A stretch of DNA of 64,000 nt from Beggiatoa alba B18LD (GTDB taxonomy: Bacteria; Pseudomonadota; Gammaproteobacteria; Beggiatoales; Beggiatoaceae). Below, piece by piece: positions 1-64,000 of this stretch. Within the stretch, counting starts at the first letter, position 1, and every line of letters begins with the position of its first letter. Both the position numbers and the translations under genes were made by a program. The stretch is from contig NZ_JH600070.1 in NCBI RefSeq assembly GCF_000245015.1, positions 3,740,684-3,804,683 of the forward strand. The letters are read 5' to 3'. Under the pieces are notes generated by a model. It saw nothing but the letters and a program-made list of their open reading frames with translations. It had not been told where the DNA came from and ran no database searches.

Positions 1-1527
1 ACCTGCGCTATCAATTTTTTTCAGGTCGGGAATAAAATCTTCCATACCCATATCGGCGGCTTCTTCTTGCAACATTTCGCTGTAGCCGATGATTGCATTG
101 AGTGGGGTGCGTAATTCATGGGTCATATTCGCCACAAACATGCTTTTTACTTTGTTAGCTTCTTCGGCTGCTTCGCGGGCTTTTTGTGCTTCTTCGCGTT
201 TTGCATCTAGGATAGAGAAGGAAACACGGAGTTGTTTTGCCATTTGATTGAAGGTATTGGCAAGAATGCCAATTTCATCATTGCTTTTAACATCAACACT
301 TTGTTGCCAGTCTCCTTCTGCCAATTTTGTTGCAGCAGTCGTTAAACCTGTAATCGGTTTGAGTAGGCGATTAGCCAGTAACCATGTGAAAGCGCAAACG
401 ATTAAGACTGCAATCAGGGCAACAATTAAAGACAATCGCCAGAAAAATTGTTCCCGTTCTAATACTTCAGACTCTTGTTGTAAGGCAATTACGCTCCAAC
501 CATTGGCAATGCGCAGACCATGAGAAAGCCAGCTCACATTATTTTCATCAATAAATGCGTATAACCCACTGTTACCTATAAGAATGTGTTGTACAGCAGG
601 ATGTTTACTAAAGTCGGTGAGTTCATCGCCAGTGACATATTTCGCTTCAGGATGTGCAAGAACACGACCTTTTTCATCCACCATGAAGGCATATCCTGTA
701 TGACCTAAACGAACTGCTCCAACGGCTTTACCCAATTCGGTTAAGAAGGTAAGAACAACCGCAACGCCAATAATCGGACGGTCTGGCGGTGGTACTTTTT
801 TCTCTTCCCATTGTTTGATAATACCTAAGAGTTCTAGGGTGAGAGGGTCGGCAATTCCTGTTGCAATCAGTCCAGGGTAGTCCATTTGATAGGTGCGAAC
901 TGTGTCTTCTGTCGCTTTGTCATAAATACCAGTGACTTCTATTTGATTTTTATAGTAGGGAATTTCTTTCAGTTTCGTTTGTAGTTGGCTGACAAGTTCA
1001 CCTTTATCTCCCCGTAGTAGGGTTGGAATGGAACGGACAGGCGATGAGAAGGTAACAGCAGGCTGTTCATAAGTGCGAGAAATTTGGGCACTGCGGGTGA
1101 TATCATGCCCTTCTAACGCGCCTTGAAACCATTCTCGATGGCTTAGGTTGATTGGGTTGCGATGTACGATGCCTGTCCCGCTGGTGAAGTTAAGCCCATT
1201 GCTTTTAACAACGGCAGTGCCATAAATTTCGGGGTAAACGCGATAAATGGCAGAGAGACTCGGAATCTGCTTTTCTGCTTCCATCGTGGTAAAGGCGGCA
1301 TTTTGACTTAATGTCATGAGTGATTTGACATTCATCTCATCCCATCGTGTGACGCTATCAGCCAAAGAGGTGGCACGCAACATCAGGTTTTCTTTAGCTT
1401 CCTGCCGAATAATTTGTGCCGCTTGCGAACTGGCAAATAATATTGCTATCAGCATAGGTGGAACTACACCGAGTAATATCATTGCTATCATACGGAAGCG
1501 TAAACTGATGAAAAATTTATTTTCCAT
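1..1527 (-). CDS. Membrane sensor histidine kinase, Cache with inserted PG-binding-like module, 3' truncated by window edge
   Basis: The reverse strand is open from an ATG at 1527 to base 1 (509 codons visible), so the gene runs off the left edge. A transmembrane segment (about residues 12-34) is followed by an extracytoplasmic Cache-type region (about 40-355), a second membrane segment (363-386), a HAMP-like region (about 387-440), a short coiled coil and a HisKA dimerisation box with the phosphoacceptor His470 in [14 protein letters not shown]. The ATPase domain would lie beyond the edge. Residues 170-236 interrupt the Cache fold and look like a peptidoglycan-binding type 1 module (VSQLQTKL, then [17 protein letters not shown], then [11 protein letters not shown]). 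The family autophosphorylates on His in response to periplasmic ligands; the ligand is unknown. The kinase call is strong and the inserted module is an inference from motif pattern. Confidence 0.9.
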
Positions 1528-1887
1528 ATAGGTTTTTGTCAGACCGTGTTTGAGCTAAACAAGGTGTTTAAGAAGGTAAGTAGCGTAGCGTAAATTAGTT
1601 GAGACTGACTAGCTTTTTATTGATGTCCCATTTTAGTCCGTGATACGCAAAGCATTATACTGAGTGCATTGTAACAGTAGGCAGGTATATTTTAACGAGT
1701 TTTCAGCAGGATTTTGTTTTTTTATTAAAAATCATCTGTGATAAGCGGATAATAATTGCTGCAATAGGCATTTAGCGAATGGGGCGAGACCTGATAGACT
1801 ATTGTTAATTGAGTTGTAAGCCATTTATTTGGGTTATGACATTAATGATTCTTCTGTGAATAGATAAGTGATATTAAGGGTATTTAT
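1528..1887. other. Intergenic region between divergent sensor kinase and yciK
   Basis: About 360 bp separate the divergent kinase and yciK starts, so it should hold promoters for both. I see AT-rich sequence and possible -10 elements such as the one near 1655 (CATTATACT), but no clearly spaced promoter, terminator or RNA gene. Confidence 0.4.
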
Positions 1888-2628
1888 ATGATGGATTATA
1901 CACCTGCTCCCGATTTGTTGAAAAATCGTGTCATTTTAATTACAGGTGCGGGGGATGGCATAGGGCGAGCGAGTGCGCGGACTTTTGCGCAGCATGGGGC
2001 AACTGTTATTTTATTGGGACGCACAACCCGTAAGTTAGAAGCAGTTTATGACGAAATAGAGCAAGCAGGGTATCCCCAACCTGCGATTTATCCAATGAAT
2101 TTAGAGGGAGCAAGTCCAAAAGACTATGAGGATTTAGTCACAACGCTAGATCGTGAGTTTGGGCGTTTGGATGGGCTTTTGCATAATGCAGGATTACTTG
2201 GTGCTTTAGCACCGATAGAAAATGCGGACATTAATCTGTGGTATAAGGTCATACAGGTTAATTTAAACGCGCCTTTTTTATTGACACGAGCCTGTTTAGG
2301 GTTATTAAAGAAGTCGACTGATGCCTCTATTGTTTTTACCTCTTCTAGTGTAGGGCGGAAAGGTCGGGCTTATTGGGGGGCATATTCTGCATCGAAATTT
2401 GCAGTTGAAGGTTTAATGCAGACTTTAGCGGATGAGTTAGCTGCTAATACGGCTATTCGGGTCAATAGTATTAATCCTGGTGCGACACGGACGGCAATGC
2501 GTGCGGCAGCTTTTCCCGCTGAAGACCCTAATACGTTAAAAACAGCGGAGGAGATTATGTCCGTTTATTTATATTTGATGGGGGCTGATAGTCTAGGGGT
2601 AACAGGACAGGCTTTAAATGCGCAATAG
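1888..2628 (+). CDS. yciK: YciK-family short-chain dehydrogenase/reductase
   Basis: A 246-residue classical SDR that likely uses NAD(P)H in the cytoplasm. The Rossmann motif TGAGDGIG is at residues 19-26, the NAG motif (HNAGLLG) at 99-105, the catalytic serine near 153, and the YxxxK pair at Tyr166 and Lys170. The N-terminal pattern (DLLKNRVILITG), the SSVGRKGRAYWGAYSASKFA block and the TRTAMRAAAFPAEDP segment match E. coli YciK more closely than generic SDRs. The physiological substrate of YciK is not established. ATG codons at 1888 and 1891 are both possible starts. The gene appears monocistronic. Confidence 0.9.
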   Translation: MMDYTPAPDLLKNRVILITGAGDGIGRASARTFAQHGATVILLGRTTRKLEAVYDEIEQAGYPQPAIYPMNLEGASPKDYEDLVTTLDREFGRLDGLLHNAGLLGALAPIENADINLWYKVIQVNLNAPFLLTRACLGLLKKSTDASIVFTSSSVGRKGRAYWGAYSASKFAVEGLMQTLADELAANTAIRVNSINPGATRTAMRAAAFPAEDPNTLKTAEEIMSVYLYLMGADSLGVTGQALNAQ

Positions 2629-2839
2629 TTTTTTCTGCGTATTTCCGTCAAACTAATTGAGTTTGTACTATTTAGTGTTTTGAAGTTTTTACCAATTCTG
2701 ACTTATCACTGGTGTGAAATATTATTTAAGTAACTTGGTCAACTATTTGCTTAAAATTGGTAATGGCTTTATATGAGGAGTTGCTTGCTGGAAATGCAGG
2801 TACGGACTGAAACAATATTGCTACTTAGGAGAATTAAAA

Positions 2840-3247
2840 ATGGCAGACATCAATGATATTTGTAGTGAAATCGTCAGAAATGTAGATGGCGCACTAGGCT
2901 GTGCAGTGGTCGATTTAAATAGTGGTTTACTGTTAGGCGTTTCTCACAACGTTCCGTATTTCACACAATCATACTTAGATGCTGTCGCAGCGGCTGCCGT
3001 TGATATGTTCCGTGGTAGAACAGTCACGGCTGTTGAAGACATGATTTCTAATATGCGCGGTAGCCCTAAAAAACACATGATTAAAGAAGTGCAAATGACA
3101 ACTGATAACACCATGCATTTTATGATTGTGTTACCTGATAAACCTAATTCTCTCGTTGTGTTAGTAACCAGTAAAAAAGTGAATTTAGGGATGGGTTGGT
3201 CTTCCTTACGGATGGCGTTACCTAAATTAAATCCTTTATGTCCTTAG
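2840..3247 (+). CDS. Roadblock/LC7-domain protein
   Basis: A 135-residue protein with no signal peptide or membrane segment. Its pattern (a leading helix, then GCAVVDLNSGLLLGVS, a long helix DAVAAAAVDMFRGR, then strands MHFMIVLPDKPNSLVVLVTS) is that of a single Roadblock/LC7 domain. In bacteria these domains often act as partners or regulators of small Ras-like GTPases such as MglA, or as scaffolds. No GTPase gene is adjacent, so its partner cannot be named. A good Shine-Dalgarno (AGGAG, about 2828-2832) precedes the ATG. The fold call is by pattern only. Confidence 0.75.
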   Translation: MADINDICSEIVRNVDGALGCAVVDLNSGLLLGVSHNVPYFTQSYLDAVAAAAVDMFRGRTVTAVEDMISNMRGSPKKHMIKEVQMTTDNTMHFMIVLPDKPNSLVVLVTSKKVNLGMGWSSLRMALPKLNPLCP

Positions 3248-3420
3248 TCGGTTAGCGTTAAACAGCCTGCATATTTTATTCAATCAAGTATGTGACCATC
3301 TCATCTGCTTGGTGTGATTATCTTGTTTGTATTCGTAAAATATGCAGGGGTTTTGTAATCCTTATCTTAAATCAATGTGATAGTGACGTTGATTCCCACC
3401 TATTAAAGATATCATTCCCC

Positions 3421-4308
3421 TTGAACGCTAAAATCATTTGGTTAAATGTAATGCCCATTGTGTTTGTCTTATTATGGAGCACGGGATTTATTGGCGCGAA
3501 ATACGGTTTGCCTTATGCTGAACCTTTTACCTTTTTATTTTATCGTTTAGCGATTGTAAGCCTTGTTTTATGGGGTGTTTTGTTTATCAGCAAATCACCA
3601 TTACCCACCCAATTTAATGCTGTAGGACATGTTGCGATATCAGGTTTATTAGTACATGCGGGTTATTTAGGGGGGGTTTTTGCCGCAATTAAAGTGGGTT
3701 TACCTTCTGGATTAACTGCCTTAATCGTTGGTTTACAACCATTATTGACGGCTGTAACTGCAGCACTCATTTTGCGTGAAATTATTACGCGCTTACAATG
3801 GATAGGACTATTTTTAGGATTATTAGGCGTTATTTTTGTATTAAGTGAACGATTTGAGGGAACTGTAATTCCCTTAGAAGTAAGCTCTATTTTTTGGGCA
3901 ATACTTGCACTTATTTCTATTTCTGTTGGAACGGTTTACCACAAACGCTTTTGTACGGATATCCCCTTAATCAGCAGTACATTGATTCAATATCTAACTG
4001 CAACGTTAGTATTAGGCAGTGTCGCATTTTTTACTGAAACCATGATTGTTGTTTGGAGTGTTCCTTTTATGCTCGCATTAGCATGGCTGGTTGTGGGTTT
4101 ATCATTAGGCGCGATTAGCCTATTAATGTTATTGATTAAACAAGGGGCAGCAGCGCGGGTCGCCAGTTTGTTTTATTTAGTGCCACCAGTAACTGCGATA
4201 GAAGCTTATTTTTTATTTGATGAACGCTTAGGCGCAATTGCATTATTAGGAATGGGGTTAACCGTTATCGGCGTTGCATTGGTTATGCTTAAAAAACGTC
4301 CTGTTTAA
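3421..4308 (+). CDS. EamA/DMT-superfamily membrane transporter
   Basis: A multispanning inner-membrane protein of about 295 residues with roughly ten hydrophobic segments in two EamA repeats; drug/metabolite transporters of this type export small metabolites or amino acids. The signature FVLLWSTGFIGAKYGLPYAEPF starts the first repeat and a second repeat begins near SSIFWAILALISISVGT. The open frame extends upstream to a GTG at 3292, but that extension is polar and unlike the family. The TTG at 3421 or the ATG at 3451 fits family length, and neither has a strong ribosome binding site. The substrate is unknown. Confidence 0.8.
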   Translation: MNAKIIWLNVMPIVFVLLWSTGFIGAKYGLPYAEPFTFLFYRLAIVSLVLWGVLFISKSPLPTQFNAVGHVAISGLLVHAGYLGGVFAAIKVGLPSGLTALIVGLQPLLTAVTAALILREIITRLQWIGLFLGLLGVIFVLSERFEGTVIPLEVSSIFWAILALISISVGTVYHKRFCTDIPLISSTLIQYLTATLVLGSVAFFTETMIVVWSVPFMLALAWLVVGLSLGAISLLMLLIKQGAAARVASLFYLVPPVTAIEAYFLFDERLGAIALLGMGLTVIGVALVMLKKRPV

Positions 4309-4373
4309 ACAGAACATAATGTTTAAAAACAGGTGAATTATCAGGGTTTTTATTAAACGAAGACAAGATAGGC

Positions 4374-4400
4374 TTGCGATTATGCGAGCTTGACTATAAT
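4374..4400 (+). promoter_or_regulatory. Possible promoter of Fur-family regulator gene
   Basis: A perfect -10 hexamer TATAAT is at 4395-4400, with a TTGCGA -35-like hexamer at 4374-4379. The 15 bp spacing is short, so the assignment is tentative. Confidence 0.35.
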
Positions 4401-4434
4401 GTAAATAAAACAACAAAAACCTTATTGGCTTAAC

Positions 4435-4454
4435 TATCTATCTTGAGTTAGATA
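4435..4454. promoter_or_regulatory. Inverted repeat just upstream of Fur-family gene
   Basis: TATCTA (4435-4440) and TAGATA (4449-4454) form a dyad ending 7 bp before the ATG at 4462. Its position would suit an autoregulatory operator or a block to translation initiation. This is positional inference only. Confidence 0.35.
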
Positions 4455-4461
4455 AATAATC

Positions 4462-4890
4462 ATGAAAACCCATGCTAGTCACTTTGTTATTAATAAAGAG
4501 CAAGTGGTTGATTTACTCCGTTACCATCAAGTAACGCCTACACAACAACGTGTAGATATCGCTTTGCTGGTTTTAGCGCGTCATCAACATTTTGCTGCCG
4601 ATGATTTATTACAGACCTTGAATAAGGAAAGTCCTGTTGTCTCTAAAGCAACGATTTATAATACCTTGAGTTTGTTTGTTGAAAAAGGGTTAATTCGTCA
4701 GGTAATTGTTGACCCAACTAAAGTGTTTTATGACTCTAATACAACACCGCATCAGCATTTTTATAATGTGGATACAGGGGAATTAACCGATATAGAAGAT
4801 GAAAATTTAAGCCTTGCGTATCATCCAACCTTACCAAAGGGAACTTGTTCTGCGGGTTTAGATATTATTATTCGCGTGCGCAATTCTTAA
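4462..4890 (+). CDS. Fur-family transcriptional regulator, Irr-like
   Basis: A 142-residue cytoplasmic metalloregulator. The N-terminal winged helix contains TPTQQRVDIALLVL and the recognition region SKATIYNTLSLFVEKGLIRQ (about residues 68-87). The C-terminal dimerisation and metal region carries TTPHQHFYN. The CxxC zinc motifs of classical Fur are absent, which together with the HQHFYN segment resembles the Irr branch of the family. The next gene downstream encodes a ferric-iron binding protein behind a Fur-box-like site, so a role in iron regulation is likely. The assignment to Fur is firm; Irr versus another subgroup is inference. Confidence 0.85.
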   Translation: MKTHASHFVINKEQVVDLLRYHQVTPTQQRVDIALLVLARHQHFAADDLLQTLNKESPVVSKATIYNTLSLFVEKGLIRQVIVDPTKVFYDSNTTPHQHFYNVDTGELTDIEDENLSLAYHPTLPKGTCSAGLDIIIRVRNS

Positions 4891-4923
4891 AATACACAAA
4901 CATGTATTTTCTCCTCTAAAAGC

Positions 4924-4955
4924 GGGTATGTATTTTTTACATACCTGTTTTTGTT
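4924..4955 (+). terminator. Intrinsic terminator after Fur-family gene
   Basis: An 8 bp stem GGTATGTA (4925-4932) / TACATACC (4938-4945) with a T-rich loop is followed by TGTTTTTG. It lies 35 bp after the regulator stop codon. Confidence 0.75.
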
Positions 4956-4992
4956 TTGTATTCCATTCATTCTAACCAATTTTTAAAAGAAA

Positions 4993-5036
4993 TTGACATG
5001 ATAAAACATTGTCTTTACAAATAAGAACAATTATCA
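4993..5036 (+). promoter_or_regulatory. Promoter with Fur-box-like operator for iron transporter
   Basis: A perfect -35 TTGACA (4993-4998) stands 17 bp from a TACAAA -10 (5016-5021). Just downstream, 5022-5036 fits the 7-1-7 Fur box: the right half ATTATCA matches 7/7 and the left half 4/7. Placement across the transcription start suits iron-dependent repression of the ferric-binding protein gene. Confidence 0.65.
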
Positions 5037-5086
5037 TTTGCATGTATTCTATTTCTCTTTGCCGATAATATGGAGTTATTTAACTA

Positions 5087-6091
5087 ATGTTCTCAAAGAA
5101 AGTTAAAAAAATTAGTTTAGGATTAGCACTTGCCTGTTTAGGTTTCAGTTCTATAAGTTGGGCTGCTGATGAAATTATCGTGTACTCTGCAAGAAATGAT
5201 AGTTTAATTAAGCCATTGTTTGATTTGTACACCAAAAGTACAGGGGTCGCCATTAAGTTCACAACGGCAGAAGAAGCTGCATTATTAGAACGTTTGCAAG
5301 CCGAAGGGAAAAATACACCTGCTGATATGTTGATTACTGTCGATGCAGGTAATTTATGGCAAGCGACAGAGCGAGACGTTTTAGCTGCAGTTGATTCTCC
5401 CACTATCCAGCAAAACATCCCAGCCTATTTGCGCGACCCTAAGAATCGTTGGACAGGTTTATCCATCCGCTCTCGTACCATTATGTATAGTACGGAACGG
5501 GTGAAACCTACTGAATTAACGACATATGCTGCATTAGCAGATAGTCAATGGAAAGGTCGCTTATGTTTACGGACTTCTAAAAAAGTTTATAACCAGTCTA
5601 TGGTTGGGATGATGATTAGCCAACTAGGCGAGGAAAAGACTGAGCAGGTTGTTAAAGGCTGGGTTGCGAATTTAGCAACCGATGTTTTCTCTAATGATAC
5701 AAAGTTAATTGAAGCAATTGCAGCGGGACAATGCGATGTCGGTATTGCGAATACTTATTATTTAGGCAGATTACAGGCTGAAAAACCTGATTTACCTGTT
5801 GCAATTTTTTGGAGTCAAGACGGTGCACATGTCAATGTTTCTGGCGCAGGAATTACTAAATATGCGAAGCATCCTGAAGCGGCTTTAAAACTGTTGGAAT
5901 GGTTGACAACCCCTGAAGCACAAAAAGTGTTTGCTGAGTTAAATTATGAATATCCTGCAAATCCTATCGTTCCTGCAAGTGAGGTGGTGAAAAAATGGGG
6001 AGACTTTAAGCCTAACACTATCGATGTCGTAGAAGCGGGGCGTTTGCAAGTAGATGCAGTAAAATTAATGGATAGAGCTGGTTATAAATAG
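5087..6091 (+). CDS. Fe(III) ABC transporter periplasmic binding protein (FbpA/FutA family)
   Basis: A 334-residue exported protein with an N-terminal signal peptide (hydrophobic LGLALACLGFSSISW, cleavage near SWAA-DE). The mature part begins EIIVYSARNDSLIKPLFDLY, typical of ferric-ion binding proteins, and has the conserved GNLWQA segment and paired tyrosines in NTYYLGRL, which in this family coordinate Fe(III). It would deliver ferric iron to the downstream permease. An SD-like GGAG (about 5072) precedes the ATG. The promoter has a Fur-box-like site. No gene for the cognate ATPase is adjacent. Confidence 0.9.
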   Translation: MFSKKVKKISLGLALACLGFSSISWAADEIIVYSARNDSLIKPLFDLYTKSTGVAIKFTTAEEAALLERLQAEGKNTPADMLITVDAGNLWQATERDVLAAVDSPTIQQNIPAYLRDPKNRWTGLSIRSRTIMYSTERVKPTELTTYAALADSQWKGRLCLRTSKKVYNQSMVGMMISQLGEEKTEQVVKGWVANLATDVFSNDTKLIEAIAAGQCDVGIANTYYLGRLQAEKPDLPVAIFWSQDGAHVNVSGAGITKYAKHPEAALKLLEWLTTPEAQKVFAELNYEYPANPIVPASEVVKKWGDFKPNTIDVVEAGRLQVDAVKLMDRAGYK

Positions 6092-6114
6092 TTGTGAGTT
6101 GGTGTTATTCCTCT

Positions 6115-6156
6115 CAAGTTGAGAATCAATTATTCATCCGCTAAATTCTCAACTTG
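6115..6156 (+). other. Intercistronic stem-loop between iron-binding protein and permease
   Basis: A perfect 12 bp inverted repeat, CAAGTTGAGAAT (6115-6126) and ATTCTCAACTTG (6145-6156), has an 18 nt loop and no T tract. Such hairpins after binding-protein genes commonly stabilise the upstream message and lower permease expression; here that role is inferred from position. Confidence 0.65.
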
Positions 6157-6212
6157 CAGAGTATTCAACGTTTTTCCCGCCATTTTATTGACTCATTATG
6201 CCGTTGTGACCC

Positions 6213-7883
6213 ATGAATACGCTTTCAGAGACCTTGCCGTCACCTTTTCCTTCGCAACCTATTGTTCAATACTCTTTTTTTTCACAAGGCGGTGGATGGA
6301 AGCTGATTAGCTTAGGACTCGCTATTCTGGTTTTAGTCCCACTTTTAGTCTTAAGCGCGACATGGCTATCTAATGCCTCTGATATTTGGCAACATCTCCT
6401 ACAAACAGTTTTACCTGAATTACTACGTAATACGTTCGTCTTACTGATAGGCGTTGGCATTGGCGTGACGGTGATAGGCGTGAGCTTGGCATGGCTAACT
6501 GCTATGTGCGAATTTCCGGGCAGACGTTTTTTTGAATGGGGATTAATGTTGCCCCTTGCCGTCCCTGCTTATGTGCTTGCGTTTGTGATGGTTGGTTTAT
6601 TTGATTACAGTGGCGTTGTGCAAAGTCTAATCCGTCAATGGTTTGGTTCTAGTCTCTGGTTTCCTGCTATCCGCTCAGAAAAAGGGGTTATTATCGTTAT
6701 GGTATTAGCCCTATACCCTTATATTTACATGTTAGTACGTGTTGCATTTTTAGGGCAGGGACAGCGGATGATGGAGGCGGCGCGGTCTTTGGGCGCAAGT
6801 CCTTTTCAAGCGTTTTATCATGTTGCCTTACCTATCGCACGACCTGCCATTGCGGCTGGGGTTTCATTGGCATTAATGGAAACGCTGGCAGACTTTGGCA
6901 CGGTTGCTGTTTTTAACTACAATACATTTACCACTGCTATTTATAAAGCATGGATTAATTTATTTAATTTACATGCAGCAGCACAATTAGCAACTTTACT
7001 CTTATTATTTGTCATTACAGCCTTATTGACTGAGCGATATTTTCGTGGGCGGGCACGTTATCACACAGACTCACGTTGTCAACATCGTTACCAATTAAAG
7101 GGTTGGAAAGCTATCACAGCAACTACATTTGCAGGTTTTATCTTTGCGTTTGCGTTCTTTATTCCACTGTTACAATTGATTGTTTGGATATGGCAAACTG
7201 CTGCCCGTGATTTAGACTACCGCTATATCAATCTACTGACCAATACACTCTTATTAGGCGTTATTGCTGCCTCTCTGACTGTTTTTAGTGCTTTATTACT
7301 CGGATTTAGCCAACATACGCAACGAAAAAGTCGGAGTATTCGTTTTGCCGTCTCAGTCGCCACCATGGGCTATGCATTACCAGGCTCGGTTCTCGCGGTT
7401 GGTGTGATGTTAAGTTTTGTTTGGATGGATAATCAGTTACAAGCGTTTTTTACCAGTATTGGTTTAAGTCCTTATCGCTTATTAACAGGCGGGATTATTG
7501 CCTTACTTCTCGCGTATATTGTGCGTTTTATGGCAGTTGCTTTCGGTGCCGTGGATAGTGGCTTACATCAAATTCGTCCTTCTTTACAAGATGCTGCGCG
7601 TAGTTTAGGCGCGAGCCATCTTGATATTCTTAAACGTCTCTATTTTCCTCTACTACGCTCAGGCTTATTTGCAGGATTTTTACTAGTTCTAGTCGATGTG
7701 ATGAAAGAAATGCCCGCAACTTTACTCTTACGACCTTTTGGCTGGGATACTTTATCTGTCCGTATTTACGAAATGACCGCCGAAGGCGAATGGGAAAGGG
7801 CAGCATTGCCCGCTTTAACACTGGTGTTAGTCGGTTTACTACCCGTTATTTTCCTTGTAAAACGGACTAATAAAGCACTATAA
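6213..7883 (+). CDS. Iron ABC transporter permease, fused two-repeat FbpB type
   Basis: A 556-residue inner-membrane protein with about twelve hydrophobic segments in two homologous halves. Each half has an EAA loop that contacts the ATPase: EAARSLGASPFQAFYHVALP in the first and DAARSLGASHLDILKRLYFP in the second. The fused form is usual for ferric-iron permeases of the FbpB/SfuB family. It follows the binding protein by about 120 bp containing a stem-loop. Its stop overlaps by 6 bp the stop of the converging ABC-2 permease gene, leaving no room for an ATPase gene in this operon. Confidence 0.9.
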   Translation: MNTLSETLPSPFPSQPIVQYSFFSQGGGWKLISLGLAILVLVPLLVLSATWLSNASDIWQHLLQTVLPELLRNTFVLLIGVGIGVTVIGVSLAWLTAMCEFPGRRFFEWGLMLPLAVPAYVLAFVMVGLFDYSGVVQSLIRQWFGSSLWFPAIRSEKGVIIVMVLALYPYIYMLVRVAFLGQGQRMMEAARSLGASPFQAFYHVALPIARPAIAAGVSLALMETLADFGTVAVFNYNTFTTAIYKAWINLFNLHAAAQLATLLLLFVITALLTERYFRGRARYHTDSRCQHRYQLKGWKAITATTFAGFIFAFAFFIPLLQLIVWIWQTAARDLDYRYINLLTNTLLLGVIAASLTVFSALLLGFSQHTQRKSRSIRFAVSVATMGYALPGSVLAVGVMLSFVWMDNQLQAFFTSIGLSPYRLLTGGIIALLLAYIVRFMAVAFGAVDSGLHQIRPSLQDAARSLGASHLDILKRLYFPLLRSGLFAGFLLVLVDVMKEMPATLLLRPFGWDTLSVRIYEMTAEGEWERAALPALTLVLVGLLPVIFLVKRTNKAL

Positions 7884-8702
7884 CATCTCACGAATATGCG
7901 GTTCGGATCGCTGGAAGAGTACCCATGCAGGTCCTAACAGCAATAGCCACAATCCTAATGGACGCAGTACATTCCAATAATCCCATGCCAATCCTTGCGT
8001 GCCTGCATGAATAAGGCGCATAACATCAGCAACGGGATTAATCACGAGAATCCATTGTAATGAACTAGGCATTAAATCAGGCATGTACATGATAGGGGTT
8101 AAATACATAGTGATGGTAATCAGAAATGGAAAAAATTGACTAATATCCTTTAAGAATAAACCTGTGATTGCTAATAAATAGCACATAGGAATTAGCCAAA
8201 CCATCAACATAACAATGCTTGCCACGCCAAAAGGGATTGCAGCGAATCCTTGCATGAGCCACACGATAATTGCCATTACAATGGCATACAACAAGGTAGA
8301 TAAAATCAGTGGCAATAACGGTAAAATAATGACAGGAAAGACCGCACGTCGATATAGCCCTCCAAATTCGCTCAAGACATTCAAGCTACGGTTTAACACT
8401 TCAGAGATAAATAACCACGGTAACATGCCCAAGAGAAAATAATCGACAAAGGCAACGCCGCTCGGAAATTTAATTTTTAACACCACATCCAAGAGAAACC
8501 AAAAACCAACAATTTGTAATGCAGGTTGTAATAATAACCATGCATCGCCTAACCACGTGCCCGATGTGCGCGTGATAATATCCCGTTTTAGCAATAAAAA
8601 AACGAGATGCCTATGCTGATAAATTGCTTGAAAGGGTGACACTAAACCTTGCTTTGTGGTAAAAATGTAACGCTTCAGAAAGTTAAGTATTACTATGCTC
8701 AT
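7878..8702 (-). CDS. ABC-2 type permease, polysaccharide-export family
   Basis: About 274 residues with six predicted membrane spans. The N-terminal cytoplasmic stretch and first helix (LLLKRDIITRTSGTWLGDAW, then a hydrophobic run) and the later NPVADVMRLIHAG segment match permeases that export O-antigen or capsule polysaccharide with a separate ATPase. The frame continues to a TTG at 8780, but the ATG at 8702 gives the usual family N terminus and leaves space for divergent promoters. No ATPase or other polysaccharide gene is adjacent. The stop overlaps the converging iron permease gene by 6 bp. Confidence 0.8.
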   Translation of the reverse strand: MSIVILNFLKRYIFTTKQGLVSPFQAIYQHRHLVFLLLKRDIITRTSGTWLGDAWLLLQPALQIVGFWFLLDVVLKIKFPSGVAFVDYFLLGMLPWLFISEVLNRSLNVLSEFGGLYRRAVFPVIILPLLPLILSTLLYAIVMAIIVWLMQGFAAIPFGVASIVMLMVWLIPMCYLLAITGLFLKDISQFFPFLITITMYLTPIMYMPDLMPSSLQWILVINPVADVMRLIHAGTQGLAWDYWNVLRPLGLWLLLLGPAWVLFQRSEPHIREML

Positions 8703-8808
8703 GAATTTAATTTGTGACAAAAAAGTAACAGTACGTCGAAAGATTACTACAATTGTGTAAATTAATCCGCTACAATACAAAATCTCCTGTATTTACCAAT
8801 TTGTCCAA

Positions 8809-10323
8809 ATGTTTAATTTTCTTTATAAAGCGATTCTTACAAGCATTTTATTTGTGTCCATTGTACCTGTTGTACAAGCGAAACAGGTACTCGTACATTT
8901 AGATACAGAAACAGATTCTGCCGAAGTCGCACGATTATATCAGCAAGGACAAGTTATTAAAGATTTATCCCCATTACCTTGGCTTGTCATCGAAATTTCC
9001 GATAGTGATAATCAAACTCATTTAAGACAGATAAGCCGTTTGCCATTCTATACCGATGTTCGTGGTTATTTTGTCAGTGCAACACCAAATGATGAGCTCT
9101 ATACCCAGCAATGGCATCTGGATGAAATTGGTGTACCCACTTATTGGGAAACAACGCAAGGAGCGGGTGTCACCATTGCATTATTAGATAGCGGTGTCGA
9201 CCCAAACCATCCCGATTTAAAAGACAATATTCTATTTTCACAAGGCTACGATTTTGGGGATGATGATGCAGAGCCTTATGATGCAAATGGGCATGGCACA
9301 GCAATGGCTGGGCTTATGGTCGCACAATGCAACAATCGTATTGGGAGTTGTGGCGTTGCACCACAGACAAAAGTAATCCCCTATAAATTGAATCAAGCTG
9401 ATGGAGGGAGTTTTAGCTCTACAACGCTTGCCGCCGCTATCCTCGCAGCAGCTGATAGTGATGCACGAATTATTTCTATGAGTGTGATGTTAGAAGAATC
9501 CGCGCCTTGGGTAGAAGATGCATTACGCTATGCCTTCAATAAAAATAAAATCCTTGTTGCCGCCGCAGGCAATGAAGATTTATCCACAGTCGCTTTTCCA
9601 GCGAGTCTTCCTTTTGTCGTTAGCGTTGGTGCATACACTAAAAGTCATGAACGTTTCGGCAGTTATGGAAATGATTTAATGATTACCGCACCTGGAACAA
9701 GTCTATGGACAACTCAACCTGGAACAGGCTATGTCAATTTTTATATCGGAACATCACCCGCAGCGGCAATAGTCAGTGCTAGTTTTGCCTTACTAGCTGC
9801 TAATAATCCTGAAAAAAGTGCTACTGAACTCATTGTTCAATTAATGCAAGCCAGCCAAGATATTAATGCGATAGGTTGGGATGAAGAAGCGGGGTTTGGA
9901 CAATTACATTTACCAACAACACCATCTGCTGGAAATTATTTAGCATTTTTACCACTGACTCAAACAAGCTATCGTCCTAATGATTATTTAAATATAGACC
10001 TTTTATTAACAGGTTTAATCGGGCAATCAGCAGACCTATACTTACGTGTTAATCTCCCCATTGCGGAACAACGCTTTACACTTTATGAGCGGTTCGACGC
10101 TGAACCAGTCCTAGAAGCTACCCCTTTTAATGATACTTTACAAAGCCCATTCCCGTTTACGGGAGATATACAACTTTCTTTGTTTGGTATGAATGGGTTA
10201 ATTATACAAGGCGCGCTACCTGTAGGGCTGACAGAAGGGATTTACGAAATAGATGCAATGCTTGCCCAAAATACAACTCAACTTGCTTATCAACGACAAA
10301 TAATCTGGATTAGTGCCGATTAA
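8809..10323 (+). CDS. Secreted subtilisin-like serine protease (S8)
   Basis: A 504-residue exported protease. An N-terminal signal peptide (about residues 1-24, VVQA-KQ) and a short prodomain-like region precede an S8 catalytic domain. The triad is visible as Asp127 (ALLDSGVDPNHPD), His162 (NGHGTAMAG) and Ser316 (GTSPAAA), with the oxyanion Asn255 in AAAGNED. The serine motif has Pro-Ala-Ala-Ala in place of the common Met/Phe-Ala-Ala-Pro. A beta-rich tail of about 120 residues follows. It is upstream of a large secreted protein gene, so processing of surface proteins is possible but unproven. Confidence 0.9.
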   Translation: MFNFLYKAILTSILFVSIVPVVQAKQVLVHLDTETDSAEVARLYQQGQVIKDLSPLPWLVIEISDSDNQTHLRQISRLPFYTDVRGYFVSATPNDELYTQQWHLDEIGVPTYWETTQGAGVTIALLDSGVDPNHPDLKDNILFSQGYDFGDDDAEPYDANGHGTAMAGLMVAQCNNRIGSCGVAPQTKVIPYKLNQADGGSFSSTTLAAAILAAADSDARIISMSVMLEESAPWVEDALRYAFNKNKILVAAAGNEDLSTVAFPASLPFVVSVGAYTKSHERFGSYGNDLMITAPGTSLWTTQPGTGYVNFYIGTSPAAAIVSASFALLAANNPEKSATELIVQLMQASQDINAIGWDEEAGFGQLHLPTTPSAGNYLAFLPLTQTSYRPNDYLNIDLLLTGLIGQSADLYLRVNLPIAEQRFTLYERFDAEPVLEATPFNDTLQSPFPFTGDIQLSLFGMNGLIIQGALPVGLTEGIYEIDAMLAQNTTQLAYQRQIIWISAD

Positions 10324-10341
10324 AATGTTCGAGCACATTTT
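10323..10341 (+). terminator. Weak hairpin after protease gene
   Basis: A 7 bp AT-rich stem AAAATGT/ACATTTT begins at the stop codon of the protease gene. There is no clean T tract, so termination here would be inefficient. Confidence 0.3.
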
Positions 10342-10630
10342 AATAAATTGAATTAGTTTCAAATAAAAAACGAATTTAACAATTAAAAAGACTAAGAAAC
10401 TAAAAAAACAATATGCTTTGTTGATGAAGAAATGACAGATTAAAGTCGTAAAATAACTTGAAAATTGTTTGTTTTATGTGCAATATAAGTAGTAACCTGA
10501 TGTATAAGTTGGGTGTGTATAGTTGTGTAGAATCTATGCAAAATAGTGTTAAAATACTGACACCTTAAAGGTTGTATATATTCCGACTATGGCTTACCCA
10601 TCTCAAGATTAACCACGGAGATTAGTGAAC
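10342..10630. other. AT-rich leader region of the large secreted protein gene
   Basis: Nearly 300 bp of A/T-rich sequence without an ORF. It must contain the promoter of the strongly terminated gene downstream; TAAAAT near 10550 is a possible -10, but no matching -35 at proper spacing is convincing. Confidence 0.35.
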
Positions 10631-13480
10631 ATGAACTTCAAGAAAACAGCTTTAGCTTCAGCTATTGCGCTGACTTTGGCAACAGGTTCTGTAATGGCAA
10701 CCACCACCACCGTCGGTGGTGAATTTATTCTCGATAAAGCAACTATTAATGCTGGCGGTACAATTAACTTAGCATTATTAGGCTTAGATAGCTCTGGTGC
10801 TGTTGACCGTTTTGGTGAACAACAAGGCTCAGTGATTATTGCTGTAGTCAATACCATTAAAGGTGAAATCGTTGGCGGTTCTACCTATCCTGGTGCTACC
10901 CCTGATGACCCAAGACCATCATCTGGTCAATTTACTTCTCAAGTTAGATACTTCCGTTTAAACCAAGGTAACGGTCAAGTTAGTATCAACTACCCTGTCA
11001 CAGCAACAGGCACTGACTCAGTTACCATTACCCTACAAGAAAGAATCCCAACCACAGGCGGTGGTGTGGAATTCAAAACGATTGCCTCTGCCGAGCGTGT
11101 TGTTACCATCAACCCTCCTTCTTCAGCACCTAAAGCTTTAAACGTTGTAGAATTTAAAGCTTCTGCACTTGACCCTGAAAAAGCACTCGGTACAACTGAT
11201 GATGGCATTTGGGCTGACGGTATTACTGGTAAAATGACTGCAGGTGTTGCAGGTGCACAAATTATTGTGGAATCTGAAAACCCCTCCGCAGCGGGTGAAT
11301 TGACCGTTACCTTAAGAAAAGGTAGCACCAGCGTCCCTTACACCACCCAAATGCAATTAGGTAAAGCCATTGTCACTTTAGACAATAAAGTTACCTCTGC
11401 TGGTAAATACTATATTGAAGCAACCTTCAAAGGCTTTGATGGCAACAGCGTAGATTTACTCTATCCTGATACTGTTGAAGTTATCTCTACTGGTTTACCA
11501 CGTAGCATTGTTTTAAGTGCTAACAAACAACGTCTGAATGTCAATGCTGGTCAAGGTGCGACTGTTTCTGCAACATTAAAAGACGAATATGGTAATACCA
11601 CAACCAGCAGAGCTGGCACAGCCATTACTGTTGAAGTAAAAGATGCAAACACGACTACCACGGGTGTTGCCGCATTTGATATCCCTGTGGGTGTTGGTGC
11701 TTCCAAAGGTTCTTACCAAATCGGTGTAGCTGGTAGCTCCGCCTTTACCAAAGCCAGCACAGCTTCTTTAGTGGGTACTGCATTATCTGGTCCTAACAGA
11801 ACTACCGTTTCTGGTATTACTGCCTCCGCTCCTCTAGCAATCAGTGCTGTTGAGAAAACCTTAGTTGTTTCTCCTTTATTCACTACCGCCCAAATGGCTG
11901 GTACAGAATTTAAAGCCTTCACTGTTGTTACAAGCGATAACAATGCCAATGTTGGTCCTATTACTATCCAAAATACGACCACCAGTGAGTCTTTAACTGT
12001 TAACCGTGATCCTAGCACCAATGTTGTGCAAGGTTTCTTCAAAACAGCAACTGATGGTGCTACCTACTTAATTTCTGATAGCACTGGTGTTTATGCCCAA
12101 CAATTAGTTGATGCAGCGGGTATCATCCGTGCAGCAGCAACCAACGTTGAATTACGTAACGCACATAACCAAAAAGTTACCTCTGTTTATGCTGGAACAA
12201 TTGCTAGCTCCACAGACCGCGCGGCTTATATCCCTGAACGTTCACTGAAGATGTTTGATACCTTCGGTAACTCCGTTACCCCTGGTTCACCTGGTGGCAC
12301 AGGTACATTCACTGCTAGCAGCACAAACTCTATCAGTGTTTCCTACATGGGTACAGGTACTGCCTCCGCAGGTATTCCTGATTTAAGCCCAGGTGGTGTG
12401 GTTGAAGTCAGATATGCAACCGTTGGCACTAAAGCTTTCAGTGGCACAGACAATATCGCGTTAGCCTTTGACAAACCAGGCTTAGGTACTAACAACATTA
12501 CTGTTACTACCAATGTCAGCGCGCCTGAAAAACTGACCGCAATTAACGCGTACATCACTCAGGATAAGATTCCTACCAACAGTGAAGTTGCTTTAACTGT
12601 TGAAATTCTGGATCAAGATGGCAATCCTTATCCTACCACTGATGTCACCGTGTTATTTAACGATGGCTTAACAGGTGAAGGTGTTATCCAAAATCCTGAT
12701 GTCAGAGATTTAAGCGGTAACATTATTGCAACAGGTCAACAATTATTTACCACTGCTGGCTCTAGAAAAGTCTTAGTTGTGGGTGCTGGTGCTGTTGAAG
12801 GTACATTCAAGTTAACCTTCAGAAATCCTGATGGTAGCGTCAAAGCAGAACGTACATTCACCGTTGCATCTGCTTATGAAGGTCAATGCTCTACTTCTAA
12901 CCTGTCTGCTTGCACAACCCAAGTAGATTGCGAATCTGCCTTAGGCTTCTTCGCAGGTGATAAATGCTCCGTCCGTCCTGAGTTAACCAGCACAGGTTCT
13001 GTGTTTGACCCAACAACAGGTGAAGTGACTGAAGGTACATTAGACTTCTTCGGTGGTATCTATCAAGCCCTGAAAGCAGGGGACGGCTTTACCAAAACAG
13101 CCGTGTTATCTTGCTACGGTCCTAACAATCCTGTTAGCATCCAAGCTGCCTTCCAAGTTGATCCTGCTGACGTAGGCAAAGGTGGTGAAGTCCTCATCGT
13201 TGGTTTATTAACCATCGGCGAGTTTAACTTCAGCGGCTGGTACATGATGGACCTTAACAACATCGTCACATGGGACGGTATGAGCTTAGCGGGTCTTACC
13301 GCTGCGAAAGAAGTGGGTGAATTACCTTCTCTCTACAGCAGCGTGTTATATCAAGGTCAATTCTACATTGGCGGTTTATTAAACCTCTATGTAGGCTACC
13401 GTAATCCAGCTGGTAAAGTGGTATTCTCTAGCTCTGCAATCCAAGCGAACATCGTCAATACAGATACTTGCCCTAACTAA
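10631..13480 (+). CDS. Large secreted protein with Ig-like repeats, probable abundant surface protein
   Basis: 949 residues from the ATG at 10631 (a GTG two codons upstream is less well placed relative to GGAG at 10617-10620). A clear signal peptide (MNFKKTALASAIALTLATG, ending VMA-TT) leads into a long Thr/Ser/Gly/Val-rich beta region. At least two stretches resemble bacterial Ig-like domains (LSANKQRLNVNAGQGATVSA with DEYGN; ITQDKIPTNSEVALTVEI with DQDGNPY). The last 200 residues hold six cysteines, suggesting disulfides. Codon choice is more uniform and GC-richer than in neighbours, and a strong terminator follows, which suggests high expression. A sheath, S-layer or surface adhesin role is possible; I do not recognise the family. 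Confidence 0.85.
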   Translation: MNFKKTALASAIALTLATGSVMATTTTVGGEFILDKATINAGGTINLALLGLDSSGAVDRFGEQQGSVIIAVVNTIKGEIVGGSTYPGATPDDPRPSSGQFTSQVRYFRLNQGNGQVSINYPVTATGTDSVTITLQERIPTTGGGVEFKTIASAERVVTINPPSSAPKALNVVEFKASALDPEKALGTTDDGIWADGITGKMTAGVAGAQIIVESENPSAAGELTVTLRKGSTSVPYTTQMQLGKAIVTLDNKVTSAGKYYIEATFKGFDGNSVDLLYPDTVEVISTGLPRSIVLSANKQRLNVNAGQGATVSATLKDEYGNTTTSRAGTAITVEVKDANTTTTGVAAFDIPVGVGASKGSYQIGVAGSSAFTKASTASLVGTALSGPNRTTVSGITASAPLAISAVEKTLVVSPLFTTAQMAGTEFKAFTVVTSDNNANVGPITIQNTTTSESLTVNRDPSTNVVQGFFKTATDGATYLISDSTGVYAQQLVDAAGIIRAAATNVELRNAHNQKVTSVYAGTIASSTDRAAYIPERSLKMFDTFGNSVTPGSPGGTGTFTASSTNSISVSYMGTGTASAGIPDLSPGGVVEVRYATVGTKAFSGTDNIALAFDKPGLGTNNITVTTNVSAPEKLTAINAYITQDKIPTNSEVALTVEILDQDGNPYPTTDVTVLFNDGLTGEGVIQNPDVRDLSGNIIATGQQLFTTAGSRKVLVVGAGAVEGTFKLTFRNPDGSVKAERTFTVASAYEGQCSTSNLSACTTQVDCESALGFFAGDKCSVRPELTSTGSVFDPTTGEVTEGTLDFFGGIYQALKAGDGFTKTAVLSCYGPNNPVSIQAAFQVDPADVGKGGEVLIVGLLTIGEFNFSGWYMMDLNNIVTWDGMSLAGLTAAKEVGELPSLYSSVLYQGQFYIGGLLNLYVGYRNPAGKVVFSSSAIQANIVNTDTCPN

Positions 13481-13510
13481 GGTAAGTTTTTCTTGATAGA
13501 ATCGTGATTG

Positions 13511-13544
13511 AAAAAAACGGCGACTGAAGTCGCCGTTTTTTTTG
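13511..13544 (+). terminator. Strong intrinsic terminator
   Basis: A GC-rich stem ACGGCGAC/GTCGCCGT with a TGAA loop is flanked by seven A and eight T residues, so it can act in both directions. It ends the large secreted protein gene. Confidence 0.95.
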
Positions 13545-13565
13545 CTTTTTTAAAGCATTAATTCA

Positions 13566-13656
13566 TATAGTAAACGTGCTATAAAACAATTTAAATTTAG
13601 GACTAGCAGTCCTCACAGGATAGTTCTCCGCATTGTTTTATAGTGCGTTTACTATA
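13566..13656. repeat. Family A palindromic repeat, copy 1
   Basis: A 91 bp element with near-identical inverted ends (TATAGTAAACG ... CGTTTACTATA) and the inner pair CTATAAAACAAT / ATTGTTTTATAG. The middle has a GGACT...AGTCCT motif. It is in reverse orientation to copies 2 and 3 and carries about 14 extra central bases relative to them. It fits a miniature inverted-repeat element of unknown transposase. Confidence 0.8.
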
Positions 13657-13883
13657 TAAACCCTGTTCCATCCCTTCCTCTTAAATTATCTTCACCTCTT
13701 TGTATTATTGTTTTCTAATAAATATTCGTTTTACGATAAAATAAATAATATCCAAAAGCATAGCATTACCTGCAAGTAGCGAGTCTCTTGTAGATTCGTT
13801 ATCATAAGCGTTTTTTACAACAACATCGCATGGATAACACCAACAATCATATTTCATGCACAAATCTAAAGGAGAACGGAATT

Positions 13884-14255
13884 ATGAGTAAGACGATATT
13901 AGTCGTCGATGACGAGCCCAATATCTTGCTATCTTTAGAATTTTTAATGAAGCAAGCACAATACATTGTTAAAACTGCTAAAGATGGTGAAGAAGCCTTA
14001 CAAATTGTAGAAACCACTCTCCCCGATTTAATCTTGCTTGATGTCAACATGCCGAAAAAAAGTGGTTATCAAGTCTGTGAAATCATCCGCGCAAATCCTG
14101 CTTGGAAAACAATTCGAATTGTAATGCTTACTGCAAAAGGACGTGATATCGAACGTGAAAAAGGATTAGCCCTTGGTGCGGATGAATACATTACTAAGCC
14201 ATTTGCTACACAAGAAGTCGTTGAAAAAGTTAAAGAGTTATTGGCGGATGTATGA
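13884..14255 (+). CDS. Single-domain response regulator (CheY-like receiver)
   Basis: A 123-residue receiver without an output domain. It has the acidic pair Asp9/Asp10, the phosphoacceptor Asp53, the switch Thr83 and Lys105, all canonical. An upstream frame extension exists, but AAAGGAGA directly before the ATG at 13884 fixes the start. Its stop overlaps the start of the next gene (ATGA at 14252-14255), so the two are probably translationally coupled and act together. It would signal by protein contact, perhaps with the downstream sensor-exonuclease or a phosphorelay elsewhere. Confidence 0.9.
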
Positions 14256-16342
14256 GCGCGAGAACACAATTTTGGTTAGGTTTCTTTATTGCTATCAGTG
14301 TGAACTTAACAATTTTTATCGGTGGGTGGTTTTTATTACTTGATAAGATTGTTGATTCTGAACAACGCAACGCCTTTGAAGGCTTTCTTGCTGTCGGTGG
14401 TTTTGCAAGTTTTTCTATTCTAGCGATTGTATGGATGCTGTTAGATAACAAGCTTTTTTTTCCACTACAATGGATTATTCGCGGTATAGAAATCATGTTA
14501 CACAGTAACCCCGCGCATAAACTAGAATTAAACCGCTTTCATCTGCTCACTGACCTTGCTAAATCTGTTCAAGCTTTAGGCGATAAACACCATAAGACCC
14601 GTTTAGAACTTGCACAAGCGATTGCCAGTAGTGCCGCGAAAGTAGAGGCGCAAAAGATACGTTTAGAAACCATTCTCCGTGACCTTGATAGCGGTGTGAT
14701 TGTTTGCGATACACAAGGACGAATTGTTCTTTATAACCCTGCCGCATTACATATTTTGGGCAATCACGCTGCATTAGGCTTAGGTCGTTCTATTTATGAA
14801 GTCTTTGCCCGTTCGCCTGTTGAACATACCTTAGAAATGCTACGTTTGCGCACCAGTCGGGACAAACACACGAAACAAGAAGGCGAGTTTGTATGTAGCG
14901 CGCATGATACCAATAGCCTCTATCATTGTCGTCTTGCTCGTTCATTTGAACAGGACAACGAAACAGGTTTTGTCTTAGCTTTTAATGATGTAACCCAACG
15001 GCTTGAAGCCGTACAGCAACAAGAACAACAGCTATTACAACTGACAGAAAAATATCGTGCTCCCTTGGCGAATTTGCGAGCGGCTGCGGAAACCTTAGTA
15101 GAACATCCACAAATGCCACAAACCACACATGATGCTTTTATACACATCATTGTCCAAGAAAGCAGACAGTTAAGCGTCTCGTTGGAAAATATCGCCCAAG
15201 AATCTTCCCGTCTGGCAAATCATCAATGGTCTATGGCAGATGTACACTCAGACGACCTCATTAACAGCATTAACCATAAACTGCCAACCAGAAAACAGAT
15301 TATTCTAACAGGCACTGGTAATCCTTTATGGCTACATGTGGATGGTTATGCCCTGATTTGTCTCTTAACGCATTTAATTAACAAACTCCATGATTATTTA
15401 GAAATCAAGCAATTCAATATAGAGCCATTAATGGGTAATCGTCGTGTTTATTTAGACATTATTTGGCAAGGACAACCCATTTCCGACACTGTATTAGAAT
15501 CATGGTCACGGGAAACCATACCCGACATGATAGGCGCGAAGACCATGCGCGATATTCTTTATATTCATGACAGTGACTTATGGAGTCAAACCCACCGTAA
15601 AGCAAAATCTGCATTATTACGCCTGCCACTTCCTGCATCTCGTCGCCAATGGGAACAACCGCGCGAAGTGCTTGCGCCACGCCCTGAATTTTATGACTTT
15701 CAACTGCCAGAAAATGCCTTGGGTGAAATGGCTGACCGTCCATTGTCCTCTTTAGAATTCGTTGTTTTTGATACAGAAACAACAGGGCTTCGTCCTTCTG
15801 AAGGCGATGAAATTATTTCCATTGCAGGCGTGCGTGTGGTGAATGGGCGAATTTTAAGCGGGGAAGCCTTCCAATATCTGGTTAATCCGAATAAGCCAAT
15901 TCCAAAAGCCTCAATTCGTTTTCATGGCATTACAGATGACATGGTTAAAGACCAACCTATGATTCAAACCGTATTACCCAAATTTAAAACCTTCGTAGGC
16001 GATGCAGTACTGGTTGGGCACAATGTTGCGTTTGACATGAAGTTTCTTAGCATGAAAGAAGGCATAACAGGCATTCGATTTAATAATCCTGTATTAGATA
16101 CGCTTTTAATTTCTGGTTATCTTCACCCCCACACTGAAAACCATTATTTAGACAGCATTGCGGAGCGTTTAGGCGTTGATATTAGTGGACGACATACTGC
16201 CATTGGTGATGCATTAGCGACGGCAGAAGTCTTCTTACGTTTATTAGACCTATTAATTGCTCGCGGAATTACCACCTTAGGGCAAGCCGTACACGCTTCT
16301 GAAGAAATGGTCGCCGTTAAAAAACAACAAGCAAAATTCTAA
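14252..16342 (+). CDS. Membrane PAS / degenerate histidine kinase / DnaQ-type 3'-5' exonuclease fusion
   Basis: A 696-residue protein. Two membrane segments (about residues 7-29 and 45-66) are followed by a coiled linker, a PAS domain (about 130-245), a histidine-kinase-like dimerisation and ATPase-like region (about 255-475), and a C-terminal DEDDh exonuclease of the DnaQ family (about 500-680). The exonuclease residues are all present: Asp507 and Glu509 (FDTETTG), Asp595 ([10 protein letters not shown]), His648 and Asp653 (HTAIGDA). The kinase H-box reads [10 protein letters not shown], so the phosphoacceptor position is Glu266, and N- and G-boxes are not recognisable. It is therefore probably a sensor pseudokinase controlling, or anchoring, a nuclease. 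It is coupled to a receiver gene by an ATGA overlap. Confidence 0.85.
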
Positions 16343-16380
16343 ATACAGCTTATTGTTTTCTTCCTACACTTGTTCAAACA

Positions 16381-16410
16381 GGACAGTATGCTTTAAAAAG
16401 CACACTGTCC
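16381..16410 (+). other. Long stem-loop in leader of tandem thioredoxin gene
   Basis: GGACAGTATGCTTT pairs with AAAGCACACTGTCC through 14 positions with one mismatch and a tiny loop. No T tract follows, so it is not a simple intrinsic terminator. It sits 48 bp before the downstream GTG start and may affect mRNA stability or translation. Confidence 0.6.
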
Positions 16411-16457
16411 GCTGTCACGTTCTGCGATTCCTGTCTTATTTTTACGGAGAAACAGCT

Positions 16458-17441
16458 GTGAAATCAATCGTTATTGCGTTAATGCTCACTTTTTATGCAA
16501 GTCTGCTTTTTGCCGAACAGATGCCCACAACTTGGTTACAAAATCCAAGTTCATTGACTCAAGCCATAGAAAATGCACAAAAAGAAGATAAAAAAGGCAT
16601 TTTTATATTTATCACAGCTGAAAAATGTGCATTATGTAACTACATGCAAACAGTCATTTTTCCACAAGCGCAAATTGCTAATTTTTATCAACAAAACTTC
16701 ATTAATTTACAAATCAATGCAAGTGTTACCACATCTATCATTAACTTTGAAAATCAAGCAAGTACGACAACAACAGTCGCCAAACAATTAAATTCAGAGG
16801 GAAAAGCGTATCCATTAGCCCTATTTTTTAACCCGCAAGGAACACTACTTTATAGTTTTTCTGGGATTACTCAAAATCCTGAGGAATTTTTATGGCTAGG
16901 TGAATATATTCTACAGGAACACTATCAACAACAATCCTTTACTGATTATAAACAAGCACGTTATGTAAATCAGCCTACTAAAACAGGTAATAGCCAAGCC
17001 TTTTTTGATGTGACATTTGGCGATTTGCAAGCAGAACTACAAACGGCAAAAGAAAATGGTAAACAAGGGATTATGTTATTTTTTGAAATGGAAGGTTGCC
17101 CATTTTGTAAACGAATGCGCGACACCGTATTTACACAGCCCGATGTTCAACAGTTTTACAAAGAACGCTTTTTGATTTTTCCTATTGATATTTTGGGCGA
17201 TGTTGAACTGACCGATTTTGAAGGGAATACCATTAGTAGCAAAGTATTTAGTCAAACAATCAACCGTGTACGTAGCACACCTGTGATTATTTTTTATAAT
17301 TTAGCGGGTGAACCGTTATACCGCTTTACAGGAATGACCGAAGACGCACAAAGTTTTATCTGGTTAGCGGAATATGTATTATCAGGTGAATATCAACGCC
17401 AACTGTTTAAAACCTATCAACAAGCGAAACGTAATCCTTAA
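16458..17441 (+). CDS. Exported tandem thioredoxin-fold protein (SoxW/thiol-disulfide type)
   Basis: About 327 residues from a GTG start chosen because ACGGAGA (16444-16450) is 7 bp upstream and the product then begins with a signal peptide (KSIVIALMLTFYASLLFA-EQ). Two thioredoxin-like domains follow, each with a CxxC: CALC in the first and CPFC in the second. Each domain ends in a similar block (YSFSGITQNPEEFLWLGEYIL and YRFTGMTEDAQSFIWLAEYVL), showing internal duplication. Likely a periplasmic thiol-disulfide or protein-reduction role. It follows the sensor-exonuclease gene but its own hairpin leader suggests separate control. Confidence 0.8.
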   Translation: MKSIVIALMLTFYASLLFAEQMPTTWLQNPSSLTQAIENAQKEDKKGIFIFITAEKCALCNYMQTVIFPQAQIANFYQQNFINLQINASVTTSIINFENQASTTTTVAKQLNSEGKAYPLALFFNPQGTLLYSFSGITQNPEEFLWLGEYILQEHYQQQSFTDYKQARYVNQPTKTGNSQAFFDVTFGDLQAELQTAKENGKQGIMLFFEMEGCPFCKRMRDTVFTQPDVQQFYKERFLIFPIDILGDVELTDFEGNTISSKVFSQTINRVRSTPVIIFYNLAGEPLYRFTGMTEDAQSFIWLAEYVLSGEYQRQLFKTYQQAKRNP

Positions 17442-17448
17442 AAATACA

Positions 17449-17476
17449 GTTGAATCAGTAATATTGCTGATTCAAC
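17449..17476 (+). terminator. Hairpin after tandem thioredoxin gene
   Basis: GTTGAATCAG / CTGATTCAAC form a perfect 10 bp stem with an 8 nt loop, 8 bp after the stop codon. The usual T tract is missing, so it may be a weak terminator or an mRNA 3'-end stabiliser. Confidence 0.5.
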
Positions 17477-17481
17477 AACAA

Positions 17482-17558
17482 AATAGCAAACGTACTATAA
17501 AACGATGCGGAAGACTGCCAGTCCTAAATTTAAATAATTTTATGATACGTTTACTATA
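17482..17558. repeat. Family A palindromic repeat, copy 2 (left flank of Rpn gene)
   Basis: A 77 bp copy with degenerate left end (AATAGCAAACGTACTATAAAAC) and right end TACGTTTACTATA. The core GACTGCCAGTCCTAAATT is shared with copy 3, and the two are in the same orientation either side of the Rpn gene. Confidence 0.8.
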
Positions 17559-17585
17559 TCTTTCCAAGCATGAGGACGCATCAAC

Positions 17586-18524
17586 ATGACCGACAAATCC
17601 CTAGGCACATTCATCAACCCCTTCACCGATTTTGGCTTTAAAAAAATCTTCGGCAGTGAAGAAAGTAAACCCCTCCTTATCAGCTTTCTTAATGATTTAT
17701 TACCGATAAAACACAAAATTGTCAGCTTAGAATTTAAAAATATCGAAAAACTCGGCATGTTAGAAGAAGACCGACGCGCCATCTTTGATATTTATTGTCG
17801 GGATGAAAAAAATCAGGAATTCATTGTTGAATTACAACGTGCGAAACAAGAACACTTTCAAGACCGCGCTACCTATTACGCCAGCTTCTTAATTCAAGAC
17901 CAAGCCAAAAAAGGCAAATGGGACTTTGAATTAACCCCGATTTATTTCATTGGGATTTTAGACTTCTCCTTAGCCAGTTTTCCTGATGACCATTACTTAC
18001 ATTTCGGACAACTTACCGATATTTACAGTAAAGAAGTCACGTTTAAGAAATTGAACTTCATTTACATAGAAATGGCGAAATTCAAAAAGCAAGAATCCGA
18101 ATTAGCGAACCATTTGGAATGGTGGTTATATTTTCTGCGTGAACTAGTGACATTTGACGATATGCCGAGAGAATTTCAAGGGGATATTATCGAAGACGCT
18201 TTTGCCTTAGCGAAATTAGCGAACATGAGTTATGAAGACCGCCATGCGTATGAATTGAGTTTGAAATACTACCGCGATTTCATCAATGTATTAGACACAG
18301 CTAAACAGGAAGGGATTGAGATAGGGATGGAGAAGGGTATTGAGATTGGGATTGAGCAAGGTGTTAAGCAAGGTATCGAACAAGGGGTTAAACAAGGAAT
18401 TGAACAAGGCATCGAACAAGAAAGAATAAAAGTCGCAATAACACTGAAGAAAAGCAACGCCCCTCTTGAGCTTATTATGGTTGCGACGGGATTAACACGC
18501 GAAGAAATTGAACGATTAGAGTAA
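17586..18524 (+). CDS. Rpn-family PD-(D/E)XK nuclease / putative transposase
   Basis: A 312-residue protein starting with the family hallmark (FINPFTDFGFKKIFGSEESK), followed by FDIYCRDEKNQEFIVELQRA, which contains the PD-(D/E)XK core (Asp, then Glu-x-Gln). Rpn proteins promote RecA-independent recombination and DNA cleavage in E. coli. The C-terminal part has a low-complexity run of GIEIG / GVKQG / GIEQG units (about residues 240-283), then a short helical ending. The gene is bracketed by two same-orientation copies of the family A repeat, and its stop codon lies inside the right one. An ATG at 17586 gives the full conserved N terminus. Confidence 0.9.
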   Translation: MTDKSLGTFINPFTDFGFKKIFGSEESKPLLISFLNDLLPIKHKIVSLEFKNIEKLGMLEEDRRAIFDIYCRDEKNQEFIVELQRAKQEHFQDRATYYASFLIQDQAKKGKWDFELTPIYFIGILDFSLASFPDDHYLHFGQLTDIYSKEVTFKKLNFIYIEMAKFKKQESELANHLEWWLYFLRELVTFDDMPREFQGDIIEDAFALAKLANMSYEDRHAYELSLKYYRDFINVLDTAKQEGIEIGMEKGIEIGIEQGVKQGIEQGVKQGIEQGIEQERIKVAITLKKSNAPLELIMVATGLTREEIERLE

Positions 18525-18593
18525 ACGCACTATAAAACAATGTGGAGGACTGCCAGTCCTAAATTCAAATCATTTTATGGTACGTTTACTATA
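18517..18593. repeat. Family A palindromic repeat, copy 3 (right flank of Rpn gene)
   Basis: A 77 bp direct copy of the left-flank element. Ends GTAAACGCACTATAAAAC and GGTACGTTTACTATA. The Rpn TAA stop (18522-18524) is formed by its terminal GTAAACG, and it ends 12 bp before the livF stop on the other strand. Confidence 0.8.
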
Positions 18594-18604
18594 TTATCAT
18601 ACTG

Positions 18605-19312
18605 CTAATGTCCCCCTAAATATGCATTTTTGATTTCAGGCTGTTCTAATAATTCTTGCCCTGTCCCTGTCATCGTAATATGACCATTTACCAAGACATA
18701 ACCACGATGCGCCAGTTTTAACGCATGGTATGCATTCTGTTCAATTAAAAAGACAGTTACATTTTCTTTTTCATTAATTTCCTTAATAACTTCAAAAATC
18801 TGCTTCACAATTAATGGCGCGAGTCCTAAGGAAGGTTCATCTAATAACAAAAGTTGTGGACGACTCATCAATGCTCGTGCAATTGCCAGCATTTGCTGTT
18901 CCCCACCCGACATCGTTCCCCCACGTTGATGATGACGTTCTTTCAAGCGTGGAAATAACGTAAACATCCGTTCTAAATCGGTTTCAAAATACGGCGATTC
19001 TTGTGCGCCTAACTGTAAATTTTCCATGACTGTCATCCGTGGAAAAATGCGCCGCCCCTCAGGTGCGTGAGCAATGCCTAAACGGACAATTTCATGAGTT
19101 GGTAAATAAGTAATATCCTGACCTTTAAAAGTAATCGTTCCCGCTGCCGCACGCGGATTACCACAAATAGTCATCAATAATGTAGATTTACCTGCGCCAT
19201 TTGCGCCGATAAGTGTGACAATTTCCCCTGCATGAATTTCTAAATTAATGCCATGTAACGCATGGATATTACCGTAATAAGTATGAACACCATTCACTGT
19301 TAAAACACTCAT
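18605..19312 (-). CDS. livF: Branched-chain amino acid ABC transporter ATPase LivF
   Basis: A 235-residue cytoplasmic ABC ATPase. Walker A GANGAGKST is near residue 38, the signature MSGGEQQML near 135 and Walker B LLLLDEPS near 156. The spacing and the C-terminal YVLVNGHITMTGTG block are typical of LivF. It energises import of branched-chain amino acids, or of amides/urea in some relatives, with LivG. Its start overlaps the livG stop by 4 bp, so it is the last gene of livHMGF. No binding protein gene is in the cluster, so the substrate is not certain. Confidence 0.93.
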   Translation of the reverse strand: MSVLTVNGVHTYYGNIHALHGINLEIHAGEIVTLIGANGAGKSTLLMTICGNPRAAAGTITFKGQDITYLPTHEIVRLGIAHAPEGRRIFPRMTVMENLQLGAQESPYFETDLERMFTLFPRLKERHHQRGGTMSGGEQQMLAIARALMSRPQLLLLDEPSLGLAPLIVKQIFEVIKEINEKENVTVFLIEQNAYHALKLAHRGYVLVNGHITMTGTGQELLEQPEIKNAYLGGH

Positions 19313-20127
19313 GCAGGTTGTGCTCCTGTGCTTGCTTCCTCACCTAAATAAGCCGCAATCACCGTCGGATTACGGCGAATTTCTATCGGTATTCCCTCCG
19401 CAATTTTGCGTCCATAATCTAAAACAATAATATGGTCAGAAATATCCATGACGACTTGCATATCATGTTCAATCAATAAAATACCAATATCATGTTTTTC
19501 CTTAATAAAAACGAGCAACTCACTTAATGCCAAGGATTCAGACGGATTAAGCCCAGCGGCGGGTTCATCCAAACACAGCAAACGAGGACAAGTACACATT
19601 GCTCGAGCAATTTCTAACTTTCGTTGTGCACCATAAGGCAAACTGCCTGCGGGTGTATCGGCATATTCCAACAGTTTAATCTGTGTCAACCAGTAACAGG
19701 CTAATTCCACTGCCGCTTTTTCTGCTTGACGATAACTACGCAACCCAAATAAGCCTTTAAACGTAAATCCTGAAGCACGCATTAACTGATTATGCTGTGC
19801 CACAATTAAATTTTCTAACACAGACATGGCAGGAAATAATCGAATATTTTGAAAAGTCCGCGCAACTTTTGCCCGCTTAGTAATTTCAAATCCGCGTAAG
19901 CGTTCTAATAAAAAAACCTGATTTTCATGCGTTAGCGTGAGTCGTCCAATGGTTGGGCTATAAAAACCTGTCAAACAATTAAATAAAGTGGTTTTACCAG
20001 CACCATTAGGGCCAATAATTGCGGTAATTTGGCGATTTTTTGCATTAAACGACACATCATCAATGGCAATTAATCCGCTGAAACGCATGGTTAAATGTTC
20101 TACAGTGAGTAAAATATCAGTATCCAT
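19309..20127 (-). CDS. livG: Branched-chain amino acid ABC transporter ATPase LivG
   Basis: A 272-residue ABC ATPase with Walker A GPNGAGKTT, the LivG-typical ARTFQNIRLFPAMSVLENL segment, a signature region GSLPYGAQRKLEIARAM and Walker B LLCLDEPAAGLNP. It pairs with LivF on the cytoplasmic face of the LivHM permease. The signature LPYGAQR in place of LSGGQ is usual for LivG. It overlaps livF by 4 bp and lies 6 bp after livM. Confidence 0.93.
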   Translation of the reverse strand: MDTDILLTVEHLTMRFSGLIAIDDVSFNAKNRQITAIIGPNGAGKTTLFNCLTGFYSPTIGRLTLTHENQVFLLERLRGFEITKRAKVARTFQNIRLFPAMSVLENLIVAQHNQLMRASGFTFKGLFGLRSYRQAEKAAVELACYWLTQIKLLEYADTPAGSLPYGAQRKLEIARAMCTCPRLLCLDEPAAGLNPSESLALSELLVFIKEKHDIGILLIEHDMQVVMDISDHIIVLDYGRKIAEGIPIEIRRNPTVIAAYLGEEASTGAQPA

Positions 20128-20133
20128 TGGTAT

Positions 20134-21444
20134 TTAACCCTTTTCTATAGCAGGTATTTCACGACCCTGTAATAAAATGGTTGGGTCACGGTGCGACAAT
20201 AGTCCACGGGGTCGCCAAACCATGATTAATACCATTCCCCCACCAAATGCAAGCATCCGATATTCCTGTAGTTCACGGAAAAACTCAGTCACCCCAATTA
20301 ATAGAATTGCTGCAAACACAACGCCCATTTGTCGCCCCATTCCGCCCAAAACCACAATTGCCAGAATCAGCGCGGATTCAATAAAACTGAAACTTTCAGG
20401 GCTGATAAAGCCTTGACGTGTTGCGAAAAAAGCACCCGCGAAACCGCCAAACATAGCACCAATACCAAAAGCGGTTAATTTCGTATTTGTGGGATTAATG
20501 CCTAAAGAGCGACAAGCAATCTCATCTTCTCGCAAGGCTTCCCATGCTCGCCCGATGGGTAATTTACGAATGCGTAACGTAAAAAGATTAGTTAATAACG
20601 CCATGCCAAGAATGACATAGTAAAGAAAGATAATGCGATGAATCGGCGAAAACTCGATATTAAAAAAACTATGAAATGCTTGTATGCCTTCCTCAGGACT
20701 ACGGGTAAATTCCAATCCAAAAAAACTTGGGCGCGGAATATCAGAAATACCATTAGGTCCCCCCGTAAATTGATACCAATTCAACAGAATAATACGAATA
20801 ATTTCGCCAAATCCTAACGTGACAATCGCAAGATAATCGCCCCGCAACCGCAACACGGGATAACCCAATAAAACCCCAAATAATCCGCCCAATAATCCCG
20901 CTAGTGGCAAACACATCCAAAAACCTAAGCCCCAGTGTGTGGACAGTAACGCAAATGAATAAGCCCCAACCGCGTAAAAACCGACATAGCCTAAATCAAG
21001 CAATCCAGCTAAACCAACAACAATATTTAAGCCCCAGCCCAACATGATATAAGTTAATACCAGCGTTGCGATGTCCAACACATAACGGTCTGTAAAACTC
21101 AGAAAAGGTAACGCAATCGCAAGTGCAATTAAAACAAGAGCAATCAGTAGATTAGTAAAACGAAAAAGCGAGGGGGAAAGGTGAGGTAGGAAATTAGCAA
21201 CAGGCAATAAGGGCGCGTGATATTGTCGTCGCCAAAGCCAATAAATCATTAATAAAAAGCGTCCTGTAAACACACTTAAAACTGCGATAACGACCCAATT
21301 CCAATGCGTACTTAAACCTAAACCATTGGGCAAATCAACAGGGCGCACGCCTATCATGAGCAAACTCAACCCCAAAGCAATGGCTGCGGCTAACAAAGCA
21401 TCTTTTAACGCAATAGGCAAAAAAGAACGAATAGTTGCAGTCAT
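20134..21444 (-). CDS. livM: Branched-chain amino acid ABC transporter permease LivM
   Basis: A 436-residue inner-membrane permease with about ten hydrophobic segments. The conserved LivM core [20 protein letters not shown] and the ATPase-contact loop [20 protein letters not shown] are both clear. An N-terminal stretch of about 110 residues with extra helices precedes the core, as in E. coli LivM. It overlaps livH by a single base, indicating translational coupling. Confidence 0.93.
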
Positions 21445-22358
21445 TACACTTTCTCCACTTCAGGTTTACCCAATAAGCCTGTTGGGCGAAATATCAACAC
21501 TAATACTAAAATGCCAAAAGCTGCAACATCCTTATATTCCACAGAAAAATAAGCCGACCAAAAAACCTCAATTAAGCCAATCAACAAACCGCCTAGCATT
21601 GCCCCTGGTAAAGACCCAATTCCCCCTAATACCGCTGCCGTAAATGCCTTAATCCCTGCGGAGAAGCCAATAAAAAAATCGATAACGCCATAAAATAATA
21701 AAAACATTACCCCTGCAACAGCCGCTAACGCTGCCCCCATCACAAAGGTTAAAGAAATCGTACGGTCAACATTAATTCCTAATAATGCCGCCATCGTTCT
21801 ATCCTGCTCACAAGCCCGTTGTGCCCGTCCAATAGAAGTTCGATGAATTAATAAAGTAAATCCCGTCATTAAAACTAATGTCGTTACAATGATAATAATC
21901 TGCATATAACTTAAAACGACACTGTAACCATCTGTCTCTAACAAAGTAAATCCACCCTCAATCATCGGGGGTAAAGGGCGTACTCGTGCACCTTGAAATA
22001 ACTGCACATAGTTTTGTAAAAAAATAGACATCCCAATTGCGGAAATTAGCGGTGCGAGACGAAACGACCCCCGCAAAGGACGATAAGCAAGCCGTTCAAC
22101 CGTCCAGCCATACACCGATGTTAATAGCATCGCCACAAGGAGTGTTAATAACAAAGCCAGCGGTATCCACGTAATCCCCGCCGCACCAAGTACTAACAAC
22201 GCAATTAAGCCTGTAAACGCCCCTATCATAAAAATATCGCCATGTGCAAAATTAATCATGCCGATAATGCCATAAACCATTGAATAGCCAATAGCAATTA
22301 AGCCATAAATTGCGCCCAGTGTGACACCATTGATAAGTTGCTGTAAAAAATACTCCAT
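21444..22358 (-). CDS. livH: Branched-chain amino acid ABC transporter permease LivH
   Basis: A 304-residue permease, first gene of the operon. It begins with the LivH hallmark [20 protein letters not shown], then [16 protein letters not shown], and has the ATPase-contact segment [20 protein letters not shown] and [16 protein letters not shown]. An SD-like AGGAAATTT precedes the ATG at 22358. A promoter should lie in 22359-22440. Confidence 0.93.
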
Positions 22359-22593
22359 TGCAAATTTCCTCGATGACTGTGATATATGGGAGGTTTGCCT
22401 GATGAGCCAATAATAAATAATTTATTGAATATAAAGTATAATTTTTACTATACTAAAACAAACAAAGCCAAATCTCATAAAAACGCGATAATCGCATGAA
22501 TACACAACTCATGCAATGTATTATCCACACGCTTGTCTGACAGGCTCGAGACAATAATAAATATAAAATAAATGAGGAGATTAAAATAAAAAA

Positions 22594-22628
22594 CCTAACA
22601 GAGGCTTAACCGCTGTTAGGCTTTTTTA
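22594..22628 (+). terminator. Orphan intrinsic terminator
   Basis: CCTAACAG (22594-22601) and CTGTTAGG (22613-22620) form a stem with an 11 nt loop followed by C and six T. It faces the plus strand, but no plus-strand gene lies upstream before the divergent livH start at 22358. It may end an unannotated small RNA from 22380-22620. Confidence 0.7.
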
Positions 22629-22681
22629 AGAGGCATTTGTTGCACTCGTATAGCGCAACTATTTTTCCAAGATTGCTATTT

Positions 22682-22862
22682 AACCTGAGTTCGGCGAGAT
22701 TCTTTTAAAAAGACAACAGCTTGTCTGGTGAATTCCGATGAAAAACAAGAGAATAATCTCTGCCAGTCCTTCAACCCTTTTCGCGTGTTCCGACAGACCT
22801 GCTAGGTTTTCAAAACCTAGCAGGTCTCTGTTTTATTTTATAAAACTCGCCGAACTCAAGTT
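22682..22862. repeat. Family B palindromic repeat, copy 1
   Basis: A 181 bp element bounded by inverted 17 bp ends (AACCTGAGTTCGGCGAG and CTCGCCGAACTCAAGTT). It contains a near-perfect 33 bp palindrome (22795-22827) with arms AGACCTGCTAGGTTTT. It is in opposite orientation to copy 2. No coding capacity. Confidence 0.8.
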
Positions 22863-22988
22863 ATTTAAGCCCTTTTTCGCCGTACTCGCGTTATTTTAAA
22901 AAAAATCGTCGAACTGAGGAGGGAGATTATGTGAATTATGGTTCAGACAATTAAGCAATGTTTTAATTCTGTTTGGTCATTTTTCATC
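22863..22988. other. Degenerate repeat ends between family B copy 1 and half family A element
   Basis: Two more degenerate versions of the family B terminus follow copy 1 (CGCCGTACTCGCGTT near 22879 and CGTCGAACTGAGG near 22907), then a TTCAGACAATT stretch resembling the element nested in family B copy 2. The segment looks like accumulated repeat debris. Confidence 0.5.
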
Positions 22989-23010
22989 TTTTTATAGTGC
23001 GTTCGCTATA
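22989..23010. repeat. Half copy of family A repeat end
   Basis: TTTTATAGTGCG followed by TTCGCTATA matches the right end of family A copies 1 and 4, with no matching left half. A remnant or a solo end. Confidence 0.55.
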
Positions 23011-23149
23011 TTCTATAAAAAACTTGATTCATGGTGATTATTTTTCTATAAAACTATCATAGACTGCTGGTTTATGTTGCACTCGCACATATTCCCGACA
23101 TCAACCATACATATCACTATCATCAAACTTGAATTTGCTGCTCTCGCCT

Positions 23150-23572
23150 ATGAAACCGCAGGAATACCTTTTTGTTTATGGCACGCTCCTCAAAAACATG
23201 CAACATGCTATGCATCAACCGATTACCCGTTATGCAGAATTTATTGATACAGCACACTTTCAAGGCAAGCTCTACGAAGTTAATGGCTATCCCTGTGCTA
23301 TTTATTCCCCGCTGACTTCCGAGCATGTTTTTGGCGAACTTTACTGTTTACATCAAGCTGAAGAGCTTTTCCTACTTTTAGATGATTATGAAGGCTGCAG
23401 CCAACGTTTTCCCACTCCTACAGAATACATCCGCCAAAAAATGCCTGTTTTCTCCACGACAGGACAAGGTGTTCTTGCATGGATATATCTCTATAATTGG
23501 AAAATTCATGGCTTACAACGCATTTATTCAGGTAACTATCTCCACTTTACCCATCAACAGATTGCGGTTTAA
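23150..23572 (+). CDS. Gamma-glutamylcyclotransferase-like (AIG2/GGCT fold) protein
   Basis: About 140 residues. The YGTLLKNMQH motif near the N terminus, GKLYEVNGYPCAI, the acidic LLLDDYEGC segment (with the likely catalytic Glu) and the terminal AWIYLYNW strand are typical of the GGCT/AIG2 fold. Relatives cyclise gamma-glutamyl amines or act on glutathione derivatives; the substrate here is unknown. The ATG at 23150 is preferred over a TTG at 23129 because it gives the usual family start. It is a lone gene in the repeat-rich patch, with family A copy 4 starting 2 bp after its stop. Confidence 0.8.
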   Translation: MKPQEYLFVYGTLLKNMQHAMHQPITRYAEFIDTAHFQGKLYEVNGYPCAIYSPLTSEHVFGELYCLHQAEELFLLLDDYEGCSQRFPTPTEYIRQKMPVFSTTGQGVLAWIYLYNWKIHGLQRIYSGNYLHFTHQQIAV

Positions 23573-23573
23573 T

Positions 23574-23650
23574 TATAGTAAACGTACCATAAAGTGATTT
23601 AAATTTAGGACTGTCGATCCTCCGCATCGTTTTATAGTGCGTTAGCTATA
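23574..23650. repeat. Family A palindromic repeat, copy 4
   Basis: A 77 bp element, TATAGTAAACGTACCATAAA ... TTTTATAGTGCGTTAGCTATA, in reverse orientation to copies 2 and 3 and directly abutting the GGCT-like gene stop. Confidence 0.8.
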
Positions 23651-23656
23651 TCTATT

Positions 23657-23976
23657 AACCTGAGTTCGGCGAGTTTTATAAAATAAAACAGAGACCTGCT
23701 AGGTTTTCAAAACCTAGCAGGTCTATTGGAACACGCGAAAAGGTTTGACGGACTGGCAGAGATTATTCTCTTGTTTTTCATCAAAATTCACCAGACAAGA
23801 TTACAACATTGTCTGAATCAGGATTTTCAGAATTAACAGAATTAGCGGAATTTAAAACCCTTAAACCAAAAAGTAAGATGAATCATGCTTTTTAATTCTG
23901 CTAATTCTGAAAATTTTGTGAATTCTGATTCAGACAAGCCGTTGTTTCTTTAACAGAAACTCGCCGAACTCAGGTT
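23657..23976. repeat. Family B palindromic repeat, copy 2, with nested element
   Basis: A 320 bp copy with ends AACCTGAGTTCGGCGAG and CTCGCCGAACTCAGGTT and the same internal palindrome as copy 1 (23692-23724). Relative to copy 1 it is enlarged by an insertion (23809-23937) and reversed. It begins 6 bp after family A copy 4. Confidence 0.8.
23809..23937. repeat. Element C nested inside family B copy 2
   Basis: About 129 bp with its own inverted ends, TTGTCTGAATCAGGATT and AATTCTGATTCAGACAA, and inner inverted segments rich in AGAATTA / TAATTCT. Host sequence AGACAAG is present on both sides of the inserted segment, consistent with a target duplication or recombination between short matches. 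Confidence 0.7.
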
Positions 23977-24022
23977 ATTAGCTCGCAGTATTGGGGTTAA
24001 CGAGTAAAACCTGCTACATTTT

Positions 24023-26911
24023 TTAGGCTAGCCGTTTTTTACATTGGACTTGTACAAATAACTGTCCATTTAAATCAGGGAGTTTATCTGTTTTTTGTAC
24101 GGTTTGAAGACTGATATGGTTGGGGGTGTATGTGTTAATGCTGCGTAAGTCCTGCGGTGTTTTTCCAACGGTTTTTAAACTACGTACCACAAAACGACTT
24201 TCTAATAACCCATTTTGTAAGCCACATTTACTTTGTAGTTGTGTGGTTGCGTTAAAAAAACCACTGGGTAAGCTGATGACATTGCCACTGATGTCGACAA
24301 TGGGAGAGGTAATCACGATATTTCCTGAAATTCCTGTTTGTGAACTGGCATCGATTTGTGTTTCTCGGGTGGTAGAGGCAAGCAATTGTTCTGTTTCAAG
24401 GGTAATATTACCGCCATTACCATCCATCGCTTGTGCAACAATCTGTCCTTTATCCACAATCACAAATTGTGGTGCGCTGATTGTAATGTTACCGCTGTTT
24501 CCTGTGCCACCACGCACACTAGTTGTGATATTTCCCCCATTACGTAAATAAATTTGTTGAGAAATATTCAAATTAATATTACCTCCCGCAGCATTTTGTG
24601 TGGAAGCATTAATACTCCCGCCCTCTTCTAAATCCAGCGTTTGAGTAGTTATCACAATTTCTCCTGCATTCCCTGCTGTTTCATCATGACTTTCAGAACT
24701 TGCATAAATGCCTGCATGATTCATTTTATCTTCTAAAATTGTCGTTCCGCTGATTTTAATATGTTCTGCTTGGATTTCGATAAAATTACCTGAACCTGAG
24801 GTTGTCGTTGAACCACTGATGAGTGCACCGTCGACAATTAAATTTTTTGCAGACAAGTGAATTTCTCCTGCTTGTCCACCATTTGTTCCTTCTATGTTAT
24901 AGCTAGTTGCTTGAATCGCGGTGGGTAATGCAAATTCATGTTGTAATTCTCCGCCCAGCATTTCTAAGGTATCGGCTACGTTGATAAAAATTGCGCCACC
25001 ATTGCCTGTGCCTTCCGTGGGGCTGGAAATGGTCGCTCCATTGTGCATGTATAAGTTGTCAGCCGTGATACCAATCTTTCCCGCATTACCTGTTCCTAAT
25101 GTGGTGGTTGTAATAAAACCACTATTCATATCAATTGTTTTAGCACTGATAAGAATTTCACCTGCTTCCCCGCTATTGCTTAAAGTTTGATTACTGGAAG
25201 AGGCAAGAATACCGCTGGTTGTGGTTGGAATGCGGGATAAATCTTCATTTGCTCCTTCTTTATCCATACCGTCTTTTTGCGTTGTGACACTATCGTCAAT
25301 GGGCGTAACCATGCCAACGTTATCATTGGCTTTGTCTTCTTTAACAACATTAATCAAATTTTTTGGATCACTCAAAGGATTACCAATATTGGCATTACCT
25401 AAAATCAATGTATCTTTAATTGTTAATAGAATTGTGCCTCCATTACCACCGCCAAAGGTACTACTGCTAATTTGTCCGCCATCTAGCAGGCGTAAATTGT
25501 CCGCTTGAATTGCCACAATTCCTGCATCCCCCCCTGTTTCAGAGCTATCGACAGAGTTGACAAATAAGCCACTGTAAGGATTAGTAATGTCTTGTTCTTC
25601 GGTTTGCGCACTGCCGCGAATTTCTACATCATTGGCTTTGATAAAGATTCCCCCTGCATTGCCACTTCCCTCAGAAGAACTATCTAGTTTTCCACCATCA
25701 TGCAACAAGAGTACAGGGGTTTCTATATAAATAACACCAGCTTGCCCTGCATTCTCTGCCGTGCTTAAGCTATTTGCAGCAATTTGGCTGGTCATTACAC
25801 CAGTATCGGCTAATAAATCTTTTTCTGTTTTTCCGCCAATATCGACTTGTTCACTGGCAAAAATATAAACATCGCCACCTTTACCAGTACCATTTGTTAA
25901 AGTCGCGATTAAACTATTTTCTAGTTTTAATGAGTTGATTTGCATTAAAATATTGCCACTATCATCATTATTAATAATATTGACATCTGTATTTTCTACA
26001 GATAAATCAAGTACACCACCGCTCATTAAAACGCTGTCTTTAACGATAAATTGCCCACCATAGATATATAAATCCCCTGCTTTTTGGGTATTAATGTTAA
26101 TTTCAGAATCTTGTATCGATGCGGAGATTTTCGCACCAGACACAAGCAGATAACTATGGTCAAGTGAGATATTGCCACGTTGAAGACTGGATAAGTTTGC
26201 TAAATCTTCTAATTTATCAAAGTTTACTTGTGCCGCACTTGCAAGACTTATTAATGCAATCCGTTTTGAAACTGCCCATAAAAAACTATCATCAATTTGA
26301 ATATTTCCCCCTATCAAGGAAATATCATTATCGTAAGCAATAAAAAAGGTATCATTTAAACGAATATCGGCGGGTGTTTCGGTTAAAAAACCGTAAGCAC
26401 TAGGTGGTGCACTGGTTAAAACGCTTTGTTCTGGATAACGGGCATTAAATTCCCCGTCTGTTCCTAGATATAAAGTGTCCGCTGTAGAAGCATGAAAGGA
26501 GCTAAACACTTCTACGCTAGAACCTTCACCAAAAATTATTCCTTGGGGATTAATAAAGAATAAGTCCCCGCCAACCAGATTAGAACTAATTGTCCCGTTA
26601 ATAAAAGAAGGTTTTCCACCCGTTACGCGGCTGATAATATTCGTCACGCTATCAGGTTTTGTTAGGAAGTAAGCCATATCTCCTGACTGTAAATTAAACT
26701 CACTGAAGCTATAAAATAAGTTTGTCCCGTACTGTTTCCCCATCTCTTGCTGAATCAGAATTGCACTAACATCACCATGTTCAGGAGTATTAAATATGGA
26801 ACTGTTTAACCGCGTTGTATCCGTGCCTAAGGTATTATCAAGAATGATATCGGCTTGTAATAATGGGCTAAATAAAAATCCAATTAGCATGAGAATACGG
26901 TAATTTTGCAT
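24023..26911 (-). CDS. Two-partner-secretion exoprotein with filamentous haemagglutinin N-terminal domain
   Basis: A 962-residue secreted protein. A signal peptide (YRILMLIGFLFSPLLQA-D) precedes a TPS/FHA domain (about residues 25-160) recognisable by FSSFHAS, NPQGIIFGEGSSVEV and the VTNIISRVTGGKPSFINGT segment. The rest is a long right-handed beta-helix of repeated units such as GNAGKIGITADNLYMHNGA and GNGGAIFINVADTLEMLGG, with a short Cys-containing ending. Such proteins are exported through an FhaC/TpsB pore; none is encoded nearby. An SD-like AAGGAGC precedes the ATG. Likely role in surface attachment, by analogy only. Confidence 0.88.
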   Translation of the reverse strand: MQNYRILMLIGFLFSPLLQADIILDNTLGTDTTRLNSSIFNTPEHGDVSAILIQQEMGKQYGTNLFYSFSEFNLQSGDMAYFLTKPDSVTNIISRVTGGKPSFINGTISSNLVGGDLFFINPQGIIFGEGSSVEVFSSFHASTADTLYLGTDGEFNARYPEQSVLTSAPPSAYGFLTETPADIRLNDTFFIAYDNDISLIGGNIQIDDSFLWAVSKRIALISLASAAQVNFDKLEDLANLSSLQRGNISLDHSYLLVSGAKISASIQDSEININTQKAGDLYIYGGQFIVKDSVLMSGGVLDLSVENTDVNIINNDDSGNILMQINSLKLENSLIATLTNGTGKGGDVYIFASEQVDIGGKTEKDLLADTGVMTSQIAANSLSTAENAGQAGVIYIETPVLLLHDGGKLDSSSEGSGNAGGIFIKANDVEIRGSAQTEEQDITNPYSGLFVNSVDSSETGGDAGIVAIQADNLRLLDGGQISSSTFGGGNGGTILLTIKDTLILGNANIGNPLSDPKNLINVVKEDKANDNVGMVTPIDDSVTTQKDGMDKEGANEDLSRIPTTTSGILASSSNQTLSNSGEAGEILISAKTIDMNSGFITTTTLGTGNAGKIGITADNLYMHNGATISSPTEGTGNGGAIFINVADTLEMLGGELQHEFALPTAIQATSYNIEGTNGGQAGEIHLSAKNLIVDGALISGSTTTSGSGNFIEIQAEHIKISGTTILEDKMNHAGIYASSESHDETAGNAGEIVITTQTLDLEEGGSINASTQNAAGGNINLNISQQIYLRNGGNITTSVRGGTGNSGNITISAPQFVIVDKGQIVAQAMDGNGGNITLETEQLLASTTRETQIDASSQTGISGNIVITSPIVDISGNVISLPSGFFNATTQLQSKCGLQNGLLESRFVVRSLKTVGKTPQDLRSINTYTPNHISLQTVQKTDKLPDLNGQLFVQVQCKKRLA

Positions 26912-27286
26912 AACAATTGCTCCTTAAACGTACCGTAGATAAGCAAAGATGATTATTGAAAATATTTCATCTATTGTCCCTTGGAAGAAGGGTAAAAAAT
27001 AGCTTTTCTTCTTAAAAAGAAAATAATCTTAAAAATTAAAGTATAAATGAATATTTCCATCGGTCTTTAGGGAAAAAAAACGAATTTTTATGGGACTTAA
27101 ACGTACTTATATAAAAACTATACTACTGAAATATATAATTATTATTTTTTAAAAGTTCGGAATAGCACTAGCATTTTTATTAGCCCTATGCCACACTATA
27201 ATTTAAGTGTTATGTTTTTGTAACACGAAAAAAACAATTATAATGATCGGTTTTTTCATAGACCAAATATCAGGGGATGTCAGGAT
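26912..27286. promoter_or_regulatory. Divergent promoter region of exoprotein and AcoR-type gene
   Basis: 375 bp of very A/T-rich sequence between divergent genes. A perfect -10 TATAAT lies at 27239-27244, about 40 bp before the AcoR-type start, with a TTGTAA-like -35 at slightly short spacing. I did not find a convincing sigma-54 -24/-12 pair on either strand. Confidence 0.45.
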
Positions 27287-29326
27287 ATGATATTTGACGC
27301 AACAACACATCATCACGCCCAAAAAATCTATTCTCATGTAGATAAAAAAGGGCTTGCCGAAAAATTAGAAGCGCAAATTGCGCGTTCTTGGGAAAGATGC
27401 TTGCAAAGCTACCGCATCGATCCCGAAGCACCACGTAAACCGCTGATTATTGAACATGCGGAACTAACCGATCATCGTGAACGTATTGATGAATTGTTAG
27501 GCGACTTCGCCAAAGAAGAAATGGCTCAGTTATATCAACGCATTCTTGGTTCAGGATATTCTGTTATTCTAACCAATAGCGACGGTATTATTGTCAGTTA
27601 TGTCGGTGATCCAACACTCACAGAATATTTCAACCGCTCAGGCTTACTACCAGGTGCAATTTGGACAGAAGAAAAAGAAGGTACTAATGGCATTGGTACT
27701 TGTCTTTATGAAAAATCCCCTGTTATTGTTTGTCGTGAAGAGCATTTCCGTACCTCACACACAATTCTTACCTGTTCTGCCGCGCCTGTTTTTGATGCTC
27801 AAGGCGAATTACTGGCTGTCTTGGATGTATCCTCAACCAGCGCACAAGACTCCCGTGAAAGTCATCGTCATACAGCCGCTTTAGTTAATATTTCTGCCCG
27901 TCAAATCGAAAACTTTGGATTTATGCGTCAATGCCAATCCCATTGGGTTTTACGATTTCATCCAAAGCCTTACTATATTGGTCACTTTACCGAAGGACTG
28001 CTGGCTGTTGACGAAACAGGACTTATCATTGCAGCTAATCAAAACGCGCTACATCATTTTAATAAGACCCGTGGGGAAATCGTTGGCAAAAATATCAGTG
28101 ACTTATTAACGACCAATTTAACCCTTTTGACATCTTATACAAACCGTCAACCAAATGGGTTACAGATTGTCTATGACGTGCAACATGGGCATCCGTTCCA
28201 TACGCAACTCCAATTTCCTCAACGTCGTAGCAGTAGCATACCCAATGCCAATATCCAGCGAATATCCTCAACACAGATGCCATTCTGTATGAGTTTAGAG
28301 GCGTTGGCAGGTAAAGACCCCATAATGACATTTAATGTACGTCATGCACAAAAAGTCATGAATAAAAGTATTCCCATTTTATTGCAGGGAGAAACGGGAA
28401 CGGGAAAAGAAGCACTTGCAAAGGCAATCCATGAGGCTAGCCAACGCAAGCATAAGCCATTTGTCGCACTTAATTGTGCAGCCATTCCTGAAGCTTTAAT
28501 TGAAAGTGAACTGTTTGGTTACAAACATGGCGCGTTTACAGGAGCGCGGCGTGAAGGGATGCGGGGGAAAATTTTACAATCTCACGGTGGGACTCTGTTT
28601 TTAGACGAAATTGGCGATATGCCATTAACATTGCAAACTCGTTTATTACGTGTCTTGGAGGAAAAGGCGGTTGTGCCATTAGGCAGTGAAATGCCCGTTG
28701 CTGTTGAACTGACGGTTATCAGTGCAACACATCATCAACTTCCCAAATTGATTGCTGAAGGGAAATTTCGTGAAGATTTATATTATCGTTTAAATGGGAT
28801 TACCTTAACCCTTCCGCCATTACGTGAGCGAAATGATATTGATACCCTCATTCGTTGTGCATTAGCGGCTGAAAATTTTGATAATGAATCGATTGAAATT
28901 GAAGCAGAAGCATTTAATCTACTTGTAGCCTATCAGTGGCCGGGAAATATTCGTCAGTTGCGCAATGTCATTCGAACTGCATTAGCATTACGAACAGGTA
29001 ATTTAGTCACTCGTCATGAATTACCAACAGATATTACCTACCGAACGGCTGTGACATTACCTGATAGAACATTAGTGCAATTGGATAACGCTAACATAGC
29101 CACGACAACGGCGACTATTCCACATATTACTGTGCCACCAGTCATGCACGCACAACCAACAATTACCGATATGCCTGATTTAGATGCAGCAGAAAAAAAT
29201 GTGATTTTGCAGGCATTAGAACATCACCGTTGGAATATTACCAATACGGCGGTGAGCTTAAAAATGAGTCGCAATACACTGTATCGGAAGATGAAAAAAC
29301 ACGCAATTGCACTGTCAAATGCATAA
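27287..29326 (+). CDS. Sigma-54-dependent transcriptional activator, AcoR type (GAF-PAS-AAA-Fis)
   Basis: A 679-residue activator. An N-terminal GAF-like sensor (about 60-205, with TEEKEGTNGIGTCLYEKSPV typical of AcoR) is followed by a PAS-like segment (about 225-290). The AAA+ domain (about 325-560) has Walker A GETGTGKE, the sigma-54 contact loop GAFTGA, Walker B GTLFLDEIGD and the arginine-finger region. A Fis-type helix-turn-helix closes the protein (NTAVSLKMSRNTLYRKMKKH). It would open sigma-54 promoters in response to a small molecule; AcoR itself senses acetoin. No acetoin or dehydrogenase genes are adjacent, so its target is unknown. Confidence 0.92.
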   Translation: MIFDATTHHHAQKIYSHVDKKGLAEKLEAQIARSWERCLQSYRIDPEAPRKPLIIEHAELTDHRERIDELLGDFAKEEMAQLYQRILGSGYSVILTNSDGIIVSYVGDPTLTEYFNRSGLLPGAIWTEEKEGTNGIGTCLYEKSPVIVCREEHFRTSHTILTCSAAPVFDAQGELLAVLDVSSTSAQDSRESHRHTAALVNISARQIENFGFMRQCQSHWVLRFHPKPYYIGHFTEGLLAVDETGLIIAANQNALHHFNKTRGEIVGKNISDLLTTNLTLLTSYTNRQPNGLQIVYDVQHGHPFHTQLQFPQRRSSSIPNANIQRISSTQMPFCMSLEALAGKDPIMTFNVRHAQKVMNKSIPILLQGETGTGKEALAKAIHEASQRKHKPFVALNCAAIPEALIESELFGYKHGAFTGARREGMRGKILQSHGGTLFLDEIGDMPLTLQTRLLRVLEEKAVVPLGSEMPVAVELTVISATHHQLPKLIAEGKFREDLYYRLNGITLTLPPLRERNDIDTLIRCALAAENFDNESIEIEAEAFNLLVAYQWPGNIRQLRNVIRTALALRTGNLVTRHELPTDITYRTAVTLPDRTLVQLDNANIATTTATIPHITVPPVMHAQPTITDMPDLDAAEKNVILQALEHHRWNITNTAVSLKMSRNTLYRKMKKHAIALSNA

Positions 29327-29348
29327 CAGCATCGTTTAAGGACATAAA

Positions 29349-29380
29349 AAACCCCTTTCCTCATCAAGAAGAAAGGGGTT
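29349..29380. terminator. Bidirectional intrinsic terminator between activator gene and atp operon
   Basis: AAACCCCTTTC / GAAAGGGGTTT stem (29349-29359 and 29371-29381). The reverse strand has six T after the stem, fitting the end of the atp operon; the plus strand has four T for the activator gene. Confidence 0.85.
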
Positions 29381-29395
29381 TTCATGATAACAAGA

Positions 29396-29815
29396 CTACC
29401 GTTTGCTACGTAAACGACGAATCGCTTGCAACTGTGCCATCGCTTCGCTTAACTCTGCTTGTGCACGAGAGTAATCAACATCAGATTTCTTGTCAGCCAA
29501 CAGCTTTTCAGCCCGTTGTTTTGCTTCTAAAGCGGCTGCCTCATCCAAATCTTTTGCCCGTAAAGCAGTATCTGCTAATACCGTGACTAAATGAGGCTGA
29601 ACTTCCAGCATACCACCTGACACATAGAAGCCTTCTTCTGTGCCATCTTCTTTTTTGATCCGCACTTCACCGGCCCGTAACGGACTCAATAAAGGAGCAT
29701 GACGAGGGGTAATACCCACATCGCCCATAATGGCGGGGGCAATTACCATTGTAGCCAGCCCTGAATATAAATCGGACTCAGCACTTACTACATTGATATG
29801 AATAGTCATTGTCAT
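29396..29815 (-). CDS. atpC: F1Fo ATP synthase epsilon subunit
   Basis: 139 residues, last gene of the atp operon. N-terminal beta sandwich ([41 protein letters not shown]) and a C-terminal helical hairpin rich in Ala, Glu and Arg. It is part of the central stalk and modulates ATP hydrolysis. GGGAG lies 7 bp before the ATG. Confidence 0.95.
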
Positions 29816-29878
29816 TTTAAGCTCCCTAGCTATGAGAGGACGGTTACTGACAGCAAACTATCAATAACCGTACACTAC

Positions 29879-31279
<1,401 letters not shown>

Positions 31280-31340
31280 TTAAAATTGCGAGTATTCTAT
31301 ACGCAGCTTTCAGTAAGCCATAATGACTTACCATAACTGG

Positions 31341-32204
31341 CTAAACCGCAGCGGCACCTGCCACAATTTCGGAAATTTCTTGGGTAATGGCGGCTTGACG
31401 GGCTTTGTTGTAAACCAGTTGGAGTTCGTTAATTAAGTTACCCGCGTTATCGGACGCGCTCTTCATCGCAACCATCCGTGCTGCTTGTTCACATGCGATG
31501 TTTTCTACCACACCTTGATAAACGAGCGATTCGATATAACGCATTAACAGTGCGTCCACAACTTCGGGCGCGCTAGGCTCATATAGATAATCCCAACTAT
31601 ACCGTTCTAACTTATCCCCTTCTCCTGCATGGATTGGCAACAATTGTTGCACTTGAGGGGCTTGAGTCATGGTATTTACAAAACGGTTATAGATGACATA
31701 GAGACGATCTATTGTGCCACTGTTATAGGCATCCAACATGACTTTTACTAAGCCAATTAAATCTTCCAGAGAGGGGGTATCCCCTAAATGGGTTGCTTGT
31801 GCAACGATATTGCTACCAATCCGTTTAAAAAAGCCACTCCCTTTATTGCCGATAGGACATACATCAATTTCTACGCCTTCAGCTTGCCATTTTTTCAGGG
31901 CGGATAAAGTTGCTTTAAATAAATTGGTATTTAAACCACCGCACAATCCTCTATCAGAGGACACAACCACCACACCAATACGCTTCGCAGGACGCTCAAC
32001 CATAAAAGGATGCTTATAGTCAGGATGTGCTTGCGCTAAGTGCCCAATCACAGAACGAATTTTTTCTGTGTAAGGACGAGATTTACGCATTCTATCCTGT
32101 GCTTTACGCATCTTACTGGCAGCAACCATTTCCATTGCGCGGGTAATTTTTTGCGTATTTTTAATACTCTTAATCTTATTGCGTATCTCTTTGCTACCTG
32201 CCAT
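31341..32204 (-). CDS. atpG: F1Fo ATP synthase gamma subunit
   Basis: 287 residues from the ATG at 32204, giving the family start [20 protein letters not shown]; the frame runs further upstream but not with conserved sequence. The C-terminal helix ends [20 protein letters not shown], which inserts in the F1 core as the rotor. The [16 protein letters not shown] block is canonical. Confidence 0.96.
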
Positions 32205-32281
32205 AACGAAGACTCTTGGTAAAAGGTAGATGATGTACAGCAAAATAAGGGCGAGATGAAACTATCGCCCCTATTACTGTA

Positions 32282-33823
32282 TTACCACGTATGATTAGCC
32301 TTGAAGTCTTGTAAAGCGGCTTTGAAACTCGTGGCAGTGCTGTCGGTGTAATCACCCGTTGCATTAATATCAGCTAATAATTTAGCATGATTATTTTTCA
32401 TATAGATATGCAAGGATTTTTCAAAATCGACCACTTTCTTCACGGGCACATCATCTAAGTAGCCTTCATTCGCGGCATACAAAGAAATCGCCATTTCCGC
32501 AACACTCAAGGGAGAGTATTGTTTTTGCTTCATTAATTCTGTGACACGTTGACCACGTTCAATTTGCTTACGAGTACTGTCATCTAAGTCGGAAGCGAAT
32601 TGTGCGAAGGCGGCTAACTCACGGAATTGTGCGAGGCTTAAACGAACCCCACCACCTAATTTCTTAATAATCTTGGTTTGTGCAGCACCACCGACGCGGG
32701 ACACAGACAAACCAGCGTTAATTGCAGGACGAATACCAGAGTTAAATAAATCTGTCTCTAAGTAAATTTGTCCGTCAGTAATAGAAATAACGTTGGTAGG
32801 AACGAAGGCAGATACGTCACCAGCTTGGGTTTCAATGATAGGTAAAGCCGTTAAAGAACCTGTTTTGCCTTTCACTTCACCATTGGTGATTTTTTCAACA
32901 TAATCTGCGTTTAAGCGTGCTGCACGTTCAAGCAAACGAGAGTGCAAGTAGAATACATCACCAGGATAGGCTTCACGTCCTGGAGGACGACGTAATAACA
33001 GAGAAACTTGACGATATGCCCAAGCTTGTTTGGTTAAGTCGTCATAAACAATTAGTGCATCTTCACCACGATCGCGGAAGTATTCACCCATTGCACAACC
33101 AGCATAAGGGGCAATGAACTGTAATGCAGCGGGATCAGAGGCAGAAGCAGCAACAACGATGGTGTGTTCTAATGCGCCATGCTCTTCTAACTTACGGACA
33201 ACGTTGGCAATAGAAGAGGCTTTTTGTCCAATTGCGACATAAACGCACTTAATGCCAGTGCCTTTTTGGTTGATGATGGCATCAACCGCAACAGCTGTTT
33301 TACCAGTTTGACGGTCACCAATGATTAACTCACGTTGTCCACGTCCAACAGGCACCATCGCGTCAATTGCTTTTAACCCTGTTTGTACAGGTTGGCTAAC
33401 AGATTGACGGCTAATAACACCAGGGGCAATACGCTCAATCGGAGAGCTTAATGTGGCATTAATAGGCCCTTTACCATCTAAAGGTTGACCTAAAGAGTTG
33501 ACAACCCGACCTAATAACTCAGGACCAACAGGAACTTCTAACACGCGACCAGTACATTTTACGGTGTCACCTTCGGACAAATGTTCATAAGCCCCTAACA
33601 CCACTGCACCAACGGAATCACGCTCAAGGTTCAATGCCATCCCGTAAGAACCACCGGGAAACTCTAACATTTCACCATACACAGCATTTGCAAGACCGTG
33701 AATACGCACGATCCCGTCGGTAATGCTGACGATAGTACCTTCACTACGACCTTCGGTTGCGAGGTTGTAGCTTTGAATTTTTTGTTTAATCAGATCACTG
33801 ATTTCAGAGGGATTAAGCTGCAT
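32282..33823 (-). CDS. atpA: F1Fo ATP synthase alpha subunit
   Basis: 513 residues from the ATG at 33823 ([16 protein letters not shown], as in E. coli); another ATG three codons earlier (33832) is possible. P-loop [15 protein letters not shown] and the ARLNADYV and [15 protein letters not shown] regions are conserved. Non-catalytic nucleotide-binding partner of beta. Confidence 0.98.
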
Positions 33824-33847
33824 CTTCTGCATGTGTTCTTTCTCGCT

Positions 33848-34384
33848 TTAACGACGCAATTCAGTGGCTAATTGTTGCAGACGACCCTTAATAGAGGCAT
33901 CGATAACTTGATCACCCACACGCACTAACCATCCCCCCATTAAGGATTCATCAGTTTTTACGCTGATATTCACTGTTTTGCCTAACCGTTTTTGTAAGGT
34001 TGCAGACAGTTCTTGTTCTTGGGGTTCGGTAACGGGGAAAGCGGAGGTTAACTCCACCGTTTCATAACCTTGTTGTTGGGCTTTGAGCATTTCATACTCT
34101 TGTGCAATATAAGGCACAATAGACAAGCGGTTGTTGTCGATCAAAACTTTAACTAAGTTTTGAGCTTCACTTCCAATCTTGTCTGCACAAATATCCAACA
34201 ACAAGTTTGTTAAAACGGACTTTTCGATGCGTGGGTTGGCAATGACCACTGCAATTGCAGAATCCTTAACTATCATAGTCAACAAGCGCAAATCGTCAGA
34301 CCATTGGGTAAAATCACCTGACGCTTTGGCAAGACCAAGCACTGCTTCCGCGTAAGGACGTGCTAGAGTTGCAAATTCTGCCAT
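33848..34384 (-). CDS. atpH: F1Fo ATP synthase delta subunit
   Basis: 178 residues. N-terminal helical bundle (ATLARPYAEAVLGLAKASGD) and a C-terminal segment with NISVKTDESLMGGWLVRVGDQ, which is the family signature near the end. It joins F1 to the b-subunit stalk. It lies 10 bp from atpF and 15 bp from the alternative atpA start. Confidence 0.96.
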   Translation of the reverse strand: MAEFATLARPYAEAVLGLAKASGDFTQWSDDLRLLTMIVKDSAIAVVIANPRIEKSVLTNLLLDICADKIGSEAQNLVKVLIDNNRLSIVPYIAQEYEMLKAQQQGYETVELTSAFPVTEPQEQELSATLQKRLGKTVNISVKTDESLMGGWLVRVGDQVIDASIKGRLQQLATELRR

Positions 34385-34394
34385 AACTCACTGC

Positions 34395-34865
34395 CTATAG
34401 CTGTTTAATCATTTGAGCAATGAATTCGCTGTGATTTGCTGCATTGATTTCACGGGCTAAGACTTTTTCAGCACATGCAATGGACAAACTCACAACTTCT
34501 TCACGCAATTGTTCACGAGCACGACTTCTTTCTTGCTCAATTTCAGCCTGTGCGGCTTCAAGTTGACGCAGACCTTCTAAACGTGCCTTTTCCTTAGCCT
34601 CTTCAACAAGTAAATCAGCTTGTTTATTCGCATTAGCCACAATATCTGCTGCTTGTTGCTTCGCTTCGCGAAGACGTTCTGCAGCACGTTGTGCAGCTAA
34701 CTCTAATTCGTGTTTACCGCGTTCTGCGGAAGCCAGACCATCTGCTATTTGCGTATTTCTTTGCTCAAGCATTTGAAGCATGGGATTCCATAAATAACGC
34801 ATCACGAACCAGACGAGTACGCCAAACGTGATTATCTGTCCAAAGAGGGTCGCTGTAATACTCAT
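34395..34865 (-). CDS. atpF: F1Fo ATP synthase b subunit
   Basis: 156 residues, the length of E. coli AtpF. One N-terminal membrane helix (LFGQIITFGVLVWFVMRYLW) and a long charged coiled coil (about residues 35-140) forming the peripheral stalk. Only one b gene is present, so the stalk is a b homodimer rather than the b/b' pair of phototrophs. Confidence 0.96.
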   Translation of the reverse strand: MSITATLFGQIITFGVLVWFVMRYLWNPMLQMLEQRNTQIADGLASAERGKHELELAAQRAAERLREAKQQAADIVANANKQADLLVEEAKEKARLEGLRQLEAAQAEIEQERSRAREQLREEVVSLSIACAEKVLAREINAANHSEFIAQMIKQL

Positions 34866-34909
34866 AAGGTTAAGCTCCCAACTTTTTAAGTGGTAAGGGG
34901 ATTAGGGAA

Positions 34910-35203
34910 TTAACCACCAATTGCAGCTTTTAAGGAAGCAGCAAACGGATTTGCGAAGGTGAAGAACATGGCGATACCTAAACCGATCATGGGGAATGCT
35001 TCCATCAAACCACCACTGAATAACATTTGACCGATTAATTGTGCTCTCATTTCGGGTTGGCGAGCGATACCTTCTAAGTATTTAGAACAAATAATTGCCC
35101 AACCGAATGCAGAAGCGAACACACCTGCAGCCAGAATAAAACCGACGACTAACACTGTGTTGGCATAAACAGAACCAATTTGAGCGATGATGTCAGCATT
35201 CAT
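34910..35203 (-). CDS. atpE: F1Fo ATP synthase c subunit, atypical glycine motif
   Basis: 97 residues, longer than the 79 of E. coli because of N- and C-terminal extensions. Two membrane helices join at the polar loop ARQPEM. The proton-carrying carboxylate is Glu in LMEAFPMIG, and no Na+-ligand Ser/Thr follows it, so it is H+-type. Helix 1 reads VFASAFGWAIICSK, where aligned E. coli has Gly at 23, 27, 29, 32 and 33; here these are Ala, Gly, Ala, Cys and Ser, and Ile28 is Trp. This could change ring packing or stoichiometry. Position and flanking genes leave no doubt about identity. Confidence 0.95.
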   Translation of the reverse strand: MNADIIAQIGSVYANTVLVVGFILAAGVFASAFGWAIICSKYLEGIARQPEMRAQLIGQMLFSGGLMEAFPMIGLGIAMFFTFANPFAASLKAAIGG

Positions 35204-35327
35204 GTGAAATATCTCCTTAAAATAGTGAATGTTAAAGAAAAAATAGTTAAAAACTTAAGGGGTTACCATTTGTAAGTCATAACTGAATGTCTTACAAATG
35301 GATAAGACAACGGTACATCTCTATTGC

Positions 35328-36149
<822 letters not shown>

Positions 36150-36164
36150 CTAAAAATTAAATTA

Positions 36165-36572
36165 TTAAGAAATCGGTTTTGAGCGAACAAGATGTCCAAG
36201 GGCATAACCTGATTGTGCAACAGCAAACGTAATGAGCATAGGAATAGGTGGAAGATGTAACCATCCCATTCCCAAACCAAAAAAAATAACTGTTGCAACA
36301 AAGCGTTGAATTGCACCAACATAAAATGCGGCAATTTCTTTTCCAGGGGCTACTTTAGCAAGTTCTAGTGCTGTTTGTAGCCGACGCTGAGTTATCCATA
36401 CATTGAACAATACGATAAAGCCACCATAAAGGGCAGCTTGCGCTTCTGCTTGTCCGAAGCCAAAATAAAAAACAAGTGTCATGCCTGCAATGAGCAGGGA
36501 TTGAATACGCAAAATTTTCCGCACACCCGTATCGCTTAACGGTGGGTGTTCAGGGGACACTTGTTGATTCAT
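36165..36572 (-). CDS. atpI: ATP synthase subunit I
   Basis: 135 residues with four hydrophobic segments and the family pattern LYGGFIVLFNVWI plus a short charged loop. AtpI assists c-ring assembly and is the first gene of many atp operons. It is the weakest conserved member, but position before atpB and topology support it. Confidence 0.88.
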   Translation of the reverse strand: MNQQVSPEHPPLSDTGVRKILRIQSLLIAGMTLVFYFGFGQAEAQAALYGGFIVLFNVWITQRRLQTALELAKVAPGKEIAAFYVGAIQRFVATVIFFGLGMGWLHLPPIPMLITFAVAQSGYALGHLVRSKPIS

Positions 36573-36985
36573 TCAAATCTAATTCTGTTAGCAATATGGA
36601 GAGATTTTATGTTGACATAAAATCATTGATTGCCCCGATTTTTTTATTGATTTAGTTTTTAGGCATGTGTAAGGCAAGGCAGTATGATAAAGGGACATCT
36701 AAACAGGGTCAACTATGTTTTTATAGTTTTCTGGTTGTTTGATTTTTTAGCATAAAATCCAGAGATTATCGTTTGACCAAGTCTTTTTTATCCAAAATTA
36801 TCAGTTATATTTTTTTCTACGCTTCTTTAATACTATTCCTACTAATAATCTCAGAATTTCGCATTAAGATGGCGTAGTTGCCTGCTCAAAAATCAGCTCA
36901 GTATTATAAGTAGATTTAATCCAATTGGAAATAGTTTAAATCATGTTTGTTATTTATCTTTTGTCTTTCACATGAATAAAGTTTT
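36573..36985. other. Intergenic region upstream of atp operon
   Basis: 413 bp, containing the atp promoter at 36684-36712. Beyond this only A/T-rich sequence with no recognisable ORF or terminator for the hydrolase operon that ends at 36986 on the same strand. Confidence 0.5.
36684..36712 (-). promoter_or_regulatory. Sigma-70 promoter of the atp operon
   Basis: On the reverse strand TTGACC (36712-36707) is separated by exactly 17 bp from TATCAT (36689-36684). Transcription would start near 36677, about 105 nt before atpI. Confidence 0.7.
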
Positions 36986-37789
36986 TTATGTACAGACTAT
37001 CTTTGACATCATGGTCTGTAATGCAAGTAATACGGCTTCAGGTTGTTCACTCAACATAAAATGCCCACAATTATCTACTAACACAATTTGTGCTTGTGGA
37101 ATGTACTTAGCGAGTGTTTGAGCTGCTTTAGGAGAGGTCATACTATCTTGTTTACCAACAATTAGCAGTGTTGGACAAGTAACACGTTGCGCTTGTTCCA
37201 GCCCCGTATGATAGTGGTGACAAGCAAGGAAATCTGTATGTAATACATGAGGACGTGCTCTTTCTAATAGACGCACAGTGCTACCAATAGACCACATTCC
37301 CGATATCGCATTACCCCCTAATTGTGAGCGACGACAATGTCCAAAGAGATTAATTAAGTCATAGGCATCATGTTGATTTTTCTCAGCCGCCTGTAATAGC
37401 GTATCACTAACAGGCATAGGGATAGCAGTCCCTAATAATGCTAGCGCGTCAACACGATTGGGATATCGTCCTGCAAGGTCTAGCGCAATCAGAGAGCCCA
37501 TACTATGCCCAATAAAGGTTGCTTTTTTCAGTCCTAATTCATCTAAACAAGTTATTAACCAATCTGCTTGTGCTTCAATACAGGTTAACGCTTGTCCTTC
37601 AGACCGTCCATGTGCAGGTAAATCTATTGCTAACGCATTATAGCCATGACGAGTGAAATAACGACGGGGTAATGTCCAAATACTATGATCCATCGCGGCA
37701 CCATGGATAAAAATAATGGTGTGGGCATGGGGATTAATGCTTGATTGTATTGCAATAAATGTAGGCTGACCATTAATAATACATTCCAT
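36986..37789 (-). CDS. Alpha/beta-hydrolase fold protein
   Basis: 267 residues from the ATG at 37789 (a GTG one codon earlier is also open; GGAAATAGG provides the SD). The oxyanion-hole segment FIHGAAMDHSIW, nucleophile elbow GHSMG (Ser), acid in GKQDSMTSP and final His in NCGHFMLSEQP make a complete triad. The fold covers esterases, thioesterases and lactonases, and the substrate cannot be told. It is the last gene of a probable yejB-yejE-metY-hydrolase operon, 10 bp after metY. Confidence 0.85.
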   Translation of the reverse strand: MECIINGQPTFIAIQSSINPHAHTIIFIHGAAMDHSIWTLPRRYFTRHGYNALAIDLPAHGRSEGQALTCIEAQADWLITCLDELGLKKATFIGHSMGSLIALDLAGRYPNRVDALALLGTAIPMPVSDTLLQAAEKNQHDAYDLINLFGHCRRSQLGGNAISGMWSIGSTVRLLERARPHVLHTDFLACHHYHTGLEQAQRVTCPTLLIVGKQDSMTSPKAAQTLAKYIPQAQIVLVDNCGHFMLSEQPEAVLLALQTMMSKIVCT

Positions 37790-37799
37790 CACCTATTTC

Positions 37800-39095
37800 C
37801 TAAGTTTTTTGTGAAACGTATAAAGCGCGTTGTAAATCTTCTAGTAAATCATCAATATCTTCTAATCCAACAGAGAGACGGATTAAGCCTTCAGAAATAC
37901 CCGACCGTTGTAATGCCTGCGCGTCCATTCGATGATGAGTTGTACTTGCTGGATGAATAACCAATGATTTTGCATCACCAACATTCGCAAGATGGGAAAA
38001 TATTTGTAATGATTCAATAAAGCGTTGTCCTGCAACTCTTCCCCCTTTTAATTCAAAACTAAAGACTGCACCACAACCTTTAGGCAGCAGTTTTTTGGCA
38101 AGTTTGTAATCAGGATGATGTGACAACTCAGGATAATTGACAGTGGTTACTGCTGAGGATTGACATAAAAATTCAATTAACTTTCGTGTATTACTAATAT
38201 GACGCTCCATCCGTAAAGACAGCGTTTCTATGCCTTGTAAAATATAAAAAGCACTGGTTGGACTCAAACACGCGCCAAAATCATGCAAGCCTTCTTTTCG
38301 TGCACGCTGAATAAACGCGCTCGTCGTAAATTCTTCTGTAAAAATTAAATCGTGAAATCCTGCATAAGGTTCAGAGAGTGTTGGGAACTTATCAGTAGCA
38401 TCCCAGTTAAAAATACCACCATCTACTAAAACTCCACCAATCACAACCCCATGCCCACTTAAGAATTTTGTAGCAGAATGTGTAATTAAATCAGCCCCCC
38501 ATTCTAATGGCTTGCATAAATAAGGGGTTGTAAAGGTTGCATCAATGAGTAGTGGAAGACCCGCTTGATGTGCAATATCCGCAATAACGGGTAAGTCTAA
38601 CACCGCTAAATCAGGATTTCCTAAAACCTCGCCAAAGATTAAACGTGTATTAGGCTGAATTGCTTGACGAAAAGCATCAGGATCACGCGGATTAACAAAC
38701 GTTGTTTGAATGCCAAATCTAGGTAGGGTATAGCTCAATAAATTATGAGAACCACCATAAAGAGATTGTGAAGCAACAATATGACTGCCAGCTCCCATCA
38801 AGGTACAAATCGCCAGATGCAATGCAGCTTGTCCGCTGGCTGTTGCTAAACCGCCCACCCCGCCCTCTAAGGCAGCCATGCGTTCTTCTAAAACCGCATT
38901 TGTGGGGTTAGATATACGCGAGTAAACATGTCCTGCCCGTTCAATATTGAATAAACCTGCTGCATGGTCTGTATCTTTAAAAACATAGGAAGCTGTTTGA
39001 TAAATAGGGGTTGCTCGTGCGCCTGTACTTGGGTCTGGCACTTGTCCTGCGTGTAAACTCAACGTATCAAAACGGAGATAATGCGGTAGTGGCAT
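37800..39095 (-). CDS. metY: O-acetylhomoserine sulfhydrylase (MetY), PLP enzyme
   Basis: 431 residues from the ATG at 39095; a TTG five codons earlier is also possible. Cys/Met-metabolism PLP family: FDTLSLHAGQVPDPSTGARA at the N terminus, YSRISNPTNAVLEERMAALEGG, and the PLP lysine in THSATKFLSGHG. The insertion GGIFNWDATDKFPTLSEP and length distinguish MetY from cystathionine gamma-synthase and beta-lyase. It makes homocysteine from O-acetylhomoserine and sulfide, plausible in a sulfide-oxidising cell. It sits in an operon with peptide permeases; no SAM riboswitch was seen in the 50 bp gap upstream. Confidence 0.92.
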   Translation of the reverse strand: MPLPHYLRFDTLSLHAGQVPDPSTGARATPIYQTASYVFKDTDHAAGLFNIERAGHVYSRISNPTNAVLEERMAALEGGVGGLATASGQAALHLAICTLMGAGSHIVASQSLYGGSHNLLSYTLPRFGIQTTFVNPRDPDAFRQAIQPNTRLIFGEVLGNPDLAVLDLPVIADIAHQAGLPLLIDATFTTPYLCKPLEWGADLITHSATKFLSGHGVVIGGVLVDGGIFNWDATDKFPTLSEPYAGFHDLIFTEEFTTSAFIQRARKEGLHDFGACLSPTSAFYILQGIETLSLRMERHISNTRKLIEFLCQSSAVTTVNYPELSHHPDYKLAKKLLPKGCGAVFSFELKGGRVAGQRFIESLQIFSHLANVGDAKSLVIHPASTTHHRMDAQALQRSGISEGLIRLSVGLEDIDDLLEDLQRALYVSQKT

Positions 39096-39145
39096 AGTGA
39101 AATTGCTCAAGGTTTATACAAATACAGATTTTAATAATCAAATAA

Positions 39146-40198
39146 CTATGATAATTGAATAGATTTAGCCGTCTTACGTGGGTTAAAGGCTTCACGTAAC
39201 CCATCACCAATGAATGTTAGTAAAATCAACATACCCACTAAAATAATAAAGGTAAACAGCGATAGCCACCACGCCTCTATATTACTTTTTCCTTGCGCTA
39301 ATAAACTGCCTAAACTGGGCTGATCGGGGGGGAGTCCTAGCCCTAAAAAATCTAAACTGGTTAACGCTAAAATTGCTTTGCTGATAAAAAAGGGAATATA
39401 AGTGAAAACAGGTGTTAATGCATTGGGTAATAAATGCCGCCAGATTATTTTGAAATGACTAACACCCAATGCTTGGGCTGCGTGAATATAAGTGAAGTTA
39501 CGCCCTTTTAGAAATTCTGCACGCACATAGTCAGCTAAACTCATCCAGCTAAATAAGGATAACAAGAGGATAAGTAATAAAACGCTAGGGTAAAACAGGG
39601 AGGAAAAAATAATTAATACATAAAGTTCTGGAATACTTGCCCAGACTTCAATCAGACGTTGTGAGTATAAATCAACATTTCCCCCAAAATATCCCTGAAT
39701 CGCCCCTGCAATCACCCCCACCACAACCGCAATAAAAGTTAAAGTGAGTCCAAATAGAACGGATAAACGAAAGCCATAAATGAGTTGTGCCAAAACATCG
39801 CGTCCTCGATCATCTGTGCCTAAAAGATGTAAATCAGACGGTGGCGCAGGATTAGGCATTGCATTAGTGTAATCTAATGTTTTAAATGAATAAGGATTTA
39901 ATGGTGTGATTAGCCAATTTCCTGCATGTGTGAGTTGCTCACGAATAAATGTATCTGTGTAATCAGCCTCTGTCGCAAAGAATCCACCAAATGTCGTTTC
40001 TGGATAGGTTTGTAGAATCGGGAAATAATACGCGCCATTATAAAAGACGATTAACGGTTTTTCGTTACTAAAAAACTCAGCAAACAAGCTGATTGAAAAC
40101 AATAAACTAAATATCCACAAACTATAATAACCACGTTTGTGTGTTTTAAAGCGTTGCCAAAAATATTGAAATGGAGAAAGCGGCGGAGCGACACTCAT
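39146..40198 (-). CDS. yejE: Peptide/microcin C-type ABC transporter permease YejE
   Basis: 350 residues with an N-terminal membrane anchor, a large periplasmic loop (FYNGAYYFPILQTYPETTFGG, typical of YejE) and five further helices. The HLLGTDDRGRDVLAQLIYGF segment and EAA loop IHAAQALGVSHFKIIWRHLLP identify a DppC/OppC-type permease. Start overlaps the yejB stop by 4 bp. YejA and the ATPase YejF are not in the window. Confidence 0.92.
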   Translation of the reverse strand: MSVAPPLSPFQYFWQRFKTHKRGYYSLWIFSLLFSISLFAEFFSNEKPLIVFYNGAYYFPILQTYPETTFGGFFATEADYTDTFIREQLTHAGNWLITPLNPYSFKTLDYTNAMPNPAPPSDLHLLGTDDRGRDVLAQLIYGFRLSVLFGLTLTFIAVVVGVIAGAIQGYFGGNVDLYSQRLIEVWASIPELYVLIIFSSLFYPSVLLLILLLSLFSWMSLADYVRAEFLKGRNFTYIHAAQALGVSHFKIIWRHLLPNALTPVFTYIPFFISKAILALTSLDFLGLGLPPDQPSLGSLLAQGKSNIEAWWLSLFTFIILVGMLILLTFIGDGLREAFNPRKTAKSIQLS

Positions 40199-41250
40199 CG
40201 GTTAATAGACTCATATTGAATGCGAGGGTCTATAAGTACATAACTAATATCTGTCAATAATTTTGCTAACAAACTTAATAAGGTAAAAATATATAAAGTG
40301 CCTAATACAACAGGGTAATCACGTTGTTTAATAGAATCATAGGCTAATAAGCCTAAACCATCCAAAGAAAAAATTGTTTCAATCAATAAACTACCAGAAA
40401 AAAAAGCCGTTACAAAGGCGACAGGGAAACTTGTCACGATGGGAATAATCGCATTTCTAAGGACATGCTTATATAAAATAGTTTTAGGTTTTAATCCTTT
40501 AGCTAATGCAGTAATGACATACTGTTGCTGTATTTCTGCTAAAAAACTGTTTTTTGTTAATAATGTTGTTAATGCTAAGTTGGTGACTAATAATGCTGTA
40601 ATAGGTAATACTAAATGCCAAAAATAATCTAGTACTTTGGCAACAGGTGATAAAGTCTCCCACTGATCAGAAACAAGACCATGTAAGGGAAAAACATCAA
40701 AAAAACTGCCACCGCCTAATAACACTAATAAAAAAACACCTAAGACAAAACTGGGTGTTGCATAACCAATTAATAAAATAGTGCTGCTCGCAACGTCAAA
40801 GGGAGAGCCATCATATAAGGCTTTACGAATACCTAACGGTATAGAGATGAGATAGGTTAGTAAAAACGTCCACAAGCCAATACTCATAGAAACAGGTAAT
40901 TTACTAAAAATAAGGCTCATCACAGATTGATGATGAAAATAACTGTCTCCTAAATCGAAAAAAATATATTGTTGAATCATTAAGAAAAAACGTTCTGGTG
41001 CGGGCTTATCAAATCCATATAATTTATTTAATCCAGCCAGTTGCTGCTCATCCAATCCTGTCGCACCGCGATATAACCCTTCTACACCTGTGCTTGCTTC
41101 TCCCTGCCGATTTTGTCCTTTTAATTCATTAATCATTTTTTCAACAGGACCACCAGGAACAAATTGTGTAATCACAAAAGCAACAAGCATGACCCCAAAT
41201 AATGTTGGAATCATCAATAATAACCGTTTGAAAATATAACGAATTAACAT
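40195..41250 (-). CDS. yejB: Peptide/microcin C-type ABC transporter permease YejB
   Basis: 351 residues, six membrane helices. N terminus MLIRYIFKRLLLMIPTLFGVM, then VPGGPVEKMINELKGQ, a long periplasmic loop specific to YejB (TGVEGLYRGATGLDEQQL) and the EAA loop ALAKGLKPKTILYKHVLRNA. The ATG at 41250 is preferred to a GTG at 41262 by comparison with YejB. Forms a heterodimeric channel with YejE. Confidence 0.92.
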   Translation of the reverse strand: MLIRYIFKRLLLMIPTLFGVMLVAFVITQFVPGGPVEKMINELKGQNRQGEASTGVEGLYRGATGLDEQQLAGLNKLYGFDKPAPERFFLMIQQYIFFDLGDSYFHHQSVMSLIFSKLPVSMSIGLWTFLLTYLISIPLGIRKALYDGSPFDVASSTILLIGYATPSFVLGVFLLVLLGGGSFFDVFPLHGLVSDQWETLSPVAKVLDYFWHLVLPITALLVTNLALTTLLTKNSFLAEIQQQYVITALAKGLKPKTILYKHVLRNAIIPIVTSFPVAFVTAFFSGSLLIETIFSLDGLGLLAYDSIKQRDYPVVLGTLYIFTLLSLLAKLLTDISYVLIDPRIQYESINR

Positions 41251-41589
41251 GCTACTTTTCACTGGTGGTTTAGGTAAATGTATTCATTTTACCAAAGTAT
41301 GTTTATTTAGCGAGGAGTATAACTCGTTCCCTTTAATCAAACGTGGCTTTAAATTAATAACAATAATAATGAGATAGTCAGCTTAAACAACTAATCTATC
41401 TTTTACTTTACAATAAATTCACTATGCCAATAAATTTGAAGTTTGTTGTGTAACAAATAGTTATTATGCTAGTGTTTAAGATAGTTTGAGTCATAACAAA
41501 AATTTTTCATGTATCCATTAAAAAGTATTTTTTCTTTTCATAAGAAAAACTTATAATGCTTACCTTTCCACATCACTTAGGAGGTGAAA
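41251..41589. other. Divergent intergenic region between yejB and acyl-CoA ligase gene
   Basis: About 339 bp, very A/T-rich. TATAAT at 41552-41557 and a strong SD (AGGAGGTG, 41579-41586) serve the plus-strand gene; no good -35 is visible. No operator or RNA element recognised. Confidence 0.45.
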
Positions 41590-43218
41590 ATGTCCGCGAA
41601 TCCTTATGAATTAGGGTTAGATAAAAATAATGCTAACTATGTTCCTTTGTCTCCGCTCACTTTCTTAGAGCGTGCAGCATATGTACACCCTAACCATATA
41701 GCCGTGGTACATGGTAATACTCGCTACACGTGGGCAGAAACGTATGCCCGTTGTCGTCGTCTTGCGTCTGCACTACATAAACGTGGAATAAAAGAAGGCG
41801 ACACTGTTGCGGTAATGGCACCTAACGTGCCCGCAATTTTTGAGGCAAGTTTCGGTGTCCCCATGATTGGGGCAGTTTTAAATACACTGAATACCCGTTT
41901 AGACCCTGAAATGATTGCCTTCATGTTGCAACATGGTGAAGCAAAAATATTAATCACTGATAAAGAGTTCTCCCCTATTATCAGTCGTGCACTCCACTTT
42001 TTAGAAAAACCACCTATCATCATTGATATTGATGATGAAATGGCAAAATCAGGGAGTTTGTTAGGTGAAAAGGATTATGAATCCCTGCTAACAGAAGGCG
42101 ACCCCAATTTTCAATGGCAATTACCTAAAGATGAATGGCAAGCCATTACCTTAAACTATACCTCAGGAACAACAGGCAATCCTAAAGGTGTGGTTTATCA
42201 CCATCGTGGGGCTTATCTAAACTCCGTTAGCAACATCATTTCGTGGGAATTACCCAAACACGCTGTTTACTTATGGACATTACCCATGTTCCATTGCAAT
42301 GGCTGGTGCTTTCCTTGGACAATGGCAGCAGTTGCAGGGACTAATGTCTGCTTGCGTCGCATTGAAGCAGACTTAATTTATGATTTAGTGGCTAATGAAC
42401 AAGTAACCCACTATTGTGGTGCGCCGATTGTTCACAATATGTTACTCAATGCCCCGCGTGCCGTACGTGAGAAAAAACATCATTTAGTGAAGGGTATGAT
42501 TGCTGCCGCCGCGCCTCCCGCCGCTGTGTTAGAAGGGATGGAAAAAAATGGCTTTAAAATCACACATGTTTATGGTCTCACAGAAACCTATGGTCCTTCT
42601 GTTGTGTGTGAATGGCATAACGAATGGGATAGCTTACCCATTGAAGACCGTGCCCGCTTAAATGCACGCCAAGGGGTTCGTTCTCACGTTTTAGAAGGAT
42701 TAATGGTTGCTGACCCAACAACATTAGAGCCTGTTCCCTCTGATGGTAAAACCCTCGGTGAAATCTTCATGCGGGGCAATAACGTGATGATGGGCTATCT
42801 AAAGAACCCTAAAGCAACGGATGAAGCCTTTTCTGGTGGATGGTTTCATAGTGGCGACTTAGGCGTTATGCACCCCGATGGCTACATTGAAATTAAAGAC
42901 CGCTCCAAAGACATCATTATTTCAGGTGGTGAAAACATCTCTACCATTGAGGTAGAAGATGTACTCTATCGTCACCCAGCCATTTTAGAAGCCGCTGTTG
43001 TTGCAAAACCTGATGAAAAATGGGGCGAGACACCCTGCGCATTTATCACCTTACGTGAAGATGCTGGCACAGTCACAGCCCAAGAAATCATTGAATTTTG
43101 TCGTTCACAAATGGCACACTACAAAATTCCCAGACATGTCGTTTTTGGACAATTACCTAAAACTTCAACAGGTAAAATTCAAAAATTTATATTACGAGAT
43201 AAAGCGAAAGTAGTTTAA
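41590..43218 (+). CDS. AMP-forming acyl-CoA ligase
   Basis: About 542 residues from the ATG at 41590, just after AGGAGGTG. ANL-superfamily motifs are complete: YTSGTTGNPKGV (AMP/phosphate loop), YGLTETYGPSVV, GWFHSGDLGVMHPDGY and KDRSKDIIISGGENIS, and the C-terminal lysine in STGKIQKF. The overall pattern resembles medium-chain or 3-(methylthio)propionyl-CoA ligases. It would activate a short or medium carboxylic acid to its CoA ester in the cytoplasm. A hydratase-like gene and a thioesterase lie next door, so acyl-CoA metabolism is likely; the substrate is unknown. Confidence 0.9.
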   Translation: MSANPYELGLDKNNANYVPLSPLTFLERAAYVHPNHIAVVHGNTRYTWAETYARCRRLASALHKRGIKEGDTVAVMAPNVPAIFEASFGVPMIGAVLNTLNTRLDPEMIAFMLQHGEAKILITDKEFSPIISRALHFLEKPPIIIDIDDEMAKSGSLLGEKDYESLLTEGDPNFQWQLPKDEWQAITLNYTSGTTGNPKGVVYHHRGAYLNSVSNIISWELPKHAVYLWTLPMFHCNGWCFPWTMAAVAGTNVCLRRIEADLIYDLVANEQVTHYCGAPIVHNMLLNAPRAVREKKHHLVKGMIAAAAPPAAVLEGMEKNGFKITHVYGLTETYGPSVVCEWHNEWDSLPIEDRARLNARQGVRSHVLEGLMVADPTTLEPVPSDGKTLGEIFMRGNNVMMGYLKNPKATDEAFSGGWFHSGDLGVMHPDGYIEIKDRSKDIIISGGENISTIEVEDVLYRHPAILEAAVVAKPDEKWGETPCAFITLREDAGTVTAQEIIEFCRSQMAHYKIPRHVVFGQLPKTSTGKIQKFILRDKAKVV

Positions 43219-43224
43219 TCACGA

Positions 43225-43290
43225 GGTCATTTCGATGACCGATTAAACCAGCAAGGACTGACAACCTTAACATGTTGCTCAGTCCTTTTT
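43225..43290 (+). terminator. Tandem hairpins and intrinsic terminator after acyl-CoA ligase gene
   Basis: GGTCAT-TTCG-ATGACC (43225-43240) forms a tight hairpin, then AAGGACTGA (43253-43261) / TCAGTCCTT (43279-43287) with following T residues makes the terminator. Confidence 0.75.
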
Positions 43291-43367
43291 GCTTAATGTA
43301 CTTCATCAATTACAATATACAACAACCTGTTGATACAAATTTTTACCAACAAAGGAGCAGAATACAA

Positions 43368-44168
43368 ATGAATGCTGTGCTAGAGATAGAACAACAACCC
43401 TACTTACTTCGTGAAGACACACAACAAGGGATTACTACACTAACCCTTAATCGTCCCAAGCAATACAATGCTTTATCACAAGCCATGCTCAGTGCCTTAC
43501 AACAAGCACTCGATGCGATTGCACAAGATAAACACGTTAAAGTCGTTATTATTGCGGCTGAAGGAAAAGCATTTTGCGCAGGACACGACTTAAAAGAAAT
43601 TCGTAGCCAACATGAAGAAGCTTTTTGTCACTCATTATTCCAACAATGTGGCAAAGTCATGTTAAGCATTAACCAATTACCACAACCTGTTATTGCACAA
43701 GTACAAGGCATTGCAACTGCGGCGGGTTGCCAATTAGTCGCCGCTTGCGATTTAGCGGTGAGCGTTGATACGGCAAAATTTGCAACGTCTGGCATCAATG
43801 TTGGCTTATTTTGTAGTACCCCTGCCGTCCCTTTAAGCCGCAACTTACCACGCAAACAAGCGATGGAACTCTTATTGACGGGTGAATTTATTGACGCACA
43901 AACAGCACTACACTACGGTCTTATCAATCGTGTTGTCACAGCAGAACAATTAAATAGCAATGTTCAAGCACTGGCTGAATCGATTGTTGCAAAATCTACG
44001 ACTGCCATTCGTATGGGAAAACAAATGTTTTATAAACAATTAGAAATGCCATTAACAGACGCATACCATTATGCTGCTGAAGTCATGGTCTGCAATATCA
44101 TGGATGAAGATGCAAAAGAAGGGATTGACGCATTTACACAAAAACGGACACCCGTTTGGAAATCTTAA
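43368..44168 (+). CDS. Enoyl-CoA hydratase/isomerase family protein (ECHDC3-like)
   Basis: 266 residues from the ATG at 43368, which has AAAGGAGC upstream; the longer frame to 43272 lacks conserved sequence. Crotonase-fold features: TLNRPKQYNALS, the oxyanion segment GKAFCAGHDLKE and IATAAGCQLVAACDLAVS. The FATSGINVGLFCSTPAVPLSR block matches the ECHDC3 branch, in which the usual catalytic glutamates are not conserved, so hydratase activity is doubtful. Separated from the ligase gene by a terminator. Confidence 0.88.
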   Translation: MNAVLEIEQQPYLLREDTQQGITTLTLNRPKQYNALSQAMLSALQQALDAIAQDKHVKVVIIAAEGKAFCAGHDLKEIRSQHEEAFCHSLFQQCGKVMLSINQLPQPVIAQVQGIATAAGCQLVAACDLAVSVDTAKFATSGINVGLFCSTPAVPLSRNLPRKQAMELLLTGEFIDAQTALHYGLINRVVTAEQLNSNVQALAESIVAKSTTAIRMGKQMFYKQLEMPLTDAYHYAAEVMVCNIMDEDAKEGIDAFTQKRTPVWKS

Positions 44169-44219
44169 CGAATCCACGCCAATGCGAAAAACAATAAATC
44201 GGTGACAATTATCTATAAC

Positions 44220-44254
44220 GCCTTGCCAATATAGAAATATTGCAAGGCTTTTTT
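44220..44254. terminator. Intrinsic terminator between hydratase-like gene and thioesterase
   Basis: A long stem GCCTTGC-CAATAT / ATATTG-CAAGGC with one bulge, then six T. It also precedes the stop of the converging thioesterase gene by 6 bp. Confidence 0.85.
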
Positions 44255-44259
44255 CATCT

Positions 44260-44733
44260 CTAACCAACCAAATAACAACCCGTACCTACGGCAATTAATA
44301 AATTTTCATCGTTATGCAACTCCATCCGTGTCACTGCGACTTTACGCCCACTCCGTAAAATAGTTGCCGTTGCAATAAAATAGTCACCACGACCAGGACG
44401 TAAATAATCGATACGCATATCAATCGTACCTGTTTTATCAATCCCCTGCATTCTCTCTGATTCGGTCAAATGTTCACGGCGTTGTTGAAACGAATTAGCA
44501 ATAGCAATCATGCCACCAGCAACATCCAACACAGACGCGATAACGCCACCATGTAAAATTCTATGCACAAAATTACCAATCAACTCTTCACGCATATCAA
44601 AGCGAATTTTTACTTCATTTAAATGTAAAGAAACAATTTGAATGCCTAATAGTTTATTAAAAGGCATTTTCTCCTCAAATGTTGGTAACATTTTATTTAA
44701 TAATGCATCTAACTCTTCGTCCGTTTCTTGCAT
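44260..44733 (-). CDS. Hot-dog fold thioesterase family protein
   Basis: 157 residues. The hot-dog helix and catalytic segment NFVHRILHGGVIASVLDVAGG, and the IDYLRPGRGDYFIATATILRSGRKV strand pair, are typical of PaaI/YiiD-like acyl-CoA thioesterases. Cytoplasmic. It converges with the enoyl-CoA hydratase-like gene, so a shared acyl-CoA pathway is possible. Substrate unknown. Confidence 0.85.
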   Translation of the reverse strand: MQETDEELDALLNKMLPTFEEKMPFNKLLGIQIVSLHLNEVKIRFDMREELIGNFVHRILHGGVIASVLDVAGGMIAIANSFQQRREHLTESERMQGIDKTGTIDMRIDYLRPGRGDYFIATATILRSGRKVAVTRMELHNDENLLIAVGTGCYLVG

Positions 44734-44859
44734 ATGCTAATTCCTATTCATGAAACATAATTCATCTTATGATGTATTGTTTAGGGTGTAGAATTTTGTT
44801 GCAAAGCAATAAATATTCAAGTTATCGACTAACAACTTAAAGATAATAATTTGTTATTT

Positions 44860-47793
44860 ATGAAAAATAATTTATTAATGAAGCCTTATATACTCGCAAC
44901 GATTTTATCGAGTTATTTAGCCCTTTTGCTATTCTTAACAGATGCTAAGAATACAACAAATAACTTATTTGTTTTCAGTCTTTTTTTAGTCTTTAGCTTG
45001 ATATTAACGAGCATAATTACTTTTTTTCAGCAAAAAGAAAAAAATTATATTTTATCGTTGAAAACACAATTAAATATCTTACAAGTTGCTGTTAATAATG
45101 TTCCATTGGTAATTTGGCAAATTAATCAACAAGGAATCATCCAATTTTCAGCGGGACAATTGGACACATTTCACACAACAGCTAATCCGTTACAAGGCAC
45201 TTCTATTTTTAAGGCTTATGAAGCCCTGCCAACTTTTTTACAAGATATTCAAAGCGCAATTGCAAGACGATTGCAGTATAAACAATTAAATTTAGAACAA
45301 TCTAAACAAAATTATGATATTTACTATATTCCACTGAATGATAATGAATTACTGATTATTGCCTGTGATATCACGCCATCCTTACACAAAGCACAACGTT
45401 ATCTACAACATATTAAATATCAAGATATTTTATTACAACATGTCACTGACGGTTTTTGCGTTGCTAATGAACACAATATCATTTCCCATATCAACCTAAC
45501 ATTATGTCAACTCACAGGTTACAGCAAAGAAGAGCTACAAGGACAATCTGTCTCCCGCATCATTCGCCAAGGCGGAAATAGTGATTTGCCTTATATACAA
45601 TGGACAGGAGAGTTAATTCATAAACAAGGACATAGTGTTCATGCTTTTATTAACCGCTTTATTGTACGTCAACAGGAAGATGACCCACAAAAATCATTAA
45701 TTTGTTACTTCGCGCAGGATTTAACACGTTATAAACAATTAGAAAGCGAGTTATATCAAATCAGAGAGATGCTAGAAACTTCACAACGCGCAAAGAGCAC
45801 ATTCATTAATATTATTAATCAAGGAATTAGAACGCCATTAAACAATATTATCGGCACAACCGAGTTATTACTAAAATCGCCCATAGAACCACGCCAACAA
45901 CGCTACTCTGTAGAAACAATTAGAGAATCTAGCGAAAATCTATTGCACTTTTTTAATGACATATTAGTGTTTTCTCGTATTGAAACAGGACAGCTCAGTC
46001 AAGAACTCTCTACTATAGACATTCATGCAGTAATCGAAGATTTATTAGGACAATCCGCTTTAGCAATTCAACGAAAAGATTTAATTTTCGGCTGCCAATT
46101 TAGTTTTGCGGCGACACATTTATTCTCAGGCGATATCGACCAATTACGACAAATTGTAAGTAATTTATTAGGCTATGCCATCAAATCAACACAGCAAGGT
46201 AGTATCCTTTTAAAGGTTGATTTATTAGAAGAAACTGAAAAAAATGTTAAATTGCACATTACCTTAAATAGTCATGGATTGATTAACAGTTTTGTTTTAG
46301 AAGATTTATTAAGCACTACGCCAAACATGGATGCGACAACACACTATAACACTGATAACTTAAGTATTATGGTTGCCCGCCATTTAATTGATGTGATGGG
46401 AGGGACATTTAGTTTTTATCAACAAACAGAAGATCAAAGTACCCTATGGTTTGATGTTGTTCTACAAAAAACCCAAATTGTAAATACAACCTTAGGTAGC
46501 GCAGAACAACGGGCAAAATTACATAATAAACATGTACTACTTGTTGAATTAAATCCGCTATACCGTCAATTGATTAATGAACAATTGCAGTTATGGCACA
46601 TACAAGTGGATTATGCGACAACCGTTACAGAATGTTTAGATAAATTATTAGACGCGGTTGCATTACGTCAGACATATGACGTTGTACTCATTGATAGTCG
46701 TTTACCCTATTTGGATGGAATGCAGTTATCACAAATTATTCATGCTAATCCACAGGTTAGTAATATACCACTCATTATTTTAATGCCTGAGGGGCAAGAT
46801 TATCACACTGCTGCTGTGCTTAATGAGTACGTGTTGCATAGACCCGTTATGCCGTCGAAGTTGTTGCAACATCTATTTTCGTCTATTTTCAACAAGGTAG
46901 ATATCATGAATATAGGTGCTGTTTCTCCCGTTGTTCGTGAAAAGTGTATTTTATTAGCCGAGGATAATTTAATTAATCAAGAGGTTATGAAAGACATGTT
47001 ATTGCAACTAAACTGCCAAGTGACAGTTGTCAATAACGGCGAGGAGGCATTACAGGCATTAACACAGCATCGTTACGATTTGATTTTTATGGATTGTCAA
47101 ATGCCAAAAATGGATGGGTATCAAGCGACAGAACAAATACGACGACAAGAAAAACAACATAAAAATAATATGATACATGTGCCAATTATTGCAGTTACTG
47201 CTAATGCTATTAATGGCGCACGTGAACGTTGCTTTATGGCAGGGATGGATGATTATTTAAGTAAACCAATTAATTCTCATGACTTAGAGCGTATGTTAAT
47301 GCGATATTGCGGATTTACTTATGTACTAACCCAAGAAACCTCCGTTTTAGCAATTAATAAATTATTGGATCATCATGAGCATGAATTTATCGAAGATGAG
47401 ACAATTTCTAGCTCGTCACATTTAGTCTCAATTAATACACAAGAGGATGTTTTATCTGCAAATATTATAGAAACAATGCGTATTGACATGCAAAAGCGAG
47501 GGATTAATTGGTTAATAGATTTATTTTTAACGGAATTTCCACGTTATCAAGCTGCAGTGTATGAAGCCATTGTCATGTTGGATAAAGATTTATTTTATCA
47601 AGCGGTGCATAAACTCAAAGGTGGAGCGGCAAGCGTTGGTTCAGTAAGCCTCGTTAATTTTTGTAAACGCTTGGAAACATTAAGCAAACAAAACAACTTA
47701 AATGAGGCTGCCGAATTAGTTGAAAAATACTTAGCAATGGAATGCAGTATTTTAGAAACTGCGTTATTAGAGGAAAAAAAGAAAGGAAAATAA
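44860..47793 (+). CDS. Hybrid sensor protein with degenerate kinase core, two receivers and Hpt
   Basis: 977 residues from the ATG at 44860. Two membrane helices (about 5-65), PAS-like domains (about 75-285), a HisKA-like and HATPase-like region (about 300-540), receiver 1 (about 560-670), receiver 2 (about 690-815) and Hpt (about 870-960). The H-box reads INQGIRTPLNNIIG, with Gln321 at the phosphoacceptor site. The N-box reads NLLGYAIKST (Tyr439 for the Mg-binding Asn), and the G-boxes are unrecognisable. Receiver 1 has its Asp but an altered acidic pair and no switch lysine. Receiver 2 (Asp745, MDCQMPKMDGY) and Hpt (His917, AVHKLKGGAASVG) are canonical. It is probably a pseudokinase feeding or draining a phosphorelay. 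It converges on a diguanylate cyclase. Confidence 0.88.
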   Translation: MKNNLLMKPYILATILSSYLALLLFLTDAKNTTNNLFVFSLFLVFSLILTSIITFFQQKEKNYILSLKTQLNILQVAVNNVPLVIWQINQQGIIQFSAGQLDTFHTTANPLQGTSIFKAYEALPTFLQDIQSAIARRLQYKQLNLEQSKQNYDIYYIPLNDNELLIIACDITPSLHKAQRYLQHIKYQDILLQHVTDGFCVANEHNIISHINLTLCQLTGYSKEELQGQSVSRIIRQGGNSDLPYIQWTGELIHKQGHSVHAFINRFIVRQQEDDPQKSLICYFAQDLTRYKQLESELYQIREMLETSQRAKSTFINIINQGIRTPLNNIIGTTELLLKSPIEPRQQRYSVETIRESSENLLHFFNDILVFSRIETGQLSQELSTIDIHAVIEDLLGQSALAIQRKDLIFGCQFSFAATHLFSGDIDQLRQIVSNLLGYAIKSTQQGSILLKVDLLEETEKNVKLHITLNSHGLINSFVLEDLLSTTPNMDATTHYNTDNLSIMVARHLIDVMGGTFSFYQQTEDQSTLWFDVVLQKTQIVNTTLGSAEQRAKLHNKHVLLVELNPLYRQLINEQLQLWHIQVDYATTVTECLDKLLDAVALRQTYDVVLIDSRLPYLDGMQLSQIIHANPQVSNIPLIILMPEGQDYHTAAVLNEYVLHRPVMPSKLLQHLFSSIFNKVDIMNIGAVSPVVREKCILLAEDNLINQEVMKDMLLQLNCQVTVVNNGEEALQALTQHRYDLIFMDCQMPKMDGYQATEQIRRQEKQHKNNMIHVPIIAVTANAINGARERCFMAGMDDYLSKPINSHDLERMLMRYCGFTYVLTQETSVLAINKLLDHHEHEFIEDETISSSSHLVSINTQEDVLSANIIETMRIDMQKRGINWLIDLFLTEFPRYQAAVYEAIVMLDKDLFYQAVHKLKGGAASVGSVSLVNFCKRLETLSKQNNLNEAAELVEKYLAMECSILETALLEEKKKGK

Positions 47794-47818
47794 TATAAGT
47801 CATCAAGTGCTTATACTT

Positions 47819-49255
47819 TTACAAATTTGTTGAATCACCTACCAATTTATCAGCAACTTCTATTCGATTCCGTCCTTTAGACTTTGCTTGATAGAGCGCG
47901 TTATCCGCCTGCGAAATAATCACAGAATAATCAGGATGTCCTTCATGTAAAGCAATGCCAATGCTAATCGTAATATTAAAAGGCATTGATTTATTGAGAT
48001 AAAAAGTATGTTGCTCTACCAAAGCTCTTAATTTTTCAGCAATCCGTTGTGCAACGTCTAAAGACACATCATTGAGCAAGACTAAAAACTCTTCGCCACC
48101 ATAACGAAATACAAAATCTCCCGCCCGTACATGTGTCACAAATAACTCACCAACTTGAGACAAAATTGTGTCGCCATTATCGTGTCCCCATGTATCATTA
48201 ATCTTTTTAAAAAAATCAATATCAACAAGCAGAACACAAAAGGGCGTTCCTTGTGTCGCGCTGATTCTAATCGCCCGTTGCATGATGGTAGGGATATAGC
48301 GTCGATTAAATAAATGCGTCAGTGGGTCTCGTCCACTTTCCATTTCTAAAGCGTGATTAATAAAAGATGATAAAAACCAAGATGCATGGGTAACTGCATC
48401 ATTTAATTGATTAATAACAACCCCTAACTCTGCCATGAGGCTACGATCACGCAAATCAATCGATGTTTTTACTAATGCATTAATTTGTAGAAGCTGAGAT
48501 TTTAAATGCTCTATCTCATACTGATGATCGATAAATAATAATTCCGCTTTATACGTCACCCATAAGCCAAAATCAGAACTAAAAATACTGGGTAATTGTT
48601 GAAAACTAGGGGCTGGCGTTTGGTACAAACTGGTTAAAATACGTCTTAACCAATCGAATAATAAGGAGCGTAAACGCTCACATTCCATTGCTAAACCTTG
48701 ATTAATCGTATTCATCCGCAAGGCTTGCGCACTACGTTCATTCACAATGATGTCATTAAAATAACTTTCATTAATGAGGAATGAAGAATAATCCAGTAAT
48801 TCTTCAACTAGACTGAGCGCGTTTGCCATTTCATTGCGTTCTAAACAAGAGGCGATAATAAACTGACGACATTCCCGCTTTAAAACTCGTATGCCATGAT
48901 GTACTAAATAGATTGGAATATTGATACGTGCATGAATATTACCAACTTCTCTTTGTCGTTTAATATGTTGTTGTACTTCTTCCTCGTTAGAGGGAGTAAA
49001 AAGCTGTTTTACCCATTCAGCTAACGATGTACGCAAGCGTGTATCAACCAGCATATGATTTAAAAAAGGTTGTGCGCCAGAAATTGCCAACATTTCTGAA
49101 TAAAAAACGCTTGCAATCTGTTCAGCCTGAGGCGTGACAATGGCAGCAACCTGCTCTAATAACGGTTGCGAATTTTGATAGATTTCTAATAATCTTTTTT
49201 GCTCAATATCTTTCACAGCAGTTTTATTATCATGATTAGGAATAACAGCAGGCAT
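47819..49255 (-). CDS. Globin-coupled sensor diguanylate cyclase (DosC-like)
   Basis: 478 residues. The N-terminal globin-coupled sensor domain (about 20-170) has the proximal heme His108 in VGNIHARINIP. A middle helical region (about 180-300) links to a GGDEF domain (about 305-470). The active site is GGEEF (386-390) and the inhibitory RxxD site is Arg377-Asp380, so it should synthesise c-di-GMP under feedback control. In DosC-type enzymes oxygen bound to heme sets activity. It faces the hybrid sensor gene with only 25 bp between stops. Confidence 0.9.
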   Translation of the reverse strand: MPAVIPNHDNKTAVKDIEQKRLLEIYQNSQPLLEQVAAIVTPQAEQIASVFYSEMLAISGAQPFLNHMLVDTRLRTSLAEWVKQLFTPSNEEEVQQHIKRQREVGNIHARINIPIYLVHHGIRVLKRECRQFIIASCLERNEMANALSLVEELLDYSSFLINESYFNDIIVNERSAQALRMNTINQGLAMECERLRSLLFDWLRRILTSLYQTPAPSFQQLPSIFSSDFGLWVTYKAELLFIDHQYEIEHLKSQLLQINALVKTSIDLRDRSLMAELGVVINQLNDAVTHASWFLSSFINHALEMESGRDPLTHLFNRRYIPTIMQRAIRISATQGTPFCVLLVDIDFFKKINDTWGHDNGDTILSQVGELFVTHVRAGDFVFRYGGEEFLVLLNDVSLDVAQRIAEKLRALVEQHTFYLNKSMPFNITISIGIALHEGHPDYSVIISQADNALYQAKSKGRNRIEVADKLVGDSTNL

Positions 49256-49409
49256 AATGGGTGACTTGTCAGCGTATTGGGTGAAAGACTAAAGTGTTCA
49301 GATAAAAAAACCACTGAGCAAGTTATTACAGTCGCATAGAAAATGCTCATTTTAATCTATTACATCATCATATCGCGTGTTGCCGTAAATGAATGTTATA
49401 GAACATATC

Positions 49410-49922
49410 TTAACTACAGAGACTTTGAATTAATGACGAAAAAAAAGATAAATATTCTTTATTGCTAAAAAATAAGACTAGCATAGACGAGAATAAAACA
49501 ATGCCAAAAACAAACGCATAAAACATATATTGCCCCATAAAATCATATTCTTTCGTATTGATTTCTTTTTTTAGAATCGCCTCAAATTCTTTTTCAAAAG
49601 ATGTCAACTCGTAGTAACTTAAACGGTTTTGATCATTTGAAGTTTTTAAGCCTTTCGTGAGCGCGTCTTTAGCAGCAGTCCTCAACACATTTTTTTTATT
49701 ATTAACAATTAGATTAAGTTGCTTTTTAACTTTCGCTTGCAAAACGAGAAAGCCAATAGCAAAAGTGATTAACGTGATAAACAATATAAAAATAGCCAAA
49801 GGGACAAGCTCCAGATGAGTTGGTTGGTATCTATATGTAATAACACAGGCTAATAAAATTAATACGATATAGAAATCATCTTTTTTCTTTTTTAAGTATT
49901 CTTTAACTTTAACAAGTTGCAT
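49410..49922 (-). CDS. Hypothetical membrane protein
   Basis: 170 residues, family not recognised. After a Lys-rich N terminus come two closely spaced hydrophobic segments (about residues 17-60), a charged, Lys- and Glu-rich cytoplasmic stretch of about 65 residues (KQLNLIVNNKKNVLRTAAKD), and a third hydrophobic segment near the end (YMFYAFVFGIVLFSSMLVLFF). It lies alone between diguanylate cyclase and glutaredoxin genes. The high A/T content of its codons exceeds the neighbours. Confidence 0.6.
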   Translation of the reverse strand: MQLVKVKEYLKKKKDDFYIVLILLACVITYRYQPTHLELVPLAIFILFITLITFAIGFLVLQAKVKKQLNLIVNNKKNVLRTAAKDALTKGLKTSNDQNRLSYYELTSFEKEFEAILKKEINTKEYDFMGQYMFYAFVFGIVLFSSMLVLFFSNKEYLSFFSSLIQSLCS

Positions 49923-50036
49923 TTTATAAAAGTATGATTTTTAGCGATATCAAAGTTGCTTAGAAAACAAATGGACAATATGTAATCACTGACATATTGC
50001 CCACTCATAGTACTCTGGCTAATGCCATATCAAGCA

Positions 50037-50366
50037 TTATGCCGTTTTTTGTTTTGCAATAGCTTGTTCTAACATTGGCTTTAATTCACCTTTTTGATAC
50101 AACTCAAGGGTAATATCACAACCGCCAATGAGTTCTCCATCAACATAAATTTGGGGGAATGTTGGCCAATTTGCAAAACGGGGGAGATTTTGAAAAATTT
50201 CTGGATCTGCCAAGACATTCACATAGGCAAAATCAACACCACAGGCGTGTAATGCCTGTGCAGCACGGCTAGAAAAGCCACATTGTGGCAATTCAGGAGT
50301 CCCTTTCATATAAATAACAACAGGATTACTCTCAACTTGTTGTTTAATACGCTCTAAAACGTCCAT
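50037..50366 (-). CDS. grxD: Monothiol glutaredoxin (GrxD)
   Basis: 109 residues from the ATG at 50366, which has GGAGACTGCTGT directly upstream; a longer frame lacks conservation. The active site is CGFS (Cys29), followed by FANWPTFPQIYVDGELIGGCDI, the glutathione and [2Fe-2S] binding signature. GrxD carries iron-sulfur clusters to apo-proteins in the cytoplasm. Confidence 0.95.
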   Translation of the reverse strand: MDVLERIKQQVESNPVVIYMKGTPELPQCGFSSRAAQALHACGVDFAYVNVLADPEIFQNLPRFANWPTFPQIYVDGELIGGCDITLELYQKGELKPMLEQAIAKQKTA

Positions 50367-50565
50367 ACAGCAGTCTCCAACATTATGAAATAAAATCAAA
50401 AAACCTAAGGGCAAAATTGATTTTTTGTTTTGCGCACTATTGTCTTTTATTGCCTGCATTATTAATTGTGGCAATATAAAGCTAAATCAATAAAACGGTT
50501 TATTTTACCTAGAACTTTGATAAATTAACTAGGATATTTCATCCGAATGCTTTGGCTAATAACTC

Positions 50566-51489
50566 ATGACTACAAAACACTATTGTCAATATGTCCATCA
50601 ATTTGATGTACATAAGCAAAAAAATGAACTCAGTACCCAGCGCGTCACTTTACTCACTATTTTTATGATGGTTATCGAAGTCGCGGCAGGTCTTTTCTAT
50701 GGCTCTATGGCATTACTGGCTGATGGTTTGCACATGGGCACTCACGCGCTTGCAATTGGTATTACTATCTTTGCTTATCGTTATGCCCGATTTCATCAAA
50801 ATGATCCTAAATATAGTTTTGGAACAGGAAAAGTAGGGGTTTTAGGGGGATTTACTAGCGCATTAATTCTTGCTGTTGTCGCATTAATGATCGGCTTTGA
50901 ATCCATGCACCGCCTATTTTTTCCACAAGAAATTCAGTTTAATGAAGCCATCTTTGTTGCTGTGATTGGGTTAATTGTTAATTTAATCAGTGCGGTTTGG
51001 TTACATGAAGGACATGATCATGACGAGCCTGATCACGATGATGACCACAATCATCATGCCACACACCACCATGATCATAATTTACGAGCGGCTTATTTTC
51101 ATGTGCTTGCAGACGCATTAACCTCTGTTTTAGCCATTATTGCCCTGTTACTGGGTAAATTTTTCGGATGGATTTGGGTTGATGCGTTAATGGGCATTGT
51201 CGGAATGCTTGTTATTTTAAAATGGTCTTATGGCTTATTACGAGATACTAGCGATATTTTACTAGATAGTGGGATAAAAACTGATATTCTATCGGATGTT
51301 ATCTCTACCATTGAAGCAGAAAAACATCATCGTGTACAGGATTTGCATGTATGGCGTATCAATGCCAATCAATCCGCAATCATCATTTCTATTATCGCTG
51401 AAAACCCCCATAATCCGTCATATTACAAACAGTTATTAGCACACAGAAGTGAGTTTGCGCATGTCACAGTAGAAATCAACATGGCGTAA
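50566..51489 (+). CDS. Cation diffusion facilitator, DmeF-like Co/Zn/Ni exporter
   Basis: 307 residues with six membrane helices. The metal site sequences SMALLADGLHMGTHALA and HVLADALTSVLAIIALL hold the Asp/His ligands, and a His/Asp-rich loop (about residues 146-172, HEGHDHDEPDHDDDHNHHAT) lies between helices 4 and 5. A short C-terminal cytoplasmic domain follows (VQDLHVWRINANQSAIIISI). The long GLHMGTH pattern matches DmeF cobalt exporters. Metal specificity is inferred. Confidence 0.88.
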   Translation: MTTKHYCQYVHQFDVHKQKNELSTQRVTLLTIFMMVIEVAAGLFYGSMALLADGLHMGTHALAIGITIFAYRYARFHQNDPKYSFGTGKVGVLGGFTSALILAVVALMIGFESMHRLFFPQEIQFNEAIFVAVIGLIVNLISAVWLHEGHDHDEPDHDDDHNHHATHHHDHNLRAAYFHVLADALTSVLAIIALLLGKFFGWIWVDALMGIVGMLVILKWSYGLLRDTSDILLDSGIKTDILSDVISTIEAEKHHRVQDLHVWRINANQSAIIISIIAENPHNPSYYKQLLAHRSEFAHVTVEINMA

Positions 51490-51501
51490 TAGATTTTTAC
51501 A

Positions 51502-51599
51502 ACAATGTTATTGCATCATGCATAATGATATTTTTAGCTTAACGGGTTTCTAAGTTCTTTGCTACTGATGCGACTGTTTAGCAACAACAATAACATTGT
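51502..51599. repeat. 13 bp inverted repeat pair in CDF-coiled-coil intergenic region
   Basis: AACAATGTTATTG near 51501 and CAATAACATTGTT near 51588 are exact reverse complements 74 bp apart. They could form a long stem in RNA or paired operators upstream of the coiled-coil gene. Confidence 0.55.
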
Positions 51600-51626
51600 T
51601 TTGTATCTTTGATCGAGAGTAAAAAA

Positions 51627-52346
51627 ATGTCTTCTATCGTACAGGCTAAAGCAGAAGTCCAAAAGCTCATTAGGCGTTATAACCAACTGAAGAATGAGGC
51701 TCAAGAGGCTGATTCAGCTGAAGCGTCTTCTCGAAAATCCGCTGAAGCGGAAAGATTAGCTTTACAAATTCGTTCATTACAAAGTGCTATCGTAAAATTA
51801 CAGGCTGTTGCAGATGACACTTCTGAGACCTTCAAACGTGCAGAAGCGGAAAAAATAGAATTTGAAGCGCGTATTGCCTATCTTGAGCAAAGCCAAGAAA
51901 AAACGCGCGATCAAATTGATCAATTGTCTCAGGCTAAAATGGAGATGATCCGCTTAAAAAGTGAGGTTGATAGAATTGCTTCAGAACGTCAACATAAGGA
52001 TGATAATTTACAGAAGCAGTTGACCGAATTGTTGAAAAAAACAGAGGCAGAGCAATTTCGTTTAAAGCAGGAAATTGAAATTATTCGCCATCAAGCGCAG
52101 AAAGATACGGAGTTATTGCGTTCGCAACGTGATACAGCACGGGCGCAAATAGAAGAACAACAACGTTTAGAAAAAGAAAAGTTGACTTCTTTACAAATTA
52201 CGCTGAATGCAAAATATTTACGGATGAAATCTATGATGGCAATAGGCGTTAGTTTAGGGGTTACGGGCGGAATTTTATTGATGCTTATCATTATATTAGT
52301 CACGCCATTACTTGACCATTTAATTAAAAACGTGAAAGGCTGGTAA
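51627..52346 (+). CDS. Tail-anchored coiled-coil protein
   Basis: 239 residues from the ATG at 51627 (a TTG six codons upstream is less likely). Residues about 5-200 are nearly all charged/Gln/Leu coiled coil (for example LQKQLTELLKKTEAEQFRLK), followed by one membrane helix (about 212-233, SLGVTGGILLMLIIILVTPLL) and a short basic tail. No signal peptide, so the coiled coil is probably cytoplasmic and tethered to the inner membrane by its end. Family not recognised; a scaffold or cell-architecture role is a guess. Confidence 0.7.
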   Translation: MSSIVQAKAEVQKLIRRYNQLKNEAQEADSAEASSRKSAEAERLALQIRSLQSAIVKLQAVADDTSETFKRAEAEKIEFEARIAYLEQSQEKTRDQIDQLSQAKMEMIRLKSEVDRIASERQHKDDNLQKQLTELLKKTEAEQFRLKQEIEIIRHQAQKDTELLRSQRDTARAQIEEQQRLEKEKLTSLQITLNAKYLRMKSMMAIGVSLGVTGGILLMLIIILVTPLLDHLIKNVKGW

Positions 52347-52553
52347 AACATTCTCTTGTTTGGTAGGACAAGGGAGTTATTTTATTATTCTCATTTTTTA
52401 TGCGTTTTTAAGCAAAAAAAATTTTTTATTCCATTCAGATAGGCTTTTAACTATATTCCCTCTATCTACATATAATCGTTATAGCAGTTTGTAGATACAA
52501 AAAATGTTAGTATCTAGCGATATACTAATATTCTTTAACTTGGAGGGTTTTTC

Positions 52554-54305
52554 ATGTTACTTAATCGCCGTCAGTTCATGCAAATCATGGCCGTTGCCAG
52601 TGCGGCAGGGCTACTTCCTCAAAAGATTTTTGCTCGACAAGCTAGTGATTTATACGATGTTCCTAACTTTGGGCAAGTTCGTTTATTACATATCACTGAT
52701 ACGCACGCACAATTATTGCCTTTATATTATCGTGAACCGCATATTAATTTAGGGTTTGATAGTATGCAGGGGCAAGTCCCCCATTTAGTTGGAAAAGCCT
52801 TGTTAAAACAAGCGGGCATTGCAGAAAATACACCTGAAGCACATGCTTTTACCTATCTTAATTTCAGTGATGCTGCTCAACAATATGGCAAGGTTGGCGG
52901 GTTTGCGCATTTAGCCTCGTTAGTCAAACAACTGCGTGATGGTTATGGTCGAGAAAAAACCTTGTTATTAGATGGTGGTGATACGTGGCAAGGCTCAGGC
53001 ACTGCTTACTGGACACGCGGGCAAGATATGGTGGGGGCTTGTAACTTGTTGGGCGTGGATGTCATGACAGGACACTGGGAGTTTACCTATTTAGCGGAAG
53101 AGGTTTTAAAAAATCTACAAGCCTTTAAAGGGGAATTCGTTGCGCAAAATATTACTGTGCGGGAAGAAGCCTATTTATTTGAAGGTAAACCTGTTTATGA
53201 TGAACAAACAGGACATGCTTTTAAACCTTATACCATTAAAACGTTAAATGGTATTCGTGTTGCGATTGTTGGGCAAGCTTTCCCTTACACACCGATTGCG
53301 AACCCTGCCCGTTTTATTCCCGATTGGACATTTGGCATTCAAGACAAAGCCATGCAAAGCCTTGTTAATGAGATTCGGGCAAAAGAAAAGCCTGAGCTCG
53401 TTGTTGTCATTTCACATAATGGCATGGATGTCGATTTAAAAATGGCAACGCAAGTAACAGGTATCGATGTCATTCTGGGGGGGCATACACATGATGGCGT
53501 GCCTAAACCTGTAGAAGTTAAAAATACGCAGGGAACAACCTTAGTTTGTAATGCGGGTTCTAATGGTAAATTTTTAGGTGTACTTGATTTTGCAATCAGT
53601 GATGGAAAAGTGAAGGGCTATCAATATCGCTTATTACCTGTCTTTGCGAATTTATTACCTGCTGATAAAGACATGCAAGCCTATATTGACCAAGCACGCG
53701 CGCCTTACTTGGATAAATTAACTGAAAAATTAGCGACAACAGACACATTACTTTACCGACGCGGTAATTTTAATGGAACATTTGACCAATTAATTTGTAA
53801 TGCATTGCGCCAACAACATGACGCACAGATAGCACTTTCCCCCGGATTCCGTTGGGGAACGAGTATTTTATCTGGGCAAGCCATCACCATGGAAAATGTC
53901 TTAGATCAAACCTGCATTACCTATCCTGAAACTTATCGCCGTGAAATGACTGGCTCAGAAATTAAATTAATCCTAGAAGATGTCTGCGATAACTTATTTA
54001 ATCCAGACCCTTATCGCCAACAGGGGGGGGATATGGTACGAGTGGGTGGGCTAAACTATGTCTGCGACCCTACAGCAGGCATGAACCAACGGATTAGCAA
54101 TTTAACCTTAGATGATGGTACGGCTTTAGACATGGAAAAACGCTACCCTGTTGCGGGTTGGGCAACGGTTGGTAGTCAAGCAGAAGGGAAACCCATTTGG
54201 GACATTGTTGCAGAGTATTTACGGGCAGAAAAAGTGGTTAAAATTGAGAAAGTTAATATGCCTAAACTGCAACATGTAGAAAATAATTTAGGCTTTGATG
54301 AATAA
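52554..54305 (+). CDS. soxB: Thiosulfohydrolase SoxB
   Basis: 583 residues. A twin-arginine-like leader (NRRQFMQIMAVASAAG) targets the folded enzyme to the periplasm. The metallophosphatase core shows Asp49 and His51 (HITDTHAQ), LLDGGDTWQGSGT, ISHNGMD and GGHTHDG, the ligands of the dimanganese site. SoxB hydrolyses sulfate from SoxY-bound thiosulfate intermediates in the Sox pathway. GGAGG precedes the ATG at 52554. No soxXYZA genes are in this window, as is common where soxB is separate. Confidence 0.95.
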   Translation: MLLNRRQFMQIMAVASAAGLLPQKIFARQASDLYDVPNFGQVRLLHITDTHAQLLPLYYREPHINLGFDSMQGQVPHLVGKALLKQAGIAENTPEAHAFTYLNFSDAAQQYGKVGGFAHLASLVKQLRDGYGREKTLLLDGGDTWQGSGTAYWTRGQDMVGACNLLGVDVMTGHWEFTYLAEEVLKNLQAFKGEFVAQNITVREEAYLFEGKPVYDEQTGHAFKPYTIKTLNGIRVAIVGQAFPYTPIANPARFIPDWTFGIQDKAMQSLVNEIRAKEKPELVVVISHNGMDVDLKMATQVTGIDVILGGHTHDGVPKPVEVKNTQGTTLVCNAGSNGKFLGVLDFAISDGKVKGYQYRLLPVFANLLPADKDMQAYIDQARAPYLDKLTEKLATTDTLLYRRGNFNGTFDQLICNALRQQHDAQIALSPGFRWGTSILSGQAITMENVLDQTCITYPETYRREMTGSEIKLILEDVCDNLFNPDPYRQQGGDMVRVGGLNYVCDPTAGMNQRISNLTLDDGTALDMEKRYPVAGWATVGSQAEGKPIWDIVAEYLRAEKVVKIEKVNMPKLQHVENNLGFDE

Positions 54306-54398
54306 ATAATCGAATGTTAAGTATTTTGTTATTAAATCGTCATGTTAGCACAGTAATATAAAATAACGATAATTAATCAATCGTTTAAGGTGTTTATT

Positions 54399-54629
54399 AT
54401 GCAATTTACTGTTGATGACAATTTAATCTACGCTGTGATAGAAAAAACGGGACTTGCTGGAGAATCAGCCATTGATATTGCGTTAAGACTGTTGATGGAT
54501 ACTTGTGAAGGAGAAACAACAGATGCAGAAATGGTGCGAAGATTAAAACACAAAAAGCTGTTGAAAGAACATATCATACTTTTAAAACAGCTAGATAACG
54601 CCACATTTTCTCGTTGTTTTCTTTCCTAA
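54399..54629 (+). CDS. Small VapB/AbrB-like or RHH-like protein, orphan
   Basis: 76 residues from the ATG at 54399. The start (MQFTVDDNLIYAVIEKTGLA) with a following helix (AIDIALRLLMDTC) resembles the ribbon-helix-helix fold of VapB-type antitoxins. There is no toxin (PIN) gene next to it. It lies 93 bp after soxB and just before a family B repeat. The resemblance is weak, so it could also be an unrelated small protein. Confidence 0.5.
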   Translation: MQFTVDDNLIYAVIEKTGLAGESAIDIALRLLMDTCEGETTDAEMVRRLKHKKLLKEHIILLKQLDNATFSRCFLS

Positions 54630-54654
54630 AGAAGATAACACAGGTATTTTACTT

Positions 54655-54794
54655 AACTCTGGTTTTGCGAGATTTAAAAACTAAAACAGAGACCTACTAG
54701 GTTTTCAAAACCTAGTAGGTCTGTCGGAACACACGAAAAGGGTTGACCAGACAAGCTGTTGTCTTTTTAACAGAAACTCGCAGAATTCAAGGTT
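54655..54794. repeat. Family B palindromic repeat, copy 3 (short form)
   Basis: A 140 bp copy with degenerate ends (AACTCTGGTTTTGCGAG and CTCGCAGAATTCAAGGTT) and the same internal palindrome, in which one base pair of the stem has changed on both arms (A54696 with T54716). It lacks the middle segment present in copies 1 and 2. Confidence 0.75.
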
Positions 54795-54820
54795 GTTAGA
54801 AATTTTAAAATCCTTTCATG

Positions 54821-54866
54821 ATAAAAAATCCACATTCCTTGATAATTCAGAAATGTGGATTTATTT
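54821..54866. terminator. Bidirectional terminator after NhaD-like gene
   Basis: AATCCACATT (54827-54836) / AATGTGGATT (54852-54861). On the reverse strand six T follow the stem; on the plus strand TATTTTTC. It separates the soxB side from the antiporter gene. Confidence 0.8.
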
Positions 54867-54891
54867 TTCTATCACCCTAATTTAAAAGGGT

Positions 54892-56208
54892 TTAATGTGT
54901 TACTACCGCTGTTTCTGCATGTACGGGTGCATGAGGATGCCAGCCAACGACTAAATTTAACGCAACAAAGCCAATGATATAAGCAAGTATGACATACCAA
55001 CCATAACGTAACCAATTCACCACAGATTTAGCTTCAGGGTACATATTAGACAATGCCACCCCCGCAGAAGAACCAAACCACATCATAGAACCACCAAATC
55101 CAACAGCAAAGGCTAAAAAGCCCCAATCATATCCACTTTGTTTAATGGCTAATGCTGTTAAAGGGATATTATCAAACACCGCAGAAACAGCCCCTAAACC
55201 AAAGGTACTCAATGGGGATGCAGCGGGTAAGGTTTCCACAGGCATCATAGAAGCACATAAAACTAAAGATAATAAGAAAACTGTCCCCATCAATGTTTCA
55301 GGTAAAATTTCCCAGTCAGGACGACGTAAGGGAACAGAAACGAAAATAGCAACCCAAACTGCAACACCAATAAAAGGAAAACTTTCCGCAATTCCAGAAA
55401 ACTGCATATTAACGATAACGTTCGTTAAAATAGCAGAAACTAGAATCAATGCCACAATGCCAATACGAGTCCAATCTAAATGAATCTTTTGATGTTGATG
55501 TTTTAAGATAGGGGAATAATTCTGTTGTTGAATTGCCGCAGGAATACCAAAAATAAATAAGGTCAATCCAGCACCGACATAGGCTTCTAAAACGTCCACA
55601 GGGCTAATACCAGAAATCCAAATCATAGTTGTTGTTGTATCGCCAACAACACTACCCGCCCCACCTGCATTAGAAGCGGCAACAATCGCAGCTAAATAAC
55701 CAACATGGACTTTAGCGCGGAATAAAGTATGCGCCATTGCCCCCCCAATCATGGCGGCAGCAATATTGTCGAGGAAGCTAGAAAGCACGAAAATGATGAT
55801 AAGTAGTAAAAAACCACCTTTCCAATCATGCGGTAAAAAACGTGGTAAAACAGCAGGAATACGGGTTTTTTCAAAATGACGTGATAATAATGCAAATCCC
55901 ATTAATAAACAGAATAAATTTACTAAAGTAACCCATTCATGCCCAATATGACTCATAAAGCCTGTAACACCCTCACCATGCTTAAAACCTGTGAAGGTGA
56001 TTTTATACAGCGCAATCGTGACCAATCCTGTTAAACCAACTGCCAGCGTGTGATGATGAAATAACGCAACACCCAATAAAGTTAAACCGAATAAAATAAA
56101 ATCAATGGGAATGCCCATCACATTCGGTAATGATTCTGCCGCAAACGCTGAATGACTGATCAATAAACTGAATAGTGTTATGACACTCACAATTCCTATT
56201 TTCTTCAT
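54892..56208 (-). CDS. NhaD-like Na+/H+ antiporter (ArsB/NhaD/citrate-transporter superfamily)
   Basis: 438 residues from the ATG at 56208, which has TTTGGAGC upstream; the longer frame is non-conserved. An N-terminal signal-like helix (VSVITLFSLLISHSAFAAE) precedes ten or more membrane helices. FLDNIAAAMIGGAMA and AASNAGGAGSVVGDTTTTMIWISG match the NhaD signature, including the Asp residues, and a second DNIPLTALA block occupies the duplicated half. It would exchange Na+ for H+ or move an anion. Confidence 0.85.
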   Translation of the reverse strand: MKKIGIVSVITLFSLLISHSAFAAESLPNVMGIPIDFILFGLTLLGVALFHHHTLAVGLTGLVTIALYKITFTGFKHGEGVTGFMSHIGHEWVTLVNLFCLLMGFALLSRHFEKTRIPAVLPRFLPHDWKGGFLLLIIIFVLSSFLDNIAAAMIGGAMAHTLFRAKVHVGYLAAIVAASNAGGAGSVVGDTTTTMIWISGISPVDVLEAYVGAGLTLFIFGIPAAIQQQNYSPILKHQHQKIHLDWTRIGIVALILVSAILTNVIVNMQFSGIAESFPFIGVAVWVAIFVSVPLRRPDWEILPETLMGTVFLLSLVLCASMMPVETLPAASPLSTFGLGAVSAVFDNIPLTALAIKQSGYDWGFLAFAVGFGGSMMWFGSSAGVALSNMYPEAKSVVNWLRYGWYVILAYIIGFVALNLVVGWHPHAPVHAETAVVTH

Positions 56209-56830
56209 TAAAAGCTCCAAAGTAACAAAGCTCTTTTTGTTGTTATAAAGCACACAAAATGGCAGGCTTTGTAGAAATTACCACAAAAAAAAATGAGTAT
56301 TAATTATTCAGGTCGTACCCAATTTGCCCAACACTAAAAAAACATCTATCCGCTATTATATTGTAATAAATAGATATTTTTATTAATTATCTCCCTCTTA
56401 CCTATTACTAACAACGAAGAGAGGAAAATGAACATTAAAATAAGTGTAATTAACTGCAATACGACCTGCTCTTTTTGTCGTTAAACGTTATTTTTCACGC
56501 TAACAGCGCAGGCTAAAGCAACGCTTATGCCTAGTAAATGCAATAGTGTCACTTAAAAAGACCCTGTTTTAACGCTTTCTATGTAAAATTTAAATTTTTT
56601 ATAGATAATTCAATCTTTCAACCTCTATACCACACTGTTGCAATACTGTGACGATTGTAATTTTTTAACGGCAAGTCATCGTGTCCGAATATAAAAATGA
56701 CATTGATTGTTTAAATTTATAATTAATTGACTATATTAATTAAATACAAAAATTTGCTAAACGATGAAGGGATAGATACTATCAACACAAAGCGTATCTA
56801 TTTATTTCATTCACTCACGATGATTAACTC
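56209..56830. other. Long A/T-rich intergenic region with an 18-codon micro-ORF
   Basis: 622 bp between divergent genes. It holds an 18-codon ORF (56428-56484) and little else recognisable: A/T-rich tracts and no clear promoter, terminator or repeat family member. Confidence 0.4.
56428..56484 (+). CDS. Possible Cys-rich micro-ORF or radical-SAM gene remnant
   Basis: An ATG with AGAGAGG 4 bp upstream begins an 18-residue peptide ending NCNTTCSFCR. The Cys spacing CxxxCxxC is that of the radical-SAM iron-sulfur site. The frame then stops, and nothing homologous continues downstream in any frame I checked by eye. It may be a leader peptide, a decayed gene start, or chance. Confidence 0.25.
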   Translation: MNIKISVINCNTTCSFCR

Positions 56831-58072
56831 ATGCGCGGCAGTAAAATACTCGTTATTACTTATCATTTCGCCCCTCAACTCCATGCGAGTGTCTTTCGTC
56901 AATTACAGTTTTTACGCCATTTTCGTGATCATGGCTTAAATGCAGTGATTCTAACGAATGCTGTTTCTGCGACAGCCCAAAATAAAACGCCTCACCCCCC
57001 AGAACGTTACGCTGAATTTCCTGTTTTTCGGGTTGATGCAACCTCATCAACAAAATGGAAACTACCCAACCGCTTTAAAAACTTCCTGTCACTACGGGGA
57101 TTTTCACGAGAGGCGCAAGCTTTTGGCGATGTCGATATTAACTGGTTACAGATGGCATATCATAAAGCGATTGAGTTAATAGCAGAATATCATTGTGATA
57201 CCATCTATATTGTTGCTCCCCCTTTCAGCATATTATTATTAGGCTATCGGCTAAAGCGTCGAACACATTGCAAATTAATTATTGATTTACAAAAGTTGTT
57301 ACCAACACAAGAAAATCCTGTTTTAGCAACACAACGTGATTTGATAGAACAACGAATTTGGCAGAGTTGTGACGCGCTTGTTGTGACTTCATGGAGTACA
57401 TGGACTCACTACAGCCAAAAAATGGAAAAAGAGAAGGTTTTTTTAGTTTTTAACAGCTATGACACTATTTTTAATTTTAAAACAGATTCTTATCTTACAA
57501 ATAAAGTCTTTACCATTTTTTATATGGGTACTTGGGATAAACAACGCTCTCCTGATAAATTATTGAATGTGTTACAACGTTGTCCTTTCCCTTGGCGTTT
57601 GCTATCGATTGGGAGCACTAACCATATTTTGAATGAGCAGGCGTTAAAATATCATGTCCATGAACATGTTGTTTGTGTGCCGAGTTTATCTAAAGAGGAA
57701 TTGTTACCTTATTTACAACAGGCTGACCTTTTATTTCTCACACGTGAATTACCCCCGCCGCCGCATCTTGATCCGCACATTGCAACCAAGGTTTTTAACT
57801 ATCTTGCAACAGGAAAACCCATTGTGGCGCAAATTCCACTTGGGGATACTTATGATTTTTTACAAAAATATGCATTGCAGGTAGATTTAATCCCACCACA
57901 TGATTCAGAACAACTTTATGAAAGTCTCAGCCATTATTATCAGCAGTGGCAGGCGGGTCATTTATCGCCACAAACTAATTTAGAGTTTTTACAGCAATTC
58001 GATAGTAAAACGACAACTCGTCGCTTGTCTGCTGTCTTTCAAATGGTTAAGCAACAGGGACAAGTGGAATGA
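56831..58072 (+). CDS. Glycosyltransferase (GT4-like)
   Basis: 413 residues. The N-terminal Rossmann half starts KILVITYHFAPQLHASVFRQ. The C-terminal half carries FYMGTWDKQRSPDKLLNVL, VPSLSKEELLPYLQQADLLF and the donor-binding segment KVFNYLATGKPIVAQIPLGD. These fit GT-B glycosyltransferases that use nucleotide sugars. The acceptor is unknown. It lies 27 bp before an AsmA/YdbH-like gene, so the two may be cotranscribed. Confidence 0.85.
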   Translation: MRGSKILVITYHFAPQLHASVFRQLQFLRHFRDHGLNAVILTNAVSATAQNKTPHPPERYAEFPVFRVDATSSTKWKLPNRFKNFLSLRGFSREAQAFGDVDINWLQMAYHKAIELIAEYHCDTIYIVAPPFSILLLGYRLKRRTHCKLIIDLQKLLPTQENPVLATQRDLIEQRIWQSCDALVVTSWSTWTHYSQKMEKEKVFLVFNSYDTIFNFKTDSYLTNKVFTIFYMGTWDKQRSPDKLLNVLQRCPFPWRLLSIGSTNHILNEQALKYHVHEHVVCVPSLSKEELLPYLQQADLLFLTRELPPPPHLDPHIATKVFNYLATGKPIVAQIPLGDTYDFLQKYALQVDLIPPHDSEQLYESLSHYYQQWQAGHLSPQTNLEFLQQFDSKTTTRRLSAVFQMVKQQGQVE

Positions 58073-58099
58073 AATCTGATGATACTGTAGGCAAAATTT

Positions 58100-60169
58100 A
58101 TGTATAAAACACATTTTCAAGCATTGCTTGTATTAATCGGCTGTTTCTGGGGAATACAAGGATTTGCCATTAGTTCAGTTAGGCTAAAAATTGATAATAT
58201 TCAATCATCTAATTGGAAGGCAGAGCAGGCAATACTGACAGTTTTACTAACTACAGAGAAAAAATTAGTAATTAATGCTCAATTGCAACAATTTCAATCT
58301 AGTACACTTAAGCAACCTGTAAAAGAATTATCCATTGTTTGTCCACAATTATTATATTCAATACAACAAATTACTTGTACAAAAACCAGTTTAACCATTC
58401 CTCATTTTTTAGAGACACCAACTAATTTATCTATTGCTTATTTACCTAATCCGTTAAAAGTAGATATTGCTATCACGCAAGCAATTGGGACAGGATCTAT
58501 GGCAGGGCAGTTGTTGTATCAAAAAGAGAATTGGCAGGGAAATATAAATATCAAAATACTGAATTTAGAAGATTTATCTAAACGACTACAACAGTGGATT
58601 GAGTTGCCACTTGGTTTAAGTTTTATGGGGGTTGCCAATTTAACGGCGCAAATTGCAGGAATTGGTACACAAATACAAAACGCAACATTAAAAACTACTT
58701 TAAATGCCTTTGGTCTTACAAATGCGACAGGTTCAACCGCAGGAGAAAAATTAAATTTAGAGTGGACAGTAACGGCAAAACCCAGTCAGGCGAAACAGCA
58801 AAATGAATCGGGGCTAGAAATAGCGACGACATTAAAGGCAAAAACAGGTGAGTTATATATTCAACCCTTATATTTAAGTTTTCAGAAAGAACCCTTAAGT
58901 ATTGAGGGCGATATGCTATGGTTTCCATCACGACTTATTTTAAAGCAAGTACAGTATAAGCATGAAAATATTGGTACTGTGATTGCCACAGGCGATATTA
59001 ATTTAAAAGAAACAATTCATATTAATGCGCTTTCTGCCCGTTTGCCCACAGTGGCATTGATGCCTATTTATTCTGCATATATTCAACCCAGCTTTGAAGG
59101 GAGTTCTTTATCTCAATTAGAAGTTGATGGTTATTTGTCCCTTAATTTATTAATTAGCAAAGATAAATTTAAAATTATTGGCGGATTAAATAACGTTAGT
59201 ATTGATGATACGAATAAGAAATTCGGCATTAGCCATCTATTGGGTACATTTGAATGGGATAGTCAACAAGCAGATAAACCAACCAATGTAAAATGGGATA
59301 GTGCTTATGTTTTATCGCATATTCAGTTAGGCGCAGCACAGCTTTATGCCAATTTAGGCAATGAAAAAATTCAATTATTAGCACCGTTAAACTTACCCAT
59401 TTTAGATGGGGCTTTTCGTATAGATAACTTTAATCTAGTGGGCGGATTTGGCGAAAAAATGAATTGGGAGTTAAAAGGGAAATTACAGCCCATTTCTATG
59501 CAAGCACTAACAACCGCTTTACAACTGACGACGCTTAATGGTTATTTAGGCGGGGAAATTCCCTCTATTCGTTATCAGAATGGAATTATTACTATTGGCG
59601 GAGCGTTACAATTTAATATTTTTGATGGAAAAATTATTGCACAGCGATTGACGTTAGAATCTTTATTCGGTGCTGCACCTGTATTAAAAGCGGATATCGT
59701 TGTTGATAAAATTGATTTAAAAACCTTGACTGATATTACAAAGTTTGGGTCCATTCAAGGCTTGCTTTCAGGCTATGTGCGTAATTTATACCTTGTCAAT
59801 TGGCAACCTGTTACATTTGATGCTTATCTGGGCACACCTGATGGGCAAACCATGACGAGAAAAATTAGCCAAAAAGCAGTTAATAATCTTTCTAATTTAG
59901 GCGGTGGCGGGGCTATTGATGCGCTCTCACGTGGCGTTTTAAGTATGTTTGAAAATTTTTCTTATGAAAAGCTGGGCTTAGGTTGCCGTTTACAAAATGG
60001 GATTTGTACGATGTGGGGGGCAGAAACCGCGAGTAATGGTTATTACATTGTAAAAGGTGGTGGTTTACCAAGAATCGATGTACTGGGTTATAACGAACGG
60101 GTTAATTGGGTCGTCCTTCTATCAAGGCTGGCGGCAATTACTCAAGCAAGCAATCCTGTAATTAAATAG
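58100..60169 (+). CDS. AsmA/YdbH-like envelope protein
   Basis: 689 residues with an N-terminal signal or anchor (FQALLVLIGCFWGIQGFA-IS). The rest is beta-rich with Asn/Leu/Ile-dominated repeats; the C-terminal region (GGGAIDALSRGVLSMFENFSYEKLGLGC, given here as positions about 609-635, then GYYIVKGGGLPRIDVLGYN) matches the YdbH/dicarboxylate-transport domain end. AsmA-type proteins bridge inner and outer membrane and move phospholipids. The family call is by overall pattern and this ending, so moderate confidence. Confidence 0.65.
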   Translation: MYKTHFQALLVLIGCFWGIQGFAISSVRLKIDNIQSSNWKAEQAILTVLLTTEKKLVINAQLQQFQSSTLKQPVKELSIVCPQLLYSIQQITCTKTSLTIPHFLETPTNLSIAYLPNPLKVDIAITQAIGTGSMAGQLLYQKENWQGNINIKILNLEDLSKRLQQWIELPLGLSFMGVANLTAQIAGIGTQIQNATLKTTLNAFGLTNATGSTAGEKLNLEWTVTAKPSQAKQQNESGLEIATTLKAKTGELYIQPLYLSFQKEPLSIEGDMLWFPSRLILKQVQYKHENIGTVIATGDINLKETIHINALSARLPTVALMPIYSAYIQPSFEGSSLSQLEVDGYLSLNLLISKDKFKIIGGLNNVSIDDTNKKFGISHLLGTFEWDSQQADKPTNVKWDSAYVLSHIQLGAAQLYANLGNEKIQLLAPLNLPILDGAFRIDNFNLVGGFGEKMNWELKGKLQPISMQALTTALQLTTLNGYLGGEIPSIRYQNGIITIGGALQFNIFDGKIIAQRLTLESLFGAAPVLKADIVVDKIDLKTLTDITKFGSIQGLLSGYVRNLYLVNWQPVTFDAYLGTPDGQTMTRKISQKAVNNLSNLGGGGAIDALSRGVLSMFENFSYEKLGLGCRLQNGICTMWGAETASNGYYIVKGGGLPRIDVLGYNERVNWVVLLSRLAAITQASNPVIK

Positions 60170-60267
60170 ATTTTGCGATTTCAAGTCAGATAACTGCTTT
60201 ATAAATAGTAGGATATAAAAATAAAAATTTTGTTGCTATTCCATGCTATTCAAATTAGAATGCTCGG

Positions 60268-60296
60268 CTTACAGTTTTTAGCTGTAAGTCTTTTTT
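60268..60296 (+). terminator. Terminator-like hairpin between AsmA-like gene and rpsF
   Basis: CTTACAG (60268-60274) / CTGTAAG (60282-60288), then TC and six T. It may end the upstream gene or act as an attenuator in the rpsF leader. Confidence 0.65.
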
Positions 60297-60301
60297 ATTT
60301 T

Positions 60302-60347
60302 CTCCTTGCTTTGTTAATTTCAACAAAGCTGCATAATCCGTAGGGAG
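60302..60347 (+). ncRNA. Candidate S6:S18 ribosomal protein leader
   Basis: In the RNA, CUCCUU (60302-60307) pairs with AGGGAG (60342-60347), hiding the rpsF Shine-Dalgarno. Inside, GCUUUGUU (60308-60315) pairs with AACAAAGC (60322-60329). The 12 nt 3' bulge between them contains CCG (60338-60340). This is the architecture described for the S6:S18 autoregulatory leader, in which the S6-S18 complex binds the CCG bulge. One sequence only, so covariation was not tested. Confidence 0.65.
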
Positions 60348-60352
60348 TCTGA

Positions 60353-60775
60353 ATGAAGCATTACGAAGTTGTTTTTTTAGTGCATCCAGACCAAAGTGAA
60401 CAAGTGCCCGCCATGATCGAGCGTTACCGCGCGATGATTGAAGGCAAAAGTGGCTTAATTCACCGTCTGGAAGATTGGGGTCGTCGTCAATTAGCGTACC
60501 CTATTAATAAAATACACAAAGCACATTACGTCCTCATGAATATTGAATGCGGACTAGATGTATTAGGCGAATTAAAAAGCGCGTTCCGCTTTAATGATGC
60601 CGTTATTCGTGACCTCATCATCACTCGTAAAGCTGCTGTAACAGAACCATCTCCGCTGTTTAAAGCGAAAGATGAACGTGAACAGCCCTTAAAATCCGAT
60701 GATGATTACGACGCTGATGATTTAGATATGGATGAGGATTACGATGACGATGTTTCAGAAGACCAAATCTCCTAG
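60353..60775 (+). CDS. rpsF: Ribosomal protein S6
   Basis: 140 residues. The S6 core ([40 protein letters not shown]) is followed by a long acidic tail (about residues 105-140, rich in Asp and Glu). AGGGAG lies 5 bp before the ATG. The gene overlaps the start of rpsR in another frame; no priB gene lies between them, unlike in enterobacteria. Confidence 0.97.
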
Positions 60776-61016
60776 AAGAAATGCAAGTTCTTCACGGTTT
60801 TTCCGTCGGAAGAAATATTGCCGCTTCACCGCTGAAAAAGTTGTGGAAATTGATTACAAAGACCTCAACACTTTAAAGGGTTATATCACGGAAACGGGAA
60901 AAATTGTTCCTAGCCGTATTACTGGGACTAAAGCCCGTTATCAACGTCAATTAGCGCGTGCCATTAAATTAGCCCGTTACATAGCGTTATTACCCTATAC
61001 TGATACGCACGAGTAA
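60744..61016 (+). CDS. rpsR: Ribosomal protein S18
   Basis: 90 residues from the ATG at 60744, which has GAGG (60734-60737) 6 bp upstream; ATG codons at 60732 and 60750 are also in frame. [20 protein letters not shown] and the [21 protein letters not shown] block are the S18 signature. It overlaps rpsF by 32 bp in a different frame, so its translation is probably coupled to that of S6. Confidence 0.96.
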
Positions 61017-61027
61017 GGTGAAGCACG

Positions 61028-61477
61028 ATGGAAATCATTTTACTGGAGAAAGTCCCTAATTTAGGTGGCTTAGGCACAATGGTTAAGGTAAAAGCTGGTT
61101 ATGCACGGAATTTTTTAATTCCTCATGGCAAAGCCGTTTTAGCGACCAAAGAAAATGTTGCCAACTTTGAAGCACGTCGTGCTGAATTAGAGAAAACGCA
61201 ACAAGATAAATTAGCCAGTGCACAAGAACGCGCCGCACAACTCCAAGAAATGACTGTTGTTATTTCTGGTAAAGTAGGTGTAGAAGGCAAATTATTCGGT
61301 TCTGTCAGTGCTGGGGATATTGCTCAAGCATTAACCAGTGCTGGTATTGCAGTTGACCGTCACGAAATTCGCTTACAAGAAGGACCTATCCGTTTTGTTG
61401 GCGAACATGAAGTTGCTGTCCATTTACATCCTGATGTTAACGTCTCATTAACAGTACAAGTTGTTTCTGAAAACTAA
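61028..61477 (+). CDS. rplI: Ribosomal protein L9
   Basis: 149 residues. The N-terminal 23S-binding domain begins [20 protein letters not shown], with [16 protein letters not shown], then a connecting helix and the C-terminal domain ([20 protein letters not shown]). It follows rpsR by 11 bp with AAGG before the ATG. A terminator follows. Confidence 0.98.
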
Positions 61478-61506
61478 TTGTGACTGATGACTAACATCTT
61501 AAAAGA

Positions 61507-61530
61507 GGGAAGCTTGCTTCCCTTTTTTAT
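61507..61530 (+). terminator. Intrinsic terminator after rplI
   Basis: GGGAAG-CTTG-CTTCCC hairpin (61507-61522) flanked by A and followed by six T. Confidence 0.9.
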
Positions 61531-61629
61531 CCTATAATATCGACAAGTTTTTTATTATAAACAGAGTATTTTCTTAAAGTTAGGATAGATACTCCCCAAC
61601 CTTTAGGTTTCTGATTACCTTGTTTGTTT

Positions 61630-63042
61630 ATGCAGGAACCACCTCTTTATTCCGATCAAGAATTAGTTTCTTCCTCACGAGGAGCTACTTCATTCCATAA
61701 AGTACCGCCCCATTCTATTGAGGCTGAGCAATCCGTATTGGGTAGTTTGCTCTTCAACAATAGTGCGTGGTACACCATTGCTGACCGTTTGTCAGAATAT
61801 GATTTCTACCGTCCCGATCATCGCTTAATCTTTAAAGCCATTAAAATGCTTGCAGAAATGGGACAGCCCTGTGATGTTATTACCTTATCTGAATGGTTAA
61901 TTAAGCAAAACAAACTAGAAAATGTAGGTGGAATTGCATATTTGGGGATGCTTGCTGATAGTACACCAAGTGCAGCAAATATTACCGCTTATGCCGATAT
62001 TGTGCGGGAAAAATCAATTTTACGTGAATTAATTCATGTCGGTTCACGAATTATGGATAGTGCTTTTCAATATGAAGGGCATAAACCAACAGAATTATTA
62101 GAAAATGCAGAAAAATTAGTATTTGAAATTGCGGAAAAAGGAGCGCGTAGTGGTGGTGGATTTCGTGAGATTAAAGAGATATTAACTAAAACCTTAGATC
62201 AAATAGATATTCTTTATCAATCAGGTAATTCGATAACAGGCGTACCAACAGGTTTTAAAGATTTTGATGAACAAACCAGTGGCTTGCAACGTTCTGATTT
62301 AATTATTGTTGCTGGTCGCCCCTCAATGGGGAAAACCAGTTTTGCCATGAATATTGCGGAATATGTTGCGATTCAAGCAAAACATCCTGTTGCCGTTTTT
62401 AGTATGGAAATGCCCTGCGAACAGTTGGCAATGCGTTTAATTTCGTCCTTAGCACGAATTAATCAACAAAATGTGCGCACAGGAAAATTAGAAGATCATG
62501 ATTGGACTAATATAACCTCTGCAATCAGTTTATTATCAGAATCTCCCCTATTTATCGATGATACCCCCGCTTTAAATCCAACCGAATTACGGGCACGGGC
62601 GCGGCGTTTAGCCAGTGAACACGGACAGTTAGGATTAATTGTGATTGATTATCTGCAATTAATGCAAGTTCCTGATAGTCGTGAAAATCGTGCAACTGAA
62701 GTGTCTGAAATTTCTCGTGGTTTAAAAGCCCTTGCAAAAGAGTTACATGTTCCTGTCATTGCGCTTTCTCAATTAAATCGGAGTTTAGAACAACGACCAA
62801 ATAAACGTCCCGTGATGTCCGATTTACGCGAATCAGGTTCTATTGAACAAGATGCAGATTTAATTATTTTTATTTATCGAGATGAAGTCTATAACCAAGA
62901 TAGCGAAGATAAAGGAACAGCAGAAATTATTGTTGCGAAACAACGTAATGGTCCTATAGGAACTGTACGCTTAACTTTTTTAGGTCATTTAACCCGCTTC
63001 GAAAACTTTTCCCCTATGGATTATTACCACGGAGAACATTGA
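61630..63042 (+). CDS. dnaB: Replicative DNA helicase DnaB
   Basis: 470 residues from the ATG at 61630; a TTG two codons upstream is also open. N-terminal domain with VPPHSIEAEQSVLGSLL; helicase core with Walker A GRPSMGKTSFAMN, Walker B LIVIDYLQLM, the DnaB-specific DLRESGSIEQDADLI and the ending EIIVAKQRNGPIGTVRL. Homohexameric replicative helicase. No intein is present. It lies 3 bp before alr. Confidence 0.98.
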   Translation: MQEPPLYSDQELVSSSRGATSFHKVPPHSIEAEQSVLGSLLFNNSAWYTIADRLSEYDFYRPDHRLIFKAIKMLAEMGQPCDVITLSEWLIKQNKLENVGGIAYLGMLADSTPSAANITAYADIVREKSILRELIHVGSRIMDSAFQYEGHKPTELLENAEKLVFEIAEKGARSGGGFREIKEILTKTLDQIDILYQSGNSITGVPTGFKDFDEQTSGLQRSDLIIVAGRPSMGKTSFAMNIAEYVAIQAKHPVAVFSMEMPCEQLAMRLISSLARINQQNVRTGKLEDHDWTNITSAISLLSESPLFIDDTPALNPTELRARARRLASEHGQLGLIVIDYLQLMQVPDSRENRATEVSEISRGLKALAKELHVPVIALSQLNRSLEQRPNKRPVMSDLRESGSIEQDADLIIFIYRDEVYNQDSEDKGTAEIIVAKQRNGPIGTVRLTFLGHLTRFENFSPMDYYHGEH

Positions 63043-63044
63043 GT

Positions 63045-64000
63045 ATGACACGCCCAACGCAAGCCATTATTTATTTATCCGCTTTGCGTGCCAATGTGCA
63101 AAGGATTCGGGAGTTAGCACCCAAACAAAAAATTATTGCCGTTATTAAAGCGGATGCTTATGGACATGGGGCTGTCAGGGTTGCTACAGCATTAACAGGT
63201 TTAGTAGAAATGTTTGCTGTTTGCTCATTAGAGGAAGCCTTAATTTTGCGTCAAGCAGGCATAGATGCACCTATTTTATTATTAGAAGGTTTCTTTAGTG
63301 CAGATGAACTGACCACAATTGCTACACAAAAGATTGAAATTGCTGTACATACGCAGGGACAAGTAGATAGCTTATTAGCGGCGAAACTACCGATTAAAGT
63401 ATGGCTAAAAGTGGATACAGGTATGCATCGTTTAGGTTTTTTACCTGACGAGGTCGAGTTGGCATGGAAACGGCTTAATCAATGTGATGTTTTGTTAAAG
63501 CCTATTTCTTTAATGAGTCACTTTAGTAGTGCGGATGAGCGCGATAGTAAAATTAATATGGAGCAAATCCGTATTTTTGATGAACTAAGAAAAAAAATTC
63601 AGGTTGAGAGTTCATTAGCAAATTCAGCTGGCGTTTTGGCATGGTCAGCAGCCCACTATCAATGGGTAAGACCTGGAATTATGCTGTATGGTGTTTCTCC
63701 CTTTTCAAATACAGTCGCAAAAGATGAGGGGTTACAGTCTGTTATGCAGTTTCAGTCTGCACTGATTAGCGTAAAACAATATCGTAAAGGTGAACCCATT
63801 GGTTATGGTGCGACATGGCGTTGTCCACAAGCAATGCCTGTAGGCGTTGTTGCAGCAGGTTATGCGGATGGTTATCCACGACATGCGCCTTCTGGCACAC
63901 CCATTTTAGTCAATGGTCGTCGTGTGCCTCTCATTGGTCGTGTGTCTATGGATATGTTAGCCGTTGATTTACGCTCACAACCCAATGCAAAAATTGGTGA
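63045..64000 (+). CDS. alr: Alanine racemase, 3' end cut by window edge
   Basis: 318 complete codons are visible from the ATG at 63045. The N-terminal TIM-barrel has the PLP lysine in AVIKADAYGHGAV, and LKVDTGMHRLGF, RPGIMLYGVSP and GYADGYPRHAP are conserved. The catalytic region GRRVPLIGRVSMDM is reached before the edge. PLP enzyme that makes D-alanine for peptidoglycan. GGAGAACATTGAGT precedes the ATG; dnaB-alr is a usual pairing. Confidence 0.96.
   Translation, partial: MTRPTQAIIYLSALRANVQRIRELAPKQKIIAVIKADAYGHGAVRVATALTGLVEMFAVCSLEEALILRQAGIDAPILLLEGFFSADELTTIATQKIEIAVHTQGQVDSLLAAKLPIKVWLKVDTGMHRLGFLPDEVELAWKRLNQCDVLLKPISLMSHFSSADERDSKINMEQIRIFDELRKKIQVESSLANSAGVLAWSAAHYQWVRPGIMLYGVSPFSNTVAKDEGLQSVMQFQSALISVKQYRKGEPIGYGATWRCPQAMPVGVVAAGYADGYPRHAPSGTPILVNGRRVPLIGRVSMDMLAVDLRSQPNAKIG

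Follow-up and report, generated by a model that had tools for sequence, protein, structure and literature searches.

A membrane-anchored pseudo-histidine-kinase fused to a DEDDh exonuclease and coupled to a single-domain receiver in Beggiatoa alba, a candidate nucleolytic output of two-component signalling

Pseudokinases that read receiver domains and exonucleases that are linked to the CrbS/R two-component system are each already known. In Caulobacter, the catalytic core of the pseudokinase DivL, which combines PAS domains with a DHp-CA core devoid of the phospho-accepting histidine, reads the phosphorylated form of the single-domain receiver DivK and relays to CckA (PMC4211667). In the CrbS/R (MxtR/ErdR) system, a hybrid SSF-type sensor kinase (CrbS) and a LuxR-type regulator (CrbR) share one physiological setting with acs, an SSF symporter, a DUF294 protein and a DEDDh exonuclease. 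The exonuclease gene of P. putida, pp_0353, lies downstream of pp_0354 (DUF294/CBS type) in one operon. MxtR/ErdR has pp_0354 among its targets, and a strain deleted for pp_0353 is impaired with pyruvate as the growth substrate but not with acetate (PMC9927547). Likewise, the DUF294-type protein Pflu5625 of P. fluorescens belongs to the CrbS/R regulon (PMC5715377). Phosphorylation of MxtR is inhibited by ubiquinone (PMC7918813), and DUF294 has been classed as GlnD/E-like (PMC3710099).

The protein described here resembles these systems in part. It shares the dead core and the receiver with DivL and DivK, but DivL carries no enzyme, whereas the present core is joined to an exonuclease and has lost its ATP motifs as well. 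The TM-PAS-DHp-CA layout is that of WalK/VicK-type PAS histidine kinases, from which it differs in lacking the phospho-accepting histidine and the ATP site and in having a C-terminal nuclease. The nuclease resembles PolC-type and DnaQ epsilon exonucleases (2p1j, 2ido) in fold and in all five catalytic residues, but it has a membrane sensor architecture and no polymerase partner. Compared with CrbS/R, the receiver lacks an output domain, and the exonuclease comes from another lineage and forms one protein with a pseudokinase. Searches of the open-access literature found no description of a histidine kinase/DnaQ fusion and nothing relevant for DUF294 combined with an exonuclease and a symporter.

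The window, i.e. the whole stretch of DNA analysed, comprises 64,000 nucleotides of Beggiatoa alba B18LD (contig NZ_JH600070.1, positions 3,740,684 to 3,804,683). Numbered from its first nucleotide, the locus contains the following features:

13509 to 13544, plus strand: terminator-like hairpin (16-pair stem and T tract; pattern match only), setting the receiver and fusion genes apart from the gene upstream
13884 to 14255, plus strand: single-domain receiver (REC), 123 aa (Response_reg, E 9.5e-30)
14252 to 16342, plus strand: open reading frame of the membrane PAS-pseudokinase-DEDDh exonuclease fusion, 696 aa
14273 to 14446, plus strand: two N-terminal membrane helices with a very short outside loop, residues about 8-65 (hydropathy and model helices)
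14660 to 15001, plus strand: PAS domain, residues 137-250 (Pfam PAS_9, 2.7e-09)
14993 to 15214, plus strand: DHp-like helical hairpin, residues 248-321 (matched to the core of the SSF-fused kinase by profile-profile comparison)
15236 to 15637, plus strand: CA-like domain with ATP motifs lost, residues 329-462 (alignment, Foldseek)
15761 to 16234, plus strand: DEDDh 3'-5' exonuclease domain, residues 504-661 (RNase_T, PF00929, 3e-38, full model)
15770, 15776, 16034, 16193 and 16208, plus strand: catalytic codons of Asp507, Glu509, Asp595, His648 and Asp653

Ten bp downstream of the fusion lies a gene for a twin thioredoxin-like domain protein (16353-17441, plus strand), possibly co-transcribed; such a gene also adjoins the fusion in a genome of the same genus (L002). 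It is followed by a gene for a protein that by eye is Rpn/PD-(D/E)XK transposase-like, with a repeated IEQGVKQG-type stretch near its C-terminus (17586-18524, plus strand).

An earlier note, made from the sequence alone, had proposed two membrane helices, a PAS domain, a kinase-like region and an intact exonuclease, and all four were recovered. Hydropathy gave two membrane segments (residues about 5-31 and 41-65), matching the long N-terminal helices of the structure model (residues 2-30 and 36-84). The full-length model, computed from a five-sequence alignment, had a mean pLDDT of 71.7 and a pTM of 0.38, so that confidence is at the level of domains only; it showed, in order, the two membrane helices, the PAS domain (strands within residues 148-246), a two-helix DHp (residues 248-284 and 290-321), a CA-like alpha/beta domain and a DEDDh exonuclease fold (residues 502-670). 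Foldseek matched the PAS-kinase part of this model best to WalK/VicK and the C-terminus to PolC/epsilon exonucleases.

Homologues were collected from class and phylum samples with a profile of the kinase-like region, and a protein was counted as a fusion when it matched the pseudokinase profile at E < 1e-13 and the exonuclease at E < 1e-20. This yielded 61 fusion homologues, which kept the architecture at identities down to 23% and therefore rule out a lone oddity, a gene-fusion artefact or chance. They form 49 clusters at 70% identity with a mean pairwise identity of 37%, and the residue pattern holds across the clusters. As judged by this set, the fusion is conserved across many Pseudomonadota. 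Among homologues with a name, the nearest was found in a Beggiatoa sp. MAG (L021, 59-60% identity), while plasmid-borne members carry generic NCBI names ('exonuclease domain-containing protein', 'DNA polymerase III subunit epsilon').

With regard to the kinase-like region, Pfam gave only a sub-threshold match to HisKA (E 0.17) and none to HATPase. When the fusion profile was aligned by hhalign with the SSF-type kinases encoded nearby, the match nevertheless covered the whole core (probability 99, E 4.9e-18), and it placed Glu266 (codon 15047-15049) on the phospho-accepting histidine, Trp405 on the G1 aspartate and Lys378 on the second N-box asparagine, while the G2 glycine motif was absent from the fusion. 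Kinase chemistry is thus gone, whereas the fold and a DHp surface remain; the docking-side positions R+3, R+10, A+11, E+14 and L+16 are still like those of the SSF-type kinase. Modelled alone (mean pLDDT 77), the kinase core matched DHp-CA cores in Foldseek (E 5e-10), including that of DivL (4q20). The earlier note had placed Glu266 at the histidine position, and this assignment can now be extended: by these alignments the region is an entire DHp and CA core minus the phospho-acceptor and the ATP site. It has the DHp-CA fold of a class I sensor histidine kinase and lacks the phospho-accepting histidine and the N, G1 and G2 ATP motifs, for which reason a canonical kinase was dropped as an interpretation.

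The same losses were found throughout the family. The phospho-accepting histidine was kept in 0/61 fusions, as retrieved with a pseudokinase profile that might miss fusions with an intact but divergent kinase (neighbouring canonical kinases were matched, with weaker scores). An acidic residue occupied the position in 44/61 (Glu in 37, Asp in 7), the G1 aspartate was replaced by tryptophan in 60 of the 61, and the second N-box asparagine was retained in three. No homologue with both the histidine and the ATPase boxes was seen. In the PAS domain, by comparison, Asn162 and Gly176 were invariant (61/61).

The exonuclease domain presents the opposite picture. All five DEDDh residues are kept in 61/61 fusions, which implies selection on catalysis, and the domain is apparently a working enzyme. 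It matched the PolC exonuclease 2p1j (9.3e-30) and superimposed on E. coli epsilon with an rmsd of about 2.2, PolC and epsilon being its closest solved relatives. Loss is limited to one genus, whose members (L105 8075-10243, L106 509-2734 and L107 8067-10190) retain the TM-PAS-pseudokinase architecture without the catalytic residues; the nuclease is thus dispensable in one lineage and its residues are invariant elsewhere. An anti-phage system was also considered and rejected, as the PADLOC matches concerned only the DEDDh domain and the receiver fold, both of them generic.

The receiver, whose start is likely the ATG at 13884 rather than that at 13830, has its stop at 14255 and thereby overlaps the ATG of the fusion (14252-14254) in an ATGA, as the earlier note had observed; a promoter scan gave results at chance level. 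It is unique in its own genome, where the next best receiver is 40% identical. A receiver-only gene was found just upstream of the fusion in 47 of the 58 loci with room for one, the ATGA-type overlap is present in several lineages, and the phospho-acceptor aspartate and the lysine are intact in 48/48 receivers found upstream of fusions. About a fifth of the fusion loci have no adjacent receiver. In two genomes (G086/G217) a second fusion copy lies beside an SSF symporter without receiver or kinase (L087 7629-9881, L091 8533-10758). A receiver type specific to the fusion was rejected, since receivers at the fusion-less loci L177, L181 and L182 share the same helix-1 signature.

The combination of an SSF-type kinase and a receiver-only protein is widespread without the fusion, as seen at 20 sampled loci (L177-L196). 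All 20 have a receiver gene next to the kinase. In 19 of these, a receiver-only protein of the same kind adjoins an intact SLC5/SSF-fused histidine kinase, and the alignment comprised these 19 neighbours, which are short or homologous receivers; the neighbour in L183 (a 232-residue frame of low score) was left out, and that in L179 was an outlier by score and sequence. Fusion loci add the fusion to this pair, the SSF-type kinase lying within 3 kb of it in 27/45 loci with enough flank. Because of these two observations, the receiver very probably has a kinase of its own, with the fusion as a third component to which the receiver is not a private partner. The contrast that the earlier note drew with a classical two-component pair is therefore not quite apt. 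Its putative signal-regulated nuclease, with the receiver as regulator, is supported in part, by the universal loss of the histidine, the universal exonuclease residues and the recurrent upstream receiver.

Within the family to which the window belongs (19 genomes), the receiver was present in 4/4 genomes with the fusion and 0/15 others, and the SSF-type kinase in 3/4 and 0/15, respectively, counts that ignore shared ancestry. In one genome (G014) the receiver and the fusion are unlinked, the receiver being on another contig. In the window genome the SSF-type kinase (G000:C2:2840056-2842782) is located about 0.9 Mb from the fusion with no receiver among its neighbours, and no LuxR-type CrbR output regulator is found at the window locus, where the receiver is receiver-only.

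The wider gene company includes genes of acetate uptake. Of the 45 loci with enough flank, 31 have DUF294 within 5 kb of the fusion and 24 have an SSF symporter no more than 6 kb away, and acetyl-CoA synthetase (acs) is found in 17/63 fusion stretches. In Marivivens the genes are arranged as acs-DUF4212-symporter-DUF294-hypothetical-receiver-fusion, and in Paracoccus denitrificans PD1222 as DUF294-hypothetical-kinase-receiver-fusion (PDEN_RS25395 to RS25415). Company of the kinase and of acs or the symporter is thus common across fusion homologues, whereas these genes are dispersed in the window genome.

DUF294 genes differ in their neighbours depending on the fusion. At loci without it, a stand-alone DEDDh exonuclease follows DUF294 in 24/30 cases (loci chosen for their top scores and not at random), compared with 0/41 DUF294 genes in fusion loci; at one further locus (L093), where the DUF294 copy is cut by the end of the stretch, both the fusion and a stand-alone exonuclease are present. 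On this basis, two exonuclease lineages seem to fill the same place beside DUF294, the fused domain replacing the stand-alone one. The two are not orthologous, as judged by an exonuclease tree in which 22 of the 24 DUF294-partner enzymes form a separate group (100/99) with the fused ones elsewhere, the exceptions being two long branches (L005 and L172). The P. putida enzyme PP_0353, itself absent from the tree, seems to fall into the DUF294-partner lineage, and its phenotype therefore transfers to the fusion only by analogy. The window genome has a DUF294-linked stand-alone exonuclease of its own (L143 8943-9509; C2, about 985 kb), with an ActP-like symporter about 5 kb away. Its active site is partly decayed (first Asp changed to Glu, His region changed), so that in this genome the enzymatic work may fall to the fusion instead.

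The sequences support the anatomy of the fusion, the loss of kinase residues, the retention of nuclease residues, the coupling to a receiver and the association with the SSF-type kinase, DUF294, the SSF symporter and acs. From these we infer, by analogy with DivL, phosphotransfer to the receiver, docking, gating, the sign of regulation and the substrate. An SLC5/SSF-type sensor kinase, acting as a transporter-receptor, would sense a carboxylate or the redox state and phosphorylate the one-domain receiver, which would then dock on the pseudokinase at its DHp-like hairpin. The core, its kinase chemistry lost, would serve as a docking and transmission module, and the docked receiver together with the PAS domain would alter the dimer and thereby switch the C-terminal exonuclease on or off. 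The setting would likely be an acetate/pyruvate switch, and near the membrane the nuclease could attack either the 3' ends of RNA or small nucleotide products. We give this model about an even chance of being correct. Its sharper form, in which two-component phosphorylation directly gates the membrane-tethered exonuclease through the dead core and so provides the transporter-type kinase with a nucleolytic output beyond transcription, we hold to be somewhat less probable than that. The loci without an adjacent receiver and the genus with a decayed exonuclease count against the model.

The loci without an adjacent receiver, and the occurrence of the receiver without the fusion, would fit an exonuclease controlled solely by its PAS domain and membrane part (e.g. 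by redox state or quinone), with the pseudokinase as a passive dimer scaffold and the co-transcribed receiver serving the SSF-type kinase. The invariant PAS residues and the ubiquinone inhibition of MxtR agree with this, but the tight ATGA-type coupling in several lineages, the co-occurrence of receiver and fusion even where unlinked, and the DHp surface conserved despite the lost kinase chemistry make it unlikely. Since the receiver occurs without the fusion it could indeed have other targets, and the pseudokinase might then merely sequester the phospho-receiver from one of them while the nuclease is constitutive or secondary; the genus that keeps the pseudokinase beside a decayed exonuclease points in this direction, whereas the DEDDh residues invariant elsewhere argue against it, and we regard it as slightly less probable again than control by the PAS domain.

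The association with DUF294 lends itself to another explanation, in which the DUF294 nucleotidyltransferase attaches nucleotides to some protein or RNA within the acetate system and the fused exonuclease takes this mark off again, its substrate not being bulk RNA. The proximity of DUF294, the exchange of stand-alone enzymes for fused ones of another lineage and the GlnD/E-like classification are consistent with this. In the window genome, however, DUF294 lies far from the fusion beside an exonuclease of its own that is partly decayed, and the locus set was top-scoring rather than random. To our knowledge there is also no precedent for a DEDDh enzyme that removes protein-bound nucleotides, and we consider this explanation improbable, on a par with control by the PAS domain. 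A housekeeping DnaQ-type proofreading or repair exonuclease with an incidental sensor-like N-terminus is suggested by its closest solved relatives, but the membrane anchor, the neighbouring genes and a position in the tree away from the remaining DnaQ-like exonucleases found in the same family and class make it very improbable.

The fusion may represent an unexplored way of switching a nuclease when a bacterium changes its carbon source. If the model is true, bacterial two-component signalling would have a direct nucleolytic effector, the acetate switch would gain a second output besides transcription, and the recurrence of DEDDh exonucleases and DUF294 proteins in CrbS-like settings would find an explanation. 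The fusions also bring a widespread family of pseudo-histidine-kinases that are linked to receivers and whose enzyme output can be measured. With homologues present in cultured bacteria, Paracoccus denitrificans PD1222 for instance, this family is testable.
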